Shown here: positions 1-64,000 of the stretch, in pieces
How positions within the stretch are numbered: position 1 is the first letter of the stretch
How the letters are laid out: each line of letters begins with the position of its first letter
DNA from: Sulfurovum sp. NBC37-1
Lineage (GTDB): Bacteria; Campylobacterota; Campylobacteria; Campylobacterales; Sulfurovaceae
DNA: 64,000 bases
Direction: 5' to 3'
Assembly: GCF_000010345.1 (NCBI RefSeq)
Contig: NC_009663.1
Span: 620,001-684,000, forward strand
Notes under the pieces: model-generated
The model's input: only the letters and a program-made list of their open reading frames with translations
Told to the model about the DNA's origin: nothing
Database searches by the model: none
Program-made: the position numbers and the translations under genes

Positions 1-131
1 GGGAAAGTCATGGGCGGTTCATCGGGAAGCACAAACGTTTGCAGCCCGACAGTCGCGAGCCAGAGATAGATCAATACAGAGAAAAATGCTGTCCAGAAAA
101 GAAACTGTATCTTTCCGCTTCTATAGATCAC
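1..131 (-). CDS. 5' part of an unidentified membrane-anchored protein
   Basis: Only the first 43 codons are inside the window; the gene continues past position 1. I read it from a GTG at 129-131, preceded by an AAAAGG ribosome site six bases upstream. The N-terminus has a few basic residues (VIYRSGK) followed by a strongly hydrophobic stretch of about 20 residues (FLFWTAFFSVLIYLWL), which fits a signal anchor or first transmembrane helix, and then LPDEPPMTF. No family can be recognised from this much sequence. It diverges from argD, and the roughly 150 bp between them holds the argD promoter. Confidence 0.6.
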   Translation of the reverse strand, partial: MIYRSGKIQFLFWTAFFSVLIYLWLATVGLQTFVLPDEPPMTF

Positions 132-281
132 AAAAAACCTTTTTTGCTAATTATATCATTTTTACCTCATGGCTGTGAACAAGAAAAAATCATTTTTCAA
201 CACACTCTGCTATAATATCAACACTTAAAAGAGTGATTCTGACACATGATCGGAATGACGATAACAGGAACGGAAAAGAAC

Positions 282-1472
282 ATGACACTGGAAGAATTGG
301 ACAAAAAATACGTACTGCAAACCTATGCGCGTGATTACACGAACTTTGTAAAGGGTGTGGGGTCTACACTGTATGATGAGAACGGGCGTGACTACATAGA
401 CTTCGCTTCGGGGATTGCGGTGAACTCTGTGGGACACGGGAATGAGAGACTGACCTCTGCCATTTGTGAACAGGCTAAGAAGATCATCCACATCTCCAAC
501 CTGCAGGTGATAGAACCTCAGGCAAAGCTGGCGCAGAGAATGGTGGAGCTTTCAGGCTATGACATGGGTGTTTTCTTTGCCAACTCGGGTGCCGAGGCGA
601 ACGAAGGGGCGATTAAGATCGCGCGAAAGTACGGTGAGACGAAGTTCGACAACAAACGATACAAAGTCATTACGCTGGAACACTCCTTCCACGGTCGTAC
701 CATCACAACGGTCAAGGCGACAGGACAGAAGAGTTTTCATACACCGAACTTCTCACCCTATCCTGCCGGGTTCAGTTATGTGCCGAGCATTGCGGATGTC
801 TATGATGCCATCAATGACGAGACGGTTGCGGTATTGCTCGAACTGGTGCAGGGTGAGGGGGGAGTGCAGCCTTTTGAGAAAGAGGAGATACAGAAGCTTG
901 CCGCCCACCTCAAAGAAAAGAATGTGCTGCTCATCGTCGATGAGGTACAGACAGGGGTTTACAGAACGGGTGAGTTCCTGGCATCGAACCTTTATGAAAT
1001 AGAACCCGACATCGTTACGCTTGCCAAAGGGCTTGGCGGGGGTGTACCTATCGGTGCGGTGATGACAAAGCACAAGGATGTACTGAGCACGGGAGACCAT
1101 GGAAGTACCTTCGGGGGCAACTACCTGAGTACGGCTGCAGGACTTGCCGTTCTGGATATACTTTCCGAACTTTACGATAACGGCGGACTGCATGAAACAC
1201 TGCTCTATTTTGAAGTGAAGCTTCAGGAGATAGCGGCAAAGTATGAGAATCTTTTTGAAAAAGAGGTCGGACTCGGTCTGATGCGCGGATTGCGTGCAAA
1301 GAATGCCGAAGTACAGGGATCTGTGATAAAGAACAGTCTGAAAGAGGGGCTTGTCGTACTCAAGGCAGGGCGTAATACAGTACGCTTCCTGCCGAGTCTT
1401 ACGATCAGCAAAAATGAAATAGATGAAGGATTCAAGCGTTTTGAAATTGCCATTGATAAGGTACGTCTATGA
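282..1472 (+). CDS. argD: acetylornithine aminotransferase (class III PLP transaminase)
   Basis: Transfers the amino group from N-acetylornithine to 2-oxoglutarate in arginine synthesis; the same family also acts on succinyl-diaminopimelate in lysine synthesis. The fold-type I pattern is complete: NSGAEANEGAIKIAR for phosphate binding, the VDEVQTG aspartate that contacts the PLP ring, and TLAKGLGGG with the Schiff-base lysine near residue 249. An in-frame ATG exists at 246, but the ATG at 282 (MTLEELDKKY) matches the usual start of the family and has GGAACGG upstream. A TATAAT lies at 211-216. The stop overlaps the TolC-like gene by four bases, so the two are probably co-transcribed. Confusion with other ornithine or acyl-ornithine transaminases is possible, but ArgD is the best fit. 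Confidence 0.93.
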   Translation: MTLEELDKKYVLQTYARDYTNFVKGVGSTLYDENGRDYIDFASGIAVNSVGHGNERLTSAICEQAKKIIHISNLQVIEPQAKLAQRMVELSGYDMGVFFANSGAEANEGAIKIARKYGETKFDNKRYKVITLEHSFHGRTITTVKATGQKSFHTPNFSPYPAGFSYVPSIADVYDAINDETVAVLLELVQGEGGVQPFEKEEIQKLAAHLKEKNVLLIVDEVQTGVYRTGEFLASNLYEIEPDIVTLAKGLGGGVPIGAVMTKHKDVLSTGDHGSTFGGNYLSTAAGLAVLDILSELYDNGGLHETLLYFEVKLQEIAAKYENLFEKEVGLGLMRGLRAKNAEVQGSVIKNSLKEGLVVLKAGRNTVRFLPSLTISKNEIDEGFKRFEIAIDKVRL

Positions 1473-2728
1473 AGCAAAGCTCCACAGACTACGCTGACAC
1501 TGGATCCACTTCAGCAGTGGGCTCACGCAACTGGTTGCGTTTGGTAGTGTTTGGTAGTCTTTGTGTTGCTTCTCTGCTTCAGGCGGATGAACTCGGAGAG
1601 ATACTTTCAGACACAAAAGAAACGCTCTTTGACTACCAGTTTCAGGGAAATGAACTACAGAGCGATATGCTTTCAAAAAGTTGGATCAATCCGGTGACGG
1701 TACGTTACGGAAGAGATTATACAACACGTTTCAGAACGGGGACCATTGATACCAGCAATTTTTCGGTCTATATAGACCAGCCGATCTTCAGGTCGGGCGG
1801 GATCTACTATGCCATCAAGTACTCCGGGGCATTGAGAAATGCGAATAGAGCCGACATCACATTACAGAGACGCCAGATGATCGGTGATGCCGTTGCGATC
1901 CTCTTTAAGCTCAAGCGTATCAAGCTCGAACAGCAGAAGATGAAATACCAGATCAAGAATGATATCATCGATATACAACAGAAACGTGACAGTTTTGAAG
2001 CCGGTATTTTGGACAGCAGTTTTCTTGACCAGGCCATACTCAGAAAGAGCCAGGATGAGACGGCACTGCTCGAGATGCGTTTGAACGAGATGGAGCTCAA
2101 GCAGCGTTTTGCTATTTTGAGCGATAAAAAACCTGATAGACTCAGGCTGCCGAAACTGAAACTCATAGACAAACAGAGCTATACCCATGAAAACCTCGAA
2201 CTTAAAAGGGACAACCTGCGTGCGCTTGAAATGGACTATAAAGAGAAAGTAACCTGGGCAAAATACCTTCCGACAGTTGCTTTACAGGGACAGTACTCCA
2301 ACGGTGACCTCAATCCGCTTTTCCCAAGTCCCAATTTGAATGAGAGTTACTACAATTACGGATTTACCGTATCGATGCCTATCGATATTAATTCGTTTAG
2401 TGATATCGAGTTGAGCAAAGTGGAAAAACTTCAGGCTGCCACAGAGGTTATAGACAGGAAAAACAAGGTTAGTGAAGAGTATGACTGGATACGCAACAGC
2501 CTGCATATCCTTGACAAGAAGATCTCTCTAGCCAGAAAAGACGAGAAGATTTACGGTAATCTCTACAAAGTGACGAAGAACCTTGCGGAAGCAGGTGAAA
2601 AGACCCTGTACGATGCGGAAGTGATGAAGAACTCGCAGCAGATCAGAAGACTGGATCAGCGTATTTACAGTATAGACAAACAGATACAGCTTCTTAAACT
2701 CTACATACGGGTGGAAAATGTACTTTAG
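1469..2728 (+). CDS. TolC-family outer-membrane efflux protein
   Basis: Outer-membrane channel component of a tripartite exporter or secretion system, about 419 residues. Long charged helical stretches (RRQMIGDAVAILFKLKRIKLEQQKMKY and similar in both halves) and two beta-rich segments (FSVYIDQPIF; YNYGFTVSMPIDIN) give the two-fold repeat typical of the OEP/TolC family. The signal peptide seems to be the LRLVVFGSLCVASLLQA segment, preceded by an unusually polar 20-residue leader; a later GTG or TTG start near 1540 is conceivable. The gene overlaps argD by four bases (ATGA) and the next gene by eleven. No membrane-fusion or inner-membrane partner is adjacent, so the exported substrate is unknown. 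Confidence 0.8.
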   Translation: MKQSSTDYADTGSTSAVGSRNWLRLVVFGSLCVASLLQADELGEILSDTKETLFDYQFQGNELQSDMLSKSWINPVTVRYGRDYTTRFRTGTIDTSNFSVYIDQPIFRSGGIYYAIKYSGALRNANRADITLQRRQMIGDAVAILFKLKRIKLEQQKMKYQIKNDIIDIQQKRDSFEAGILDSSFLDQAILRKSQDETALLEMRLNEMELKQRFAILSDKKPDRLRLPKLKLIDKQSYTHENLELKRDNLRALEMDYKEKVTWAKYLPTVALQGQYSNGDLNPLFPSPNLNESYYNYGFTVSMPIDINSFSDIELSKVEKLQAATEVIDRKNKVSEEYDWIRNSLHILDKKISLARKDEKIYGNLYKVTKNLAEAGEKTLYDAEVMKNSQQIRRLDQRIYSIDKQIQLLKLYIRVENVL

Positions 2729-3704
2729 CGAATATATGAATGAATGGCTCTACGGAGAGAAGGGGTACTACAAAAATTTCAAAGCGATCGGAAAGTCCGG
2801 GGATTTCTATACGGCAGTGAGTACCAGCAGTTTTTTTGGGGCGAGTATTGCCAACCATTTTTTCAAAATGCTCAAAGAAGGAAAGGCAGACAGAAACGGA
2901 TGGCTCATCGAAGTGGGAGCACATCAGGGCTATCTTCTATGTGACATGATACAGTGGCTTTACACCTGTGATCCTTCCCTGGTTCAGACACTTAGATTCG
3001 GTATCGTCGAGCGTCAGCCCGAAGTCCGGGAGGTACAGTCAGCGTACATCAAAGAGCGTTTCGGGGACGATGTAACCGTAACACACTTTGAAGACCTCTC
3101 TGAAGTAAATACCGCATACGCTTTTGTCGTTGCCAACGAGATCTTCGATGCCTTTCCCTGTGAACTTCTCAAGGATGAACAGATAGCCGTCGTAGAAGAT
3201 CATACCATATCGTGGGAGCCTGCACCTACTGAGATGCTGGAATGGGCCAAAGGACATTACCTGAAACAGGGTGAGGTTGCTGTGGGCTATGAGGATTTTG
3301 CCAAAGCGATGGCATCTGGCATAAAGAAGTGTGACTTTGTCAGTTTTGACTACGGTGAGAAGTATGTTCGCAATGACTTTTCCATCCGTGTCTACTATGC
3401 GCATGAGACTTTCCCGCTCTTTGACGAGGCTCTGGATCTTTCGGAGTCTTTTCAGAAAGATGACATCACCTACGATGTGAACTTCAAACATGTTCTTGAA
3501 GCATTTGAAGCAGCAGGATTCAGAGAGGAGAGTTATGAAACACAGGCAAGAGCGCTGATACGTTTTGGATTGATAGAAATACTCGAACAGTTCGCTTCAC
3601 AGACAACACAGGATAGATACGTGCGCGAAGCGGACAAGATCAAGACGCTGATCGCCCCGACCATGATGGGTGACCGCTTCAAGATGATCCATTTACACAA
3701 ATAG
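2718..3704 (+). CDS. MidA/NDUFAF7-family SAM-dependent methyltransferase (DUF185)
   Basis: Predicted protein methyltransferase of the DUF185 family, whose mitochondrial member NDUFAF7 methylates an arginine of complex I. The family N-terminus is present (FSEYMNEWLYGEKGYY), with the SGDFYTAVS signature, the SAM-binding IEVGAHQGYL motif around residue 65 and the VVANEIFDAFP motif in the middle. Length (328 aa) is slightly short but intact. It overlaps the TolC-like gene by eleven bases and is probably read by translational coupling. The bacterial substrate is not established; complex I is an inference from the mitochondrial homologue. Confidence 0.85.
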   Translation: MYFSEYMNEWLYGEKGYYKNFKAIGKSGDFYTAVSTSSFFGASIANHFFKMLKEGKADRNGWLIEVGAHQGYLLCDMIQWLYTCDPSLVQTLRFGIVERQPEVREVQSAYIKERFGDDVTVTHFEDLSEVNTAYAFVVANEIFDAFPCELLKDEQIAVVEDHTISWEPAPTEMLEWAKGHYLKQGEVAVGYEDFAKAMASGIKKCDFVSFDYGEKYVRNDFSIRVYYAHETFPLFDEALDLSESFQKDDITYDVNFKHVLEAFEAAGFREESYETQARALIRFGLIEILEQFASQTTQDRYVREADKIKTLIAPTMMGDRFKMIHLHK

Positions 3705-3722
3705 AGGTATAGGAGGAAAAAA

Positions 3723-4127
3723 TTAGCTTTTTTGCATTGATTTAAGAAGCGTACAGCGTTTGATGGACGCTTCTTCGTTTCCGTACATCTGTGTATATTT
3801 GTCGAACTTTTCCTGTCCGATCATGGAGATACACTCTGCTCTGCTCATACTCGCAGCCGCTTTTTCTATGGCCTCATCAGCAGTACTGTCCTTTGCCTTG
3901 ACAAGCTTGTCTTTCTTGTATTTGTCGTCTGGGTACATATATTCCGGGGAATAGTTGTCATCCTGCACCTCTTTGAGTTCAATGTGTTTCTTTGGTGGAG
4001 GCGGTGCTACATATCTTGTGGCATTGGTCTCTTTGGTTTTTACGGGCGCCTTCTTGACCTTTGGAGCTTGCTCGACGCATCCTGTGAACAGGAGTGCGGC
4101 AAAAACGATCATAAATAGATACTTCAT
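3723..4127 (-). CDS. small lysine-rich lipoprotein of unknown function
   Basis: A 134-residue protein with a clear lipoprotein signal: hydrophobic MIVFAALLF followed by the lipobox LFTGC, so the mature chain starts at about Cys-17. A low-complexity linker rich in lysine, proline and threonine (KAPVKTKET, APPPPKK) follows, as in proteins that span part of the periplasm. The C-terminal third carries two cysteines (AECISM, KRCTLL) that could form a disulfide. The start has an AGAAGGAT ribosome site and a TACAAT -10 on the minus strand. I do not recognise a family. It is convergent with the MidA-like gene. Confidence 0.75.
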   Translation of the reverse strand: MKYLFMIVFAALLFTGCVEQAPKVKKAPVKTKETNATRYVAPPPPKKHIELKEVQDDNYSPEYMYPDDKYKKDKLVKAKDSTADEAIEKAAASMSRAECISMIGQEKFDKYTQMYGNEEASIKRCTLLKSMQKS

Positions 4128-4181
4128 TTTTATCCTTCTAAATTATTGTGTCGGTATTGTAATATAATTCCCCGGAAAATT

Positions 4182-4541
4182 TCAAGCTGCTTCAAAATCG
4201 ATCGCGGCAACAGCGATGGCAAAACCGCCGTCGTGGCTGATGGAAATGGAAGCTGAGTGAATGGTGTAGGTTTTGAGTGCTTCATCGCTCAGGGTAAAGT
4301 AGGGTGCTCCTCTGCTGTCTTTGGCTATCATAATGTCATGAAAAGCCAGCTGGGCGCCTATGCCGCAGCCAAATGCTTTTGCTATGGCCTCTTTGGCCGC
4401 CCAGTACCCGGCAAGCGTTTCGACCTTTTTGGCTGCAGCAATTTCTTCCTTTGAAAGATACCTCTGTTTGAATGTGTCACCGTATCGATCGATGAGTTTT
4501 TCAATACGATCGATCTGAATGATATCTGTTCCGACTTTCAT
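4182..4541 (-). CDS. acpS: holo-[acyl-carrier-protein] synthase
   Basis: Transfers the 4'-phosphopantetheine arm from coenzyme A to apo-ACP, which activates fatty acid synthesis. The two magnesium and CoA-binding motifs of the small homotrimeric PPTase family are present: GTDIIQIDRIEKL at the N-terminus and YWAAKEAIAKAFG at residues 47-59. The length (119 aa) is normal. The gene lies downstream of radA on the same strand, separated by about 290 bp that hold the 77-bp tandem repeat array, so acpS probably has its own promoter or depends on read-through of the array. Confidence 0.95.
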   Translation of the reverse strand: MKVGTDIIQIDRIEKLIDRYGDTFKQRYLSKEEIAAAKKVETLAGYWAAKEAIAKAFGCGIGAQLAFHDIMIAKDSRGAPYFTLSDEALKTYTIHSASISISHDGGFAIAVAAIDFEAA

Positions 4542-4591
4542 GGAAAGAGTATATCGAAAATGTTGTAAAGTGTCGATTTTTTATGCTGCTC

Positions 4592-4822
4592 CCGGCCTAG
4601 ATGGCTACGCTTCGCTCCGACCACTCTGGTTTCGCCGCTAAAAACGTGAAGCAGTTGTCGTAAGGATTCCAGCCTTCGTGGCTACACTTCGTTCCGACCA
4701 CTCCGGTTTCGCCCCTATAAACGACAAGCAGTTGTCGTAAGGATTCCAGCCTTCGTGGCTACGCTTTGCTCCGACCACTTCGGTTTCGACACTATAAACG
4801 TGAAGCAGTTCACGTTTACTTT
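4592..4822. repeat. three tandem 77-bp repeats, each with a hairpin
   Basis: Three units start at 4592, 4669 and 4746 with an exact period of 77 bp. Each holds a GGCTACGCTTCGCTCCGACC-like core and ends in a potential hairpin with the loop GCAG. Unit 2 has ACGACAA-GCAG-TTGTCGT (4721-4738). Unit 3 has TAAACGTGAA-GCAG-TTCACGTTTA (4795-4818). Unit 1 combines the left arm of unit 3 with the right arm of unit 2 and cannot pair fully. The array starts eight bases beyond the radA stop, so unit 3 can serve as the 3' end of the radA transcript. No reading frame runs through it. Confidence 0.9.
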
Positions 4823-4829
4823 ACGTGTC

Positions 4830-6182
4830 TCACATCCATTCCACTACTTTGGAGACTTCGTCGGCTATAAAGCATTTGATCTCTGTTTCTTCCATAGGCT
4901 TGTTGGGGATGACCGCTTTGCTGAAGCCCTGTGTTTTCATCTCTTTAAGACGCTGTGTCAGGCCTGAGATCTCGCGTATCTCGCCGGTGAGGCTCACTTC
5001 TCCGAGAAAGAGTGTTTCGGCACTCAGTTCCCTGTCACGGTAAGAACTTAGGATAGCTGCAATAATGGCAAGGTCGGCGGAGGGTTCGTTGATCTTGATA
5101 CCACCGGAGATATTGATGAAGACATCGTAGGTACCCAGTGGAAGGTCGAGCTTCTTTTCCAGCAGTGCAAGAAGCATACCCAGACGGTTGTTGTCAAACC
5201 CAGTGGAACTGCGCTTTGGGTGTCCGTAGGCTTCGGAAACAAGTGCCTGCACCTCTATAATGATCGGGCGGCTTCCCTCCATGATGACGGTCAGCGCAGA
5301 GCCTGACTGAAGCTTGTCCTTGTCGAAGAATCTGCCGGCCATGCTCTTGGCGTCGTTCAGTCCACTCTTGTTCATTTCGAAGATACCGACCTCGTTGGTG
5401 GAGCCGAAACGGTTCTTGAAGCCGCGAAGCAGACGAAGTTCGGAGTTGGAGTCGCCTTCAAAGTAGAGCACGGTATCGACCATGTGCTCGAGGACCCTCG
5501 GGCCGGCGATGGAACCGTCTTTGGTAATGTGGCCGATGATGAAGATGGGAATATGCAGGCTCTTGGCCACACGCATCAGTTCGAAGGTGATGGTACGTAC
5601 CTGTGTCACGGAACCGGGTGCCGAAGGTGTTTCGTCGGAGTAGAGTGTCTGGATGGAGTCGATGACGATGAATTCGTAATTTTCATTGGAGATCTCGGAG
5701 AGTACGGTACTCAGGCTGATCTCGGGAAGCAGAAAAAGGTTCTCGTGGTTGGCGTCGAGCCTGTTGGCGCGCAGTTTGATCTGCCCGGCAGACTCCTCTC
5801 CGGAAACATAGAGTACTTTTTTCCGCTGCTGCGCAAGATTGCCTGCAATCTTTAGCAGGAGCGTTGATTTACCGATACCCGGACTGCCGCCTATGAGGGT
5901 CAAAGAGCCCGGAACGACTCCACCTCCGAGCACAAGGTCGAGTTCGCAGCTGCCTGACGGGAAACGAGTGATGTTGTCCTCTTCGATCTGGGTGATAGGC
6001 TGTGCTTTGGAAAGGGCTGAGCCGCTACTGCTGCTTTTCGATGTTTCGTTCAGGAATTTGATCTGGTCTGCCGTGAGTTCGACCATGGTCTCCCATTGGT
6101 TGCAGGAGGTACATTTCCCCATCCATCTTGGAGATTGGAAGCCGCATGCCTGACATTCGAAGAGTGTTTTTTTCTTTGCCAT
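4830..6182 (-). CDS. radA: DNA repair protein RadA (Sms), recombination helicase
   Basis: RecA-like ATPase that drives branch migration and processing of recombination intermediates. The 450-residue protein has all the expected parts in order: a four-cysteine zinc finger (Cys 10, 13, 24 and 27), Walker A GGSPGIGKST near residue 98, Walker B FIVIDSIQTLYS, the RadA-specific KNRFGST motif, and a C-terminal Lon-like domain with GTYDVFINISGG. It lies downstream of ftsY on the same strand after a 171-bp gap that holds a palindromic element. The same ftsY-radA pairing is known in Campylobacter. Confidence 0.97.
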   Translation of the reverse strand: MAKKKTLFECQACGFQSPRWMGKCTSCNQWETMVELTADQIKFLNETSKSSSSGSALSKAQPITQIEEDNITRFPSGSCELDLVLGGGVVPGSLTLIGGSPGIGKSTLLLKIAGNLAQQRKKVLYVSGEESAGQIKLRANRLDANHENLFLLPEISLSTVLSEISNENYEFIVIDSIQTLYSDETPSAPGSVTQVRTITFELMRVAKSLHIPIFIIGHITKDGSIAGPRVLEHMVDTVLYFEGDSNSELRLLRGFKNRFGSTNEVGIFEMNKSGLNDAKSMAGRFFDKDKLQSGSALTVIMEGSRPIIIEVQALVSEAYGHPKRSSTGFDNNRLGMLLALLEKKLDLPLGTYDVFINISGGIKINEPSADLAIIAAILSSYRDRELSAETLFLGEVSLTGEIREISGLTQRLKEMKTQGFSKAVIPNKPMEETEIKCFIADEVSKVVEWM

Positions 6183-6268
6183 ATTTTTCTCTCTTTTATT
6201 TTGTTAGTAGAAGTATAATACAGTCAGGGGAAAGGTGCGGGAAAATATGTCAAATTGTAATATTTTCT

Positions 6269-6327
6269 GGAAGTGAGAACTTTAGTTTCACCTTGAATTT
6301 TAGGGTGCGAGTAAACTCTGCACTTCC
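6269..6327. repeat. palindromic interspersed element, copy 1
   Basis: A 59-bp imperfect palindrome between radA and ftsY. Its ends are GGAAGTG (6269-6275) and CACTTCC (6321-6327). The left arm, GGAAGTGAGAACTTTAGTTT followed by CAC, is nearly identical to the left arm of the element at 13987 (one base differs in 23). The remaining gap between ftsY and radA holds nothing else that I can identify. Confidence 0.75.
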
Positions 6328-6353
6328 ATAATTATGTTTAAAGCATTCTTCTC

Positions 6354-7220
6354 TTATACGAAGATCTCATCCAATATAGTATTGATATACTCATTGGCTT
6401 TGAAACGGATGAGGTCTTTGGGCTGTTCTCCCGTCCCGATGTAGAAGATGGGCATCTGCAGTTCATCGGCGATGCTCAGTACCGAACCGCCTTTTGCAGT
6501 ACCATCAAGTTTTGTGATGATGATACCATCGATGCCGATCATCTCATCGAAGGCTCTGGCCTGGTTGATGGAGGAACTTCCCTGTGTTCCGTCGAGGATG
6601 AGCATTTTACGGTGTGGTGCTCCCTCCATCGCCTTGCCTGCGACACGTATCATCTTCTTGAGCTCTTCGGAGAGGTTCGTCTGGGTATGCAGTCTTCCAG
6701 CCGTATCGATTATAACATTGTCCAGTCTTCTGGCTTTGGCCGCTTCGATAGTGTCATAGACCACGGCGGAAGGATCATGCCCCTGCCTGGTGGAGACAAT
6801 GGGCACTTCGAGTTTGTCCGCCCATCGGATAAGCTGTTCGATGGCCGCGGCACGAAAGGTGTCTCCTGCGCCCAGAATGACCCCTTTGCCCTCCTGCTGG
6901 TAACGGTAAGCGAGCTTGGCAATGGTGGTGGTCTTCCCCGCTCCGTTGACGCCGATGATCATTTCAACATACGGTTTGGCATTGCTCTCTTTCCAATCCG
7001 CTTTGTACTGGAATACCGAGATCAGTGAGTTGAAAGCCTGGATACGGTTAATCTTTTCCGGCAGGGCATCGAGCAGTCTTTCCGCCAGTTCGTAATTGAC
7101 ATCTGCTTCAAGCAGGATATCTTCGAATTCCTCTTTGCTGATCTCTTTTTTCTTCTCTATAACGACCTCTTTGATGGCATCGTTGGTCTTTCCCAATACT
7201 TTTTTAAACAGGTTGAACAT
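6354..7220 (-). CDS. ftsY: signal recognition particle receptor FtsY
   Basis: GTPase that docks ribosome-SRP complexes at the Sec translocon in the inner membrane. The 288-residue protein is the compact NG-domain form without the long acidic A domain, as is usual in Campylobacterota. The GTPase motifs are clear: GVNGAGKTTTIAKLAY (G1), DTFRAAA, DTAGRLHTQ (G3), TKLDGTAKGG (G4 region) and the closing YIGTGEQPKDL. The start has AAGGA about ten bases upstream. A thioredoxin-like lipoprotein gene ends 14 bp upstream, so the two are likely one transcript. Confidence 0.97.
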   Translation of the reverse strand: MFNLFKKVLGKTNDAIKEVVIEKKKEISKEEFEDILLEADVNYELAERLLDALPEKINRIQAFNSLISVFQYKADWKESNAKPYVEMIIGVNGAGKTTTIAKLAYRYQQEGKGVILGAGDTFRAAAIEQLIRWADKLEVPIVSTRQGHDPSAVVYDTIEAAKARRLDNVIIDTAGRLHTQTNLSEELKKMIRVAGKAMEGAPHRKMLILDGTQGSSSINQARAFDEMIGIDGIIITKLDGTAKGGSVLSIADELQMPIFYIGTGEQPKDLIRFKANEYINTILDEIFV

Positions 7221-7234
7221 CGTATCTATTTCCT

Positions 7235-7870
7235 TTATTTTTCTTCTATGGCAGTTCTGATGTCATGATCGATCATTTCGACAGGGACCGGTCCCTCATA
7301 ATGGGTATAGTAATCACCGTTTTTGTAAAGCACGGTCAGCGGCAGTGTGAAATTTTCATCGAGCTTCAGTGCTTCGATCACTTTTGCCGTGACATATTCG
7401 TTTTCGATGTCATTGGAGACAAAATAGTCTATATGATATTTGGTGTAAAACTGTTCCAGTTTTGTGGCATTGATGTCATCATTGACCAGTATGCCTGTCA
7501 CAAAAAGTTCTTTTCTGTACTTTTTCTGCAGGTCTTCAAAATAGGGGATCTGCCCTCGGCATGGCGGACACCAAGTACTAAAAAAGTTGACAAGAACGAT
7601 AGGCTGTTTAACATCGTTGATGATGAAACGGTTTTTGTCCACCATTACCCCGTGTGTCTCATCTTTGATACTTTTGAGAATACTACTACCTTCGAGCATG
7701 GTCGTTATCTTGTTGATCTGACTCTCATTCTTTTCGGAACAATTCATCTCTTTTGAAGGGGCGCAGGCACTGATATTCTTCTCTGTACCCGATGTTTTTT
7801 CTTTCTTATCGCTGCACCCCGCCGCAAAAAGCAAAATAACACTTAAAAGCAGGGGTTTGATATTGATCAC
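7235..7870 (-). CDS. TlpA/ResA-like thioredoxin-fold lipoprotein
   Basis: Predicted membrane-anchored periplasmic thiol-disulfide oxidoreductase. It begins with GTG (AAGGA five bases upstream) and has a lipoprotein signal ending in LFAAGC. The redox site is FFSTWCPPCRGQIPYFEDL (CxxC with a WCPPC context) near residue 100, and the cis-proline region appears as TLPLTVLYKNG. Such proteins usually keep apocytochrome c haem-binding cysteines reduced or supply thiols to other periplasmic proteins. It is the first gene of the likely operon with ftsY and is divergent from the cyclo-ligase gene. A related lipoprotein occupies the same place in Campylobacter, from memory. Confidence 0.87.
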   Translation of the reverse strand: MINIKPLLLSVILLFAAGCSDKKEKTSGTEKNISACAPSKEMNCSEKNESQINKITTMLEGSSILKSIKDETHGVMVDKNRFIINDVKQPIVLVNFFSTWCPPCRGQIPYFEDLQKKYRKELFVTGILVNDDINATKLEQFYTKYHIDYFVSNDIENEYVTAKVIEALKLDENFTLPLTVLYKNGDYYTHYEGPVPVEMIDHDIRTAIEEK

Positions 7871-7955
7871 ATGATTCCTTGGTTATAATATCACAGTACG
7901 CAATGTTTGGCGTATGTTCATAGAAATTTAAAAGATTATACCAAAAGAGCACTAA

Positions 7956-8510
7956 ATGGAAGTTATACAGAAAGAGAGCCAAAAGAAGCAGTTCAGACAG
8001 AGGTGCTTGGAACGCCTCAAAGAGATCAGTCGCAAGAATAACTATGTCAGAGACAGAAAAGTGCTTTCCAAACTTTATAGGGTCATTGTAGAGATGGATG
8101 CCAGAGTGATCATGCTCTACCTTCCGCTGGAGCTGGAAGTGAACCTCTATCCGCTTATCAGAGTACTCCGACGCGAAAGGCGCCAACTCTATGTTCCGTT
8201 TATGGAAGGTAAAAGTTTTAGCTTGGTAAAATATAGATACCCGCTGAAAACAAAGCGGTTTGGTATAAAAGAACCAAAATATTCAAAACAGTTTAGAAAG
8301 AAAAAAATAGATATAGCTATCGTACCGATCGTTGGTGTGGACATGACACATAGACGTGTAGGCTTCGGCAAGGGTATGTATGATAGATTTTTTGAAAAAG
8401 AGATGCAATATATAGGAAAAACAGTGTTTGTGGCACGGGAATTATGTTATAGCAGCAGAATAGTAACGGATGGCCATGATGTCAGAGCGGACATGATAGT
8501 CGTACCATAA
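7956..8510 (+). CDS. 5-formyltetrahydrofolate cyclo-ligase family protein
   Basis: Converts 5-formyl-THF to 5,10-methenyl-THF with ATP and so returns this storage or inhibitory folate to the one-carbon pool. The 184-residue chain has the family pattern: a basic N-terminal helix (KKQFRQRCLERL), YLPLELEVN, and the C-terminal signature IVPIVGVDMTHRRVGFGKGMYDRFF. The start is an ATG with AAGAG upstream. It is followed by rny after 81 bp. Confidence 0.92.
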   Translation: MEVIQKESQKKQFRQRCLERLKEISRKNNYVRDRKVLSKLYRVIVEMDARVIMLYLPLELEVNLYPLIRVLRRERRQLYVPFMEGKSFSLVKYRYPLKTKRFGIKEPKYSKQFRKKKIDIAIVPIVGVDMTHRRVGFGKGMYDRFFEKEMQYIGKTVFVARELCYSSRIVTDGHDVRADMIVVP

Positions 8511-8591
8511 ACAGTTAGCAGAACAAAACATTTCTTTTTCTTGGGAACATGAGCGACCATGATCGGGGTTGCCCTTTAAAAAGGAAAAAAT

Positions 8592-10121
8592 ATGATAGGA
8601 ACCATAGCAGGCGTTTCCGGTATTGCCGGAGCGGCCGTTGGGGCAGGTGCATGTTACCTGTGGCTCAAGAACAGTACCCAGAAAAAATTCGCACATTTGG
8701 AGATGGAAGCGAAGGCGAAGGCCAAAGCCATCAGTAACGAAGCTGAGCTTCTGCTGCAGGAATCCCAGATGAAGATCAAGACGAGAGAACTTGAACATGA
8801 AGCAGAATTCCAGAAACGTCTGGTACAGGTGGAAGAGCGGAACAGGGCTTTGATACTGGAGCAGAAAGCAGTGGAAAAAGAGGAAGAGGCCTTGTTACTT
8901 CTTGAACAACGTATACTAGAGAAAGAAAGTGTACTTGAGGCTCTTGAAGAGAAAAAGCAAAAGCAGATCTCCGAAACAGTAGAAAAACTGCAACATGCTG
9001 CTTCCATGACACAGGAAGAGGCTAAAGCGTATATTCTTGAAAAGGTTGAAGAACAGAGCCGCGCGGAGATTGCTTCGATAGTTCGCAGGTATGAACAACT
9101 GGCCAAGGAAGAGGGCGAGAAGAAAGCGAACTACATTCTTGCGCAGGCCACGACACGCTACGCGGGGGAATTTGCCGGTGAACGGCTCATCAATCTGGTC
9201 AACCTTCCCAGTGACGAGCACAAAGGGCGCATCATCGGTAAAGAGGGACGGAACATCAAGGCGCTTGAAATGCTTCTTGGGGTAGATATCGTGATAGATG
9301 AGACACCGGGAGTTATACTGGTCAGCTCTTTCAATCTCTACCGCAGGGCCATAGCCACACGTGTGATAGAGATATTGATTGAAGATGGCCGCATCCATCC
9401 GGGACGTATTGAAGAGGTGCATGAAAAGGTGGAAAAAGAGTTTGAAGAGAAGACTTATGAAGAGGGGGAGAACATCCTCATCGACCTGGGACTTTTCCCA
9501 ATGCACGAGGAGCTGGTGAAACTCATAGGGCGTTTGAAGTACCGTGCGAGTTACGGCCAGAATGCTTTGGCGCATACTCTTGAAGTGGCCAAACTGGCTC
9601 GGGTCATGGCGGCTGAAATGGGTGGAGACGAGAAGCTTGCCCTGCGTGCGGGACTGCTGCATGATATCGGCAAGGCCCTGACACAGGATATGGGCGGATC
9701 GCATGTGGAGATCGGTGCAGAACTGTGCAGAAGGTACAATGAGCATCCCACGGTCATCAATGCTATTTATGCCCATCATGGACATGAAGAACCGGATTCT
9801 GTAGAGAGTGCAGCGGTCTGTGCGGCAGATACGCTCAGTGCCGCACGTCCCGGCGCCAGAAGAGAAGTACTTGAGAGTTTCACCAAAAGGGTCAAGGAGA
9901 TCGAAGAGATAGCCACGTCCAAAGAGAACGTGGAAAGAGCCTATGCCATCAATGCCGGACGGGAAATACGGGTCTTTGTCAATGCAAACAGAATGAGCGA
10001 CAATGAAGCTGTTCTGCTCAGCAAAGAGATCGCCAAGGAGATTAAGGACAAGGTACAGTTTCCCGGCGAGATAAAGGTTAATGTCATTCGGGAAACAAGG
10101 GCTGTGAGTATTGCAAAATAG
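8592..10121 (+). CDS. rny: ribonuclease Y (membrane-anchored endoribonuclease)
   Basis: Starts mRNA decay by endonucleolytic cleavage at the membrane. The order of parts is typical: a short N-terminal transmembrane helix (GVSGIAGAAVGAGACYLWL), a long charged coiled coil to about residue 190, a KH domain around IIGKEGRNIKALE, and an HD domain with AHTLEVAKLARVMAAE and LLHDIGKALTQD, which carries the metal-binding His-Asp pair. The length (509 aa) is normal and the ribosome site (AAAAGG) is strong. The 81 bp upstream hold a possible bulged hairpin (GAGCGACC...GGGGTTGCCC) that may be leader structure. Confidence 0.97.
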   Translation: MIGTIAGVSGIAGAAVGAGACYLWLKNSTQKKFAHLEMEAKAKAKAISNEAELLLQESQMKIKTRELEHEAEFQKRLVQVEERNRALILEQKAVEKEEEALLLLEQRILEKESVLEALEEKKQKQISETVEKLQHAASMTQEEAKAYILEKVEEQSRAEIASIVRRYEQLAKEEGEKKANYILAQATTRYAGEFAGERLINLVNLPSDEHKGRIIGKEGRNIKALEMLLGVDIVIDETPGVILVSSFNLYRRAIATRVIEILIEDGRIHPGRIEEVHEKVEKEFEEKTYEEGENILIDLGLFPMHEELVKLIGRLKYRASYGQNALAHTLEVAKLARVMAAEMGGDEKLALRAGLLHDIGKALTQDMGGSHVEIGAELCRRYNEHPTVINAIYAHHGHEEPDSVESAAVCAADTLSAARPGARREVLESFTKRVKEIEEIATSKENVERAYAINAGREIRVFVNANRMSDNEAVLLSKEIAKEIKDKVQFPGEIKVNVIRETRAVSIAK

Positions 10122-10207
10122 CATTGCCATAGCATATAAAAAGTTATGCTAATTAAAATAATAAAAGCGTTATAATTCGGTATTAATTCAGAAATAAAGG
10201 TAAAGTT

Positions 10208-10507
10208 TTGGACAGATGTGAAGAGATCGTTGCAAATGTAAAAATGGAAGAGTGTTATGCTGGTATGAGTTTGGTATTTAACGGTGAAAGAGATGACTTG
10301 AGAAAAGAGATAGAAGATGCAATTGAAAAGATTTCCCGGAAAACCTCTCTTAAGCCACTGATATTTGACAATGAAAATACCGATAAAACACATCATGAAG
10401 CACTTTATATCGAGTTTAATGATGATGTCCAAAGAGACAGCGGTGAATTCTTCGAACTTCTGCTCAAAGAACTGCGCATTGACAAATGTGCAAATGATGT
10501 AATATAA
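10208..10507 (+). CDS. small acidic hypothetical protein
   Basis: A 99-residue protein read from a TTG, with AAAGG about seven bases upstream; a shorter form from the ATG near 10244 is possible. It is acidic, lacks a signal peptide or membrane segment, and is predicted alpha/beta (EIEDAIEKISRK; EALYIEFNDDV; FFELLLKELRIDKC). I do not recognise a family. It sits between rny and a periplasmic cyclophilin, 11 bp from the latter, in what looks like one transcript. A TATAAT-like box precedes it near 10170. Confidence 0.65.
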   Translation: MDRCEEIVANVKMEECYAGMSLVFNGERDDLRKEIEDAIEKISRKTSLKPLIFDNENTDKTHHEALYIEFNDDVQRDSGEFFELLLKELRIDKCANDVI

Positions 10508-10518
10508 AGGAAAACAGC

Positions 10519-11058
10519 ATGTATAAAAAGTTATTGATAAGCCTATTGTTGATTTGCGGGATCAATCTCTCTGCAGCAGGAAAGAAAGCACCGATCGTTG
10601 TACTTGAAACGAATGTAGGGAAGATAGAACTCAAACTCTTTCCAAAAGCGGCACCTTTGGCCGTAGAGAACTTCGTGACTCATGTGAAGAACGGATACTA
10701 CAACGGCCTGATCTTCCACCGTGTCATCAAAGGTTTCATGATCCAGGGGGGTGACCCGACAGGTACAGGAAGAGGCGGTGAGTCGATCTGGCATAAAGAG
10801 TTCAAAAACGAGTATGCTCCGAATCTGACCTTTGACAGACCTTTCCTTCTTGCCATGGCCAACCATGGTCCCAATACCAACGGAAGCCAGTTCTTCATTA
10901 CGACGGTACCGACACCACATTTGAACGGAGGCTATACGATCTTTGGTGAAGTTGTTAAAGGAAAGAAGGTGGTGCAGAAGATCGAAAATGTAACGACTTC
11001 GGCAGGTGACAGACCGATGTTTGACCAGGTCATCAAACGCGCATATATCAAAAAATAG
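10519..11058 (+). CDS. cyclophilin-type peptidyl-prolyl cis-trans isomerase, exported
   Basis: Speeds proline isomerisation during protein folding. A signal peptide (KKLLISLLLICGINLSAAG) suggests periplasmic location. Cyclophilin motifs follow: FHRVIKGFMIQGGDPTGTGRGG (the catalytic arginine lies in FHRVI) and NTNGSQFFIT, with LNGGYTIFGEV towards the end. The length (179 aa) fits a PpiA-type enzyme. Its stop is immediately followed by the cmoB start, so the two are probably translated from one message. Confidence 0.92.
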   Translation: MYKKLLISLLLICGINLSAAGKKAPIVVLETNVGKIELKLFPKAAPLAVENFVTHVKNGYYNGLIFHRVIKGFMIQGGDPTGTGRGGESIWHKEFKNEYAPNLTFDRPFLLAMANHGPNTNGSQFFITTVPTPHLNGGYTIFGEVVKGKKVVQKIENVTTSAGDRPMFDQVIKRAYIKK

Positions 11059-11964
11059 ATGAATCTCGAAACACTTCGGCAGGAGCGCCGAAAATGGCTG
11101 ACCTGGAAAAACATCGTTCCTTACCAGGAGGCGATCAAGGCATTGCCGGAGTATGATGATGTCGAAGTAAGCCTTGGCGATGTCGTTGATATCCAGATAG
11201 CGGATCTCTCTCATAAGGATGCAGAGCAGATCAGAGAGACCGCTCTTTTAATGAAACCTTGGAGAAAAGGGCCGTTCCGTATCAATGATCTTTTCATTGA
11301 TTCCGAATGGCAAAGCCAGATCAAATACAATCTGCTCGAACCCCATTTCGATCTCAAGGGCAAAGTGGTAGGGGATATAGGCTGTAATAACGGCTATTAT
11401 CTTTTCCGGATGCTTTCCCAAAAACCTGAAAAACTCATCGGCTTCGACCCTTCCGCCATCTATTATTCACAGTTCCGGTTCCTTGAGCATTTTATTAAAA
11501 GCGATATTGTGTATGAACTGCTCGGTGTCGAGCATGTGGAGTTCTACGAACACAAGTTCGATACCCTTTTTTGTCTGGGGGTTCTCTACCACCGTTCAGA
11601 CCCTGTGGCTATGCTCAAGTCACTTTTTAAAGGCCTGAACAAAGGAGGTGAACTGATACTCGATACTTTCATGATAGACGGGGAAGGGGAGATGTGCCTC
11701 ACGCCAAGGGACAGATACTCCAAGATCCCAAATATTTACTTCGTACCTACGGTGAATGCGCTGAAGAACTGGTGCCTGAGAGCCGGATTTGAAAGTGTTG
11801 AGGTACTGGAGATCATGAAGACCGACCTGAACGAACAGCGAAAGACCGAATGGATAGATACCCAGAGCCTCGAAGACTTTCTCGATCCCGACGATCCGGA
11901 AAAAACGGTTGAAGGGTATCCTGCCCCCAAGAGGGTCTATATCAAGGCTATAAAAAAAGCTTAG
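11059..11964 (+). CDS. cmoB: tRNA U34 carboxymethyltransferase CmoB
   Basis: Transfers a carboxymethyl group from carboxy-SAM to 5-hydroxyuridine at position 34 of tRNAs, giving cmo5U and widening wobble decoding. CmoB hallmarks are visible: LMKPWRKGPFRI near residue 70, IDSEWQSQIKY, the SAM-site GDIGCNNGYYLFRM, and GFDPSAIYYSQFRFLEHF. The length (301 aa) is a little shorter than in enterobacteria. The cyclophilin gene abuts its start, and its stop overlaps the convergent ABC-F gene by four bases. The partner gene cmoA is not in this window. Confidence 0.94.
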   Translation: MNLETLRQERRKWLTWKNIVPYQEAIKALPEYDDVEVSLGDVVDIQIADLSHKDAEQIRETALLMKPWRKGPFRINDLFIDSEWQSQIKYNLLEPHFDLKGKVVGDIGCNNGYYLFRMLSQKPEKLIGFDPSAIYYSQFRFLEHFIKSDIVYELLGVEHVEFYEHKFDTLFCLGVLYHRSDPVAMLKSLFKGLNKGGELILDTFMIDGEGEMCLTPRDRYSKIPNIYFVPTVNALKNWCLRAGFESVEVLEIMKTDLNEQRKTEWIDTQSLEDFLDPDDPEKTVEGYPAPKRVYIKAIKKA

Positions 11965-13910
11965 GCTTGATTCCCAAAAGACTCCGCAAGCTCCAGTACT
12001 TCCAGGTACCGTTCGCTTTTCTCATCATAGACCTTTTCAATTTTGGCAAGTTCTTCACTGAGTTTTGTCAGCCCTTTCTCCTGGTAACAATCCGGATCTC
12101 CAAGACAGGCATTCAGTTCATCCATCTTGACTTCGAGTGACTCGATCTCATCGGGGAGAATGTCGAGGTCCCTCTGGTCTTTGTAGCTGAGTTTGGTCTG
12201 TGCCTTTTTGGGAGCGGCAGTTGTCTCCTCTTTGGCTTTGGACGAAATGTCCTGCTCCATTTTTTCAAGCTCTTTTATCTCTTTTTCTATTTCGAGATAT
12301 TCCGAATAACTCTGATAGGACTCTTCGATAACACCGTTGCCTTTGAAAATATAGAGCTTGGAAGCGATCTTGTCGACGAAATAGCGGTCATGTGAAACGA
12401 AGATAAGCGCACCTGGGAAATTGAGTAGCTGTTCTTCGAGGATATTGATGGTCTGGATGTCCAGGTCATTGGTCGGCTCATCGAGGATGAGGCAGTCCAC
12501 ATTTTTGGTAAAGAGCAGGGCAAGTGCAACACGGTTCTTCTCCCCGCCGCTCAGCTGTGAGATCTTTTTGCCGAGGAATTCTTCGGGAAAGAGAAAAAGC
12601 TTCAGGTAAGCAAAGACATGCATATGCTTGCCTCTGACATCGATGGAATCGCCTCCGTCCGGACAGAAGGTACCGATGAGCGTTTCATCATTATTGAGCA
12701 TTTCCCTGTGCTGGTCGAAATAGCCGATGGTGAAATCTCCTTTTTTAATACTGCCGCTGTCGGGTTTGATGCGCCCGAGCAGCAGTCTGAGCAGTGTTGA
12801 TTTACCTGCACCGTTGACACCGACGATGGCGATCTTGTCCCGCTGGAGGATACGTGTGCTAAAGTTGACGATAAGCCTTTTGTCGGCGATGGTGTAATTT
12901 AAATTCTCGATCTCGAAGAGCATCTTCTTTTTGCCGACACTCTTTTCGCGGTTGAAATGTTTCTTTTCCCGTTCGAGTTCAAGCTGCATTTTACGGATGA
13001 GGGTAGGGTTGCTTTTTGCCTGGTCGCGCAGTTCGAAGACACGCCTTTTTCTACCCTGATTGCGTTTTTCCCTCGCACGTACACTTTTCCCCAGCCATTC
13101 CTCTTCATGCTTGAGCAGTTTGAGCAGGTTCTCATGTTGTTTTGCCAGCGACTGCATGCGCGCCTCTTTCTGCTCCAGGTAGTCGCGGTAACCTCCTCTG
13201 TAGGAGACGAGTTTCCGGTTCTCCACTTCTATGACACGTGTGGCGATGGTATCGATGAAATGCCTGTCGTGGGAGATGAAGAGCAGGGTGAACTTCTCTT
13301 TGAGGAGGATCTCTTCAAGGAATTCCACCATATAGACATCGAGATGGTTGGTCGGTTCATCCAGCAGCAGGACTTCGGGTTTTTTCAAAATAAGCGAGGC
13401 CAGTGCGACGCGGCGCTGTTCCCCTCCCGAAAGCGAGATGACAAGACGGTTCTCATACTCTTTGAGTTTGAACTCCTGCAGTACCCGTTCTATCTTGTCG
13501 TCCAGGCTCCAGGCATTGTGGTGGTCGAGGTAGGCAGTGATTTTTTCAAACTTTTCCAAAAGCTGTTTGTCTTCAAAGTTCTCAGCAACCTGCAAAGAAA
13601 GCATATCATACTGCTCTTTTGCCTCTTTGAGTTCTGTCAGTTCATTCTCTATGGCTTCTTTGACATTGAGGGCAGGGTCAAATACAGGCTGCTGGGAAAG
13701 CATCTCTATCTGAATGGAACGGTCGATGATCCTCTTGCCGTCCGTAGGTTCTTCTTCTCCCAGTGCGATCTTCATCAGGGTCGATTTCCCGCAGCCGTTC
13801 TTTCCGACGATAGCGACCCTCTCGCCTTCATTGAGGTGAAAATCAACACCGTCGAGAAGCATTTTGACATCGTACTGCTTTTTGATATCGAAAAGATCGA
13901 TGAGTGCCAT
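11961..13910 (-). CDS. ABC-F family ATP-binding protein (Uup/EttA-like)
   Basis: Soluble tandem-ABC ATPase of the ABC-F group, which acts on ribosomes rather than as a transporter. Two nucleotide-binding domains are present: Walker A GKNGCGKSTL with signature SLSGGEQRR and LLDEPTNHLD, then GVNGAGKSTL, QLSGGEKNR and ILDEPTNDLD. Between them lies a charged linker (EEWLGKSVRAREKRNQGRKRR). The C-terminus is a coiled coil (YKDQRDLDILPDEIESLEVK), which is typical of Uup. The length is 649 aa. Uup is favoured over EttA because of this coiled coil, but the subgroup is an inference. Confidence 0.9.
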   Translation of the reverse strand: MALIDLFDIKKQYDVKMLLDGVDFHLNEGERVAIVGKNGCGKSTLMKIALGEEEPTDGKRIIDRSIQIEMLSQQPVFDPALNVKEAIENELTELKEAKEQYDMLSLQVAENFEDKQLLEKFEKITAYLDHHNAWSLDDKIERVLQEFKLKEYENRLVISLSGGEQRRVALASLILKKPEVLLLDEPTNHLDVYMVEFLEEILLKEKFTLLFISHDRHFIDTIATRVIEVENRKLVSYRGGYRDYLEQKEARMQSLAKQHENLLKLLKHEEEWLGKSVRAREKRNQGRKRRVFELRDQAKSNPTLIRKMQLELEREKKHFNREKSVGKKKMLFEIENLNYTIADKRLIVNFSTRILQRDKIAIVGVNGAGKSTLLRLLLGRIKPDSGSIKKGDFTIGYFDQHREMLNNDETLIGTFCPDGGDSIDVRGKHMHVFAYLKLFLFPEEFLGKKISQLSGGEKNRVALALLFTKNVDCLILDEPTNDLDIQTINILEEQLLNFPGALIFVSHDRYFVDKIASKLYIFKGNGVIEESYQSYSEYLEIEKEIKELEKMEQDISSKAKEETTAAPKKAQTKLSYKDQRDLDILPDEIESLEVKMDELNACLGDPDCYQEKGLTKLSEELAKIEKVYDEKSERYLEVLELAESFGNQA

Positions 13911-13986
13911 GGATAAAACCTTTTTTTGTGAAATTATACTCTTTTAAGGCTTGCTAAAGTCCATCGTGATATATTGTGCTTTTCGT

Positions 13987-14044
13987 GGAAGTGAAAACTT
14001 TAGTTTCACTATTGCGTTCGGATGGGACTGAAGTTTCCATTTCC
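13987..14044. repeat. palindromic interspersed element, copy 2
   Basis: A 58-bp imperfect palindrome upstream of the M48 protease gene. The left arm begins GGAAGTGAAAACTTTAG (13987) and the right arm ends AAGTTTCCATTTCC (14044). The left arm also contains a smaller dyad, GTGAAA...TTTCAC. It shares the left arm with the copy at 6269. The element ends 21 bp before the protease start codon, so it probably lies in the 5' untranslated region. Confidence 0.75.
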
Positions 14045-14065
14045 ATTTTTTACCAAAGGAACACT

Positions 14066-15349
14066 ATGCTGGAAATCATTGTCGGACTCTATACACTTTA
14101 TACGTTGATGAAACTCTATATCTCGTTTATGCAGGTAGGGTATATCAATCAGGAAAAACGAAAAGACCCTGTTCTGATGCCGGCAGGAAAATACCTTGTG
14201 GCAGCAAATTATGCTGTAGCAAAAGAGAAGCTCGGGATCATCGAAACCTTTGTGGACTATCTGATGTTCCTCTGGTGGGTATTTGCAGGGTTTGCATGGC
14301 TCTCATCACTGTTTCAGGTAGATGGCGGTGTGACGAGTTCGGTCTTTTTCCTTTTTGGTTTCGTTGCGGTGAACTATGTCGTCGGGCTGCCCTTTTCTCT
14401 CTATCAGACCTTCAAGATCGATGAAGATTTCGGTTTCAACAAAATGACGCCAAAAACGTTCATTGTCGATGCCCTCAAGTCGGCAGGACTTTTCATTGTG
14501 CTTGGCGGGGCTGTCTTCGCCGTGCTGGCCTGGATCATCTCTTTGTACGAGACATGGTGGCTCTGGGGATTCATCCTGATGTTCGCTATCGCTGTGGCGG
14601 CCAACCTTCTCATGCCGTTCTTCATGGGGCTTTTCAACAAGTTCTCTCCACTTGAAGAAGGGGAGCTCAAAGATGCCATCGTGGAACTGATGCAGAAAGC
14701 AGGGTTGAAAAGTGACGGGATATTCGTCATGGATGCAAGCAAGCGAGACAGCAGACTCAATGCCTTTTTCGGCGGACTTGGCAAGAGCAAAAGGGTGGTA
14801 CTTTACGATACGCTGCTCGACAAACTGAACAAAAAAGAGCTGCTTGCCGTTCTGGGGCATGAACTGGGACATTTTTCACACGGTGATATCTGGAAGAATA
14901 TCGCATTGATGGGACTGCTTCTTTTCATCGCTTTCTATCTCTTTGGGCACCTGCCGGAGTCATTGTTCATACAGATGGGTGTTTCTCCCTATCCCGGTGT
15001 TCAGATAGCCATGCTGATGCTGCTGCTTCCTCTGCTGAGCTTCATTTTCACCCCGTTCATGTCCTATGTCAGCCGTCACAATGAGTATGCGGCTGATGAG
15101 TACGGTTCGCAGATGGGAGGTAAAGAGAATCTTGTCTCTGCTTTGCTCAAACTCATTACTGAGAATAAAGCATTTCCCAAATCACATCCGCTGGTAATCT
15201 TTTTCTATCATACCCATCCGCCTGTTATCGAACGTCTAAAAGAGCTTGGGTATGATGCCAGTAATGTAGTGATTGAAGAGGAGAAGAGAGAAGAGCCATC
15301 CTTGCCAAATGACGGGATCTTTGCTTATATGAATAAAGAGAACCTCTAA
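14066..15349 (+). CDS. M48 family membrane metalloprotease (Ste24/CAAX protease 1-like)
   Basis: Integral membrane zinc protease, probably involved in membrane protein quality control as HtpX and YhfN-type proteins are. I take the ATG at 14066 (MLEIIVGLYTLY) because AAAGGA lies six bases upstream; the longer reading from 13976 would run through a repeat element. The protein has several membrane segments, the zinc motif LGHELGHFSHGD, and the third ligand region NEYAADEYGSQMGG, all in Ste24 order. It is about 427 residues. It stands alone and is convergent with a thioesterase-like gene. Confidence 0.92.
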   Translation: MLEIIVGLYTLYTLMKLYISFMQVGYINQEKRKDPVLMPAGKYLVAANYAVAKEKLGIIETFVDYLMFLWWVFAGFAWLSSLFQVDGGVTSSVFFLFGFVAVNYVVGLPFSLYQTFKIDEDFGFNKMTPKTFIVDALKSAGLFIVLGGAVFAVLAWIISLYETWWLWGFILMFAIAVAANLLMPFFMGLFNKFSPLEEGELKDAIVELMQKAGLKSDGIFVMDASKRDSRLNAFFGGLGKSKRVVLYDTLLDKLNKKELLAVLGHELGHFSHGDIWKNIALMGLLLFIAFYLFGHLPESLFIQMGVSPYPGVQIAMLMLLLPLLSFIFTPFMSYVSRHNEYAADEYGSQMGGKENLVSALLKLITENKAFPKSHPLVIFFYHTHPPVIERLKELGYDASNVVIEEEKREEPSLPNDGIFAYMNKENL

Positions 15350-15368
15350 AGAAGAGAAGTAGTTGTAA

Positions 15369-15923
15369 TTATGCCTTCTCATCCAATCTTGCCTGTACGA
15401 ACCAGGTGATGTGCGCTTCGCTGGTGAGGGTGTCGTCGATGTCTCTTATTTCAACCCTGATCTGAAGCAGTGCTCTTCCTTTTTTCCCGAACTGTATTTT
15501 GAACTTTTCAATAGCCTTATCATCTACAAAGGAGTGGGCTGTTATCTTCTGTGCAGCCGGTTTTTTGTATTTGATCTGTGCATCTCTGACAAGCGGTATG
15601 ACCTTTTGTTCCAGTTCGGGGAAAAGGCTTTGCAGGCGCATACCGCTCTCCGTTTCGGCTAAAGTGAACTGCGCGGCAGCGTGAATGGTCTCAACATGGT
15701 TGCAGACATTTTTCTTCAGATCCAAAGAGAGTACTTCTTCTTTTTCTTTGATGCCTATGAACCTAACAAAAGGAATGTCGGTCGCATTGATGAACCCCTC
15801 TTCGAGATATCGGATACTTGCTTTGTCTGTGAGGAATCTTTTTACAAAAGAATCCTTGACCTTCTGCAGCAATCTGTTCTTTGGAAATTGCTTTGGAAAT
15901 TGGGGGAACTGGTAGGTAGTCAT
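15369..15923 (-). CDS. hotdog-fold thioesterase-like protein (DUF4442-type)
   Basis: A 184-residue protein that resembles the DUF4442/PaaI-like hotdog thioesterases. The central NHVETIHAAAQFTLAETESG corresponds to the active-site helix of the family (N-H-x-x-T-x-H-A), followed by strands IKYKKPAAQKITA and RALLQIRVEIRDIDD. The N-terminal 40 residues form an additional basic helix. The likely reaction is hydrolysis of an acyl-CoA or acyl-ACP, but the substrate cannot be read from the sequence. It is convergent with the M48 protease gene and divergent from prmC. Confidence 0.7.
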   Translation of the reverse strand: MTTYQFPQFPKQFPKNRLLQKVKDSFVKRFLTDKASIRYLEEGFINATDIPFVRFIGIKEKEEVLSLDLKKNVCNHVETIHAAAQFTLAETESGMRLQSLFPELEQKVIPLVRDAQIKYKKPAAQKITAHSFVDDKAIEKFKIQFGKKGRALLQIRVEIRDIDDTLTSEAHITWFVQARLDEKA

Positions 15924-16045
15924 GGGTACTGCCTTTGGGTTGGTCTCCTCAAATGGAGAGTGAAGCGTATCTCAATTAGAAGTAGCCTAAAGAGACCAGC
16001 GAATTTTAATAAACCATTATACTATAGTATATTAAAGGTAAATCG

Positions 16046-16894
16046 ATGTATAACTTCAGAATGAACGGACAAACGATAATAAAAGAGGGATTGGCATGGG
16101 CAAGGGCGCAACTTGAAAAGAGTTGTGATCGGCCGCAGTTCGAAGCAGAACTGCTTTTAGCTCATCACCTCCAAAAAGACCGAATGTATCTTGTGACACA
16201 TGACAATGACGTGATGGAGGATCCGGAAAGCTACAGGCATCTTGTTGAACGGCGTGCTGCCAACGAGCCCTATGAGTACATTGTAGGGAGTGCCAGTTTT
16301 TACGACCTGCACCTTGAAGTGGAGAAAGGAGTGTTGGTCCCAAGGCCTGAAACGGAGATCCTCATAGACCTAGTTGCTGGGATCATTGAGGAAGAAAAGA
16401 TAAGCAGGATCGCCGAGATCGGTGTGGGTTCGGGTGCCATCTCCATTGTCTTGGCGCGAAAATTCCCCGAATTGAACATTGTCGCCACCGATATTTCGGA
16501 AATACCGATCAAAGTGGCCCGGAAGAATATCGAAACCTTTGGACTGGAGAAACAGATAGAGCTGCGAAGATCCAACCTGATAGATGAAGTAGATGAAAGG
16601 GTGGAGCTTGTGGTATCGAATCCTCCCTATATCGCAGAGGGTTTTCTGCTTGAATCCAATGTTGTGGACTATGAACCCAAAGAGGCGCTTTTTGGAGGAC
16701 GTGTCGGCGATGAACTGCTCAAACAGATCATTTTGGATGTCAAAGAAAAAGGGATCCGGTGGCTTGCCTGCGAGATGGGATACGACCAGAAAGAACCCAT
16801 CGCTTCTTTTGTTAAAGAAATTGGAGTACAATCCATAAAATTTTACAAAGACCTTGTCGGATTTGACAGAGGGTTCATCATTAAGTTCACGTAG
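16046..16894 (+). CDS. prmC: release factor glutamine N5-methyltransferase PrmC (HemK)
   Basis: Methylates the glutamine of the GGQ motif in RF1 and RF2, which speeds peptide release. The diagnostic NPPY motif (VVSNPPYIAEG) and the SAM site EIGVGSGAISIVLAR are present, together with VLVPRPETEILID. AAAGG eight bases ahead supports the ATG at 16046. The stop codon TAG (16892-16894) forms the first bases of a palindromic GTAGGGTGC element, so the repeat abuts or supplies the end of the gene. Confidence 0.95.
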   Translation: MYNFRMNGQTIIKEGLAWARAQLEKSCDRPQFEAELLLAHHLQKDRMYLVTHDNDVMEDPESYRHLVERRAANEPYEYIVGSASFYDLHLEVEKGVLVPRPETEILIDLVAGIIEEEKISRIAEIGVGSGAISIVLARKFPELNIVATDISEIPIKVARKNIETFGLEKQIELRRSNLIDEVDERVELVVSNPPYIAEGFLLESNVVDYEPKEALFGGRVGDELLKQIILDVKEKGIRWLACEMGYDQKEPIASFVKEIGVQSIKFYKDLVGFDRGFIIKFT

Positions 16895-16911
16895 GGTGCG
16901 TACCACGCACC
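16891..16911. repeat. GTAGGGTGC palindrome at the prmC 3' end
   Basis: The sequence GTAGGGTGCGTACCACGCACC contains a perfect 7-bp stem GGTGCGT/ACGCACC with a 3-base loop (16895-16911). It overlaps the prmC stop and could form its transcript end, though no T-run follows. It belongs with the related elements at 17459 and 46806. Confidence 0.75.
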
Positions 16912-16976
16912 GTTAAAAGAAATTGGCATACTGCAAAAACTTATGCCAAAAGGCCAAACACAAAAGGAAATTACAA

Positions 16977-17456
16977 ATGAACAAATATTTCAGAATCGCC
17001 ACAATGGCATATCTCATTTTACTGACAGCCACGCTGGGTGCCGGGCTTTACGCCGGGATCGTCGTTGCACCAGTGACCTTTCATACGGAGCAGTGGCTGG
17101 GCGGTGAAGTGCTGAGCCATTACCAGGAAGGGCTCATTATGACGCAGAACTTTGTAAGACTCTCCTATCTGGTGAATTTCATGTTGATCGTTGTGGCGTT
17201 GTATGAAGGGTACAAATACAAAAAGTTTGAGAGAGATACCATCACGCAGGTAGCGACTTTCTTTGTTTTTGCTACAGGGTTGCTTTTCTCACAGTACTAT
17301 ATACCGGATATCCTGACCATGCAGATGGCAGGGGAAGAGATGACCAAGTCGGCAGCCTTTCTCAATATGCATAAAGGCAGTGAGATCAACTTCAAGATCT
17401 TCTCGTTGGCTTTGCTGGTGCTGATTGTCAGAAATATGCAAAAGGCATGTAAATAA
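16977..17456 (+). CDS. DUF4149 family membrane protein
   Basis: A 159-residue integral membrane protein with about four hydrophobic segments: AYLILLTATLGAGLYAGIVV, YLVNFMLIVVALYEG, VATFFVFATGLLFSQYYI and FKIFSLALLVLIVRNM. The pattern GAGLYAGIVVAPVTFH followed by a conserved asparagine-rich second segment matches the DUF4149 family, which has no known function. I use the ATG at 16977 because AAAGGA sits about eight bases upstream; the longer reading starts in a repeat-flanked region. Palindromic GTAGGGTGC elements flank the gene on both sides. Confidence 0.8.
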   Translation: MNKYFRIATMAYLILLTATLGAGLYAGIVVAPVTFHTEQWLGGEVLSHYQEGLIMTQNFVRLSYLVNFMLIVVALYEGYKYKKFERDTITQVATFFVFATGLLFSQYYIPDILTMQMAGEEMTKSAAFLNMHKGSEINFKIFSLALLVLIVRNMQKACK

Positions 17457-17458
17457 CA

Positions 17459-17534
17459 TGTAGGGTGCTGTGCCCCCACAGCACCAATAAAAATATGCTA
17501 AGCAAAAGGTGCTGTCAGGAGACAGCACCCTACA
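17459..17534. repeat. twin-hairpin element of two inverted GTAGGGTGC units
   Basis: Two copies of one hairpin unit in inverted orientation. The outer arms TGTAGGGTGCTGT (17459-17471) and ACAGCACCCTACA (17522-17534) form a perfect 13-bp inverted repeat. Each half also folds alone: GGTGCTGT-gccccc-ACAGCACC (17464-17485) and GGTGCTGT-caggag-ACAGCACC (17508-17529). This is the layout of paired REP units. The element lies between the DUF4149 gene and the glycosylase gene and ends within the latter's ribosome site region. Confidence 0.88.
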
Positions 17535-17544
17535 GGAGATACAA

Positions 17545-18072
17545 TTGAAAGAAGAAATATTGAACCACCCTTTCAAACCCATTGTTTTCAATGACACAAA
17601 AACACTGATTCTGGGTTCGTTTCCAAGCATCAAATCATTCGAAAACAATTTTTATTATGCCCATCCGAGAAATCAGTTCTGGAAGATACTCGAAAAGTTG
17701 ACAGGTTACCCAGTCAACAACCGTGACCAGAAGATATGGCTTCTCAAAGAGTGCAAACTTGGGCTGTGGGATATGATAGGGTCCTGTCAGCGTGAGAATT
17801 CACTTGACAGTTCACTGGAAGATGAAGTGGTGAATGATATTCCGGCATTACTCTCTGCCTATCCAAGTATAGATAAGATCGCTTTTACCGGCAAGAAAGC
17901 ACAGGCGCTTTTCGAGACACACTTTTCCTACCTCGAGATTGAAAGAGTCTACCTCCCGTCACCGTCACCCGCCTATGCCGCTATGACATTTGAAGAGAAA
18001 GTTGTACAATACGCGGAAAAATTAGGAATGCGCCCGAACGAAGTGACAAGTACCCTTGGGGTGAGGAAGTAG
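17545..18072 (+). CDS. DNA-deoxyinosine glycosylase (uracil-DNA glycosylase superfamily)
   Basis: Predicted base-excision enzyme that removes hypoxanthine (deaminated adenine) from DNA. The superfamily motif appears as LGSFPSIKSFENNFYYAHPRNQFWKIL near the N-terminus and YLPSPSPAYAAM towards the end; the latter matches the second motif of the family. I choose a TTG start at 17545 because AGGAG lies seven bases upstream; an upstream GTG at 17509 lies inside the twin-hairpin element. This gives about 175 residues. It is followed by apaH after five bases. Confidence 0.82.
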   Translation: MKEEILNHPFKPIVFNDTKTLILGSFPSIKSFENNFYYAHPRNQFWKILEKLTGYPVNNRDQKIWLLKECKLGLWDMIGSCQRENSLDSSLEDEVVNDIPALLSAYPSIDKIAFTGKKAQALFETHFSYLEIERVYLPSPSPAYAAMTFEEKVVQYAEKLGMRPNEVTSTLGVRK

Positions 18073-18077
18073 AGAAA

Positions 18078-18917
18078 ATGGCAGTCTGGGCAGTGGGAGA
18101 TATTCAGGGGTGTTACGGTGCATTCAGAAAACTTCTTGAAGAGATTGATTTCGATCCCAAAAGAGACAAGCTATGGCTCGCCGGTGACCTGGTGAACCGG
18201 GGTGATGGCTCATTGGAGACGCTGGAGTATATCTACAGTATCAAAGAGAGTGTCGAAGTGGTACTTGGCAATCATGACCTGAGTCTCATAGCCGCCTATT
18301 ATGGTATCAAAAAATCCAACCCGACCATCGATCCCATTCTAAACTCGCCAAGGGCCAAAGAGCTGATAGACTGGCTGAGAAGTCAGAAATTCCTTCATGT
18401 GGATTACAAATTGGGATACTGCATGGCACATGCGGGTATCTCCCCAGAATTCGATCTCGGGATGGCGATACGCTATGCCAACAGGGTAGAAGAGAAGCTT
18501 CAAAACGATGAAAGTGCCGCTGCATGGTTGAAAAAGATGTTCAAAAGCGGTATCAATCGTTTCAATCGGGATTCCAGCAAAATAGACATCGACCGCTACA
18601 TCGTCAGTGCATTCACCCGTATGCGGTTCTGCTACAAAGACCACCGACTCGATTTTGACCAGAAAGGTCCACCGACGGATGCATTGAGGGCAAAGGGACT
18701 GAAACCATGGTTTGAGTGTGAGAACAGAAAAGAGATCGACCTGAAGATTATCTTTGGGCACTGGTCGACACTGGGTTTCTACCAGGATGAACATGTACTG
18801 GCACTTGATACAGGCTGTCTCTGGGGAGGTAAGCTCACCGCCGCACGCATCGATCTTTCTGAGCCTAAGATTAGAGAGTATGACTGTGAAGGATGTATGA
18901 ACCCAGATAAAAAATAG
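18078..18917 (+). CDS. apaH: symmetrical bis(5'-nucleosyl)-tetraphosphatase
   Basis: Hydrolyses Ap4A to two ADP and also removes Np4 caps from bacterial RNA. The calcineurin-like metal motifs are in order: AVGDIQGCYGAFRKLL, LAGDLVNRGDGSLETL and VVLGNHDLSLIA, with the histidines of MAHAG and FGHWSTLG further on. The length (279 aa) is standard. It lies five bases after the glycosylase gene, which suggests an operon. A run of nine G follows its stop. Confidence 0.95.
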   Translation: MAVWAVGDIQGCYGAFRKLLEEIDFDPKRDKLWLAGDLVNRGDGSLETLEYIYSIKESVEVVLGNHDLSLIAAYYGIKKSNPTIDPILNSPRAKELIDWLRSQKFLHVDYKLGYCMAHAGISPEFDLGMAIRYANRVEEKLQNDESAAAWLKKMFKSGINRFNRDSSKIDIDRYIVSAFTRMRFCYKDHRLDFDQKGPPTDALRAKGLKPWFECENRKEIDLKIIFGHWSTLGFYQDEHVLALDTGCLWGGKLTAARIDLSEPKIREYDCEGCMNPDKK

Positions 18918-18952
18918 GTATTTCTCTTGTTCTGCCGGTCCATCGGTGAAAT

Positions 18953-18961
18953 GGGGGGGGG
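18953..18961 (+). repeat. homopolymeric G9 tract
   Basis: Nine consecutive G between the convergent ends of apaH and the next minus-strand gene. It lies outside both reading frames (36 bp after the apaH stop, 21 bp beyond the other stop), so length changes would not alter either protein. Such tracts drive phase variation in some Campylobacterota, but no such role is evident here. Confidence 0.85.
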
Positions 18962-18982
18962 ACTTTACAACAAATAAAATAA

Positions 18983-19459
18983 CTATTGATGTGTTTTGTT
19001 TTCTTTGAAGAATGTTATTTTCATCCACTTCTTTTTATCAATTGAAAGTTTCCAGCCATACTGAGGGCTTGTTTGCTGATATTTTCTGGCCATATTGAAT
19101 TTGTCAATCCAACTATATTTTTTTAAAAATATTCTGCAAAATTTTCGCACATTAAGTGACTTTGCATCAAACAGGTAATCTACTACATCCGGGGAAAGTA
19201 CGATTGTATCAATTTTTTTGGAAGTAATATTTTCTTTTATATATGGATATGTGATAAGGTTATTTCTTCCAAACCCACATTTTTTTTGTTTTTCATCATA
19301 GATAAAATCACCACGTTCACTTTTAAATTCGGACAATATTTCACATGCTTTGTCAAACGGTATATCGTGATGGAATCCTTTCATCATTAATGGACCGTCT
19401 GCATATACGTTTATGGTCCAAATAAATACAACAAATAATGACAATACAGCTTTTTTCAT
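18983..19459 (-). CDS. small secreted protein of unknown function
   Basis: A 158-residue protein with a clear signal peptide (KKAVLSLFVVFIWTINVYA). The mature part is basic and has cysteines in DKACEIL, KKCGFG and KFCRIFL, which could form disulfides in the periplasm. No family was recognised. The start is supported by AGGAGG. It lies 12 bp downstream of a Sel1-repeat protein gene on the same strand, so the two form a two-gene operon. Base composition is clearly more AT-rich than its neighbours, which is consistent with acquired DNA. Confidence 0.7.
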   Translation of the reverse strand: MKKAVLSLFVVFIWTINVYADGPLMMKGFHHDIPFDKACEILSEFKSERGDFIYDEKQKKCGFGRNNLITYPYIKENITSKKIDTIVLSPDVVDYLFDAKSLNVRKFCRIFLKKYSWIDKFNMARKYQQTSPQYGWKLSIDKKKWMKITFFKENKTHQ

Positions 19460-19471
19460 TTATCTTTCCTC

Positions 19472-19930
19472 CTAGGTAATACCGTTTTTATCCAAATATG
19501 TATACTTTTTACAGCTTGATTTATTCCCAAAATTACAGGCTTTTTGATAATATTTTTTTGCCTGACTGTAATTTGGTTCGATACTTTCCCCTTTTTCATA
19601 TAAAAATCCAAGATCACTGCATGCATTACTGTAATTAAGCTTGCAGCCTTCTCTATCGTATTCCAGTGCTGCTTGGATATTATGCTCTTTAATCAATATA
19701 TGTGCTAAATTCCAGCAGCCTTTTCCCAATTGAAGCTGACAGGATTTTTTATAATATTGTTTTGCTTTAGCAAGGTTTTGTTTCACTCCTTCACCATATT
19801 CAAAGAGTTGGCCAACCTGAATACAGGCATGTGAATCACCCTTGGAACATTTGATAATATTTTTAAGGCCGGAAGCAGATGCCTCTCTCCCTCCAATAAG
19901 TATAGCGATGATAAAAAAGATATTTTTCAT
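19472..19930 (-). CDS. secreted Sel1-like repeat protein
   Basis: A 152-residue protein with a signal peptide (KNIFFIIAILIGG...ASA) and about three Sel1-type repeats: HACIQVGQLFEYGEGVKQNLAKAKQYYKKSC, then a degenerate unit, then ACSDLGFLYEKGESIEPNYSQAKKYYQKAC. Regular cysteine pairs at unit ends resemble the cysteine-rich Hcp proteins of Helicobacter. Such solenoids bind other proteins or peptidoglycan fragments, but the partner is unknown. AAGGGG precedes the ATG. The promoter upstream carries the TGTAGGA palindrome found in the signalling cluster. Confidence 0.8.
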   Translation of the reverse strand: MKNIFFIIAILIGGREASASGLKNIIKCSKGDSHACIQVGQLFEYGEGVKQNLAKAKQYYKKSCQLQLGKGCWNLAHILIKEHNIQAALEYDREGCKLNYSNACSDLGFLYEKGESIEPNYSQAKKYYQKACNFGNKSSCKKYTYLDKNGIT

Positions 19931-20041
19931 TTTTTGTCAGCCCCTTTTTATTTTTAATATTAAAATAAAGTACTGTTAAAACTACTGCTTTATGACTCCG
20001 TCTGCCACCCAATAATTTTATTTTTTGAGATAATATAAAAT

Positions 20042-20086
20042 ATTATATATGAAAGAATAAAAAAAATATGTAGGAAATATCTTACA
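20042..20086 (-). promoter_or_regulatory. promoter with TGTAGGA-type operator before the Sel1 operon
   Basis: The palindrome TGTAGGA-AATA-TCTTACA (20069-20086, one mismatch) lies 21 bp upstream of a TATAAT on the minus strand (20042-20047). The start codon of the Sel1 gene is about 110 bp further on. The spacing places the operator just upstream of the -35 position, where a class II activator would bind. The rest of the 316-bp gap (19931-20246) is AT-rich and shows no other gene. Confidence 0.6.
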
Positions 20087-20246
20087 GATCTTTCTAAAAT
20101 CCAGAACATAAAAAATTCTTAGGAGAGTTAGTATAGCGTTAAACTTATTCTTTTCTGCTAATGAGATCATGAAAGTGAGTTTTATTTCATCCGTTTCCCC
20201 GGAGAAGGTTTGCAGCAGTCGTTTTTTCTCTAAATATGGCAGAACC

Positions 20247-21425
20247 TTATACTACGATATGCCCTACAAACTTCGACATATTATCGAGTATTTTTCCACC
20301 TTTTCTAAAGCCCAGTCCACAGGCTTCATAGGCATAGAAAACACCTGCCTGGTAGGAGGAACCCTGAGTATCTGCAGGCAGTTCGGTATAGGCCTGATAG
20401 ACCATTTTATGGTTGCCATAGTCACCCTCTACCGATTCGACAGGCTGTGCATTGGCGTCGAGTATGCTGACATTGCCGCCTTCTCTTCCGAAGAAAGGTT
20501 TCTTTACCTGTTTTTTACCATGTAGAGGGTCAAATGAGGTTTCAAGCAGGAAAGGGTGGTTGGGGTAGAGGTCCCAGAGAATTTTGAGCATACCTTTGCT
20601 CTGAAACATCAGTGTGTAGGCCGGATTGAAGATGATAGCCTTCTGCTTCTTGATGATATTGGTCAACAGCATGGCAAGATCTGACTCTTCCAGTGCTATG
20701 TCCTCCCATGGAATGAGTTTGAACCAGAGCTCATAATTCTCATCGTTGTAGAAGATCCCTTCTTCCGCAGAGAACTCTATCTCGTCTATGTAGGCGAATT
20801 GAGTGTTGTATCCTGCTTCAGTCGCAATGTGCTGCAGCAGTTTGACAGTGTTCTCCTCTTCGGCATTGCCCCTGATGGAGGTGAAAAGGAATTTCCAGCC
20901 TTTATAGCGTGACTCGAAATCGGAAACATCCTCATCGAGAGTAACAAGACGTTTGCAGTTGTCAAGCAGTGCTTCGTAGAGGGCATTGAATTGTGCCGCT
21001 TCTTTCAAGCCGTTCTGTTTCAGGATCGCCCACTGGACGACGGTAGTTTCAAAGAGAGCGGTAGGGGTGTCTGCATTGAATTCAAGCAGTTTGATGGGTG
21101 TGCCGCCGATTCCTCCGGCAAGGTCGAAACGTCCGTAGAGGTGCCAGTGTACATCGTTCTCCCAGGACTCTTTGATGACCTCTACAAGATTGAAGGGGAT
21201 ACCTATTTCGTGAAAGAGGTTGTTTTCAACGATATATTCACCGGTTTCAACGTACATGTCGTAAAGTGTGTTAGCTGCTTCATAGTAAGCTTCAGCTTCG
21301 TCTTCAGAGATGACAACGAGTTCGTTCGAGATGTAGGCGCTCTCATCACTGTCTGTATGCCAGACAAAACCAAGGGACTCAAGATAGTTCGTTGTCAGAG
21401 GGGTGGTTTTCTGTAAAGCGATCAC
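20247..21425 (-). CDS. glutathionylspermidine synthase-like ATP-grasp protein
   Basis: A 392-residue member of the GspS family, which forms an amide bond with ATP. Typical segments are GRFDLAGG near residue 100, KLLEFNADTPTALFET, EGIFYNDENYELWFKLIPWEDI, KAIIFNPAYTLMFQSKGML and KKPFFGREGGNVSI. The bacterial YjfC/YgiC-type proteins share this fold but lack the amidase half, and their true substrate is uncertain. The stop is three bases from the start of the UPF0323 gene on the same strand, in the same order as I recall in Campylobacter jejuni (Cj0371-Cj0372). Confidence 0.87.
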   Translation of the reverse strand: MIALQKTTPLTTNYLESLGFVWHTDSDESAYISNELVVISEDEAEAYYEAANTLYDMYVETGEYIVENNLFHEIGIPFNLVEVIKESWENDVHWHLYGRFDLAGGIGGTPIKLLEFNADTPTALFETTVVQWAILKQNGLKEAAQFNALYEALLDNCKRLVTLDEDVSDFESRYKGWKFLFTSIRGNAEEENTVKLLQHIATEAGYNTQFAYIDEIEFSAEEGIFYNDENYELWFKLIPWEDIALEESDLAMLLTNIIKKQKAIIFNPAYTLMFQSKGMLKILWDLYPNHPFLLETSFDPLHGKKQVKKPFFGREGGNVSILDANAQPVESVEGDYGNHKMVYQAYTELPADTQGSSYQAGVFYAYEACGLGFRKGGKILDNMSKFVGHIVV

Positions 21426-21428
21426 TGT

Positions 21429-22007
21429 TTAACCGCCAAAGAAGCCGCCGCTTCTTGTAGAGCTCTTTCTATTGCCGAAGAATCCGCTTCGCTTACTTGT
21501 ACTTTTTCTTGGCTTGCTGAAGCTTTTTTTGCTTCTCTGATAGGTGGAAGGTGATTTGTATCCGGCTTTACGGTTATTCTGGTAATTCTGGTTTCCAAAG
21601 AGTTTGTTCCCGATCCAGGAGCCGATCATTGCGCCGGCAATACTGGAGAGCAGGACGGAACCAAGTCCCATACCTTGAGAGACTTCCGGGTTCTTCTGTG
21701 TCAATGGAGATGTACCATTGTCAATTTTGGCAGCTTCTTCTTTAACAAGTTTGTCCATTTCCTCTTTGGTCAGGACCCTCTCGGTACCGTTCAGGTCTTT
21801 GAGTACGATACGTGTCTCATCGGCTGGGAATTCATCTTTTATCTTGTATTTGCCAGGAGCTGTTTCTTCAATGATGACAAAAGCACCTTTTGGCTGAACC
21901 GCTTCCTGTTGTGTATTGCTGCTGGTACATCCGGTCACGCCTGTAACGAGCAGGGCGCCAAGACCGGTTGCGGCAGCCATGGTTGAAAGTCTGTTGATAT
22001 ATTTCAT
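21429..22007 (-). CDS. UPF0323 family lipoprotein
   Basis: A 192-residue lipoprotein typical of Campylobacterota. The signal ends with the lipobox VTGVTGC. The middle carries a KGAFVIIEE segment and a glycine-rich hydrophobic region (GMGLGSVLLSSIAGAMIGSWIGNKLFG). The tail is highly basic and rich in serine, arginine and glycine (KSTSKRSGFFGNRK; SGGFFGG), as is typical of the family. Function is unknown. It is probably co-transcribed with the GspS-like gene three bases downstream. Confidence 0.87.
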   Translation of the reverse strand: MKYINRLSTMAAATGLGALLVTGVTGCTSSNTQQEAVQPKGAFVIIEETAPGKYKIKDEFPADETRIVLKDLNGTERVLTKEEMDKLVKEEAAKIDNGTSPLTQKNPEVSQGMGLGSVLLSSIAGAMIGSWIGNKLFGNQNYQNNRKAGYKSPSTYQRSKKSFSKPRKSTSKRSGFFGNRKSSTRSGGFFGG

Positions 22008-22085
22008 TTCTTGTTCCTAACGAAAAATTTCGGGTATATTAATAGAAGTGGTATGATAGCAAAAAAATGTTAATCGGAAGTGCAG

Positions 22086-22148
22086 CAGAGAGGGAAGAGT
22101 CTCTCTGTCTGACTATATAAGGAAGGTACGGATGGGCCGCTTTGGCCC
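22086..22148. other. two hairpins between ftsZ and UPF0323
   Basis: CAGAGAG/CTCTCTG (22086-22107, 8-base loop) and GGGCC/GGCCC (22134-22148, 5-base loop) lie downstream of the ftsZ stop. Neither is followed by a T-run on the ftsZ strand, so a classical terminator is not proven. The second is followed by CTTTTT on the plus strand. Confidence 0.45.
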
Positions 22149-22157
22149 CTCTGCTTT

Positions 22158-23327
22158 TTAATCCATCTGCTTTCTCAGGAAGGTAGGAACATCGAGAATG
22201 TCCTCATTCTCCGTGTAGTCCTGCCCTACAACGATTCTCTTGCCATTGAAGGTATTGAGGGGTGTCGCTGTAGTACTTGAGTCGTTACCCAACATTGTTG
22301 TCTGCGTCGGCTTTTTGATGGAAGTTGGTTCTGGAATGGCATTTTTGTCTTCAAAACCGGTTGCAACGATAGTGATACGTACTTCATCTATTTCCATATT
22401 AGGATTGGTTGTCGTACCGAAGATGACAGACGCGTCTTCATCGGCACTCTCTTCAACGATGTTCATCGCTTCACCGATCTCCATAATTGGATAGTCGGGG
22501 TGAATGTCGAAATGTACCAGTACACCCATTGCACCGTCGATGGAGATGTTGTCAAGCAGCGGAGACTCGATCGCCGCTTTGGCAGCATCGTAAGCCGCAT
22601 TTGTTCCGGTACTGTAGCCCGCACCCATCAGCGCCAGCCCTCTGTGTGACATAACTGTTTTCACATCGGCAAAGTCAAGGTTGATATCATTCTCTCCGTG
22701 AGAAAGGATGACTTTTGAAATACCGCCGACAGCCTGTGCAAGGATGTCATCGACCATTCTGAAACTCTCTTTGATACCGAGGTTCTTTTCAACGATGGAA
22801 AGAAGTTTTTCATTTGGTACGACAATGATGGAATCACTCTCTCTTTTGAGCTCTTCAAGACCCTCTTTTGCCAGCTTTGTTCTTTTTCTGCCTTCGAACT
22901 TGAAAGGACTTGTCACGATGGAAACTGTCAATGCACCTACTTCTTTTGCTGCCTGGGCAATGATAGGTGCCGCGCCGGTACCCGTACCGCCGCCAAGACC
23001 TGCAGAGATGAACACGATGTCGGAGCCTTCGAGCATGGTTTTGATGTCTTCAAAACTCTCAAGTGCCGCTTCTCTACCTTTATCCGGGACCATACCCGCA
23101 CCCAAACCTCTGGTAGCATTCATTCCAAGCTGCATTTTGTAGGGTGCCAGTGAACTGTCAAGTGCCTGTGCATCTGTATTGGCAACGATAAGGTCGATAC
23201 TGTTGATCCCCTCCTGTATCATGTGGTTGATCATGTTGCCACCACCGCCACCTACACCGATCGCTTTTATTTTTGCTCCGTTTGTGTGACACTTTGTCTC
23301 AATGACATTGATTTCGAACTCTTCCAT
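22158..23327 (-). CDS. ftsZ: cell division protein FtsZ
   Basis: Tubulin-like GTPase that forms the division ring. The GTP-binding signature GGGTGTGAAPIIA is present, with VGGGGGNMINHMI at the N-terminus, FSAGLGG-like FISAGLGGGTG, and the T7 loop region NLDFADV. The C-terminus ends in DVPTFLRKQMD, the conserved tail that binds FtsA and other anchors. The length is 389 aa. A GGAGG ribosome site precedes the ATG. It follows ftsA after 30 bp, the order ppiD-like/ftsA/ftsZ being common in Campylobacterota. Confidence 0.98.
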   Translation of the reverse strand: MEEFEINVIETKCHTNGAKIKAIGVGGGGGNMINHMIQEGINSIDLIVANTDAQALDSSLAPYKMQLGMNATRGLGAGMVPDKGREAALESFEDIKTMLEGSDIVFISAGLGGGTGTGAAPIIAQAAKEVGALTVSIVTSPFKFEGRKRTKLAKEGLEELKRESDSIIVVPNEKLLSIVEKNLGIKESFRMVDDILAQAVGGISKVILSHGENDINLDFADVKTVMSHRGLALMGAGYSTGTNAAYDAAKAAIESPLLDNISIDGAMGVLVHFDIHPDYPIMEIGEAMNIVEESADEDASVIFGTTTNPNMEIDEVRITIVATGFEDKNAIPEPTSIKKPTQTTMLGNDSSTTATPLNTFNGKRIVVGQDYTENEDILDVPTFLRKQMD

Positions 23328-23357
23328 TTTTTCCTCCCTTGTTGTAATATATATCTC

Positions 23358-24743
23358 TTAAAAAAGCTGTTTAGCCCAGTTGGTCAGCTTTTTGATCGGA
23401 TTTTGCTTGTCAGCACCGATATCCGGCAAGTCATCGAAGATGATATTGTCAGAACCCTTTTCCTCTGTTCCCTGTGATTTTGGTTTTTTTACTTCACGCT
23501 GCTCTTCTGCCTCTTTGACGGTATTGCCGATCTTGATATCACCAAGATCATCTGTATGTACGTCTTTGGAGTGTAGAAGTTCCTGTTGGAAGTTGATCTC
23601 ATACTGTGTATGTTCTCCTGCTTTGTAAAGCAGAAGACCGATCACAGTAGCGAAAGCAGGGTCTTTCAGCTCATCAAAAAGGCCGTCAATCTCCCTTGGT
23701 TTTCCGATGCGGACGGGAAGGGAAGGAAAGATGGATTGGGCCAACTCTCTGATACCTTTGAGTTTGGTCATCCCTCCTGTAAGAATGATACCCGCACCGA
23801 TCTGTTCTTTGAGTGCGGACTTATCAAGTGATTTTGCCAGGATCATCAGTGCCTCTTCGACACGTGCAAAGATAACTGAATGGACGATTTCGAGAGAGAC
23901 ACCGTTACGGTTCTCTTCATCCCCTATAATAGGTAGCTCTATCACTTCATTGCTTGTCTCTACAAGATTCCCGTGACGGATCTTTACATTTTCGGCGATC
24001 TGCAGTGGTGTATGCAGTGCCATGGAAAGGTCATTGGTGATATGGTTCGATCCTACACCGAGGAAGTCGTTGTATCTGATGGAGTTGCCTACATGGATGA
24101 CAAGATTGCTTGTCTGTCCGCCAAGGTCGATGACTGCGACACCCAGTTCTTTCTCATCCTCATCCATAGTTGCGATGGCGGAAGCGTAACCGCTCAGAAC
24201 GATACCCTCTATTTCTACACCTGCTGAACGGACCGCTTTTTTAAGGTTGGAGAGGTTGGATTTCTGTGTCATGATAATATTGACATCGACTTCCATGCGG
24301 CTGGCATTCATACCGAACGGATCTTCTATAAAATCCTGATCATCCACTCTGAAATTGTATGGGAGTACATGGACCACTTCATATTCGTTGGGGACATTGG
24401 CATTGTAAAGTGCAGTCTGCATGACACGATTGATCTCTTTGATGGAGATGTCTTTGTGTGGGATATTGACAATACCTGTGGAGTTCAGGCTTTTGGCATA
24501 TGCATTGGAAATGGAGACAGTTGCTGAAGTGATATTGCTGCCTGCGATACGCTTGGCATCGTTAATGGCTTTCTTGATAGCACGGGAAGAGAGTTCGATG
24601 TTGGTAATGGCACCTTTTTTGATGCCCTGGGATTTGGCGATCCCGTGGCCCTGTACCTGAAGTTTGCCCGCATCGTCAATTTCAGCTATGATTGCACATA
24701 CTTTAGTCGAACCGATGTCTATAGCTAAAATTGTATCACTCAA
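23358..24743 (-). CDS. ftsA: cell division protein FtsA
   Basis: Actin-like ATPase that tethers FtsZ to the membrane and recruits later division proteins. The actin-fold motifs are AIDIGSTKVCAIIAE (phosphate 1), VAVIDLGGQTSNLVIH (phosphate 2) and GAGIILTGGMTKLKGI (adenosine). The C-terminal end PIKKLTNWAKQLF is the amphipathic membrane-targeting helix. The length is 461 aa. Its start overlaps the stop of the upstream PpiD-like gene by four bases, so the two are translationally coupled. Confidence 0.97.
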   Translation of the reverse strand: MSDTILAIDIGSTKVCAIIAEIDDAGKLQVQGHGIAKSQGIKKGAITNIELSSRAIKKAINDAKRIAGSNITSATVSISNAYAKSLNSTGIVNIPHKDISIKEINRVMQTALYNANVPNEYEVVHVLPYNFRVDDQDFIEDPFGMNASRMEVDVNIIMTQKSNLSNLKKAVRSAGVEIEGIVLSGYASAIATMDEDEKELGVAVIDLGGQTSNLVIHVGNSIRYNDFLGVGSNHITNDLSMALHTPLQIAENVKIRHGNLVETSNEVIELPIIGDEENRNGVSLEIVHSVIFARVEEALMILAKSLDKSALKEQIGAGIILTGGMTKLKGIRELAQSIFPSLPVRIGKPREIDGLFDELKDPAFATVIGLLLYKAGEHTQYEINFQQELLHSKDVHTDDLGDIKIGNTVKEAEEQREVKKPKSQGTEEKGSDNIIFDDLPDIGADKQNPIKKLTNWAKQLF

Positions 24744-26215
24744 TTTTTAAGTCCTCCCATGTAAACTTCCGTAGGATATTTTGCATCCAACATCTTGATG
24801 AGGTTGGCCTCAAATGTTCTGCTTTTCATTTGATTGACACTCTGTTTTACAAAATCTGTCCTGTTCTGGTCGGCCGGCAGGAACTTCTGATCCATAATTT
24901 TGTAAACTACTACTTTATCCGCTACGCTTATAATACCTTTTTCTTTTAAAGATGTAAAGAGTTTTTGTAAAAATTGTAAACTTTCCTGTGAATTTAATGA
25001 TTTCAGGTTGTCATTTTTCTCTAAAGTAACAAAATCGGATATCATCGCATTACTTTTATCCAATGTTTCAAGTGTCTTTTCTGCCAACTTCAATAGTGCT
25101 TCTTTTTGCGCCTGAAGCGTATAGAGTTTTGTGACTTCCTCTTTTGCATCTTCAAAGGTTTTTGCTTTGGGTTCGATGACCGCTTCGATCTTGACAGTGG
25201 CATATTTGTCTCCGACAACTTTCGGTTTGACGATCTCACCGCTGTTCTTCTCAATGACGGCGTCCCAGAGTTCTTTGGAGAGTGTACTGTCATTGACAGG
25301 AAGTGTCATGCTCTCCGGATTTTCCAGTTTACCTTTTTTGAAAGCGATATACTGTTTTTGAGCTGCTTTTTTGCTCTTTTTGATCTTCAGGTCTTTTGTC
25401 ACTTCTTCCTTGGCTTCGTCAAAAAGAAGCTGCTTCCCTGCTGCATCGGTATAGTTGAAGGAATTTTCATCATAGAATGCTTTGATCTCCTCATCGGTGA
25501 CTTCAACTCCATCGGTCGCTGTCCATACAATGGAAAGCTTGTACATTCTTGGGGTCATGAAGTTCTCTTTCTGTATTTCCCAGAACGCTTTGATCTTCGC
25601 CTCATCCATACTGATATTGACATCGTCGTTCTTGAGTACTTTGTACATCAGCTTGTCTGCGATATTCATGGCAGAAGAGACAGTCTCTACTTCAAGAGGC
25701 AGTGCGTCTGTATGAAGAAGTGCAAGGGTCTTCTGGATAGTTATCTCATCTTTGAGCGTTGCTTCGAAGGTTTTGGCTTTGAGTCTCTGGCTTCTGAGGT
25801 AGGCATTGTAGATATCTTTATTGAATACACCGTCTTTCTGGAAACCTTTGATGCCGGCAAGTGTCCTGGCCACCTCTTTGTCTGAAACAACGATTCCCAT
25901 CTCCTGTGCGAAGTTGAGCAGTTTGGCCTGTACCTCGATACGGGAGAAGGCCTGTTGTATCAGGCCCATCTCTTTGGCCTTCTTCTCATCGAGTTTACCC
26001 TGCATCATTTCATTGTACTGGTTGTAGAGGTTACTGTAAGCCATATTGAGTTGCGTCTGTTTGATCTCGATGTTGCCTACTTTGGCGACATTGCCTGCTT
26101 TGGAACCGAAACTGTACGTTCCCCAGCCTACGAAACCCGCACCTATAAATGCGATGGTTGCTACCCATATGGTCCATACGAGATATTTATTGTGTTTTTG
26201 CATCCAGCTAATCAT
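24740..26215 (-). CDS. PpiD/SurA-like membrane-anchored periplasmic chaperone
   Basis: A 491-residue protein with a single N-terminal membrane anchor (LVWTIWVATIAFIGAGFVGWG) and a long periplasmic part. The first 170 residues match SurA_N/PpiD N-terminal chaperone domains (QTQLNMAYSNLYNQYNEMMQ...KEMGLIQQAFSRIEVQAKLL; DKEVARTLAGIKGFQ). No clear parvulin catalytic core is visible; the region after residue 230 has a short insertion (FDEAKEEVTKDLKIKK), so isomerase activity is doubtful. The role is probably folding of exported proteins, possibly division or outer-membrane proteins given the ftsA-ftsZ neighbours. Confidence 0.82.
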   Translation of the reverse strand: MISWMQKHNKYLVWTIWVATIAFIGAGFVGWGTYSFGSKAGNVAKVGNIEIKQTQLNMAYSNLYNQYNEMMQGKLDEKKAKEMGLIQQAFSRIEVQAKLLNFAQEMGIVVSDKEVARTLAGIKGFQKDGVFNKDIYNAYLRSQRLKAKTFEATLKDEITIQKTLALLHTDALPLEVETVSSAMNIADKLMYKVLKNDDVNISMDEAKIKAFWEIQKENFMTPRMYKLSIVWTATDGVEVTDEEIKAFYDENSFNYTDAAGKQLLFDEAKEEVTKDLKIKKSKKAAQKQYIAFKKGKLENPESMTLPVNDSTLSKELWDAVIEKNSGEIVKPKVVGDKYATVKIEAVIEPKAKTFEDAKEEVTKLYTLQAQKEALLKLAEKTLETLDKSNAMISDFVTLEKNDNLKSLNSQESLQFLQKLFTSLKEKGIISVADKVVVYKIMDQKFLPADQNRTDFVKQSVNQMKSRTFEANLIKMLDAKYPTEVYMGGLKN

Positions 26216-26244
26216 ACTTCATCTACCTTCTATCGAAAAATTTG

Positions 26245-26265
26245 TATAATATTTTACCCAAATAA
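26245..26265 (+). promoter_or_regulatory. bioA promoter with TACCCAAATAA box
   Basis: TATAAT at 26245-26250 is followed after four bases by TACCCAAATAA (26255-26265). The same box follows a -10 by two bases in front of serB (53428) and xth (54799). It would cover the transcription start. Confidence 0.5.
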
Positions 26266-26322
26266 GCTTGTGATATTACAAGATATGATAAATCTTGGGG
26301 CATGAAAGTAAAGAGGTGGAAA

Positions 26323-27645
26323 ATGGTCAACAACAATACGATGATGCAACGTGATCTCGAGGTGATATGGCACCCCTGTACACAGATGAAAGATCATGAG
26401 ACACTGCCTCTGATCCCGATAAAATCAGGGAAGGGGGTCTATCTCTATGATTTTGAGGGAAACAGCTATATCGATGCAGTGAGTTCATGGTGGGTCAACC
26501 TTTTCGGACATGCCAACCCTTTTATCAATGAAAGAGTGAAATCACAGATTGACACACTCGAACATGTGCTGTTGGCAGGATTTACCCATGAGCCGGCTGT
26601 AGAGCTGGCACACAGGCTTGTAAACATCACGCCTGAGATGTTGAAAAAAGTCTTTTATGTCGACAACGGTTCCAGTGCAGTCGAGGCAGCGCTGAAAATG
26701 AGTTACCACTATCACAGGAACAGAGGTAAAAAGAAATCACTTTTCCTCTCTTTGACGAACTCCTATCACGGAGAAACCCTGGGAGCACTTTCGGTGGGAG
26801 ATGTGTCGCTTTACAAAGAGACCTATGAACCGCTGCTTATCGCCAACAGGCAGGTCCCTGTTCCCAAAGACCAGAGTGTGAGAGCTGCCCAAGAAGCTTT
26901 GGTATTACTCAAAGAAGTGCTGGAAGCCCAGGCGGACGAGATCGCTGCGCTGATCCTTGAACCGCTTATACAGGGAGCAGGGGGGATGCACATGTATCAC
27001 CCCGAATATCTTGTAGGCGCAAGAACATTGACAGCAGAGTACGATGTGCACCTCATCGCGGATGAAATTATGACAGGCTTCGGGCGTACGGGAAAAATGT
27101 TTGCCTGTGACCATGCTGGTATCTCTCCGGACTTCATGACACTCTCCAAAGGATTGACCGGAGGGTACCTCCCGCTTTCCGTAGTCATGACAAGTGATGA
27201 GGTTTACAGTGCCTTCTATTGTGACTACAATGAGTACAAGGCATTCCTGCACTCCCACAGCTATACGGGCAATCCACTTGCCTGTTCCGCCGCTCTGGCG
27301 ACACTGGAACTTTTTGAACGCAATGATGTCTTGACAGACAATGAAAAGAAGTCAGGGTATATCAAAGAGAAACTGGAACGTTTCAGCGCTCTGGAAAATG
27401 TTAGAGAGGTAAGGCAACAGGGAATGGTAGCAGCGGTCGAACTCCAGGGTTATGATGCAAAAGAGCGTATTGGTCTGAAGATCTATACCTATGGACTAAA
27501 GAAGGGCGTGCTCCTGCGGCCGCTGGGAAATGTGATCTATTTCATGCCGCCCTATGTTATCAGTTATGAGGAGATAGATAAGATGACGGATGTGGCGTAT
27601 GAGGGAATTAAAAAATTAAAAGTTAAAGTGGGCAGGCATGATTAA
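26323..27645 (+). CDS. bioA: adenosylmethionine-8-amino-7-oxononanoate aminotransferase
   Basis: Uses SAM as amino donor to make 7,8-diaminopelargonate in biotin synthesis. The BioA N-terminal signature IWHPCTQMKDHE is present, as are YIDAVSSWWVNLFGHANP, the PLP-contact motif IADEIMTGFGRTG, and TLSKGLTGGYLPLS with the Schiff-base lysine. I prefer the ATG at 26323 because AGAGG lies six bases upstream; 26302 has no ribosome site. The gene stands alone; other bio genes are not in this window. It is divergent from the PpiD-like gene. Confidence 0.95.
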   Translation: MVNNNTMMQRDLEVIWHPCTQMKDHETLPLIPIKSGKGVYLYDFEGNSYIDAVSSWWVNLFGHANPFINERVKSQIDTLEHVLLAGFTHEPAVELAHRLVNITPEMLKKVFYVDNGSSAVEAALKMSYHYHRNRGKKKSLFLSLTNSYHGETLGALSVGDVSLYKETYEPLLIANRQVPVPKDQSVRAAQEALVLLKEVLEAQADEIAALILEPLIQGAGGMHMYHPEYLVGARTLTAEYDVHLIADEIMTGFGRTGKMFACDHAGISPDFMTLSKGLTGGYLPLSVVMTSDEVYSAFYCDYNEYKAFLHSHSYTGNPLACSAALATLELFERNDVLTDNEKKSGYIKEKLERFSALENVREVRQQGMVAAVELQGYDAKERIGLKIYTYGLKKGVLLRPLGNVIYFMPPYVISYEEIDKMTDVAYEGIKKLKVKVGRHD

Positions 27646-27654
27646 TGCCTGCAA

Positions 27655-29037
27655 CTATTTCCCGAAGAGTTTTCCCAACAGCCCTTTGTTGGCTTTTTGC
27701 AATCTTTCATAATGGGATGCAGCCCTCTTGACACCTAGTTCCATTGCTTCATGATAGAGTGCCTCTGCTTTCTTCTTATCTTTGTCTATACCAACACCGT
27801 TTTCGTAAAATTGTGCCAGGTCGCAGATGGCTTCAGGGTAGTCGTCGTCCAGGGCAAGACGGTTGATGAGGGTAAAGGCTTCGGGCAGGTTCTTCTCAAG
27901 CAGTTCTCCCCTGAAAAGTTCCCTTGCCAGTATGAACTGTGCGAACTTTGACTCTGTGGCACCACAGATAAGCAGAAGCTGTGCCGCTTCGGCAATATTA
28001 TTGTTCTCTTTAGGCTTTTGTATATGTGAAATGACCTCTTCCACTTCTGTCTCTGTGTACCCTTGGTTACTGATCTTCAGTAGCCAGTTGTCCACCGATT
28101 CATAACGCTCACTGCTGTCATGCAGCGGGGGGTACTGGATCAACATGTTTTTGAGTTTCTGGTCAATGTAGGGGATCGGTTTGTAGGCAGCGCTTGTCTC
28201 CTCTATCTCAGGTTCGTCAGCAGAAGCAGCGGGTGCACGCTCTTCACTTACTGCTTCCTCCTGGGGTTCTTTTCCGGCATCTGTTTCCTTTACTTCTTTA
28301 TCTAGCACTGTAAAGTCTTTTGTCTCTGTAAAGTCTTCTGTTACACTAAGGTCTTCTTCTACGCTTTCTTCCGAAATATTTTCTTCGGGAAGGTTGTCAA
28401 AGAGTCCATCATCCTCTGTATCGTTTTTATGGAAGGATGGCTGTTTGTCCTCCGGTGTATCGAAAAAATTATCTTTAGGAATGAAGTTTGTATCGATGTG
28501 ACTCTCTTTGGTCGTATGGGAATCCTCTACTGGAGTATAAAAAAAATCGTCATGGTGTGTATGACTGATGTCAAGTTCGATGTTACCCGGCATGACATCC
28601 TCTACTGTCAGGTTCAGCAGGTTGTCAAAACTATCATTTTGCTGTGTTTCCTCAAGCGCTTCTTCGATTTTATCAATGTTTGCTTCAGTACTTTCTTCCG
28701 GGATCTCTTCTTTGGTCAGTGTATCAAAATCGAAAAGTTCTGTTTCTTCTCTTTTGGGCTCCTCTGGAGCAGTGACAAAAAGGTCAAATTGTTCAATGAT
28801 CTCCTGGTCATCCTGAGGGATTCTTTGAACGATCTCTTCTGTTGGCGTCTCAATATATTTAGTAATGAGTGCCTGTGTCTGGGCATAGTTTTGTGCCTGC
28901 AGACCTGCAATAATTTCTTTAAGCTTGGGGTCAGACCTGAGGGAAGCGAGTTTAAGTATCTGCAGTTGTATGGTTTCAATGTCGGTAAGTGAAATAGCTA
29001 TATTGATGATCTGAAGACGCTTTTTGGTTTGATTCAT
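27655..29037 (-). CDS. acidic cytoplasmic protein with C-terminal Sel1 repeats
   Basis: A 460-residue protein with three parts. The N-terminal 60 residues form helices (RLQIINIAISLTDIETIQLQILKLASL). A very acidic, low-complexity middle (about 70-290, for example TEEIVQRIPQDDQEI) is likely disordered. The C-terminal 170 residues contain Sel1/TPR-like helical repeats (FAQFILARELFRGELLEKNLPEAFTLI; PEAICDLAQFYENGVGIDKDKKKAEALYHEA). No signal peptide or membrane segment is seen, so it is probably a cytoplasmic scaffold. Function is unknown. It is convergent with bioA. Confidence 0.75.
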   Translation of the reverse strand: MNQTKKRLQIINIAISLTDIETIQLQILKLASLRSDPKLKEIIAGLQAQNYAQTQALITKYIETPTEEIVQRIPQDDQEIIEQFDLFVTAPEEPKREETELFDFDTLTKEEIPEESTEANIDKIEEALEETQQNDSFDNLLNLTVEDVMPGNIELDISHTHHDDFFYTPVEDSHTTKESHIDTNFIPKDNFFDTPEDKQPSFHKNDTEDDGLFDNLPEENISEESVEEDLSVTEDFTETKDFTVLDKEVKETDAGKEPQEEAVSEERAPAASADEPEIEETSAAYKPIPYIDQKLKNMLIQYPPLHDSSERYESVDNWLLKISNQGYTETEVEEVISHIQKPKENNNIAEAAQLLLICGATESKFAQFILARELFRGELLEKNLPEAFTLINRLALDDDYPEAICDLAQFYENGVGIDKDKKKAEALYHEAMELGVKRAASHYERLQKANKGLLGKLFGK

Positions 29038-29179
29038 ATAGTGATCCTGAAGTAGGGAGTCTAATGAGAAAATTATAGCAAAATAATGCTTTACTTGGGT
29101 GTTGACATTTGGCTATTACATTTGGCTATCAGTTATATAACATTATAATAGAGGTGAATTAGTAACAAGAGGAAGAATA

Positions 29180-29644
29180 ATGAAAAAACTCTGGATAATA
29201 TTTCTCTTCATTGTTGAAGTGTATGCAGCCAACGAAGCAATGCTGATAGGGCAATGGAACAATGTCAGTACGGGTGTTAACAATGGTACTAGGATAACCG
29301 AATGTGAATTTCTCAGATTTAATGCAGACCATACTTTCGGTACGGTGCTGCTTGTCACAGTGAAAAAAGGAAATGCCTATATGAAAGACCTTCGTATCGA
29401 AGGGACAGGTACATGGAAGACAAGAGGAAATATCCTGGTAGCCGTTGTCAATAACATTGAAGTACCGGTTGCCGGAGAAGTGTACCGGATATCCCAAAGT
29501 TCACTTGAAAATATTGCAGTGACATTTCACAACCGTTTCAAGAATGACCCGATCCGCATTTTGGTCATGAAACAGTTGAATCGTCAGAAACTGGTAACGG
29601 AAAATGAAAAGAAGATATTCGCGACTTATACGCGGACAAACTAA
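29180..29644 (+). CDS. small secreted protein, lipocalin-like in pattern
   Basis: A 154-residue protein with a signal peptide (KKLWIIFLFIVEVYAA). The mature part starts LIGQWNNV and has regular strands (FLRFNADHTFGTVLLVTV; GTGTWKTRGNILVAVV), a pattern seen in small lipocalin-like or META-type domains; this is only a resemblance. Upstream are a TATAAT near 29144 and a directly repeated ACATTTGGCTAT (29105-29116 and 29118-29129), the second copy overlapping the -35 position. Function is unknown. Confidence 0.65.
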   Translation: MKKLWIIFLFIVEVYAANEAMLIGQWNNVSTGVNNGTRITECEFLRFNADHTFGTVLLVTVKKGNAYMKDLRIEGTGTWKTRGNILVAVVNNIEVPVAGEVYRISQSSLENIAVTFHNRFKNDPIRILVMKQLNRQKLVTENEKKIFATYTRTN

Positions 29645-29735
29645 TTTCCCTGTTTATGTATCAGAAAAAAGAATAAAGGAAATCGGGTTTTGTTTTTTAT
29701 TGATGCCATGCAATTAAGGAAGTATAATACTGATT

Positions 29736-29783
29736 TGTAAGAAATAGCCTACAGACAAACTTAAAAATAATTGATAGTATAAT
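29736..29783 (+). promoter_or_regulatory. promoter with TGTAGGA-type operator before the lone receiver
   Basis: TGTAAGA-AATA-GCCTACA (29736-29753) differs from the consensus at one base in each half-site. A perfect TATAAT follows 24 bp downstream (29778-29783), and the receiver gene starts about 37 bp after that. Confidence 0.6.
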
Positions 29784-29819
29784 AGGTATAGAATAAATTA
29801 GGAAGGAGTATTGCTAAAG

Positions 29820-30197
29820 ATGACTAAAAAAATACTGATTGTTGATGATGTAAATTTCAATATTGAATTTGAATCGAAAATAATTTTAAATATGATGAGT
29901 GAACTCAAGATAGACTGCAATATAGATGAAGCAAATACAGTAGAAAAAGCCTATGAGCTGATTGACAACAGCGATCCGTATGATGCGATGATCATCGATA
30001 TGAATCTACCGGATGGTACCGGTGTTGAAATTGCAAAGTATGCCAGAAAAAAAAGTGAAGAGACACGGTTGGCGGCCTTGACTATCTATCCAAATGAGTA
30101 TGCAAAGGAACGGAGCTACTTTGATCTTTTTATGAAAAAGCCTATTATGGTTCAATCATTCATGCAGAATTTTATGAGACTGTTACAAATTGGCTGA
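29820..30197 (+). CDS. stand-alone response regulator receiver protein
   Basis: A receiver domain without an output domain. The phosphorylation pocket is intact: IVDDV at the N-terminus, the acceptor aspartate in MIIDMNLPDG, the threonine in LTIYP and the lysine in MKKPIM. The start is either ATG at 29820 (MTKKILIVDD, the canonical start) or an in-frame TTG at 29811 close to the GGAAGGAG site. Such proteins shuttle phosphate between kinases and Hpt proteins or bind targets directly. It is followed by an EAL protein gene after 21 bp and preceded by an operator-bearing promoter. Confidence 0.85.
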   Translation: MTKKILIVDDVNFNIEFESKIILNMMSELKIDCNIDEANTVEKAYELIDNSDPYDAMIIDMNLPDGTGVEIAKYARKKSEETRLAALTIYPNEYAKERSYFDLFMKKPIMVQSFMQNFMRLLQIG

Positions 30198-30218
30198 TTC
30201 CCAAAGTAGATTAAGCAT

Positions 30219-31511
30219 ATGAATTCTTCTGTAACGGATGCTTTGACCGAACTTCCCGGCTACAATGTGCTCGTAGAGCATCTGGGAAAGAAACTGCATT
30301 CCGAGAATTTCCTTCCTACCGGAATACTCTATCTTGAGATAGAAGACCTGGTACGCTTTAACGAAATATTCGGTTACGATACAGACAAACAGATACTTCT
30401 CAATCTTAGCCAAAACATTTCAAACCTTTTTGATGATGAACTTTTTATACGTCTTGGAACTTATGATTTTGTCATTATGAAAGAGGGTGTTGAAGAGAGC
30501 AGTACATTGATGGTAATTGCTGAAAAAATCATCAATCTTTTGCGTGAACCCATCAGTTTTGGCGACAATCTGTTTTATATTACCGCAGCGATCGGAATCA
30601 GTATTTCCTCTAAAGAAGAGAGAGATCCGTTGATGCTGATCAAAAAGGCCGAGCATGCGATGAAAGAGTCAAAAAGAGAGGGGATAAACCGTATTTCTGT
30701 CAGTTCTGATACAGTTGATTTCTCTTATGAACATGAATTCAGGCTGCTCCATGATCTTCCTTATGCCCTAGAGAATGGAGAAATCTATTTTGCCTATCAG
30801 GCACAATACAGCTATGAAAAGTCTGCATTTACAGGTGTGGAGATGCTGGCACGATGGGAGCACCCTGAACTTGGTAATATCCCTCCCAGAATTTTTATAC
30901 CTCTTGCGGAAAAAAGCGGTATGATCACACCATTGATGACGCGGACACTTATTGAAGCTGCATCGATGTTTCGTAGACTTGAAGAACACAATATTATAGA
31001 GTTTTCCATTGCAGTAAACCTCCCTTTTCAGGTTTTAATGGAAGAAAGTTTTCTTGATACTGTACGCTTTTTACTTGATGCCTATGCACTCAAAGGCAAA
31101 GCATTGACATTTGAAATCATGGAAGATACTATCCCTGATCATCTCGAAAGTTTTTCGGCACGCCTGAATGAGGCAAAGTCGCTGGGCTTTTCTCTTGCGA
31201 TAGATGACTACGGAACAGGACACACTTCATTGACCTATCTGCTGCATTTCCCGATTGATTATTTGAAAATAGATCGTTCTTTCGTACACAACATACATCT
31301 AAGCAGAAGAAACTATCTACTCTTCAAGTCAATTATTGATATGGCGAAGGCACTTGAATTGAAAGTAATTGCCGAAGGTGTGGAGACAAAAGAAGAAGAT
31401 AATGTGCTGCGACAGTTTAAAGAGATCACTGTACAGGGGTATCTGTACAGCAAACCGGTCAAAGAAGACAAACTGATTGATCTGATAGAACAAACTATAC
31501 CTACTGTATAG
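30219..31511 (+). CDS. degenerate GGDEF - EAL protein, likely c-di-GMP phosphodiesterase
   Basis: The 430-residue protein has an N-terminal GGDEF fold whose signature is replaced by RLGTYDF, so it should not make c-di-GMP. The C-terminal EAL domain keeps the expected residues: the glutamate in VEMLARW, the asparagine in VNLPFQ, the glutamate in FEIMEDT, DDYGTGHTSL, the lysine in DYLKIDRSF and IAEGVET. It is therefore likely to hydrolyse c-di-GMP. No membrane segment or signal peptide is seen. It lies directly after a lone receiver, which may control it. Its last eleven bases overlap the convergent hybrid kinase gene. Confidence 0.9.
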   Translation: MNSSVTDALTELPGYNVLVEHLGKKLHSENFLPTGILYLEIEDLVRFNEIFGYDTDKQILLNLSQNISNLFDDELFIRLGTYDFVIMKEGVEESSTLMVIAEKIINLLREPISFGDNLFYITAAIGISISSKEERDPLMLIKKAEHAMKESKREGINRISVSSDTVDFSYEHEFRLLHDLPYALENGEIYFAYQAQYSYEKSAFTGVEMLARWEHPELGNIPPRIFIPLAEKSGMITPLMTRTLIEAASMFRRLEEHNIIEFSIAVNLPFQVLMEESFLDTVRFLLDAYALKGKALTFEIMEDTIPDHLESFSARLNEAKSLGFSLAIDDYGTGHTSLTYLLHFPIDYLKIDRSFVHNIHLSRRNYLLFKSIIDMAKALELKVIAEGVETKEEDNVLRQFKEITVQGYLYSKPVKEDKLIDLIEQTIPTV

Positions 31512-33552
31512 TTTTTGCCAGCTCCAAAGTTTCCTGTATAGATTTTTTATTGAACGGTTTTCCTACATACATGTCAAACATTTCCCTGTTGTTTTCATCT
31601 TTGGAACCATCTCCGGAAATGGATACTGCAAAGAGTCTCTTCCCACGCTTTTGAGTTTCCATCTCTCTGTATCGTGCAATGACCTCCGAACCTGAAAGTT
31701 TAGGCATTTGTTTATCGAGATAGACGAGCTGATATGGGGTATTCTGTTTCAGGCCTTCTTTGAGCAATGCAAGTGCTGCTTCACCATCAGTAACTGTCTC
31801 TATATGGCATAACTCATCTGCGAGAATGGCTTTGATCAGTTCGACATTGATTCTGTCATCATCTGCAACAAGTATGCGAAGAGGCTGATTTCCGCTGATA
31901 AATTCATAAAGTTCTTTTGCATAGTAGCCATACTGGGAGATGATGGTGTTGATACTGTTCTCCTCCTGGAGAAGGGAAAGAAATTTTTCTTCCACAGTAA
32001 GTAGAGAGATATTTTTTATTTCTGTTTCCCTTTGAATTTCTTCAGTGAGTTGGTCCTGATAACAGATAACATGGGTTATATTTTTTGGGATGGTTTCCAT
32101 TTTTTTCAATGTAGGTATCTGTGTTTTTTCGATACCCAGTTTTGTGAGATACCGTACCATGTTTCTTGCGCTGGGAAGGTTGTGTTTGGCAAATACCAGT
32201 CCTATCTGTACATGGGTATTGTGTATAGATGGCAACATAGCTTCATGATTGTTAACATTGAGAGGCAGTGAAAAATAGAAACTGCTGCCTTTGTCAAGTT
32301 CACTTTTAAGTTTGAGTTTTCCTCCGAGGGCACTGACATACTCTTTGGCGATACTCAGTCCGAGACCCGTACCACCATATCGCTGCTTTGTGTCCTTTTC
32401 AGCTTGTGAAAACGCCTTGAATATCTCTTCCTGTTTCTCCGGATCGATGCCGATTCCGCTATCGTTAACCGATATTTTCATCTTCTTTTCATCTGCTTTG
32501 TACTGTACAAGAAGGGAGATATCCCTTCCTGATGGAGTGAATTTGTAGGCGTTGTTCAGCAGGTTCATCAAAACACGTTTGAGCTTGCCATCTTCTATCG
32601 TGATCTCTTTGGGAAGTGCCGGGTCAATGAAAATATTGTAAGTGATCCCTTTATTGTACATATTAGCTGAGAATGTTTCTGCAACATCAGCAAGGAATTT
32701 TGTAGGATTCAGTGTCACTGCTTCATCTTTGCTCCGCTCTCTCTGGGATGAGATGCGGTCAAGAATAGAGCTTGTCAGATCATTGATAAAATGGGCACTT
32801 TCTTTGGCATTTTGGATGTACTGAAGCAGTCTCCTGTCCTCAAGATGATCTTCGAGAAGTTCAAGAAAACCATACAGGGAGTTTGCGGGAGTTCGAATGT
32901 CATGGACTGTATTGGCAAGAAAACTGAGTGTCTCTTCACTTTCTTCTGTTTTTTGCTGTTGCTGCTGTACTTCTTCGACTTTTTCAACCAGGTCTTTAGA
33001 ACTCTCAGTCAGACGCTGGCTGACATAAACTTCCGTTGTTTGTTCTTTCATCTCCGGATACATCATATAAATGACATTGGTCAGGAAAGGTGCAAGTGTC
33101 TCGAGTATCTCCATATCGTCTTCGGTGAAATTTTTGATCTTATGGATGGAAGAGTATGCAGTGATCATTCCCAAAAAGTTTTCTTCGTCAATGATGGGGA
33201 AGATGATCTTCGATTTGATCCTGATATTATCCGGATTGTCGACTTCGGCCAGATATTCTTTTTCACTGGCAAGGTAGTTGAAAATACCGCCGCTCAGGGT
33301 AAAGAAACATTTGGCAAATACCCCATGCTGGCCGAGCATGGATATTTCGTTGACACTGTCATCGTTTCGGGCTCTCAATAAAGATGCGGTCTCTTTATGA
33401 AAAACCCACAAAGAGGCATACTCTGTGCCCATGACATGTTTTATGAGATTTTCTGCAATTTTGTTAATCTCTATATGGTCTGAAGCAGACTGTATTTTAC
33501 GTGTAGATTCAGATACAAGTGCTTTAAGTTCTTTAGGTTCAATCTGTCCCAT
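31501..33552 (-). CDS. hybrid sensor histidine kinase (GAF-HisKA-HATPase-REC)
   Basis: Cytoplasmic hybrid kinase of 683 residues. The N-terminal 170 residues look like a GAF domain (LIKHVMGTEYASLWVF; IIFPIIDEENFLGMITAYS). A coiled coil with a QQQQQ run leads to the H-box VHDIRTPANSLYGF. The ATPase motifs are DSGIGIDPEKQEEIFKAFSQ and GGTGLGLSIAKEY. A further degenerate domain precedes the C-terminal receiver with acceptor aspartate in YLDKQMPKLSG and lysine in VGKPFN. No membrane segment is visible, so it senses an internal cue. It is divergent from the PAS gene across a shared palindromic operator. Confidence 0.92.
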   Translation of the reverse strand: MGQIEPKELKALVSESTRKIQSASDHIEINKIAENLIKHVMGTEYASLWVFHKETASLLRARNDDSVNEISMLGQHGVFAKCFFTLSGGIFNYLASEKEYLAEVDNPDNIRIKSKIIFPIIDEENFLGMITAYSSIHKIKNFTEDDMEILETLAPFLTNVIYMMYPEMKEQTTEVYVSQRLTESSKDLVEKVEEVQQQQQKTEESEETLSFLANTVHDIRTPANSLYGFLELLEDHLEDRRLLQYIQNAKESAHFINDLTSSILDRISSQRERSKDEAVTLNPTKFLADVAETFSANMYNKGITYNIFIDPALPKEITIEDGKLKRVLMNLLNNAYKFTPSGRDISLLVQYKADEKKMKISVNDSGIGIDPEKQEEIFKAFSQAEKDTKQRYGGTGLGLSIAKEYVSALGGKLKLKSELDKGSSFYFSLPLNVNNHEAMLPSIHNTHVQIGLVFAKHNLPSARNMVRYLTKLGIEKTQIPTLKKMETIPKNITHVICYQDQLTEEIQRETEIKNISLLTVEEKFLSLLQEENSINTIISQYGYYAKELYEFISGNQPLRILVADDDRINVELIKAILADELCHIETVTDGEAALALLKEGLKQNTPYQLVYLDKQMPKLSGSEVIARYREMETQKRGKRLFAVSISGDGSKDENNREMFDMYVGKPFNKKSIQETLELAKTIQ

Positions 33553-33594
33553 TTTTTAATTTCCTGAAATTATTGTTCGTATAATATAGCTGTA

Positions 33595-33667
33595 ATTGTA
33601 GTACAAAATCTCCTGTATGACTGTAGGATATTTCCTACATACACATCATAGGATTATTTGTTAATAT
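33595..33667. promoter_or_regulatory. divergent promoters around a perfect TGTAGGA-N4-TCCTACA operator
   Basis: The palindrome TGTAGGA-TATT-TCCTACA (33622-33639) sits between the hybrid kinase and PAS genes. On the minus strand a TACAAT lies 21 bp away (33595-33600); on the plus strand a TAATAT lies 22 bp away (33662-33667). One bound dimer could act on both promoters. Confidence 0.65.
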
Positions 33668-33695
33668 TCCGAACAATCAAAAAAGGAACTACAAT

Positions 33696-34217
33696 ATGGA
33701 AAGACCAACACCTACCGATGTAGAACGCGAAGTAACCAACGTTGACATGATCGTATCCAAAGGAGATGCCGAAGGTAATATTACCTATACCAATCCGATC
33801 TTTATGAAAATTTCCGGCTACTCTCAGGGAGAACTGCTGGATAAACCTCATGCTATTTTAAGACACCCCGATATGCCAAAAGCGATCTTCAAATACCTTT
33901 GGGACAATATCTCCGAAGGTAAAGAAGTACATGCATATGTCAAAAACCTATGCAAAGACGGCAGTTACTACTGGGTTTTAGCTCAGGTGAGAATGGCAAA
34001 GAATCCCGATGGTTCTTTTAGAAACTATGTCTCCACCAGGAAAAAGGTGAGTGAAAGTGCCAAAAAGACCATAAGTGAACTCTATGCAAAAATGCTTGAG
34101 GCAGAAAAAGAGAACGGTATTGATGCTTCAGTAAAGGTACTGGAGGATTTTCTTGCACAAAAAGGTCACAGCCTGGCAACATTTAATGAATGTATGGACG
34201 AACTCAACAAACAATAA
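33696..34217 (+). CDS. PAS domain protein, Aer/CetB-like
   Basis: A 173-residue cytoplasmic protein made of one PAS domain with a short helical tail. The sequence follows the Aer pattern: DAEGNITYTNPIFMKISGYS, LLDKPHAILRHPDMPKAIF, KYLWDNISEGKEVHAYVKNLCKDGSYYWVLAQV. In Aer and Campylobacter CetB this domain binds FAD and senses redox state, passing the signal to a separate chemotaxis protein. No transducer gene is adjacent here, so a nearby kinase may be the partner. It lies 15 bp before the next gene. Confidence 0.85.
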   Translation: MERPTPTDVEREVTNVDMIVSKGDAEGNITYTNPIFMKISGYSQGELLDKPHAILRHPDMPKAIFKYLWDNISEGKEVHAYVKNLCKDGSYYWVLAQVRMAKNPDGSFRNYVSTRKKVSESAKKTISELYAKMLEAEKENGIDASVKVLEDFLAQKGHSLATFNECMDELNKQ

Positions 34218-34232
34218 ACTAAAGGAAAAACA

Positions 34233-34622
34233 ATGATCGATTTTAACAATGCAATGAAAAGACTGCGTGTCGTAAACGGCTATCTTGGTTCAGCTGTACT
34301 GAACTATTCCGGAGAGACACTTTATATTGACAATGAAAATACCGGAACAGATATTCCCTACTCTGCGAGTATCTTTAATGATGCATACAGAATGATATCT
34401 GAATCCTCTTTGGATGTCGGTTTCTCTGAAGCTTCCTCTATTGAAGCAAAGACACTGGACGGGCATGTGTTTCTCATTAACAGTGCAGGGTTGCTCTCTG
34501 ACGACAACTTTGCAAAGATCAACGTATTTGCCATCTTCAGAGATGACGGAAATGTCGCTTTGGCAAAAATGATTATGGACAAATCAGCTAAGAATATGTC
34601 TGAAGAACTGGCGAAGATGTAA
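34233..34622 (+). CDS. possible roadblock/LC7-like small protein
   Basis: A 129-residue soluble protein, probably in one transcript with the PAS gene. The segment VNGYLGSAVLNYSGETLY followed by a helix and a strand (DGHVFLINSAG; NVFAIFRDDGNVALAKMIMDK) resembles the roadblock/LC7 profilin-like fold, which often binds small GTPases or acts as a dimer adapter. This is a weak pattern match and could be wrong. No catalytic motif is visible. Confidence 0.55.
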   Translation: MIDFNNAMKRLRVVNGYLGSAVLNYSGETLYIDNENTGTDIPYSASIFNDAYRMISESSLDVGFSEASSIEAKTLDGHVFLINSAGLLSDDNFAKINVFAIFRDDGNVALAKMIMDKSAKNMSEELAKM

Positions 34623-34627
34623 AACAG

Positions 34628-34652
34628 GTGCAATGACAAAAGGTCATTGCAC
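34628..34652 (+). other. perfect 10-bp hairpin before sixA
   Basis: GTGCAATGAC (34628-34637) and GTCATTGCAC (34643-34652) form a perfect stem with loop AAAAG. It lies six bases after the preceding stop and 12 bases ahead of the sixA ATG, so it probably acts as a terminator for the PAS-roadblock message or a leader structure for sixA. No T-run follows on the plus strand. Confidence 0.6.
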
Positions 34653-34664
34653 AAAAAGTCAAAA

Positions 34665-35213
34665 ATGAGGTGCACCATTAAAACATTATATTTGATAAGA
34701 CATGCCAAATCAAGCTGGAAAGATATCGATGCCAGTGATTTCGAGCGTGGACTGACAAAAAAAGGCAAAAAAAGCATAGAGACCATCGGCTCCTATCTAA
34801 AGCTGAGAGGGGTATGCCCTGATATTATTCTTTCCAGTTGTGCACTCAGAGCACAGGAGACTGCCGACTGTCTTGCTAAAAAACTGGAGTTTGACGGGAA
34901 AATCAATTATATGCAGGAACTCTATTTTACTGATACAGAGACACTTAAACAAATTGTCATGCTTCAGGAAAATGATGCCGATACCATATTTGTCATAGGA
35001 CACAATCCGCAAATTACGGATATGGCAAATAGTCTGATCGATGAACATATCTCCAAGATTCCAACCATGGGCGTTGTCGCCACCAATTTTGATATTGAGC
35101 AGTGGAGTGATCTGGGAAATGTAAAAGGCACGATGGATTTTTTTATTTCACCCAAACAGTTTCAGTACTATATTCCGAACCAAATAAGGGCGATACTAAA
35201 TAAAGAAGTGTAG
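34665..35213 (+). CDS. SixA-like phosphohistidine phosphatase (histidine phosphatase superfamily)
   Basis: Histidine phosphatase with the RHG-type motif LYLIRHAKSSWKD and the second catalytic histidine in IFVIGHNPQITD, plus SSCALRAQETAD. SixA-type enzymes remove phosphate from histidine in Hpt domains. The start is uncertain: the ATG at 34665 (MRCTIKTLYLI) has no ribosome site, whereas AGGTG lies five bases before an AUU at 34677 that would give the typical N-terminus (I/M-KTLYLIRHAK). The gene sits among kinases and an Hpt gene, so a role in damping the phosphorelay is plausible but unproven. Confidence 0.85.
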   Translation: MRCTIKTLYLIRHAKSSWKDIDASDFERGLTKKGKKSIETIGSYLKLRGVCPDIILSSCALRAQETADCLAKKLEFDGKINYMQELYFTDTETLKQIVMLQENDADTIFVIGHNPQITDMANSLIDEHISKIPTMGVVATNFDIEQWSDLGNVKGTMDFFISPKQFQYYIPNQIRAILNKEV

Positions 35214-35271
35214 AATATTATATGAATTACCGCACCAACTAAATACTCAAACAGGGAGTAACAGTTTATTT

Positions 35272-36879
35272 ATGCGAAAATCACTTCAGGAGCTTCTTCA
35301 GGAAGCGGGTGAATGTACCTTGCTTTATGTGGAAGATAATCAATTTGTCAGAGAGAGTACACTTGATCTTCTTCAAATGTATTTCAGCCATATCGAAAGT
35401 GCCAAAAATGGTGAAGAAGGGTTGAAGAAGTATCAGGCTTTTTATGAAAAAGAGGGGAAATACTTTGACATTGTACTGACAGATATCAATATGCCCAAAC
35501 TCAACGGGATTGAAATGATACGTCAGATCAAAACACTGAATGAACGCCAAATGGTTGTTGTCTTTTCCGCACATGGTGAAGCGAAATATCTCTTTGAACT
35601 TATCGATCTTGAAGTGATGCACTTCATTCTTAAACCCATAGACATAGAGCGTTTTGAAAAAGTCCTTGCTGATGCAGTTGAGATCATATTGAAAAGGCGC
35701 CAATACAGGCAAATGCATGAAGATCTTGCCCGGTCGAAAAAGCTGGCAGAAGAAGCAACAGAACAAAAAAGCCGTTTTCTTGCCAATATGTCTCATGAAA
35801 TACGTACACCTCTCAATGCGATCACCGGATTTATCAAACTGTTGGAAGAGAATGAAAAAGATGAAACAAAACTGAAGTATCTGAAAATCGTCGAAAACTC
35901 CTCAGAGTCTCTGCTGCAAATTATCAATGATATTCTGGATATTTCCAAAATTGAAAGCGGTAACCTCATGATTGAGCCTTACAATTTCAATCCTTATGAA
36001 GATCTGATCATGATCGCTGAACTCTTTCAGACAAGGGCCGCAGAGAAAAATATCATTTTTCAGATCAGATACAACAATAATATGCCAAAGATACTTTTCG
36101 GAGATGCGCTGAGGATCAAACAGATCTTTACCAATCTGCTCTCCAATGCCATAAAATTCACACCGGAGGGTTCCGTAGTCAAATGTATCATCTGGTACAA
36201 AAACGGGCAGCTTAATATCAGGGTGAAAGATTACGGTATCGGGATCAGTGAAAAAAAGCAGAAAGCAATTTTTGAACCTTTTATGCAGGCAGATAGTTCG
36301 ACAGTCAGAAACTATGGTGGAACAGGGCTTGGACTCAGTATCAGTCTGGAACTGACACGCATGCTTGGTGGTACACTTACCCTGAAAAGCGAAAAAGAGA
36401 AGGGAAGTATCTTTACTCTTTCCATTCCTCTGGAAACAGGGAAAGAAAATGAGGGGAAAAGTACGGAGATTTCATTGCCAAAGGGGCACATTCTTATTGT
36501 CGAAGATCAAGAAGCAAATAGGATGCTGCTTAGCATCATTTTGGAAAATAGCGGGATGACATATGAAATGGCGAATGATGGCGTAGAAGCAGTTGAAAAA
36601 TTCAAATCCGGAAAATTTGACTTGATACTTATGGATGAGAATATGCCAAATATGAGCGGTATGGAAGCGGTTAAAGAACTGTTGAAAATAGAAAATCTGG
36701 AGAAAAGGCTCCATACTCCTGTCATTTCCCTGACAGCGAATGCCCTTAAGGGTGACAGAGAACGTTTTCTGCAGGCAGGTTTCGATGATTACCTGAGCAA
36801 ACCGGTAGAACCGAAAAGTCTGATGGCTGTGATGGCACGTTTGCTGCAAGTCTCCTCCGTATTTCCTAAAGAGATATAA
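35272..36879 (+). CDS. hybrid histidine kinase REC-HisKA-HATPase-REC
   Basis: A 535-residue soluble kinase with receivers at both ends. REC1 holds LYVEDNQFVRES, the acceptor aspartate in VLTDINMPKLNG and the lysine in FILKPID. The H-box is MSHEIRTPLNAITGF near residue 175. The ATPase domain has KDYGIGISEKKQKAIFEPFMQ and GGTGLGLSISLEL. REC2 has LIVEDQEANRMLL, LMDENMPNMSG and YLSKPVEPK. It could take phosphate from another kinase through REC1 and send it to the free Hpt through REC2. Its stop overlaps the start of the next kinase gene by one base. Confidence 0.94.
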   Translation: MRKSLQELLQEAGECTLLYVEDNQFVRESTLDLLQMYFSHIESAKNGEEGLKKYQAFYEKEGKYFDIVLTDINMPKLNGIEMIRQIKTLNERQMVVVFSAHGEAKYLFELIDLEVMHFILKPIDIERFEKVLADAVEIILKRRQYRQMHEDLARSKKLAEEATEQKSRFLANMSHEIRTPLNAITGFIKLLEENEKDETKLKYLKIVENSSESLLQIINDILDISKIESGNLMIEPYNFNPYEDLIMIAELFQTRAAEKNIIFQIRYNNNMPKILFGDALRIKQIFTNLLSNAIKFTPEGSVVKCIIWYKNGQLNIRVKDYGIGISEKKQKAIFEPFMQADSSTVRNYGGTGLGLSISLELTRMLGGTLTLKSEKEKGSIFTLSIPLETGKENEGKSTEISLPKGHILIVEDQEANRMLLSIILENSGMTYEMANDGVEAVEKFKSGKFDLILMDENMPNMSGMEAVKELLKIENLEKRLHTPVISLTANALKGDRERFLQAGFDDYLSKPVEPKSLMAVMARLLQVSSVFPKEI

Positions 36880-38249
36880 TGAAAAATGTAGAGTTGCAGG
36901 AAGCATACTTCTCTTCCCAGAAAACAAGACTGCTGCTACGGGTACTGGCGATACTGGCAATTACAATTGCTGTGATGTTGCTTGTCAGACTTTCAGAGGG
37001 CGATTATAATCAGTTTGTGGCAGATATCCTTTTTGAAGGCATCGTTGTTTTTGGCTACGTCAGACTGAAAAAAGATGCCTCAGCCTACAAGGTGATTACA
37101 CGGATAGTCTTTTTTTCTGCAATTTTTGTTTCCTTTTTTCTACTGCGTAATCATCCGGATATGCCCATACGTTTTATCTGGTTCTCCACCATTGTCTACA
37201 TGATCTACTATCTTTTTGACAAACGAGAAGCATATTATTGGATAAGTATGCTCACAGTGGTACTCCTGATACTTTATTTTAGCGATATGCAGAGTTTCTC
37301 ATTGAGTGTGATAGATTTTTTTATCTGGATACTGAACATGGTCATCGTATTGATGATTTCTCACTGGTATGCGACAATAGAGGAGGCTTCAACAAAGAAA
37401 CTTCTTTATATCCAACACAGGCTGGCTGAAGAGGTCAGTAAAAAAACCTGGGAACTTGAACGAAGAACAAAGGAATTGGAAGCACTAAATCAAAATCTCG
37501 AAGATCGGGTCGGAGAAGCGGTACGGAAAAACAGTGAACAGGAGCAACTCCTTTTCATACAGGCACGTCATGCACAAATGGGTGAAGCATTGAGTATGAT
37601 CGCACATCAGTGGAGACAGCCGCTCAATGCCATTGCTTTAACCAATGTAGGTATGCAAAAAGTACTGAGAAGCGCTCACTGTGATATAGAGCAGTTTACA
37701 GCAAAAACCAAACGTATTGAAGAATATGTGCAGCACCTTTCGCAGACCATTGATGATTTCAGAAACTTTTTTCGTTTTGATTCCGAAAAGTCTGATTTTG
37801 TACTCTCAAAAACAGTGGACGATGCGCTGGACCTGATTGGTTCCGGACTGAAAGCAGAAGGAATTACGGTTACTATAGAAGAAATATGCCACTGTATCGT
37901 TTACTCCTACCCCAATGAGGTAATCCATGTCATATTGAATCTTTTGAATAATGCCAGAGATGCACTTACCGCTAAAAACATAGATGATAAACATATCATT
38001 ATCAGGATGTACCGAGACAGGAAGTCAGTATATTTGGAGATAGAAGATAGCGGAGGAGGTATTCCGGAAGTGTTGATCGAAAAAGTCTTTGATCCTTACT
38101 TTACGACAAAAGAAGAAAGCGGAGGAACCGGCCTGGGACTGTATATGTCCAAACTAATCGTAGAAAAACACTGCCAGGGGAGATTGGAGGTGAAAAATAC
38201 AGATAAAGGTGCATGCTTTAGAGTTTGTTTTCCTCTCGAGTCGGAGTAG
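36879..38249 (+). CDS. membrane sensor histidine kinase
   Basis: A 456-residue kinase with about five or six membrane segments in the first 170 residues (RVLAILAITIAVMLLVRL through LNMVIVLMISHWY). A coiled coil (TWELERRTKELEALNQNLEDRV) leads to the H-box IAHQWRQPLNAIALTN. The ATPase domain has NVLNN-like HVILNLLNNARDAL, DSGGGIPEVLIEKVFDPYF and GGTGLGLYMSKLIVE. It has no receiver. The membrane domain may sense a lipid or respiratory state, which is an inference. Its end overlaps the convergent NarL-type regulator gene by 32 bases. Confidence 0.92.
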   Translation: MKNVELQEAYFSSQKTRLLLRVLAILAITIAVMLLVRLSEGDYNQFVADILFEGIVVFGYVRLKKDASAYKVITRIVFFSAIFVSFFLLRNHPDMPIRFIWFSTIVYMIYYLFDKREAYYWISMLTVVLLILYFSDMQSFSLSVIDFFIWILNMVIVLMISHWYATIEEASTKKLLYIQHRLAEEVSKKTWELERRTKELEALNQNLEDRVGEAVRKNSEQEQLLFIQARHAQMGEALSMIAHQWRQPLNAIALTNVGMQKVLRSAHCDIEQFTAKTKRIEEYVQHLSQTIDDFRNFFRFDSEKSDFVLSKTVDDALDLIGSGLKAEGITVTIEEICHCIVYSYPNEVIHVILNLLNNARDALTAKNIDDKHIIIRMYRDRKSVYLEIEDSGGGIPEVLIEKVFDPYFTTKEESGGTGLGLYMSKLIVEKHCQGRLEVKNTDKGACFRVCFPLESE

Positions 38250-38889
38250 AGTACTTTTCCCCCATAAAGGTTTCATAGGCAAAACGCTGTAGCTGTGAAG
38301 TCGTCTCAAATGAGAGTTTTTCCATGATCCGTGTGCGGTAGGTAGATATCGTTTTTGGACTGACATTCATATTCTCTGCGATCTCTTTGGGAGCCTGCCC
38401 CGCTGCAATAAGATTCAGTACTTCAAACTCCCGTTTTGATAGGATCTCTACGAGATCTTTTTCTTCTTTCCCTAGGTCTGTCCCCAATGGAAGAATCTCT
38501 TCAAATTTATTGCTGATATACTTTTTCCCCCTCATGATCGTAGTAATGGCATCGATAAGCTCGGAAGAGACTATTGATTTATTAAGATAGCCGGATGCCC
38601 CATTTTTAAAAGTACGAAGTGCGTAAATCTCTTCAGGGTAGGCACTCAATACCAGTATTGGCACCGAAGGGTATAGACTGCTGATATTTTCAAGGGTACT
38701 CAGTCCGTTTGTATCCCCCAGATTGAGATCGAGAATAAGAAGATCCGGGACAGCTTTTTCAAGTGCCTCAAGGAGTTCCGTATAGCTGGATGCCTCAGTG
38801 TGAATATGCATATCATTATGTGCTTCTATGATCATACTTAATCCGCTGCGTATCAGTTCATGATCATCAGCGATTGTAATTTGTATCAT
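38218..38889 (-). CDS. NarL/FixJ-type response regulator (REC-LuxR HTH)
   Basis: The only DNA-binding regulator of the cluster. The N-terminal receiver has TIADDHELIRSG, the acceptor aspartate in LLILDLNLGDTNG and the lysine in YLNKSIVSSE. The C-terminal LuxR-type helix-turn-helix reads LSKREFEVLNLIAAGQAPKEIAENMNVSPKTISTYRTRIMEKL. Proteins of this type bind palindromes of about 16-18 bp as dimers near -40, which fits the TGTAGGA-N4-TCCTACA sites; that pairing is an inference. The gene is convergent with the membrane kinase, which is a candidate cognate kinase. Confidence 0.93.
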   Translation of the reverse strand: MIQITIADDHELIRSGLSMIIEAHNDMHIHTEASSYTELLEALEKAVPDLLILDLNLGDTNGLSTLENISSLYPSVPILVLSAYPEEIYALRTFKNGASGYLNKSIVSSELIDAITTIMRGKKYISNKFEEILPLGTDLGKEEKDLVEILSKREFEVLNLIAAGQAPKEIAENMNVSPKTISTYRTRIMEKLSFETTSQLQRFAYETFMGEKYSTPTREENKL

Positions 38890-39022
38890 ACTAAATCATC
38901 CATTTGGTTACTTTTTCTATTTTATTTTTGATTATACATCTTTTTTTCTTTCCTGAAACTTGCAAAAAAATATATATTCAAAGAGTAAATAGTGTAAAAT
39001 ATGCTTAAAAAAGAAGTAAAAA

Positions 39023-39328
39023 ATGGAAAAACTGATTACAGAGACAATGTTGATCGCAAGTGAGAAATTTCAAAACTTCGGCTTTAAAAAAGAGCAGATA
39101 GAACAATTGCTTACATCCGGGAAGCGGGATCTTGAAGAAGAAAGTGAAAAACTAAAAATACTGCTCGATGAAAGGACACCCGACATTGAAAAGATCAACC
39201 AGTCTTTGCATGCACTCAAAGGTTTATTGTACAATCTTGGAAATATGGAAGCCGGAGATATTATGGCAGATCTCAAGAATAATCTTGATACTGCAAAGCA
39301 GATTGAAAAGATCAAAAAAATACTTTAG
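39023..39328 (+). CDS. stand-alone histidine phosphotransfer (Hpt) protein
   Basis: A 101-residue helical protein with the phosphotransfer motif SLHALKGLLYNLGNMEA, in which the histidine of HALKG is the phosphate carrier. It would relay phosphate between hybrid kinases and receivers. It ends one base from the end of a convergent receiver gene. No operator palindrome is visible upstream; the 133-bp gap to the NarL-type gene is AT-rich. Confidence 0.82.
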   Translation: MEKLITETMLIASEKFQNFGFKKEQIEQLLTSGKRDLEEESEKLKILLDERTPDIEKINQSLHALKGLLYNLGNMEAGDIMADLKNNLDTAKQIEKIKKIL

Positions 39329-39329
39329 T

Positions 39330-39725
39330 TTAATTGCTTTCTCCGAAAGCTGCTGATATTTTCTTTTCCAGATCATTGATATCGAAAGGTTTTTGGATAA
39401 AATCAACCGCACCCATTTCACGTAGTTCAGCTTCATTGTCCTGATCTACCGAGATAACCAGTACCGGTATATCACTGAGTGCAGTATTTCCTTTTATCTC
39501 TTTCAGAAACTCTTCTCCTGTCATAATCGGCATACGAATATCCAACAGGATCATATCGATTTCTGTTCCGGATGAATTTAATATTTCCAATGCTTCTGCT
39601 CCATCATAGGATGGTATAGTTTTAAAAGTTGAGATATTGGCCAGTAATGCCTGCAGCAACTGCATATTGAATGTATCGTCTTCGGCAATCAGTATGGTTT
39701 TGGCTCCGAAATTCTTTAAACTCAT
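39330..39725 (-). CDS. stand-alone response regulator receiver protein
   Basis: A 131-residue receiver without an output domain. The pocket is intact: LIAEDDTFNMQLL, the acceptor aspartate in MILLDIRMPIMTGEEF, the serine in VLVISVDQD and the lysine in FIQKPFDIN. The sequence resembles receivers of hybrid kinases. It is convergent with the Hpt gene (one-base gap) and its promoter carries a perfect operator palindrome. It may be a phosphate sink or an intermediate in the relay. Confidence 0.88.
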   Translation of the reverse strand: MSLKNFGAKTILIAEDDTFNMQLLQALLANISTFKTIPSYDGAEALEILNSSGTEIDMILLDIRMPIMTGEEFLKEIKGNTALSDIPVLVISVDQDNEAELREMGAVDFIQKPFDINDLEKKISAAFGESN

Positions 39726-39768
39726 TATTTCCTCTTATTATTTAGATTAATTTTTATAAACATAAAAC

Positions 39769-39840
39769 ATTATACTCAAAATAAGCTTTTAAATATGTAG
39801 GAAAACTCCTACAAAGTTTAGCTCAAAAAGTAGATAAAAT
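39769..39840. promoter_or_regulatory. divergent promoters around a second perfect operator
   Basis: TGTAGGA-AAAC-TCCTACA (39796-39813) lies 21 bp from a TATAAT on the minus strand (39769-39774), which serves the lone receiver. On the plus strand a TAAAAT (39835-39840) also lies 21 bp away and points to a receiver-domain remnant. Confidence 0.6.
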
Positions 39841-39861
39841 GTTTTAGCAATCCAAGATGGG

Positions 39862-39924
39862 ATGGACGGGATAAAGATGATCCGGCATATACACAACCTG
39901 GATTGTGAAATACCAGTTGTAGTT
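39862..39924 (+). pseudogene. remnant of a response regulator receiver domain
   Basis: Reading plus from the ATG at 39862 gives MDGIKMIRHIHNLDCEIPVV, which matches the stretch after the acceptor aspartate in typical receivers (MxDGIEMIRxI...EIPVVV). The frame has no aspartate pocket before it (a stop lies at 39835) and then runs antisense into the end of the aldolase-like gene until 40014. I take it as a fragment left by deletion. It lies just downstream of a plus-strand -10 next to the operator at 39796, so it seems to be what remains of a divergent gene. Confidence 0.5.
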
Positions 39925-39926
39925 TC

Positions 39927-40499
39927 CTATAAATTGGCGGAAAGCGCCAGCAGTCTGCAGGAATTTTCGAGAATGGCGACCTTCTTTGCCATTTCGGTGA
40001 TATCTCTGTCATAAGAGATCAGTCCGTATCCTTTGATGAGCAGCAGGTGGCTGTCATGTTTCTGGAAGAATTGCGGTATCTCATAGGGGGCACGTTCCAC
40101 CCAGTCATCGATACTTTTTGGGTCATACACAATGATCTCCCCGAGGATCTTTTTGCCGTGAAAATCCTGGGGAGAGACCTTTCCGTGTTTTAACGAGTAG
40201 GCAGTTGCATAGGGAGGCATTGTGAAGCAGATATATTTGGCATTGGGAATATTTTCGTAAATGCGTTCATGAATGGGGACATCTATGCTTGCTTCACTCC
40301 ATCGGTAATCCCTTTTGAGGCAGTCAAGTGCTATGAGTCCTTCCTCTGTTATTTCATCGAGTATAGTGTCTTTTTTGTTGATGATAAAGCCGCTTGCCGA
40401 GATACGCGCCGAGATCGATCCATGATAAACGCCAAAGAAGTTTTTGTTGAACATGGAGAGTGAGACATGCTTGATCTCTTCAATGAGATGTTTGTCCAT
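39927..40499 (-). CDS. class II aldolase/adducin homologue lacking zinc ligands
   Basis: A 190-residue protein with the overall class II aldolase/adducin pattern: GVYHGSISARISASGFIINKKDT at the N-terminus, PIHERIYENIPNAKYICF and the C-terminal LLLIKGYGLISYDRDITEMAKKVAILENSCRLL. The HxH zinc pair normally at the (H)T(H)PPYA position reads FTMPPYATA, and the third ligand in NHG reads KGYG. All three metal ligands are therefore replaced, so it is unlikely to be an active aldolase or epimerase. It could be a sugar-phosphate sensor or a structural protein. Its 3' end abuts the receiver remnant. Confidence 0.8.
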   Translation of the reverse strand: MDKHLIEEIKHVSLSMFNKNFFGVYHGSISARISASGFIINKKDTILDEITEEGLIALDCLKRDYRWSEASIDVPIHERIYENIPNAKYICFTMPPYATAYSLKHGKVSPQDFHGKKILGEIIVYDPKSIDDWVERAPYEIPQFFQKHDSHLLLIKGYGLISYDRDITEMAKKVAILENSCRLLALSANL

Positions 40500-40547
40500 T
40501 TGTAGAAACCTTTGTTAGGATTATTTCGCTATTATAACAGTAATATT

Positions 40548-40580
40548 TAGTGAATAGTGAATAGTGAATAGTGAATAGTG
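40548..40580. repeat. heptamer microsatellite (TAGTGAA)4.7
   Basis: Four full units and five bases of TAGTGAA in perfect tandem, between the aldolase-like gene and rsmH. It ends 45 bp before the rsmH start, so a change in unit number would alter promoter or leader spacing. A related heptamer occurs at 46867. Confidence 0.9.
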
Positions 40581-40625
40581 TTGGTATGTATTGCTGCGCG
40601 ACACTTTTATGAAGAAGGGGAACAA

Positions 40626-41549
40626 GTGGAAACTCCGCATATACCGGTACTTTTGGAAGAAGTGTTAGAGAGTTTCAGCAGAGTGCCGGAAGGGTATTTC
40701 GTTGACTGTACCCTGGGGTATGCCGGCCATAGTTCCGAAATACTGAAACGCTACGATCATTTGAAACATATCGGTATTGACAGGGATGATGAAGCGTTGG
40801 CTTTTTCAAAAAAACGTCTAGAGCCTTTCCGTGACAGAAGCACCCTCTATAAAGGTACCTTCGCTACGGTACTGCCTACGCTTAAAGAAGCACCAGTGAC
40901 CGCTTTGCTTGCCGATTTCGGGGTTTCCTCCCTGCAGCTTGATAAAAAAGAGCGGGGATTTGCCTTCGATTCGGAAACACTCGATATGCGTATGGACGCA
41001 AATGCGCCACTCTCCGCCTATGAGGTGGTCAACACATATCCCAAAGAGAAGCTGGAGTATATCTTCGATACTTACGGAGAAGTACGTTCCTATAAAAAAC
41101 TGGCATCCGCTGTGGTTGATGCCAGGGCCAAAGCACCCATAGAGAGTGCCAAAGCGCTGAGTGAGATAGCCAAAGGCGTTATCCCCCCTGGAGGAAAAAT
41201 ACACCCGGCGACCCTGATGTTTCAGGCGATCCGCATAGAGGTCAACAATGAACTCGGAGAGATAGAAGGGCTGCTCGATGCCATTGAAGCCAAACATTAC
41301 GAAGGGGAAGTGGTCTCACTCATTACCTTTCATTCGCTGGAAGACCGTCTGGTCAAGAACCGCTTCAGGAAATGGAGTCAGGAATGTATCTGCGATCCCC
41401 ATGCGATCCGCTGTACCTGCGGCAAGAAGCATGCATTGGGCAAAGCACTCTCACGCAAACCGGTGACCGCCTCCAAAGAGGAGCTCAGGGTCAACCCCAG
41501 AAGCCGATCGGCCAAACTCAGAAGTTTCAGATTCAAGAGTGACAGCTAA
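40626..41549 (+). CDS. rsmH: 16S rRNA (cytosine1402-N4)-methyltransferase
   Basis: Methylates C1402 of 16S rRNA in the ribosomal P site. Motifs are HIPVLLEEVLESF, DCTLGYAGHSSEIL (SAM site), LLADFGVSSLQLD, RGFAFDSETLDMRMD and ISLITFHSLEDRLVK-like VVSLITFHSLEDRLVK. The GTG start at 40626 has AAGGGG five bases upstream; the longer reading begins in the heptamer repeat. This gives 307 residues. It is followed at once by the FtsL-like gene, as in the dcw clusters of other bacteria. Confidence 0.95.
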   Translation: METPHIPVLLEEVLESFSRVPEGYFVDCTLGYAGHSSEILKRYDHLKHIGIDRDDEALAFSKKRLEPFRDRSTLYKGTFATVLPTLKEAPVTALLADFGVSSLQLDKKERGFAFDSETLDMRMDANAPLSAYEVVNTYPKEKLEYIFDTYGEVRSYKKLASAVVDARAKAPIESAKALSEIAKGVIPPGGKIHPATLMFQAIRIEVNNELGEIEGLLDAIEAKHYEGEVVSLITFHSLEDRLVKNRFRKWSQECICDPHAIRCTCGKKHALGKALSRKPVTASKEELRVNPRSRSAKLRSFRFKSDS

Positions 41550-41550
41550 A

Positions 41551-41826
41551 ATGGCAGAAAATGTAAAGAAAAAAAGGCCTGACGGAATCACTTTCAAGAT
41601 GGTCATGATCATTCTTATCTCTGTGGCGATCGTACTGATCCTTGCGAGTATCAAGATCTATCTGAGTAATCAGATCTATTATGAAAGCAAAAAGGTCAAC
41701 AAAATGCAGAGGGAAGTTTCGGCGCTCAAAGCTGAAAAGGTACTTCTTGAGCAAAATATTGAAGCCTTGAAATTTAAGAACAGGGTTACAGATACGATCT
41801 TTATACTTGACAGCACGGAAGAGTAG
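41551..41826 (+). CDS. FtsL-like small membrane division protein
   Basis: A 91-residue protein with a short basic cytoplasmic tail (KKKRPDG), one membrane helix (MVMIILISVAIVLILASI) and a periplasmic coiled coil (KVNKMQREVSALKAEKVLLEQNIEALK). This architecture and its place just after rsmH fit FtsL, which links FtsB and FtsQ in the divisome. FtsL sequences diverge widely, so the call rests on layout and position. The ATG follows the rsmH stop by one base, and the stop abuts the RND gene start. Confidence 0.72.
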   Translation: MAENVKKKRPDGITFKMVMIILISVAIVLILASIKIYLSNQIYYESKKVNKMQREVSALKAEKVLLEQNIEALKFKNRVTDTIFILDSTEE

Positions 41827-44800
41827 ATGATCAGACAATTCGTTACTTTCGCTGTCGACAGGCCAGTTATCAATCATATTTTGATGGTCTTCATGCTGGT
41901 ACTTTCCATTTTTGCCTACCAGGACATTCCCAAAGAGATATTCCCGCCTTCAGAACTCGATCAGATAACCATTACCGGAGGTTACCCCGGTGCCAGTGCG
42001 GATGTATTGGACAAGATGGCCGTCAGGAACATTGAAGACGAAATAAAGAGTATCAGTGAGATCGACAATATCGATACCGTGATACAGAACGGTTTTTTCT
42101 CTATTCGCGCAGATATCAAAGAGGGCAGCGACAATCAGCTGGTCCTTGGGGATGTCAAAGATGTCATCGCCAATATCAGGCGGGATCTTCCTGCCGATAT
42201 GGATGAACCCATTGCCAAGATCACTGTACATGATTTCCCTTTGCTGCTTGTTGCGATCTCGGGTAATGTACCCAAAAAGAGGCTTCTGGATATTGCCGAA
42301 GACCTTAAAAGCAAACTGAGTGCCTACAAGGATCTTAGTGGAATCACCATACGCGGGGATGCGGACGATGAAGTGCTCATCGAGCTGGACAATGAAAAAC
42401 TCACTGCCTACGGTCTTCCCAAAGAGAGTGTCTACAAAGCCATTTCAACACTCAGTTCCATTTTCCCCATAGGGACCATAGAACAGAAAGGCAGCCATCT
42501 TTATCTCTCTACAATTAATGGAGAGAAGTCGGCCAAAGCACTGGAATCGACACTGATCACTGTTGCAGGCAAAAGGGTACGCCTTGGTGATATCGCCCAT
42601 GTCCAATTTGGCTTGAGCGAAAGCAATGAAATTTCCCATTTTAACGGTGTACAGAATATCTCCATCAATATCAACAAAACCAAAAAAGGTAATGCTATCG
42701 CCCTGAGCCGCGAGATCAAACAAATGTTAAAAGAGGTACAGAAAGAGTATAAGGATGTAGTCTTTGAAGCCTATACCGATACCTCCATCTGGATCAAGAA
42801 CCGTTTGAATCTGGTCTCTTCCAATATCCTTTTCGGACTAATCCTGGTCTTTCTGGCTCTGTTGCTGAGTGTCAACTACAAGATCGCACTGGTCGTGGCC
42901 ATAGGGATACCGACAAGTTTCATGATCACCCTGATCGCAGCGGATATGATAGGCTACAGTCTGAATATGCTGACCCTGCTTGGGGCACTCATAGCCCTGG
43001 GGATGCTGGTGGACGAAGCCATTGTTGTAGCGGAAAATATCTATCGGCACATGGAAATGGGGAAAGCACCGAGGGAAGCTGCTATCGACGGCTCGCTGGA
43101 AATGTTCCCGGCTGTATTGACAGCGACATTGACAACGGTCTTTGCCTTCCTGCCTTTGCTCATTATGAGTGGAGAGATGGGAATGTTCATGAAAGTACTT
43201 CCTGTGATGATCTCTATTCTCCTGCTCTCATCACTTTTTGAAGCCTTCTATTTTCTGCCTTTGCATTCCAAAGAGTTTTTTTCCACGAAAGATATGAAGA
43301 AGGGGCATGACAGGAGTGACTTCTGGCTCAAACTCGATGTAATGTATGAAAGGCTGCTCGGAAAACTGCTCAAACGCAAAAAACGTTCACTCTTTCTGCT
43401 TGTAACTTTCATCATACTCTCTACCGTAGGCATGCTGGGACTGACCAAGTTCAAACTCTTTCCGGAATTCGATTCGACACAGATCTACCTGAACGGGAAG
43501 ATCGATGTCAATTCCAAACTGGAAGATACTGAAAAAGTAGTCACCGAAATAGAAAAAAAACTGCTGGCCTATTATGGAAAGGAGGGGACCGAAGTCTCTT
43601 CCATTACTTCGGTCATCGGTCTCTACTTCAATGCGGACCAGACCTTCCAGACAGGGAAGAATCTTTTTCATATCTTCATCAACCTGCATGAGAAAGCGCC
43701 GGAAAACTTTTTTGACAAATACATCAACCCCATTCTCTCTCTGGAGTATGACGGCTCGGACATGATTAGAGAGAAAAAGGCGCAGGAGATCGCCACGGAA
43801 ACGCAGAAAGATGTGGTTGAGGCATTCAGGAAGAAGAAACTGCCAAACGGTGAGAAACTCTTTTCCGAACTGAACATTTTTGTTCCGCAGACGGGTATCG
43901 TGGGACACGATATCGAGATAGGGCTCAATACCACCGATGAAAAAAAGCAGCTCGAAGCGATCGAACGGCTGAAGAAAGCGCTCGGAAGCATCAAGGGTGT
44001 TTTTGACATCACAGACAATGCTACCGAAGGGGTCAGGGAGCTGAAACTGCGTATCAACGAGTACGGGCAGATGCTTGGTTTCAATGAAGCCTATGTTACT
44101 TCGGTACTCAAAGGTTCGTTCCTCAAAGGCGAATACGGGAAGATGTTCGATACCAAGGGCTTGATACGTGTACGTATTGAGGACCCGGAGAAAGATGAAA
44201 CCATGGATATCCGGTCTGTCAAACTGACCACACCGGATGGCAGGCAGGTCGTACGTCTTGATGATATAGCCGATTTCATCTATAAAAAGAGTTTTGTCAA
44301 GATATTCAAAGAGGATGGAGAGAGGGTTCGTACGGTCATTGCCAGAGTGGAGAGTAAGACCATACTGGCGACAGAAGTAATGGCCAGGATCAAACCACTC
44401 TTGAAAACTTTTGAGAAAGAGGGGATCAAAGTGATCATCAAGGGAGAGGAGAAGGAGAACACGCAGATGAAAAAAGAGATGTCTCAGGCTGCGATGATCG
44501 CGATCTTCCTCATCTTCATCTCTCTGGTATGGATGTTCAACTCACTGGTACTCCCGCTCATCATCGTTTCGACTATCCCACTTTCCATCGTGGGGGCATT
44601 GGTGGGAACTTACATTATGGGGATCAACCTGACTATGCCGGGTGTCATGGGAATGATAGGGCTTGCCGGGGTAGTGGTTAATGACGGGCTCATCATGCTC
44701 TCTTTCATTAAAGGATCGAAGGACCAGCATGAGATGATGCAAAAAGCCGGATACAGACTGCGCCCGATCCTGCTGACCTCCATTACTACGGTACTGGGGC

Positions 44801-44967
44801 TTTCAAGCATGATCTTCTTTGCCAGCGGGCAGGCGCTTATCATCCAGCCTATGGCGATATCGCTGGGCTTCGGGATCGCATGGGCGACCGTGCTGAATCT
44901 CTATTATGTGCCTTTGATGTATGCTGTTATTTATAAAGTTAAAAAAGTATTATTGACTATTCATTAA
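41827..44967 (+). CDS. RND-family efflux transporter, inner-membrane pump
   Basis: A 1046-residue proton-driven pump of the AcrB/MdtB type. It has twelve membrane segments in two halves with two large periplasmic loops. TM4 shows ALGMLVDEAIVVAENIYRHM, where the usual Asp-Asp pair of the proton relay reads Asp-Glu. Repeated motifs are GYPGASADVLDKMA, VVNDGLIMLSFIKG and YRLRPILLTSITTVLGL. Neither a membrane-fusion protein nor a TolC gene is adjacent; the TolC-like gene at 1469 lies 39 kb away. It starts directly after the FtsL-like stop, an unusual neighbour for a pump. Confidence 0.92.
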   Translation: MIRQFVTFAVDRPVINHILMVFMLVLSIFAYQDIPKEIFPPSELDQITITGGYPGASADVLDKMAVRNIEDEIKSISEIDNIDTVIQNGFFSIRADIKEGSDNQLVLGDVKDVIANIRRDLPADMDEPIAKITVHDFPLLLVAISGNVPKKRLLDIAEDLKSKLSAYKDLSGITIRGDADDEVLIELDNEKLTAYGLPKESVYKAISTLSSIFPIGTIEQKGSHLYLSTINGEKSAKALESTLITVAGKRVRLGDIAHVQFGLSESNEISHFNGVQNISININKTKKGNAIALSREIKQMLKEVQKEYKDVVFEAYTDTSIWIKNRLNLVSSNILFGLILVFLALLLSVNYKIALVVAIGIPTSFMITLIAADMIGYSLNMLTLLGALIALGMLVDEAIVVAENIYRHMEMGKAPREAAIDGSLEMFPAVLTATLTTVFAFLPLLIMSGEMGMFMKVLPVMISILLLSSLFEAFYFLPLHSKEFFSTKDMKKGHDRSDFWLKLDVMYERLLGKLLKRKKRSLFLLVTFIILSTVGMLGLTKFKLFPEFDSTQIYLNGKIDVNSKLEDTEKVVTEIEKKLLAYYGKEGTEVSSITSVIGLYFNADQTFQTGKNLFHIFINLHEKAPENFFDKYINPILSLEYDGSDMIREKKAQEIATETQKDVVEAFRKKKLPNGEKLFSELNIFVPQTGIVGHDIEIGLNTTDEKKQLEAIERLKKALGSIKGVFDITDNATEGVRELKLRINEYGQMLGFNEAYVTSVLKGSFLKGEYGKMFDTKGLIRVRIEDPEKDETMDIRSVKLTTPDGRQVVRLDDIADFIYKKSFVKIFKEDGERVRTVIARVESKTILATEVMARIKPLLKTFEKEGIKVIIKGEEKENTQMKKEMSQAAMIAIFLIFISLVWMFNSLVLPLIIVSTIPLSIVGALVGTYIMGINLTMPGVMGMIGLAGVVVNDGLIMLSFIKGSKDQHEMMQKAGYRLRPILLTSITTVLGLSSMIFFASGQALIIQPMAISLGFGIAWATVLNLYYVPLMYAVIYKVKKVLLTIH

Positions 44968-45021
44968 TTATTTGTTTTTTAATGGTTGGTTTTGGAATGT
45001 TATAATATAATCAGAAAAGAG

Positions 45022-45249
45022 ATGATCTTTTCGGACGATGTTGAGAGTTTCTGTTACTCCTTGTTTAAAATAGAGTTATATCCTATTTTCCTCTTAGCAA
45101 TCGTGATCCCTCCCTACGAAGAAGCGGTTTTTTCATATTTTCATATTTTTGATGAGTTCCTATGGCTGGCGCTTCTTCTTTTTAGTGCTTTGTATTTTTC
45201 TTCGCCAATTCTAATCACTAACGCAATTTCACCTCAATTAAGCAGCTAA
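45022..45249 (+). CDS. doubtful small membrane protein
   Basis: A 75-residue frame with two hydrophobic segments (LYPIFLLAIVIPP; FLWLALLLFSALYF). A TATAAT lies very close upstream (45001-45006) and the ribosome site is weak (AAAAGAG). It lies in the AT-rich remnant region. It may be a fragment or a chance frame. Confidence 0.25.
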   Translation: MIFSDDVESFCYSLFKIELYPIFLLAIVIPPYEEAVFSYFHIFDEFLWLALLLFSALYFSSPILITNAISPQLSS

Positions 45250-45514
45250 CTTTCTAGCAAATTCTGTAAAAAACACTTCATACAATATTCTATAATCTGA
45301 AAGATTTCCCCGATACTTGCAGCGGGGTAGTTCATTATCGGTACTTTCCCTGGTCTATGATTTAGCTTGTCCTGTAAGATAATGATATAGGCATTTTGAT
45401 TTTATTTTTTGAGGAACTACTAATAGGTAAAAGCCCATCGGTAGTGTAATATAATTCCTGTAAGTTCCAAATTGCTTATTGGTTGAATTGGCGAAACAAA
45501 AAAGGAGTCATAGC

Positions 45515-45696
45515 ATGGAAGTGAAAGAACATAGGATCGAATTTGATCCAGATGAACTAGAGCACTTTTGGTTGGAGAGTATAAGTAGGAAGAATTCAGA
45601 AAAATAGGAGAAAAAATTCTCAATAGTATTCTTAAGAAGGAATTTGAATCTTTATCAGAGCAGGCAGTGAAAATAGAGAAAAGCGTTTTAGAGTAA
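45515..45696 (+). pseudogene. small gene split by a frameshift
   Basis: The ATG at 45515 has an excellent AAGGAG seven bases upstream and encodes MEVKEHRIEFDPDELEHFWL and ten more residues before a TAG at 45605. The -1 frame then continues as IGEKILNSILKKEFESLSEQ to a TAA at 45694-45696. The two halves together would give a charged helical protein of about 60 residues. The junction lies at or before an A5 run (45600-45604). Either one base was lost, or a -1 frameshift on the A-run is used. A TATAAT stands at 45449-45454. The family is not recognised. Confidence 0.5.
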
Positions 45697-45810
45697 TGTA
45701 TTCTTTCTTGATTCTTCAGAGGTTTCTATTGGAAAATTTATAAGTAAGGGAAACACCTGTGTCTACCATTCCATAAATTCTTCTCTTATTTTCATTGATT
45801 CCCACAGAAG

Positions 45811-46782
45811 TTAAAGCCTCTCGGGCATTTCATCTTTAAAAGCGATTATCTCTGCCTGTTCTAAAATATCAAGTGCACCCTCTTCTATCATGGCCTGGGC
45901 AAGCTCATCACCAAGGATGTCGGCTTCATTCAAAGGCACAGTAAGGCTTTTGTGAAGAATATGTGTACCGTCTGGGTAACCGATCATCGCTCTTACACTG
46001 ATAGTAGGAACTTTATCGTCCTCTTTCTTATCCATCGTGGCATTGACCGCGACCGGTGCGGAACAACCAGCACCGATAACAGAGATAAAGTCCCTCTCCA
46101 CTTTCGTACAGATGAAGGTCGGTTCATGGTTGAGGGTCATAGCGATCTCTCTGATCCTGTCATTGTTTGCTACGATCTCGATTCCCAATGCCGCCTGCCC
46201 CATAGGAGGAATGAAGAAGTCCAATTTTTCAACATAAGGGATATCTTTGAGCAGGTCAAGTCTGTAAAGCCCAATATACGCAAGGATGATCGCATCGTAC
46301 TGACCCTCTTTCAGCTTTCTCAGGCGAGTATTGACATTGCCTCTGAGATCCTTTACTTTCAGGTCGGGACGTTTTTCAAGCAGCTGCATACGGCGTCGTA
46401 ATGAAGTCGTACCTACAACGGCACCTTCGGGAAGTTCACTCAGACTTTTGTAAGTATGCGAAAGGAAAACATCGCTCTGGTCCTGACGCTCGGTAATGGC
46501 ACAAAGCTCCAGGCCTTCGGGAATATACGTAGGCACATCTTTAAGTGAATGTACCGCCAGATGGGCATTACCCGCGATCATCTCATCTTCAAGCTCTTTG
46601 GTGAAGTGTCCTTTGCCTCCGACCAGTGCCAGAGGTTTATCAAGGATCTTGTCACCCTTTGATGTGATCTCATTGAGTTCTACCCTCACCTCAGGAAACG
46701 CTGTTTCGATCCGCTCTTTGATATGATATGCCTGCCATAAAGCAAGGTTGCTCGCCCGTGTCGCTATTACCAGTTTTTCCAA
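45811..46782 (-). CDS. hemC: hydroxymethylbilane synthase (porphobilinogen deaminase)
   Basis: Links four porphobilinogen units to hydroxymethylbilane in haem synthesis. Landmarks are IATRASNLALWQAYHIK, LAVHSLKDVPTYIPEGL, TTSLRRRMQLL, DLRGNVNTRLRKL and the cofactor cysteine in GAGCSAPVAV near residue 235-245. The length (323 aa) is normal. Upstream are a degenerate GTAGGGTGC element and a heptamer repeat. In H. pylori hemC directly neighbours proS and hemA; here a Dsb-like gene and fxsA are inserted between them. Confidence 0.96.
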   Translation of the reverse strand: MEKLVIATRASNLALWQAYHIKERIETAFPEVRVELNEITSKGDKILDKPLALVGGKGHFTKELEDEMIAGNAHLAVHSLKDVPTYIPEGLELCAITERQDQSDVFLSHTYKSLSELPEGAVVGTTSLRRRMQLLEKRPDLKVKDLRGNVNTRLRKLKEGQYDAIILAYIGLYRLDLLKDIPYVEKLDFFIPPMGQAALGIEIVANNDRIREIAMTLNHEPTFICTKVERDFISVIGAGCSAPVAVNATMDKKEDDKVPTISVRAMIGYPDGTHILHKSLTVPLNEADILGDELAQAMIEEGALDILEQAEIIAFKDEMPERL

Positions 46783-46805
46783 TAAAAACCCTTTTTTTTA
46801 TTTTG

Positions 46806-46831
46806 ATGCTGTGAGGGCACAACACCCTATA
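46806..46831. repeat. degenerate GTAGGGTGC-type palindrome
   Basis: On the minus strand the sequence reads ATAGGGTGTTGTGCCCTCAC followed by AGCATC. It aligns with the left half of the twin element at 17459 (TAGGGTGCTGTGCCCCCACAGCACC) with few differences and keeps most stem pairs. It lies just upstream of hemC. Confidence 0.6.
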
Positions 46832-46866
46832 TAAAAAGGAGCTTTCCAGAAAGAAAAGCGTACCCA

Positions 46867-46898
46867 CACTCTTCACTCTTCACTCCTCACTCTTCACT
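46867..46898. repeat. heptamer microsatellite (CACTCTT)4.6
   Basis: Tandem CACTCTT units at 46867, 46874, 46881 (as CACTCCT) and 46888, plus CACTG. This differs by one base from the heptamer at 40548 read on its other strand (CACTATT). It lies ten bases beyond the stop of the Dsb-like gene and upstream of hemC. Confidence 0.88.
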
Positions 46899-46907
46899 GA
46901 AAAAGGC

Positions 46908-47738
46908 TTACTTGAGCTTTTTATACCCGTTTCTCATCTTGTCCCACTGACCGTCAATATACACAGTAGGTGTACCTGAAACCATCATTCTGCCTGCAGC
47001 TTTTTCATCCGCTTTCATCTCAGCATTTATCTTTTTATCGTTAATCTTTGCTTCAGTGATATCATATCCCGTATGCTTCTTGACCGCTGTAATGATCTTT
47101 TTCTTGTTGGTCTCTCTGGGCTCTATCTTCAATGAATACATCTTCTCTACGACATCCGTTTTGCCTTCATTCTGCGCCACTCGCATAATGCGTGTCAATG
47201 TCTCAGAGACAGGATGTATCCTCTTTAGAGGAAGGTGGTAGTAGTAAACAGCCATCAGGTCAGGGTTCTTTTTGGCTGCAGCCAAAATACCGGGTACAAC
47301 ATCCTGGCAGAAAGGACATTGCGGGTCAGAGAAGATAAGTATCTTATGTTTGGCATTCTTGTTGCCGAACAGCAGGTGAGCATCATCATACATACTTTCC
47401 GGTACCGTCGGTTTGATCTCGTTACGATAGTCCTTTCCGGTCTTCAAATTCACAAGATGCCCCGTAGCCAATCCATCTTTGACAAAGATCATTTCAGGTG
47501 CATCTATGTCTTTCTTCTGGAATTTGAGCTGCATCGAGGTCAGATAAACATCCCAACCCGGGATATCCTTATGTGTTTTCTTTTCGAGTACCTTGATACC
47601 CTTGACCTCTACCTGAGGGTTTTTGACTACATTTCGTTTTATATAGTTTAATAATACTTTATTGTCTACCTGCGTATTAGCGCTCAATGCGATCGTCGCG
47701 ATCACTGTGCTCGTCAATAATTTCGACATCAATGACAT
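46908..47738 (-). CDS. DsbC/DsbG-like thiol:disulfide oxidoreductase, periplasmic
   Basis: A 276-residue exported thioredoxin-fold protein. A signal peptide (SKLLTSTVIATIALSA) is followed by an N-terminal domain of about 100 residues and then the redox site FSDPQCPFCQDVVPG. The cis-proline loop is VSGTPTVYIDG. The layout resembles DsbC/DsbG and the thiol proteins of Helicobacter. I choose the ATG at 47738 because GGAG lies six bases upstream; 47744 is too close to it. The first 62 bases overlap the end of the fxsA gene in another frame. Confidence 0.85.
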   Translation of the reverse strand: MSLMSKLLTSTVIATIALSANTQVDNKVLLNYIKRNVVKNPQVEVKGIKVLEKKTHKDIPGWDVYLTSMQLKFQKKDIDAPEMIFVKDGLATGHLVNLKTGKDYRNEIKPTVPESMYDDAHLLFGNKNAKHKILIFSDPQCPFCQDVVPGILAAAKKNPDLMAVYYYHLPLKRIHPVSETLTRIMRVAQNEGKTDVVEKMYSLKIEPRETNKKKIITAVKKHTGYDITEAKINDKKINAEMKADEKAAGRMMVSGTPTVYIDGQWDKMRNGYKKLK

Positions 47739-48108
47739 TGTCATCTCCTTTGTTTTGGTTAAATTTTGTTTGTTCCGGCGTTATTTTAGCAACAAAACGT
47801 AAATACATTGTGTAGCCCAGTGCCAAAATACCTAAAATATCTGTCAATACCCCCGGAATGATCAAAAGGATCGCTCCCAGTAAATACGATGTGCTGGCAT
47901 TCTGGAACTCTTCAAGGCTCAGTTTTCCCATAGAAACATGTGAAATATTTCCCATCAGTGTATAGGGTGTGTACTGAAGCAGTCTGATCCCCAGTATCAT
48001 TGTAACCACAATCCAGATTGCAGACCACCAGAAGCCTATGCGCTCCCCTACATAGAGTGAAAGATACAGCTCCAAGAGCATAAATGGGATCATGATCAGC
48101 AAAAACAT
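47677..48108 (-). CDS. FxsA family membrane protein
   Basis: A 143-residue inner-membrane protein with about four hydrophobic segments, matching the FxsA family: PFMLLELYLSLYVGERIGFWWS, GIRLLQYTPYTLM and LLGAILLIIPGVLTDILGILAL. E. coli FxsA is known for relieving phage T7 exclusion by F plasmid; its normal role is unclear. The tail is acidic (NVIDVEIIDEHSDRDDR) and its coding part overlaps the Dsb-like start by 62 bases. It starts one base after the proS stop, so it is likely in the proS operon. Confidence 0.87.
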   Translation of the reverse strand: MFLLIMIPFMLLELYLSLYVGERIGFWWSAIWIVVTMILGIRLLQYTPYTLMGNISHVSMGKLSLEEFQNASTSYLLGAILLIIPGVLTDILGILALGYTMYLRFVAKITPEQTKFNQNKGDDNVIDVEIIDEHSDRDDRIER

Positions 48109-48109
48109 C

Positions 48110-49816
48110 TTAGACCCTTTCTCCTACGACATCAAGGATAGCTTCAGCAGAAACTTCTTCTTTGACAAGCCCTTCTCTGCTGATGAACTCGACCAGTCCA
48201 TCCTGAAGCTTTTTACCGATAACTACAGCATAGGGGATACCAAGCAGCTCATAATCCTTCATTTTGGCACCAAAGCGGTCTTTCCTGTCATCGAAAAGCA
48301 CATCCAGGCCTTTTGCCGTAAGTGCTTCATAAAGCTTCTCACCCAGAGCCACCTGCGTTTCATCTTTGATATTGGAGACGATGAGCTGCAGGTCGAACGG
48401 TGCGGACTCTTTGGTCCAGATGCATCCTCTGTCGTCATGGTTCTGTTCAATAATGGCTGCCAGCAGACGGCTCACACCGATACCGTAGGTCCCCATGACC
48501 ATCGGCTGTGCTTTTCCGTTCTCGTCAAGGAAAGTCGCACCAAGCGGTTCTGAGTACTGCGTCCCGAGCTGGAAGATATGCCCGGCCTCTATACCTTTAG
48601 TGTAACGCATTGGTGCACCACACTTTGGACAGAGGTCACCCTCCTGTACGGCAACAAGATCATGGTAGTCACCCTCCATGCCTTCGAAGCTGTTCCCGAC
48701 CAGATGATGATCCTTCTCGTTCGCACCGCAGATCATGGAGGTGGCATCTTTGAGGTTGTTGTCCAGTACCACCCTGACACCTTCAGGTACACCCGTCGGC
48801 CCCATATAGCCAGCGATTAGACCGGCTGTTTCAAGTTCCTCTTCGGAGATATCCGCAAGGTCATTTGCATTGACTGCATTGCATGCTTTTACCTCCTGAA
48901 GTTCATCCGAACCGCGAAGGGCGAAGAGTACCACTTCACTCTTCCCTTCATCATATAGTGCGCGTTTGGCGACCATTTTTACCAGATAGTAGGGATCAAC
49001 ATCGAAGAAAGCACTCAATGATTCGATGGTTGTCGTATCAGGAGTATGAACCTTGCCGGCTTCTGCTTCTGGTGCCTTAGCCTCACAGTCTTTCTCCTGA
49101 CGGACAGCCGCTTCGATATTCGCTCCGTAGTCACAGTTGTCGCAGACCACGATCGTATCTTCGCCGCTGTCCGCCAGCACCATGAACTCTTTGCTTCCGC
49201 TTCCGCCGATGGCACCGGAATCCGCTTCGACCACTCTAAACTCAAGACCGAGACGGGTAAAGATCTTCTTGTAGGTTTCCTCCATCAGGTCGAACTCACG
49301 TTTCATATCTTCTTCGGAAGTATGGAAACTGTACCCGTCCTTCATCAGGAATTCACGCCCTCTCATCAGACCGAAACGCGGTCTGATCTCGTCACGGAAC
49401 TTCAGGTTGATCTGATAGAGATTCAAAGGTAGTTGCTTGTAGCTTTTGACGCTCTGGCGTACCAGGTTGACCATCATCTCTTCATGTGTCGGTCCAAGCA
49501 CGAACTCATTGTTTTTACGGTCTTTAAAACGTAATAGCTCTTTACCGTACTTCTCATAACGCCCGCTCTCTTCCCAAAGTGATGCTGGGGTCACAAAGGA
49601 AAGACTGACTTCCTGGCATCCTGCCTTGTCGAGCTCTTCTTTGACGACATTGCGTACCCTGTCGAGTACTTTTTTACCCAGGGGAAGGAAATTGTAGAGC
49701 CCGCTTCCTCCCACTGACTGGATGAATCCTCCGCGGATCAGATAGATGTGGCTTGCAAGGGTTGCATCATTGGGTGTTTCTTTGGTCGTAGGGATCAATA
49801 ATCTCGAAAATCTCAC
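48110..49816 (-). CDS. proS: prolyl-tRNA synthetase
   Basis: Charges tRNA-Pro. Class II motifs are visible: motif 2 region [15 protein letters not shown] with [21 protein letters not shown], and motif 3 [17 protein letters not shown]. An insertion editing domain lies between ([32 protein letters not shown]), and the C-terminal anticodon domain has [11 protein letters not shown] and [16 protein letters not shown]. It is the bacterial form of 568 residues. Its start overlaps hemA by four bases. Confidence 0.97.
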
Positions 49817-51120
49817 GCGCTGTATCCTTTGGTATGGTGATCGTTCTTGTACTGTTTGAAATCCACATGCTCGGTATCGATATTGAACATCTTCTTGACT
49901 GACTCAATACAATTGGTATTCTTGCTCTCAGTCGAAGAGGCTCTTAGATTCTGTGTCGGGTCATGCAAAAAGCGGTTGAACATCTGCTCGGCCATCTTTC
50001 TCATATTAGATTCATACTCTTTTGGTACGAAACCTTTTTTCAATGCGCGCTGCATCTCTTTTTCAATGGCAGCCGAGACATGCTGACGCATCTGCTTGAT
50101 GACCGGTTCGATGGAAAGTGCCTTGAGCCATGCATAGAACTCCTCTGTATAACGCTCAACGATCTCATTCGCTCTTACAGCCTGCTCTTCACGCATAGCG
50201 TGGTTGTCATTGGAGATGGCACGCAGATCATCGATGCGGAAAAGCTGCAGTTTTTCCAATTCCATATCTTCGATGTCACGCGGGATCGCCATATCGAACC
50301 ACTGTCTTGGAAGTGTTTCGTTCTCAATGAGATCTCCGGTGATCACAGGCTCGGGAGAAGAAGTCGCAGAAAAAAGAAGGCGGTACCTGTTGATGTATTT
50401 CGTCAGATTCTCCATCGTGTCCGCTTTGACATCCTCACCGAGAGAATCCGCTACTGTCTGGACCTTATCAAGGTCCCGTCCTATCAGTACGACATCACAG
50501 CCCACTCTGAGCAGATGTTTGGCTGCAAGTACACCCATGTCACCCGCACCGACCACGATGCCTTTCATCCCCTGTATATTGTCACCCAGGAGTTTATGTG
50601 CCTGTGCTACGGCTACAGAAGCGATGGAGATGGGATTTTGGGAGATATTGGTCGCGTTTCGTACCTCAGCCGCACATTTGACCGCATAGGAAAGTACACG
50701 GTTGAGTCTGCGTCCTGCCGTACCGTGCTGAAAAGAAAAACGGAATGCCTCTTTCACCTGACCTGTGATCTGTGATTCACCGATCACCAGGGAATCAAGA
50801 GAGGATACTACTGAGAAAATATGCTCTATCGCCTCTTCATCGTCATAACGTTTCGCAGTTGATTTCAGCTCATAGAAGTTCAAGCCTCCCTTTTGACTCA
50901 TCAATCCCAATACCGCATGGTAGCTCGAGAAGTTATCGCGTGTCGCCATGACGATCTCCACCCTGTTGCACGTAGAGATAATGAAGGCTTCATGCACGAA
51001 CTCAAAGCCCGTCAACTGTTCCAGGAAAGTGGCCTTTTCTTCATCATTGGGAAAAGCCAGTTTCTCCCTCATGCTCTGTTCACAATTCTTATGTGAAAAA
51101 CTTACGATCTGATAATACAT
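49813..51120 (-). CDS. hemA: glutamyl-tRNA reductase
   Basis: Reduces glutamyl-tRNA to glutamate-1-semialdehyde, the first step of C5 haem synthesis. The catalytic cysteine lies in [14 protein letters not shown], with [16 protein letters not shown] and the NADPH site [18 protein letters not shown] place the start at [12 protein letters not shown] (51120) with GAGG eight bases ahead; the start codon overlaps the stop of the polyprenyl synthase gene (TAATG). The length is 435 aa. The C-terminal 40 residues are polar and probably flexible. Confidence 0.96.
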
Positions 51121-52016
51121 TAGAAATCCCTCTCTATCATTTCCAAAGCGATATCGGAGAGCGCTTCTTCTCCATTGGAATTCATCAGTTCCACCGCTTC
51201 TTCTATCAGCTCTTTGGCCTGCGCATAGCATTTGAGAAGGATCTGGTGCTCCTCCATTTTCATTTTGATCCAGGACTGATCCGTATCGCTAAGCTCCTTG
51301 GCATGCAAAGAAGCAAGCTTTTGCTGTTCTTCCTGTTCGAGTGCTTCATAAAGGTAGATATACGGCAGTGTCGTTTTCCCCTCAACGAAATCGTGCAGTG
51401 CAGGTTTGCCGAGTGTCACCGCATCCGAAGTGATATCAAGCAGATCATCGATCATCTGGAATGCCATCCCCAGGTTCCTGCCATAAGTCATGTATGCCTC
51501 TTTGGGTTTGCCGGCAAGCACGGCAGCCGCACCGGCACTGGCTTCTATGAGCGATGCCGTCTTCTGGTAGATCATATCAAGATAGATCTCTTTGTCTGTA
51601 TTGAAGATTTTGGAAAGGGATACATCTTTGAGTTCCCCAAGGCTGAGTTGTGTAACAGCATTGGAGACGATCTTTGCTACTTCTGATGAGATATTGTTCA
51701 GTTCAAAAAAACCTTTTGAATAAAGGATATCCCCCAGCATAATGGCCGTTTTATTACCGTACAGGGCATTGAGCGAAGGTTTGGAGCGCCTGGTATAGGC
51801 ATCGTCTATGACATCGTCATGCAGAAGACTGGCCGCATGGATCATCTCTACAACTGCCGCTGTCTTCACAACGGACAACCCGTTACCGGCTATTTTCAGA
51901 ATGAGTTTTGCCCGCAATCTTTTTCCCTGAGGAAACTTGGCATACAGCCCCATCACCTCTTTGTCATCCAGTTCAACAATGAACTGTTCTATCTTTCTCT
52001 CAACGGCATTCAACAT
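51120..52016 (-). CDS. polyprenyl diphosphate synthase (octaprenyl-type)
   Basis: Trans-prenyltransferase that builds the isoprenoid tail of the quinone. The first aspartate motif is LLHDDVIDDA and the second IDDLLDIT, with GKRLRAKL and GDILYSKGFFEL. The length (298 aa) and the position match the octaprenyl diphosphate synthase of the H. pylori cluster (ispB). Because farnesyl synthases have similar motifs, chain length is an inference from synteny. It is coupled to hemA through TAATG. Confidence 0.88.
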   Translation of the reverse strand: MLNAVERKIEQFIVELDDKEVMGLYAKFPQGKRLRAKLILKIAGNGLSVVKTAAVVEMIHAASLLHDDVIDDAYTRRSKPSLNALYGNKTAIMLGDILYSKGFFELNNISSEVAKIVSNAVTQLSLGELKDVSLSKIFNTDKEIYLDMIYQKTASLIEASAGAAAVLAGKPKEAYMTYGRNLGMAFQMIDDLLDITSDAVTLGKPALHDFVEGKTTLPYIYLYEALEQEEQQKLASLHAKELSDTDQSWIKMKMEEHQILLKCYAQAKELIEEAVELMNSNGEEALSDIALEMIERDF

Positions 52017-52027
52017 GACTGGTCCTT

Positions 52028-52300
52028 CTATTCACACTGTGTGACGATATTACCCATCATTTCAATGAAGATCGAATCAAGTCTTCTGTCAACATCCTCA
52101 TTGATCACCAATGCTTTGATCTGTCTTTCAAGTTCCTCATCGAGTCCTTTCTCTTCAAGCATCTTCTCAGCTACGGCAAGACGACGGAACATCTTTTCGA
52201 TCTCCATCTCCGTTATGTTCTGATTGGCCGTTTTGGCAATACTGAAATAACTCTCTCTGGGAGAACTCGCCATATAATCATCATCATCAAATATATTCAT
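52028..52300 (-). CDS. DUF2018 family protein
   Basis: A 90-residue all-helical protein. The sequence MNIFDDDDYMASSPRESYFS and the helix EMEIEKMFRRLAVAEKMLEEKGL fit the DUF2018 family, whose H. pylori member HP0242 forms a dimer with an unusual knotted topology (from memory). Function is unknown. The start is at MNIFDDDD, with AGGA eight bases upstream. It precedes the polyprenyl synthase gene by eleven bases, in the same order as in H. pylori. Confidence 0.87.
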   Translation of the reverse strand: MNIFDDDDYMASSPRESYFSIAKTANQNITEMEIEKMFRRLAVAEKMLEEKGLDEELERQIKALVINEDVDRRLDSIFIEMMGNIVTQCE

Positions 52301-52392
52301 TTTAGTAATCCTAATTATTATATTTTTTAAAAAGTCAATAATTATAACCAAAAAATGTTAAGGAAGCCTCTAATATATGGTTATACACATTA

Positions 52393-52466
52393 CATCATCA
52401 GCTTTCCTATAGACGAAGGACTCTTTCGAGTCCTATAAGTTTGTAGACTTATAGGAGGAATGATGA
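52393..52466. other. overlapping hairpins downstream of metF
   Basis: Stem A: AGGACTC-TTTC-GAGTCCT (52417-52434). Stem B: TCCTATAAGT-TTGTAG-ACTTATAGGA (52431-52456). They share TCCT (52431-52434), so both cannot form fully together. TTCCTATA at 52404-52411 could also pair with the right arm of stem B, and TCATCA/TGATGA can close the whole. It may be a terminator or attenuator between metF and the DUF2018 gene. Confidence 0.6.
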
Positions 52467-52470
52467 CTGA

Positions 52471-53388
52471 TTAACCGATTAACTCTGAACATAAGTCAAA
52501 ACGGTTGTGTGTCATCATATGTACTTTTCCGTGTTTTTTCATCATCTCATCAAAGATTTTTTTTGAAAGGGTAAATCCCACTTCCTGCTCCTTCTCTTCT
52601 CCATCCATTGCCGCAAGGTTCATTTCATCGATGATATCTTTGGGCACGGAGATACCCGGTACTTTGTCGTCAATGAAATTGGCAGTCCTGGCCCTGACGA
52701 TTGGGAACTGGCCGAGTATGAGATGTGCTTCTTTTGATGTTTCACGAACACTCATTGTTTTTGCCTCTTCAAAGAGTTCAAGCAGTTCCATTGCATTTTC
52801 CAGGTCATAGACAGGCTGGGTGATAATGGCTCTTGCACCATAGTCGAGTTTTTTAACAATGCGTTTCTGTAGACTCCTCATGTTGCGTGCATAAGAGTTG
52901 CTCACAGCAAATGGATAGATAGGCTTTGGTGCCGGGTTGAGTGGTTTGTTACTGTAGTCCACACCGTTGTTCAAATGGTAGATGATGCTCAGAAGAAGGG
53001 TGGAGTCCCGCTCCAGTACCCCCTTGACCTCCGGTTGGTCGGAGAACTTTGCCGGGTCGCCCGTGAGTGCAAGAATACAGCGCAGGTCAAAATCGTTGGC
53101 CCCGAGCAGGGTGGACTGCAGGGAGAGTTTGTTCTTGTCTCTCATACTCATCGTAGCGATAACGGGTTTTTTGAAGGTCTGCTGCAGCCTGATGGCGGAG
53201 AGAACACCTGACATTTTGAGCTTTGCCAGAGGGTTGTCTGTACAGGAGAATCCGGTCACCTTCTCATGAAGTTTATATTTTTTAATATCTTCAAGTATTT
53301 TATCCAAGGAAGCCCCGTGTGGCGGGTTGACTTCGACGGTAATGAAGTTTTTATCCCCACAGAGGATGTCACAGAATTTTTCAAACAT
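52471..53388 (-). CDS. methylenetetrahydrofolate reductase family protein
   Basis: Reduces 5,10-methylene-THF to 5-methyl-THF for methionine synthesis, with FAD. The TIM-barrel pattern is visible: FITVEVNPPHGAS, FSCTDNPLAKLKMS, RCILALTGDPAKFS and YGARAIITQPVYDLENA, with APIVRARTA-like FPIVRARTANFI. I take the ATG at 53388 with AAGAG six bases upstream. The length is 305 aa. The gene stands alone, divergent from serB. Some members of the family lack NADH specificity, so the electron donor is open. Confidence 0.88.
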   Translation of the reverse strand: MFEKFCDILCGDKNFITVEVNPPHGASLDKILEDIKKYKLHEKVTGFSCTDNPLAKLKMSGVLSAIRLQQTFKKPVIATMSMRDKNKLSLQSTLLGANDFDLRCILALTGDPAKFSDQPEVKGVLERDSTLLLSIIYHLNNGVDYSNKPLNPAPKPIYPFAVSNSYARNMRSLQKRIVKKLDYGARAIITQPVYDLENAMELLELFEEAKTMSVRETSKEAHLILGQFPIVRARTANFIDDKVPGISVPKDIIDEMNLAAMDGEEKEQEVGFTLSKKIFDEMMKKHGKVHMMTHNRFDLCSELIG

Positions 53389-53419
53389 TTTCAACTCTTT
53401 AGTTTTTTGGTTAATTGGC

Positions 53420-53438
53420 TATAATTCTACCCAAATAA
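53420..53438 (+). promoter_or_regulatory. serB promoter with TACCCAAATAA box
   Basis: TATAAT (53420-53425) is followed after two bases by TACCCAAATAA (53428-53438), the same arrangement as in front of xth. Confidence 0.5.
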
Positions 53439-53456
53439 TGCATAGAGGTATATGTG

Positions 53457-54080
53457 ATGTCCAAACTGGCTGTATTTGACTTTGATTCGACACTGATGGA
53501 TGGCGAGACCATCGATTTTCTTGCCGCGCCTCTGGGTATAGAGGAGCAGGTGGCTGCCATAACGGAGCGAGCGATGGCCGGAGAACTGGATTTCTTCAAA
53601 TCACTGGTCGCCAGGGTAGCACTGCTCGAAGGGTTGGAAAAGGCAAGGGTCGATGAGATCTGCAGTGATCTTCCCATGATGCCTGGTGCGGTGGAAGTGG
53701 TCAGAGGGCTTAAAGAGAAAGGCTATACCGTGGTCTGTTTCTCCGGCGGTTTTCGAAACGCGACTAAACCAGCCTGCGAAAGGCTCGGTATCGATGCAGA
53801 CTTCTCCAACTTCCTGCATGACGAGAACGGCATACTCACGGGACGTGTAGGCGGGGAGATGATGTACTCGGAAGCCAAAGGCGATATGATCGTCCGTATG
53901 CAGAAGCTGCTTGGTGCAGGGAGGGAAGATACACTTGTGGTCGGTGATGGCGCCAACGACCTCAGTATGTTCGCCCATGCCGATACCCGCGTGGCGTTCT
54001 GTGCGAAACCCATCCTCAAAGAGGCTGCGACGCATTGTGTGGATATAAAGGATCTAAGGGAGATCCTGAAGATCATTTGA
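53457..54080 (+). CDS. serB: phosphoserine phosphatase (HAD superfamily)
   Basis: Dephosphorylates phosphoserine in the last step of serine synthesis. The HAD motifs are AVFDFDSTLMDGETID (nucleophile aspartate), VCFSGGF (motif II) and VVGDGANDLSMFAHA (motif IV). A cap insertion starts with FLAAPLGIEEQVAAITERAM. The length is 207 aa. The start is at ATG 53457 (AGAGG eight bases upstream); an adjacent GTG would add one residue. Confidence 0.93.
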   Translation: MSKLAVFDFDSTLMDGETIDFLAAPLGIEEQVAAITERAMAGELDFFKSLVARVALLEGLEKARVDEICSDLPMMPGAVEVVRGLKEKGYTVVCFSGGFRNATKPACERLGIDADFSNFLHDENGILTGRVGGEMMYSEAKGDMIVRMQKLLGAGREDTLVVGDGANDLSMFAHADTRVAFCAKPILKEAATHCVDIKDLREILKII

Positions 54081-54178
54081 TGCAAATGCTGTAACCCGTT
54101 CATTCTGCGAGAGTTGGATCATCTGTGCGGACGACGAACTCCCCGCTGTTTCAAGGTAGGCGGCTCAAACTATGACAG

Positions 54179-54772
54179 TCACTGGCATAGAGATCTCCCG
54201 CTGGCTATTCCGCTGCTTTTCTTCTTCGCGACCATTTGTGCTTTGAGACTTTTTTCACCGTTCAGATCTACATCCCAGTATTCCCTTAAATGCATAATGT
54301 CATATTTGTTTTTGAATGTCTCTTCAAGTTCTCCCTCTTCGAGCAGAAAGCTTTTGTTAGTTGGTGTATTTTCATTGTCAGGATGGTAGACAAATGTTTC
54401 ATAGAGAAAAAGTCCACCAGGTTTCAATGCTTTGGTGATCTCGGGGAAGAGTTCACGTTTGAGGAAAAAAGTACAGATGATCAGGTCATAAGTTTCTTCC
54501 GGGAATGCATGTGTATCGAGATCGACCTCTTTGGGATGGATGTGTGCAAGTCCTTTGAGTGATTCGATGGCAACCGAACTGATATCCAAGGCATCGACCT
54601 CAAAACCGATGGAGGCAAGATATTTGCTGTTCCTTCCCATTCCGCAGGCAATGTCAAGTGCGCGATTTCCCGTAGCCAGTTTAGCATAACGGGTAATGAG
54701 TTCAACGGGTTTATCGGAAGCAGGGATGGTGAAGTATTTTTCATTCCAGCGCTCTCTGTCTTCCTCTGCCAT
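54179..54772 (-). CDS. class I SAM-dependent methyltransferase (TehB-like)
   Basis: A 197-residue methyltransferase. The SAM site is ALDIACGMGRNSKYLASIGF, followed by VDALDISSVAIESLK and FLKRELFPEITKALKPGGLFLYETF. It resembles TehB-type proteins, whose members detoxify tellurite or methylate small thiols, but the substrate is not known. I start at MAEEDRERWNEKYF (54772) with AAAGG eight bases upstream; a longer reading goes through the neighbouring promoter. It is divergent from xth. Confidence 0.82.
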   Translation of the reverse strand: MAEEDRERWNEKYFTIPASDKPVELITRYAKLATGNRALDIACGMGRNSKYLASIGFEVDALDISSVAIESLKGLAHIHPKEVDLDTHAFPEETYDLIICTFFLKRELFPEITKALKPGGLFLYETFVYHPDNENTPTNKSFLLEEGELEETFKNKYDIMHLREYWDVDLNGEKSLKAQMVAKKKSSGIASGRSLCQ

Positions 54773-54790
54773 CTTTACAGCCTTTTTTGC

Positions 54791-54809
54791 TATTATTCTA
54801 CCCAAATAA
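54791..54809 (+). promoter_or_regulatory. xth promoter with TACCCAAATAA box
   Basis: TATTAT (54791-54796) is followed after two bases by TACCCAAATAA (54799-54809), ahead of the exonuclease III gene at 54822. Confidence 0.5.
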
Positions 54810-54821
54810 TCAAGGATCAAC

Positions 54822-55592
54822 ATGGCAAAAACGACTTTTATATCATGGAATGTGAATGGCATACGTGCAGTTGAGAAAAAAAATGCATTAAAATGGATCG
54901 ATGAAAGTGATATTGATTTTTTGGGACTTCAGGAGATCAAAGCGGAAGCTGACCAGATCCCGGATAGTATTTTTGAAAAACATTACAAATTCCAAAGTAT
55001 CAACTCCTCTTCCCGGAAAGGACAGTCCGGTGTTGCTTTGTTTACCAATATCAAGGGTACAGCATCCGGCGGGGATCATATTGATATCCTCAATGAAGGA
55101 CGTATCAATGAATATCATTTCGGCAGTTATGTTCTTTTTAATGTCTATTTTCCCAATGGACAGAGAAGCGAAGAGCGTTTAGCCTATAAACTGGCATTTT
55201 ATGAGCGTTTTCTGGCTTATATCAATGAAGTCCGGACAGAGGGAAAGTCGATCATTATCTGCGGTGATGTCAACACGGCCCATAAAGAGATAGATCTTGC
55301 CCGTCCCAAGTCCAATGAAAATACATCGGGGTTCCTGCCTGTAGAAAGAGCATGGATGGACAAACTTCTTGATAACGGATATATCGATACTTTTCGGTAT
55401 ATACACGGGGATGAACCGGATCGTTACAGCTGGTGGTCTTACAGAACAAAGGCGAGAGAAAGGAATGTGGGATGGCGTATAGACTATTTCTTTGTTTCGG
55501 ATGATCTGAAAGAGAAGATCGTCGATGCGGATATTCTGGACCACATTATGGGCAGTGACCACTGCCCTGTAAAGCTGGTATTGGATATCTGA
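54822..55592 (+). CDS. xth: exodeoxyribonuclease III (AP endonuclease)
   Basis: Cleaves DNA at abasic sites and removes 3' blocks in base-excision repair. The endonuclease/exonuclease/phosphatase motifs are ISWNVNGIRAV, LGLQEIKAE, ICGDVNTAHKEIDLARPKSN, WRIDYFFVS and GSDHCPVKLVLD, which hold the metal and catalytic Asn, Glu, Asp and His. The length (256 aa) is normal. It fits functionally with the deoxyinosine glycosylase at 17545, though they are not linked. Confidence 0.96.
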   Translation: MAKTTFISWNVNGIRAVEKKNALKWIDESDIDFLGLQEIKAEADQIPDSIFEKHYKFQSINSSSRKGQSGVALFTNIKGTASGGDHIDILNEGRINEYHFGSYVLFNVYFPNGQRSEERLAYKLAFYERFLAYINEVRTEGKSIIICGDVNTAHKEIDLARPKSNENTSGFLPVERAWMDKLLDNGYIDTFRYIHGDEPDRYSWWSYRTKARERNVGWRIDYFFVSDDLKEKIVDADILDHIMGSDHCPVKLVLDI

Positions 55593-55595
55593 TAT

Positions 55596-56069
55596 TTAGA
55601 CTTCTTCTCCGGTATAGTAAAATTCATCAAGACCATCGAGGAAAGCTATTAGCAGTTCATCTGAACAGGTCTTGAAATTCTTGTGTCCTTCTTTTCTGAA
55701 GAGTGATTTGAGTTCCTGCTTGCTCAATGTGACATCGCCCAGACCGAAAATGATCTCGGTTTCAGGCTCTTTGAGCTCCAGGGCGATACGGAGTTTTTTC
55801 AGGATGAGGTTGTTAGTGAGCTCGACTGCTTCGTCATCGCCGGGCTTTTTTGGGGAAGGACCTCGCTTGAGTGTCACGAGTCCATCGAGAAACATCCCCA
55901 ACTCTTCATAGGAGCAGAGTACAAAATCTTTATCCACGCGTTTTTTGAGCAGGGCTTCGAGATGTTTCGGGTCCATCTCATAGCCCTCAAGTGTATAGGC
56001 TTCAAGGATCTCTGCTTCGCTAAGACCCAGTGCTTTGCTTGTCTTATAGAGAATATCGTTCGTTTTCAA
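55596..56069 (-). CDS. DUF1456 (YehS-like) protein
   Basis: A 157-residue helical protein with two similar halves: NDILYKTSKALGLSEAEILEAYTLEGYEM with CSYEELGMFLDGLV, and NNLILKKLRIALELKEPETEIIFGLGDV with CSDELLIAFLDGLDEFY. This duplicated pattern is that of DUF1456 (E. coli YehS), of unknown function. It is convergent with xth (three bases apart) and is followed on its own strand by nothing closer than the next upstream gene 8 bp away. Confidence 0.87.
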   Translation of the reverse strand: MKTNDILYKTSKALGLSEAEILEAYTLEGYEMDPKHLEALLKKRVDKDFVLCSYEELGMFLDGLVTLKRGPSPKKPGDDEAVELTNNLILKKLRIALELKEPETEIIFGLGDVTLSKQELKSLFRKEGHKNFKTCSDELLIAFLDGLDEFYYTGEEV

Positions 56070-56077
56070 AATACTGT

Positions 56078-56707
56078 CTACTTTTTCTGTGCAATATTCA
56101 CATGGCAGAGTGTTGCTTTGACCGTTGTGGAAAAACCGATGGTCACGTCACTCCATGTTTTGCCTTTATGCAGTTCATAGCAGGCTTTGTTGATGGAGGC
56201 CAATGCTTTGCCTGCCGCAAAGTCGACAAGGTCAATGGTGCCTGTAGCGTTAAACTGCCCCTTGTCGTAGATGTACTTCATGGGAATGGTCTTCGTTTTT
56301 CCGTTCATGGTGATCTCTACGCTCACAGTACCGGTACGCGGTTTCCCCTTCTCATGTTTATCGGACCTTTTGATGTCGATGATCTTCGCTTCGATGCTAT
56401 TGGAACTCATGAGTGAGAAGAAGAATTTGACCAGTTTTTCATCTCTTCCCGGGTTCCCCGTAGTCAGTTTGCTTGTATCGATGTTCACTTTTGAACCGAC
56501 AAAGAGTTCCCGGAAGTTCTTTCCTTCGAGTGAGTTGGGAGTGTATTTTACCGCAGTAAATTGCCCGTTCACACCGATCTTGGCTGGTGTCTTGTAGGCT
56601 TTCCATGTGACGTTCATATCGGCAGGCTGTACGAGTACACAGCCCGTAGGTGATGCGGCATAAGCCATTGAGGCCATAGCAAGCAGCGAAAGAAGTGTTC
56701 GTTTCAT
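56078..56707 (-). CDS. YceI-like periplasmic protein
   Basis: A 209-residue protein with a signal peptide (KRTLLSLLAMASMAYA). The mature part resembles YceI lipocalin-type proteins: VTWKAYKTPAKIGVNGQFTAV, then strands with SKVNIDTSKLTTGNPGRDEKLVKFFF and GTVSVEITMNGKTKTIPM. YceI proteins bind isoprenoid-like lipids in the periplasm. Cysteines lie near both ends (TGCVLV; KACYEL; ATLCHV). It is in line with the DUF302 gene 27 bp upstream. Confidence 0.82.
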   Translation of the reverse strand: MKRTLLSLLAMASMAYAASPTGCVLVQPADMNVTWKAYKTPAKIGVNGQFTAVKYTPNSLEGKNFRELFVGSKVNIDTSKLTTGNPGRDEKLVKFFFSLMSSNSIEAKIIDIKRSDKHEKGKPRTGTVSVEITMNGKTKTIPMKYIYDKGQFNATGTIDLVDFAAGKALASINKACYELHKGKTWSDVTIGFSTTVKATLCHVNIAQKK

Positions 56708-56734
56708 AAGAATATCCTTTTAAATATCTATTTT

Positions 56735-57205
56735 CTATTTGGCAGCAGCTTTTTCGGCCAATTCCTGCAAAGCAATATGTGCCTGCTGTATGATAGCCAA
56801 ACAAGTTTTATCTTTGATGTTGTGCTTGAGGGTCCAGTATTCCGGATTGGTATAGGTGATGGTGGTGATGCCATCTTCTTCTACGGTGAAGAGCATACGG
56901 AGAGGAAGCTCCAATCCCATGCTTGGGTTACACTGCATGAGTTTCGTACCTATTTTTGGGTTTCCAAATATCACCACTGTCTCGGGTTCGAGCCTCATAC
57001 CTACAGATTTTGCCGCTTTGGCATGGTCTATCGTATTGAAATGTGAAAGCCCCTTTTGTGGTAAAGCCGTCATCAGCTTCTCGATTGCGACAGGGACCGT
57101 GTTGTTCGTCTCCACTGTTTCAAGGAAAGCCCCTTTTTTGTTTTCGCATCCCGTCATTGTCAATGCGAACAACCCTATCATAGAAGTTATAATGATTTTT
57201 TTCAC
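56735..57205 (-). CDS. DUF302 lipoprotein
   Basis: A 156-residue lipoprotein read from a GTG with AAAGGA six bases upstream; the lipobox is TMTGC. The mature part follows the DUF302 pattern: TVPVAIEKLMTALPQKGLSHFNTIDHAKAAKSVG, ETVVIFGNPKIGTKLMQCNPSMGLELPLRMLF. DUF302 proteins are small alpha/beta proteins without known activity. It is likely co-transcribed with the YceI-like gene downstream. Confidence 0.87.
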   Translation of the reverse strand: MKKIIITSMIGLFALTMTGCENKKGAFLETVETNNTVPVAIEKLMTALPQKGLSHFNTIDHAKAAKSVGMRLEPETVVIFGNPKIGTKLMQCNPSMGLELPLRMLFTVEEDGITTITYTNPEYWTLKHNIKDKTCLAIIQQAHIALQELAEKAAAK

Positions 57206-57246
57206 TCTATATCCTTTGTAGTCCGTAACCACGTACCGATTTCAGT

Positions 57247-58350
57247 TTAAACGTTGAATCTGAAATGCATTACATCGCCGTCCTGAACGATGTATTCTTT
57301 TCCTTCAAGCCTGTTCTTCCCTGCCTCTTTGGCTCCCTGCTCGCCGCCATACTGTATGAAGTCCTCATAGCTGATGACTTCTGCGCGGATGAATCCTTTT
57401 TCAAAGTCGTTGTGGATGACTGCCGCGGCTTTTGGAGCGGTAGTTCCTTTCCTGATGGTCCATGCACGTACCTCTTTGACACCGGCAGTGAAGTAGCTCT
57501 GAAGACCAAGCTTGTCGAAGCCTTTATGGATGATCTGTTCTAATCCGGACTCCTCCACACCAAGGTCTGCAAGCATCTCTTCTCTCTCTTCATCTTCGAA
57601 ATCGACCATTTCCTCTTCGACTTTGGCACAGAGCTTGATGACTTCTCTGTTTCTCTCGTCCGCATAGGTTTTGAGCTGCTGGACAAATTCATTGTCTTCG
57701 CTCAGGCCGTCTTCATCTACGTTTGCACCGTAGATGATCTCTTTGCTTGTCAAGAGGCGCAGGTCTTTGTTGATGGCTTTAAAACCGTCACTTTCAATAC
57801 CCTCAAAAGTAGAGACAGGGTTTCCCTCTTCGATGTGTGCAAGCAGGGCTTCAGCGGCTTCAAGCTGCATTTTGGCATCTTTGTCATTCCCTTTGGCCTT
57901 CTTCTTCAGCATCTCGATACGCTTTAGTACCGCATCGATGTCGGCAAAAAGAAGTTCCTGCTCGATGATCTCCACGTCACGGATGGGATCGATGGAACCT
58001 TCCGTATGTACCACGTTGGGGTCTTCGAAACATCTGACGATATGCAGTATCACTTCCGTCTCGCGAATGTTCCCCAGAAATTTGTTCCCAAGGCCTTCAC
58101 CTTTGCTGGCACCTTTAACCAGACCGGCAATGTCCACAAAATCCAGTGTAGAATGCTGAATACGTTCAGGATTGACGATCTTGGAGAGTTCGTCCAGTCT
58201 TTTGTCCGGTACGGGAACAACTGCTTTGTTAGGTTCGATCGTACAGAACGGATAGTTCGCACTCTCTGCATTCTGTGCTTTTGTCAGTGCGTTAAAAGTC
58301 GTAGATTTTCCTACGTTCGGTAGTCCTACAAGTCCAATGCCTAATCCCAT
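57247..58350 (-). CDS. ychF: redox-regulated ATPase YchF (OLA1 family)
   Basis: Obg-like ATPase that binds ribosomes and responds to oxidative stress. Motifs are GLVGLPNVGKSTTFNALT (G1), DIAGLVKGASKGEGLG (G3) and the adenine-specifying region IIYGANVDED instead of NKxD, which marks ATP preference. The C-terminal TGS domain holds VRAWTIRKGTTAPKAAAVIHNDFEKGFIRAEV. The length (367 aa) is standard. A 7-bp dyad lies upstream. Confidence 0.97.
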   Translation of the reverse strand: MGLGIGLVGLPNVGKSTTFNALTKAQNAESANYPFCTIEPNKAVVPVPDKRLDELSKIVNPERIQHSTLDFVDIAGLVKGASKGEGLGNKFLGNIRETEVILHIVRCFEDPNVVHTEGSIDPIRDVEIIEQELLFADIDAVLKRIEMLKKKAKGNDKDAKMQLEAAEALLAHIEEGNPVSTFEGIESDGFKAINKDLRLLTSKEIIYGANVDEDGLSEDNEFVQQLKTYADERNREVIKLCAKVEEEMVDFEDEEREEMLADLGVEESGLEQIIHKGFDKLGLQSYFTAGVKEVRAWTIRKGTTAPKAAAVIHNDFEKGFIRAEVISYEDFIQYGGEQGAKEAGKNRLEGKEYIVQDGDVMHFRFNV

Positions 58351-58373
58351 GGTATTTCCTTAGCATAATGATT

Positions 58374-58390
58374 TGAGGTGCTTCACCTCA
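58374..58390. promoter_or_regulatory. 7-bp dyad upstream of ychF
   Basis: TGAGGTG-CTT-CACCTCA (58374-58390) is a perfect inverted repeat 24 bp upstream of the ychF start and 100 bp before the antiporter gene. It may be an operator or a leader hairpin for ychF. Confidence 0.45.
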
Positions 58391-58490
58391 TAAATAATAC
58401 GCGATTTTATCGAAATCTTGGTGAAGGAGGGGTTAGTGTGTATATTTTGATGTATAATAATCATTAAATAACCCGGGAGAATGGATTTTA

Positions 58491-60119
58491 ATGGAAAATG
58501 TTCTCATCGTTCTGATCGTTACGATTGCTATTGCTACGGTGCTCAATATCATTTTGAAAAAGTTCGATATTCCTACGGTCATAGGCTATGTACTTTCTGG
58601 TTTCGCTATCTCCTCCTTTTATCATTTTGCAGAAGATTCAAGGGAGGTGCTTTCGCATCTGGCAGAATTCGGTATTGTCTTTCTGATGTTCACGATCGGG
58701 CTTGAGTTTTCGGTCAAGCATCTCAAGCACATGAAAAAAGAGGTATTCCTCTTTGGCGGTCTCCAGGTGATGCTGTCGGGGATTTTGTTCTCCATTATCT
58801 CCCATCTGCTATTTCATCAGGAAATGAAAAGCGCCATTGTGATCGGTTTTGCACTCTCCCTCTCTTCCACTGCGATCGTACTCAAAATACTTAATGAGAA
58901 GAATGAAATACATTCAGGTTACGGGCGTGGCAGTGTGGGGATACTGATCTTCCAGGATCTTGCAGTCATTCCGATGCTTCTGATGGTTTCCATTTTTACT
59001 TCACAGACCGATTCGGTCAGTGTGATGCTGTTCAATACACTGATCAGTGCGCTGCTTGTCTTTGCCATACTCTTCATCGTGGGGAAATACTTTCTTGAAC
59101 GCTTTTTTGACCTGATCATGGAGACGGATTCGGAAGAAATATTCCTTGTCGCTGTGCTTCTGGGGGTCATCTCTGCATCCGTCCTGGCGGAAGTGTTCGG
59201 ATTCTCCTACTCGCTTGGAGCGTTCATCGCGGGCATGATGCTGTCCGAGACCAAATACCGTTACCGTATAGAGGCGGACCTGGTACCCTTCAGAGATATC
59301 CTTCTGGGTGTATTCTTCGTTACTATCGGAATGCTGATAGACTGGCACGCCATTCTGATATACTGGCATATCATTCTGGGACTGCTTGCAGGGATCATGC
59401 TGCTCAAAGGCTTTTTGATCTTTGGGATATTGCAGTTCTTTGTGCAGAAAAGAACGGCGCTGAAAACCGCTTTGGCACTCTTCGAAGTAGGGGAGTTCGC
59501 ACTGGCGATCTTTGCGCTGGCAAACTCCAAAGGGCTGATAGATCCGGGGCTCAATCAGATCCTGATCATCACAGTAGTCCTCTCGATGATCATCACACCG
59601 TTCGTACTCAAGAACATCAAAGCTATTGCCGACAAACTGATCAAAGAACCGGATACGCTTCGTGAACGTGCTATGATCGGAGGAACGTACAAAGATCATA
59701 TCATTGTCTGCGGTTATGGCCCCCTTGGGCAGAGACTGGTGAAGTCCTTTAAAGAAAAAAACCTGCTGTATGTTATTTTGGAGCATGATGTCAAAGTCGT
59801 TGATGCGGTCATAGCCAAAGGAGAAGAATCGATCTTTTTTGCCAATGCCGCCCAGAAGATGGTACTGGAACACTTCAATGTCGATCAGTGCTGTGCCATC
59901 ATCGTGACCATCGACAATGAGATACAAAAACAGCTTATCTGTGAGAATATCGCTTCATTCGGACCGCATATCAACAGTATCGTCAAGGTGATGAACAATG
60001 CGGAAGGAAAGACGATATCGAGCCTTGGTATCAAGCATGTGGTCAACGCAAGAAATATCGTCGCGGATATCATGGAGCAGGAAGTGTTGGCCTGCCAGCT
60101 TTCCATAAAGGAAAGTTAA
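58491..60119 (+). CDS. CPA2-type cation:proton antiporter with RCK (TrkA-N) domain
   Basis: A 542-residue Kef-like transporter. The first 385 residues hold about twelve membrane segments, with VLSGFAISS, LEFGIVFLMFTIGLEFS and VGILIFQDLAVIPMLLM, which is the conserved CPA2 motif. The C-terminal cytoplasmic TrkA-N domain has IIVCGYGPLGQRLVKSF and binds a nucleotide. It probably exchanges potassium or sodium for protons. No KefF-type ancillary gene is adjacent. A TATAAT lies near 58453. It is divergent from ychF and convergent with the CZB gene. Confidence 0.92.
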   Translation: MENVLIVLIVTIAIATVLNIILKKFDIPTVIGYVLSGFAISSFYHFAEDSREVLSHLAEFGIVFLMFTIGLEFSVKHLKHMKKEVFLFGGLQVMLSGILFSIISHLLFHQEMKSAIVIGFALSLSSTAIVLKILNEKNEIHSGYGRGSVGILIFQDLAVIPMLLMVSIFTSQTDSVSVMLFNTLISALLVFAILFIVGKYFLERFFDLIMETDSEEIFLVAVLLGVISASVLAEVFGFSYSLGAFIAGMMLSETKYRYRIEADLVPFRDILLGVFFVTIGMLIDWHAILIYWHIILGLLAGIMLLKGFLIFGILQFFVQKRTALKTALALFEVGEFALAIFALANSKGLIDPGLNQILIITVVLSMIITPFVLKNIKAIADKLIKEPDTLRERAMIGGTYKDHIIVCGYGPLGQRLVKSFKEKNLLYVILEHDVKVVDAVIAKGEESIFFANAAQKMVLEHFNVDQCCAIIVTIDNEIQKQLICENIASFGPHINSIVKVMNNAEGKTISSLGIKHVVNARNIVADIMEQEVLACQLSIKES

Positions 60120-60128
60120 AGAGAAATT

Positions 60129-60590
60129 TTAAAGCGTTTCAAGATCAGTATCCGGCAATGCGACAATACGCCTTTCCATAAGATTGATCTCATTGACAAG
60201 TTTTTTGGAAACCTCTTCCATAGAAGCAAAATACTCTTTTGCAAGTTTAACAGAGTCATCTGTTATCTTTTTCTTTTTGCCAAACAGCTTGCTGAAAAAG
60301 CCCTGTGGCTCCAAGTCATAATAAATTTTGTAGATATTCAGATAAATATCATGAAGTTCAAAGTGAAGCTTCTCTATTTCCGACATACAGTCAAGTGGAT
60401 TGTTTCTCAGGCCGTTAAGCCTTTGAGCATCAGAGTAGAACCATTGGCCGAACTTGCATTGTGTAGAGTTGACCGGTATGGCATCTTCTTCCATTTTAAA
60501 ACCGGAGATCAGCATTTTAGCACGCTGAACCCAGTTGATATGGGCAGCTTTTGCCGCCCTTAATTGTTCCAGGATTGTATTTTTTTCCAT
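60129..60590 (-). CDS. stand-alone CZB (chemoreceptor zinc-binding) domain protein
   Basis: A 153-residue cytoplasmic protein with the CZB pattern: HINW (residues 17-20), CKFGQW and HFELH, which supply the His-Cys-His-His zinc site. CZB domains sense zinc or hypochlorous acid and usually sit on chemoreceptors or diguanylate cyclases; here the domain is alone with a short helical tail, so it must act on a partner protein. The ribosome site is weak. It is convergent with the antiporter gene. Confidence 0.85.
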   Translation of the reverse strand: MEKNTILEQLRAAKAAHINWVQRAKMLISGFKMEEDAIPVNSTQCKFGQWFYSDAQRLNGLRNNPLDCMSEIEKLHFELHDIYLNIYKIYYDLEPQGFFSKLFGKKKKITDDSVKLAKEYFASMEEVSKKLVNEINLMERRIVALPDTDLETL

Positions 60591-60624
60591 AATAAAAACT
60601 CCTAAAATTTAATAAGAATATTTT

Positions 60625-60655
60625 ATCATTATCTATCTTTTAGATCGATAATGAT
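60625..60655 (-). terminator. long hairpin just after the pepA stop
   Basis: ATCATTATC...GATAATGAT gives a 9-bp stem, extended by TATC/GATC, in 31 bp that begin one base beyond the pepA stop. AT-rich sequence follows, but no clean T-run, so it is a probable rather than a certain terminator. Confidence 0.5.
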
Positions 60656-60656
60656 A

Positions 60657-62129
60657 TTAATGCGATTCTTTTTTTCTGGCAAGGCCCTCAATGAGTCTGA
60701 GCATCATTCGTACCCCGGCACCGGAAGCACCATGCGGGTTCTCGCCCCATGTGTGTTCCACAAAAGCTGGTCCGGCAATGTCTATATGTGCCCATTTCTC
60801 TTTATGCTCCTCATCGATAAACTCGGAGAGGAACTGACCCGCAGTAATGGCTCCGCCGTAACGGGTGTTCGAAATATTGCAGACATCGGCAATGCTGCTT
60901 TTGATGGTCTTGTGCAGGTAGGGATTGAAGTCAAGTGCCGTCGCAAGTTCACCGGAGATCTTTGCCTGCTTTGTCACCATTGTTTTCACCTCTTCGTTGA
61001 AACCCAATACACCTGATGTATAGTGTCCAACACCCACTACGCAGGCACCAGTAAGTGTAGCGAAGTCAAAGAGGTAGTCCGCTTTGACCTCCTGCTGTGC
61101 ATAGGAGAGGGTGTCTGCAAGAACGAGTCGGCCTTCCGCATCCGTATTGCGAATTTCAATGGTCTTTCCGTTCTTGGAAACCAGTACATCGTCCGGTTTG
61201 TAGGCATCTCCGCCTATCATATTCTCCACTGCACCGACAAAGCCGTGCACTTCCACGGGCAGGTTCATCTCGGAGATGGCTTTCATCAGTCCCAGAACGG
61301 CAGAACCGCCGCTCTTGTCAGACTTCATGGTCACCATATAATCGGCAGGCTTGAGGCTTAGACCACCCGAATCATAGGTAAGACCTTTCCCTACCAGTGT
61401 GATGACGGCTTTGGGGTTCTTTGGCTTGTGTGAAAGATGGATCACTCTTGGTTTGTGTCTTGAAGCCCGTGCTACGGCAAGCAGGGTTTCCATTTTCTCT
61501 TTTTTGAGCTCTTTGGGTTTGAGTATCTTGCATTTGAGCTTATTCTCTTTGGCAAGTTCTTCCGCAATATTGGCCATGATCTCAGGGTAGCAGTCATCAG
61601 GTGTGGTGTTGACGATGTCACGTGTAAAGTTTGTTGCCTCTGCCGCGATCACTCCATTGTTCAGGGCGCGTGCTGCCACTTCCATGGTGATCTCATGTGC
61701 CTCGTAGCCTTCAAGTGATATTTCAACGTTCTTGACAGGACATTTTACTTTTTTGCTTTTGTACTGGTTGAATGTATAACTTCCAAGTACCAGACCCTCG
61801 ACCATAGCTCTGATGGAAGCCGAACATCTAGGGTGGCTTACGTACGTAGCGATCTTAATGGTCTTATAGGTTTTTTTCCCAATGAGTGAACGAATGGCTG
61901 TTGCCACTGCCGGTCTGATGCCTCTTCCTTTGAGCGTCTCCGCTCCCACATAGAGTCTTTTTTTCTCTACAAGGTGGCACACTTCATCCTGGCTTCCGGA
62001 AAAACCGGCTTTTTTGAGCAGTTTTTTGTCTTTGACCGATTTGTGTTTGAGGTTTTTGTCGATGACGATGATGATCTCAAGATCGGCCTTGATATCTTTT
62101 ATATTTGCATTGTTTATATTGAAATTCAT
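60657..62129 (-). CDS. pepA: leucyl aminopeptidase (M17)
   Basis: Zinc aminopeptidase that recycles peptides; in enterobacteria PepA also binds DNA in XerCD recombination and carAB control. The M17 signature NTDAEGRLVLADTL is intact, with VGKGLTYDSGGLSLKPADYMVTMKSDKSG for the metal and active-site lysine and the C-terminal WAHIDIAGPAF. The length is 490 aa. A 10-bp inverted repeat overlaps its upstream region. Confidence 0.96.
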   Translation of the reverse strand: MNFNINNANIKDIKADLEIIIVIDKNLKHKSVKDKKLLKKAGFSGSQDEVCHLVEKKRLYVGAETLKGRGIRPAVATAIRSLIGKKTYKTIKIATYVSHPRCSASIRAMVEGLVLGSYTFNQYKSKKVKCPVKNVEISLEGYEAHEITMEVAARALNNGVIAAEATNFTRDIVNTTPDDCYPEIMANIAEELAKENKLKCKILKPKELKKEKMETLLAVARASRHKPRVIHLSHKPKNPKAVITLVGKGLTYDSGGLSLKPADYMVTMKSDKSGGSAVLGLMKAISEMNLPVEVHGFVGAVENMIGGDAYKPDDVLVSKNGKTIEIRNTDAEGRLVLADTLSYAQQEVKADYLFDFATLTGACVVGVGHYTSGVLGFNEEVKTMVTKQAKISGELATALDFNPYLHKTIKSSIADVCNISNTRYGGAITAGQFLSEFIDEEHKEKWAHIDIAGPAFVEHTWGENPHGASGAGVRMMLRLIEGLARKKESH

Positions 62130-62138
62130 TGTTTACCT

Positions 62139-62173
62139 TTTGGTTATAATTTATGTTTTGGAGTATAACCAAA
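62139..62173. promoter_or_regulatory. inverted repeat upstream of pepA
   Basis: TTTGGTTATA (62139-62148) and TATAACCAAA (62164-62173) form a perfect 10-bp inverted repeat with a 15-base spacer, ten bases before the pepA start. It covers the likely -10 region, so it may be an operator. Confidence 0.45.
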
Positions 62174-62199
62174 TATAGGTAATAGATAAATGGTTTCAG

Positions 62200-62613
62200 T
62201 TATTCGATCTTATCTTTTGCAGATACGATATCGATCATGAAGCTTCCCGGTTTTTCATAGCCGATAACTGAATAGACAGTCTTCTTTGTTTTGGCATCAA
62301 TGAAATATATCGAGGGTGTCAATGTAGCGTTGTGTTCTTTTGCTTCCGGAGAGTTGAAGTCTGCAACCACGATAACCATGTCGGACAGTGCCGATATTAT
62401 ATTCACGTCTCTGAGTGTTCTATGGACCATCTTCTCACACCACTCACAGCTGCTTTCGATGATGATAAGCATGATGAGATCTTTCTTTTCCGCTTTTGCT
62501 TTCTGGTACGCCTTTCCCATGCTGGTCTGTGCATCGAGTACCCATGCGGCATCCTCAACAGTGATAGCCATCAGGTTGCATACAAAAAGTAAAGAAAATA
62601 TAAAGGCTTTCAT
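62200..62613 (-). CDS. secreted thioredoxin-like protein
   Basis: A 137-residue exported protein with a signal peptide (KAFIFSLLFVCNLMA). The thioredoxin-fold redox site is IIIESSCEWCEKMVHRTL, and the cis-proline lies in LTPSIYFID. It resembles SoxW/DsbD-gamma-like thioredoxins that act on periplasmic thiols. The partner is unknown. It lies between pepA and trpB, on the same strand, with short gaps that contain repeats. Confidence 0.82.
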   Translation of the reverse strand: MKAFIFSLLFVCNLMAITVEDAAWVLDAQTSMGKAYQKAKAEKKDLIMLIIIESSCEWCEKMVHRTLRDVNIISALSDMVIVVADFNSPEAKEHNATLTPSIYFIDAKTKKTVYSVIGYEKPGSFMIDIVSAKDKIE

Positions 62614-62713
62614 AGTATATCCTTTTTATATAAGTATATCATATTTTATTATAGTGGACAAATAATGAAAGTATGTGTTTTGAAGTATTTTATTTTTTAT
62701 TGGTAAGACATGT

Positions 62714-62736
62714 GTTCCCACGCATAATGTGGGAAC
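62714..62736. repeat. GTTCCCAC palindrome after trpB
   Basis: GTTCCCAC-GCATAAT-GTGGGAAC has a perfect 8-bp stem and starts four bases beyond the trpB stop. Similar GTTCCCAC...GTGGGAAC palindromes are common interspersed repeats in other proteobacteria (from memory). It may serve as the trpB transcript end. Confidence 0.65.
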
Positions 62737-62739
62737 GAA

Positions 62740-63969
62740 TCAGTCCTGAAACTGCTCTTTGAGTATATCTTTTACCTGGATCATATCCTTGTCACCCCGT
62801 CCGGAGAGATTTACAAGGATGATCTTTCCTTTTATCTCTTCAGGCTTCATCTTTTTCAGGTATGCGATGGCATGGGAACTCTCAAGTGCAGGGATGATCC
62901 CCTCTGATTGGGAAAGCCAGACAAAAGCATCAAGAGCTTCAACGTCGGTAATGTGGCTGTAAGTGACGATACCTTTGTCTTTAAGGAAAGCATGTTCAGG
63001 CCCGATCCCCGGGTAGTCCAGTCCTGCCGAGATGGAATGTGCCTCCTGTACCTGGCCGTCCTCATCCTGCAGCAGGTAGCTGAGCTGTCCGTGCAGTACG
63101 CCGGGGCTGCCTTTTTCCAAAGAACATCCATGCTTGCATTCCAGTCCTTCTCCTCCGGCCTCTATACCGATACACTCAACATTTTCATCTTCCAAAAAGT
63201 GGCTGAAGATGCCCAATGCATTTGAACCGCCGCCGATACAGGCAATGATCTTGTCAGGCAGACATCCTTCAGCCGCCTTCAGTTGTTCTTTGGCTTCCCA
63301 TCCGATGATGGACTGAATGTCACGTACCATCATAGGGTAGGGGTGTGGCCCTGCTACGGTACCGATGAGATAGTAGGTATTACGTGCGTTGGTCACCCAG
63401 TGTCGGATGGCATCGTTCATGGCATCTTTCAGGGTTTTAGAACCGCTCTCTACCGCATGCACTTTGGCACCGAGCAGTTTCATGCGGAAAACATTGAGTT
63501 CCTGACGTGCCACATCTTTGGCGCCCATGAAGACTTCGCATTCCAGTCCGAAAAGCGCTGCCACGGTCGCTGTTGCCACACCATGCTGTCCTGCGCCGGT
63601 CTCCGCAATGATCTTTTTCTTTCCGAGACGCTTTGCTAGTACAGCCTGTGCAACACAGTGGTTGATCTTGTGTGCTCCTGTATGGTTCAGGTCCTCACGT
63701 TTAAGGTAGATCTTTGCATCGAGTTCTTTGGAAAGGTTCTCGGCATAGTAGAGTGCAGAGGGACGACCCACATAGTTTTTGTAGTAGTAGTCCACCTCTG
63801 CCCAGAAATCTTTGTCGAAACGTACCGCTTCATAGTCTTTACACAGCTGTTCAAGAGCCGGCATGAGTGTTTCAGGGACAAAACGTCCGCCGAACTTGCC
63901 GAAATGTCCGTTCTCGTCCGGGTCGAACGGACTTGGTTTGGGTATATAGACTTCTTTATGTAGATCCAT
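62740..63969 (-). CDS. trpB: tryptophan synthase beta subunit
   Basis: Joins indole and serine to make tryptophan. The PLP lysine lies in [16 protein letters not shown], the phosphate loop is [14 protein letters not shown], and [15 protein letters not shown] marks the N-terminus. The length (409 aa) is typical of TrpB1. The alpha subunit gene trpA is not adjacent within the window; upstream sequence beyond 64000 is unseen. Confidence 0.96.
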
Positions 63970-64000
63970 GCTTTTTTCTCTTATGTAATAGTTGGAGAGA

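Follow-up and report, generated by a model that had tools for sequence, protein, structure and literature searches.

A 10-kb signalling locus in the genome of the deep-sea bacterium Sulfurovum sp. NBC37-1, a single contig of 2,562,277 bases, appears from comparative sequence analysis to consist of two ancient gene sets that were merged about once and have been linked thereafter. The window analysed is a stretch of 64,000 nucleotides of this genome. Module A comprises an Aer-like PAS protein, a roadblock protein, a GAF hybrid kinase and a SixA-like phosphatase. Module B comprises a histidine phosphotransfer (Hpt) protein, a NarL-type regulator, a REC-kinase-REC protein, a lone receiver, and a protein with a degenerate GGDEF and an intact EAL domain. 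In most relatives the SixA gene of module A apparently begins at a very rare AUU or AUC codon.

Gene content of the locus

All genes that an earlier note had listed from the letters of the DNA are present in the window, at 29811-39725. The features are as follows.

29811..30197, + strand: REC1, single-domain receiver, module B (Pfam Response_reg, 38.8 bits; ATG probably at 29820)
30219..31511, + strand: degenerate GGDEF and catalytically complete EAL, module B (Pfam EAL 209.5 bits, GGDEF 67.3 bits)
31501..33552, - strand: GAF-HisKA-HATPase-(possible pseudo-receiver)-REC hybrid kinase, module A (Pfam)
33696..34217, + strand: stand-alone Aer-type PAS protein, module A (match to E. coli Aer PAS 8dik)
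34233..34622, + strand: roadblock/LC7-fold protein, module A (AlphaFold and Foldseek/VIA-align)
34628..34652, no strand: 10-bp perfect inverted repeat in the roadblock-SixA gap (sequence)
34667..34672, + strand: Shine-Dalgarno sequence GAGGTG, 4 nt before ATT 34677 (sequence and equal placement in relatives)
34677..35213, + strand: SixA-like phosphatase, module A, probable ATT start at 34677 (C-terminal tail PKQFQYYIPNQIR)
35272..36879, + strand: REC-HisKA-HATPase-REC hybrid kinase, module B (Pfam; SHEIRTPLN in 23/23)
36879..38249, + strand: membrane histidine kinase, module B (Pfam; IAHQWRQPLN in 10/10)
38218..38889, - strand: NarL/LuxR-type response regulator, module B (Pfam Response_reg 85 bits, GerE 63.8 bits)
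39023..39328, + strand: free Hpt protein (His63), module B (Pfam Hpt 19.8 bits; HA[LI]KG in 22/22)
39330..39725, - strand: REC2, lone receiver, strain-specific neighbour (Pfam 76.5 bits; in no other locus)

Judged by strand and spacing, the transcription units are REC1 with GGDEF-EAL (+), the GAF hybrid kinase (-), a five-gene unit of PAS, roadblock, SixA, REC-HK-REC and membrane kinase (+), the NarL regulator (-), Hpt (+) and REC2 (-). The start of the membrane kinase overlaps the stop of REC-HK-REC.

Distribution and history of the two modules

About 50 loci were collected and every gene in them was mapped, giving a comparison set of 51 loci. The relatives are mostly metagenome-assembled genomes with contig ends, and linkage was counted in the 36 loci whose sequence extends 4 kb or more beyond the roadblock gene in both directions. 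PAS directly adjoins the roadblock gene in 50 of the 51 loci. Of these 36 loci, 35 have PAS; 32 have SixA, and 30 the GAF kinase, at a distance of up to 4 kb. Hpt and the NarL regulator are found in 17 each, REC1 in 16, and REC2 in one, which is the window itself. Many Sulfurovaceae, and some Campylobacterales outside that family, have module A, in most cases by itself. A paralogous set of roadblock, GAF kinase and SixA, with no PAS gene seen and an ATC start, exists in another genome (L102). Module B occurs elsewhere with a FIST sensor and a NahK-like kinase and without module A, being near-complete in one other Sulfurovum locus (L054) and partial in three (L055, L056, L104). FIST sensors accompany module B genes in L054, L055, L056, L069, L070, L072, L099 and L104, of which L099 is a FIST-kinase-Hpt set elsewhere in the window genome (C1:1884457-1887717).

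In a tree of the GAF kinases, the two-module loci form one group requiring 2 changes, against a shuffle mean of 14.4, which suggests that the modules were joined about once. The sole apparent loss of linkage is in a locus with just 1.7 kb of downstream sequence. The group includes a genus of another family (L132); the homologous locus of that family also encodes a FIST-PAS-HK-REC fusion protein (L132:11064-14216). Linkage survives rearranged gene order in some 20 loci whose GAF kinases share as little as about 50% identity. The earlier note had proposed a comparison of the gene set across relatives; there the genes stay together, rearranged in order and not dispersed, and this linkage exceeds chance grouping. 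A single joining followed by linkage through rearrangement makes the claim of one network plausible, but the set is two modules that are often separate elsewhere.

Proteins of module A

The roadblock protein has 129 residues and is the most conserved of the locus proteins, with 65-95% identity across most relatives. It has no Pfam match and no useful PDB sequence match, and fold comparison alone was informative; a search of the genome with Pfam Robl_LC7 (PF03259) matches only a different protein. The AlphaFold model (pLDDT 89) has the alpha-beta-beta-alpha-beta-beta-beta-alpha roadblock/LC7 fold over its full length, with matches to Roadblock3 (9jue, Z 16.7), a Streptomyces protein (3kye, Z 15.6) and MglB (3t1s, Z 15.0). 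On this predicted model the product of 34233-34622, previously described as a possible roadblock protein, is a member of the roadblock/LC7 superfamily by fold. A second, Pfam-recognised roadblock protein is encoded beside ABC-transporter-like genes (L154:1429-1806; genome near C1:1446472).

The best solved-structure match of the PAS protein is the E. coli Aer PAS domain (8dik, E 2.2e-21). Its N, RHPDMP and W are conserved among relatives and include the Arg-His-x-Asp and Trp of the Aer-type flavin pocket; the Arg-His-x-Asp residues are required for FAD in Aer (PMC2628428). The protein is thus a predicted FAD binder of the flavin (Aer-like) type. The GAF hybrid kinase carries HDIRTP in 42/42 sequences and the receiver Asp in 41/42. 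Its residues 438-558 have a CheY-like alpha/beta fold; receiver matches are weak, with none below 0.001 in Foldseek. In three loci (L086, L091, L095) another GAF-domain protein of about 530-600 aa stands in place of the hybrid kinase and is followed by a protein of ~940 aa; the replacement in L095 (Sulfurovum sp. AR) is GAF only.

Proteins of module B

Active-site residues of the EAL, kinases, receivers, Hpt and SixA are kept across relatives. REC1 has invariant DD, D63, T91 and K110 in 20 sequences, and the EAL domain keeps ExLxR, N, E, DDxGTG, K and Q. The GGDEF-EAL protein had been described as degenerate; this holds for the GGDEF half, which reads RLGTYDF in the window and lacks the GGDEF motif in 16 of 16 relatives, and every catalytic residue checked in the EAL half is present. 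It is therefore a predicted c-di-GMP phosphodiesterase. An intact EAL adjoining a receiver makes a branch controlling c-di-GMP breakdown, as proposed earlier, plausible. The Hpt protein scores below the Pfam cut-off of 24.6 bits, and its HxxKG phosphoacceptor motif is present. Of the two lone receivers first assigned to the set, REC1 is conserved and belongs to it; REC2 was found in no locus other than the window among the 51 compared and is probably not a member.

The SixA-like phosphatase

TIGR00249 is the best family for the SixA-like protein, which at 64.4 bits lies below the equivalog cut-off of 74.5 bits. The catalytic His/Arg/His residues are present (in RHAK, ALRAQ and GHNP), and nearly all relatives retain RHA...R...GHNP, which marks the protein as a candidate phosphohistidine phosphatase. 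Module SixA proteins form a separate subfamily, marked by a conserved tail at the C-terminus, (P)KQFxYYxPxQIR; the housekeeping SixA that these genomes also encode (at C1:1950725 in the window genome) lacks it. Of 81 genomes, 18 have the roadblock gene, and exactly these also have the tailed SixA; the module-B-type Hpt family is present in 7 of the 18. This co-occurrence ties SixA to the PAS-roadblock-GAF kinase set. Neither it nor the Hpt loci that have no SixA (L054, L055, L056, L099, L104) support the earlier proposal that SixA drains the Hpt; two module-A loci (L078, L097) are also without SixA. Other Hpt domains do occur in module-A genomes that lack the module-B family, so an Hpt could still be a substrate. 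In E. coli, NPr and Ndk are in vivo targets of SixA, whose in vivo effect on ArcB is doubtful (PMC6282199, PMC12934123), so that any phosphohistidine protein is a possible substrate. An HPr fused to PTS enzyme I (L098; genome near C1:2338836) was noted as a possible alternative.

Start codon of the SixA gene

Where the paralogues have ATG AAA, the first codon in the 42 module SixA genes is ATC (26), ATT (11), ATA (1) or ATG (4), and never another. In 31 of the 38 ATH genes the frame contains no ATG, GTG or TTG between this codon and the preceding in-frame stop, which in the 38 lies at a median distance of 11 codons; the frame in L090, for example, reads TAG GAG TCT ATC ATC AAA ACA TTA TAT. All 38 have a Shine-Dalgarno match of 3-6 bases placed 4-8 nt upstream. 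The pattern is independent of the gene preceding SixA and is seen in two families. Neighbouring genes, taken as a comparison, almost always start with ATG, GTG or TTG (PAS 32/32 and roadblock 72/72 with ATG or GTG). Automatic gene calls shorten or misplace the module SixA gene, which an AUU or AUC start, if true, would explain. Translational coupling was considered as the cause of the missing start and rejected, as ATC or ATT also occurs in loci whose SixA gene does not follow the roadblock gene (L079, L080, L087, L093, L096, L102). The 10-bp hairpin that immediately precedes the SixA ribosome-binding site in the window is not conserved in relatives. In Sulfurovum sp. AR (L095) a frameshift splits SixA.

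The window SixA probably starts at ATT 34677. Its open frame also contains TTG 34647 and ATG 34665; the latter is in-frame, 12 nt upstream of the ATT and without its own Shine-Dalgarno sequence, and with it present the window copy is not decisive for an AUU start. AUU-type starts are inefficient and IF3-sensitive, infC and pcnB being examples, so the AUU or AUC start likely gives a small, regulated dose of phosphatase. Four module SixA genes start with ATG, and a low dose is thus not obligatory. In a survey of start-codon switches, AUG became AUU once among 61,358 cases (PMC5622118). For a signalling gene to retain an AUU/AUC-class start over deep divergence would be very unusual.

Proposed pathway and alternative explanations

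The explanation that we prefer, and consider about as likely to be right as wrong, is that two signalling modules have fused, a sensory module A with low-dose SixA and an Hpt relay, module B. The Aer-type PAS protein, responding to redox or energy state, would form a sensory complex with the roadblock protein and the cytosolic GAF hybrid kinase. SixA, kept at a low amount through its AUU or AUC start, would strip phosphate from a phosphohistidine of this complex, most likely that of the GAF kinase and possibly that of an Hpt, and so set a threshold. The Hpt of module B would gather phosphate from the receivers of the hybrid kinases and hand it to the NarL-type regulator, affecting gene expression, and to REC1, which would act through the neighbouring EAL enzyme to lower c-di-GMP.

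A chance collection of unrelated two-component genes in a signalling-rich genome is very improbable. REC2 is not conserved and these genomes hold many kinases, but linkage has persisted through the rearrangements and divergence described above, and the grouping in the GAF-kinase tree largely refutes this reading. We also regard as unlikely a single relay with the free Hpt as the SixA substrate, which follows the original proposal for E. coli SixA and the Hpt domain of ArcB. In its favour, the window clade retains the SixA and Hpt genes within about 4 kb of each other, and Hpt shows a weak association with roadblock across the genus (7/18 versus 3/31, Fisher p 0.025, uncorrected for ancestry). 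However, many module-A loci and genomes keep SixA without the module-B Hpt, module-B loci carry Hpt without SixA, and it is doubtful whether SixA acts on ArcB in vivo.

Module A may instead serve as the controlling part of a small-GTPase system. The roadblock protein would then be an MglB-like partner of a Rup GTPase, with input to this switch from the kinases and the phosphatase; this too has a rather small chance of being correct. The roadblock fold agrees with it, as does a Ras-like GTPase gene that directly adjoins Hpt in five close relatives (L064-L068) and lies near the locus in a sixth (L058). The GTPase is Rup-like and resembles the uncharacterised Group 1 kind, with no glutamine after the G3 DxxG and with OmpA-domain and GGDEF or kinase neighbours; in Group 1 Rup GTPases the G3 glutamine is missing and the GAP is unknown (PMC4316618). 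The roadblock gene is carried by 12 of 13 GTPase-positive Sulfurovum genomes (p 2e-6) and, at completeness of at least 90%, is found in 9/9 GTPase-positive genomes versus 0/14 (p 7e-5), both figures being uncorrected for ancestry. Against this, 6 roadblock genomes have no GTPase, Rup systems outside Sulfurovum have no roadblock protein of the module A kind, and a survey from 2014 saw no coupling of Rup to MglB (PMC4316618). In the window genome, moreover, the GTPase lies outside the locus, at C1:849469-849942 (L152), in an operon of OmpA-like, GTPase and GGDEF genes. An extended claim is more doubtful still: that PAS, roadblock, GAF kinase and SixA form an undescribed module whose roadblock protein regulates Rup as a GAP or scaffold, coupling the GTPase to phosphorelay and c-di-GMP, with SixA at low dose and sensitive to initiation factors via AUU/AUC.

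Comparison with known systems

The statement that no named system has this composition holds for the entire set, but FIST-NahK-Hpt relays to c-di-GMP enzymes are already known. These include Legionella NosP-NahK-NarR, P. aeruginosa NosP-NahK-HptB and Burkholderia nosRPK, in which a FIST sensor, a soluble kinase and an Hpt and/or receiver control c-di-GMP enzymes. Module B elsewhere resembles them in having FIST, kinase, Hpt, REC and GGDEF/EAL. The window locus differs in that it has no FIST gene, its receiver and EAL are separate proteins, and module A is extra; a FIST protein elsewhere in the window genome scores 28.6 bits, below the NosP cut-off of 450. No description of a roadblock protein and a dedicated SixA combined with a relay of the NosP-NahK kind was found in the literature searched.

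The actinobacterial conservons (CvnA-D) also combine a histidine kinase and a roadblock protein, as here, where some relatives add a small GTPase. Unlike them, the window locus has hybrid kinases with receivers, Hpt, SixA and an Aer-type PAS protein, its roadblock protein is unrecognised by Pfam, and the GTPase is Rup-like rather than MglA-like. CetA/CetB energy taxis in Campylobacter likewise uses a stand-alone Aer-type PAS protein, whereas the PAS protein here is partnered with a roadblock protein and a kinase and not with a chemoreceptor. Group 1 Rup systems share an OmpA-domain protein, a Rup without the G3 glutamine and a GGDEF or kinase output; here they are merged or co-occur with the roadblock/phosphorelay locus. 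E. coli SixA shares the RH...R...GHNP catalytic layout and the TIGR00249 family with the window SixA, which differs in its sub-cut-off score, its tail, its AUH start, and its fixed linkage with PAS, roadblock and GAF kinase, with a separate housekeeping paralogue.

Firm substrates are few for phosphohistidine phosphatases, and a SixA subfamily tied to a single kinase module offers a testable case. A roadblock protein beside a Rup GTPase would be a candidate partner for the uncharacterised Rup family.
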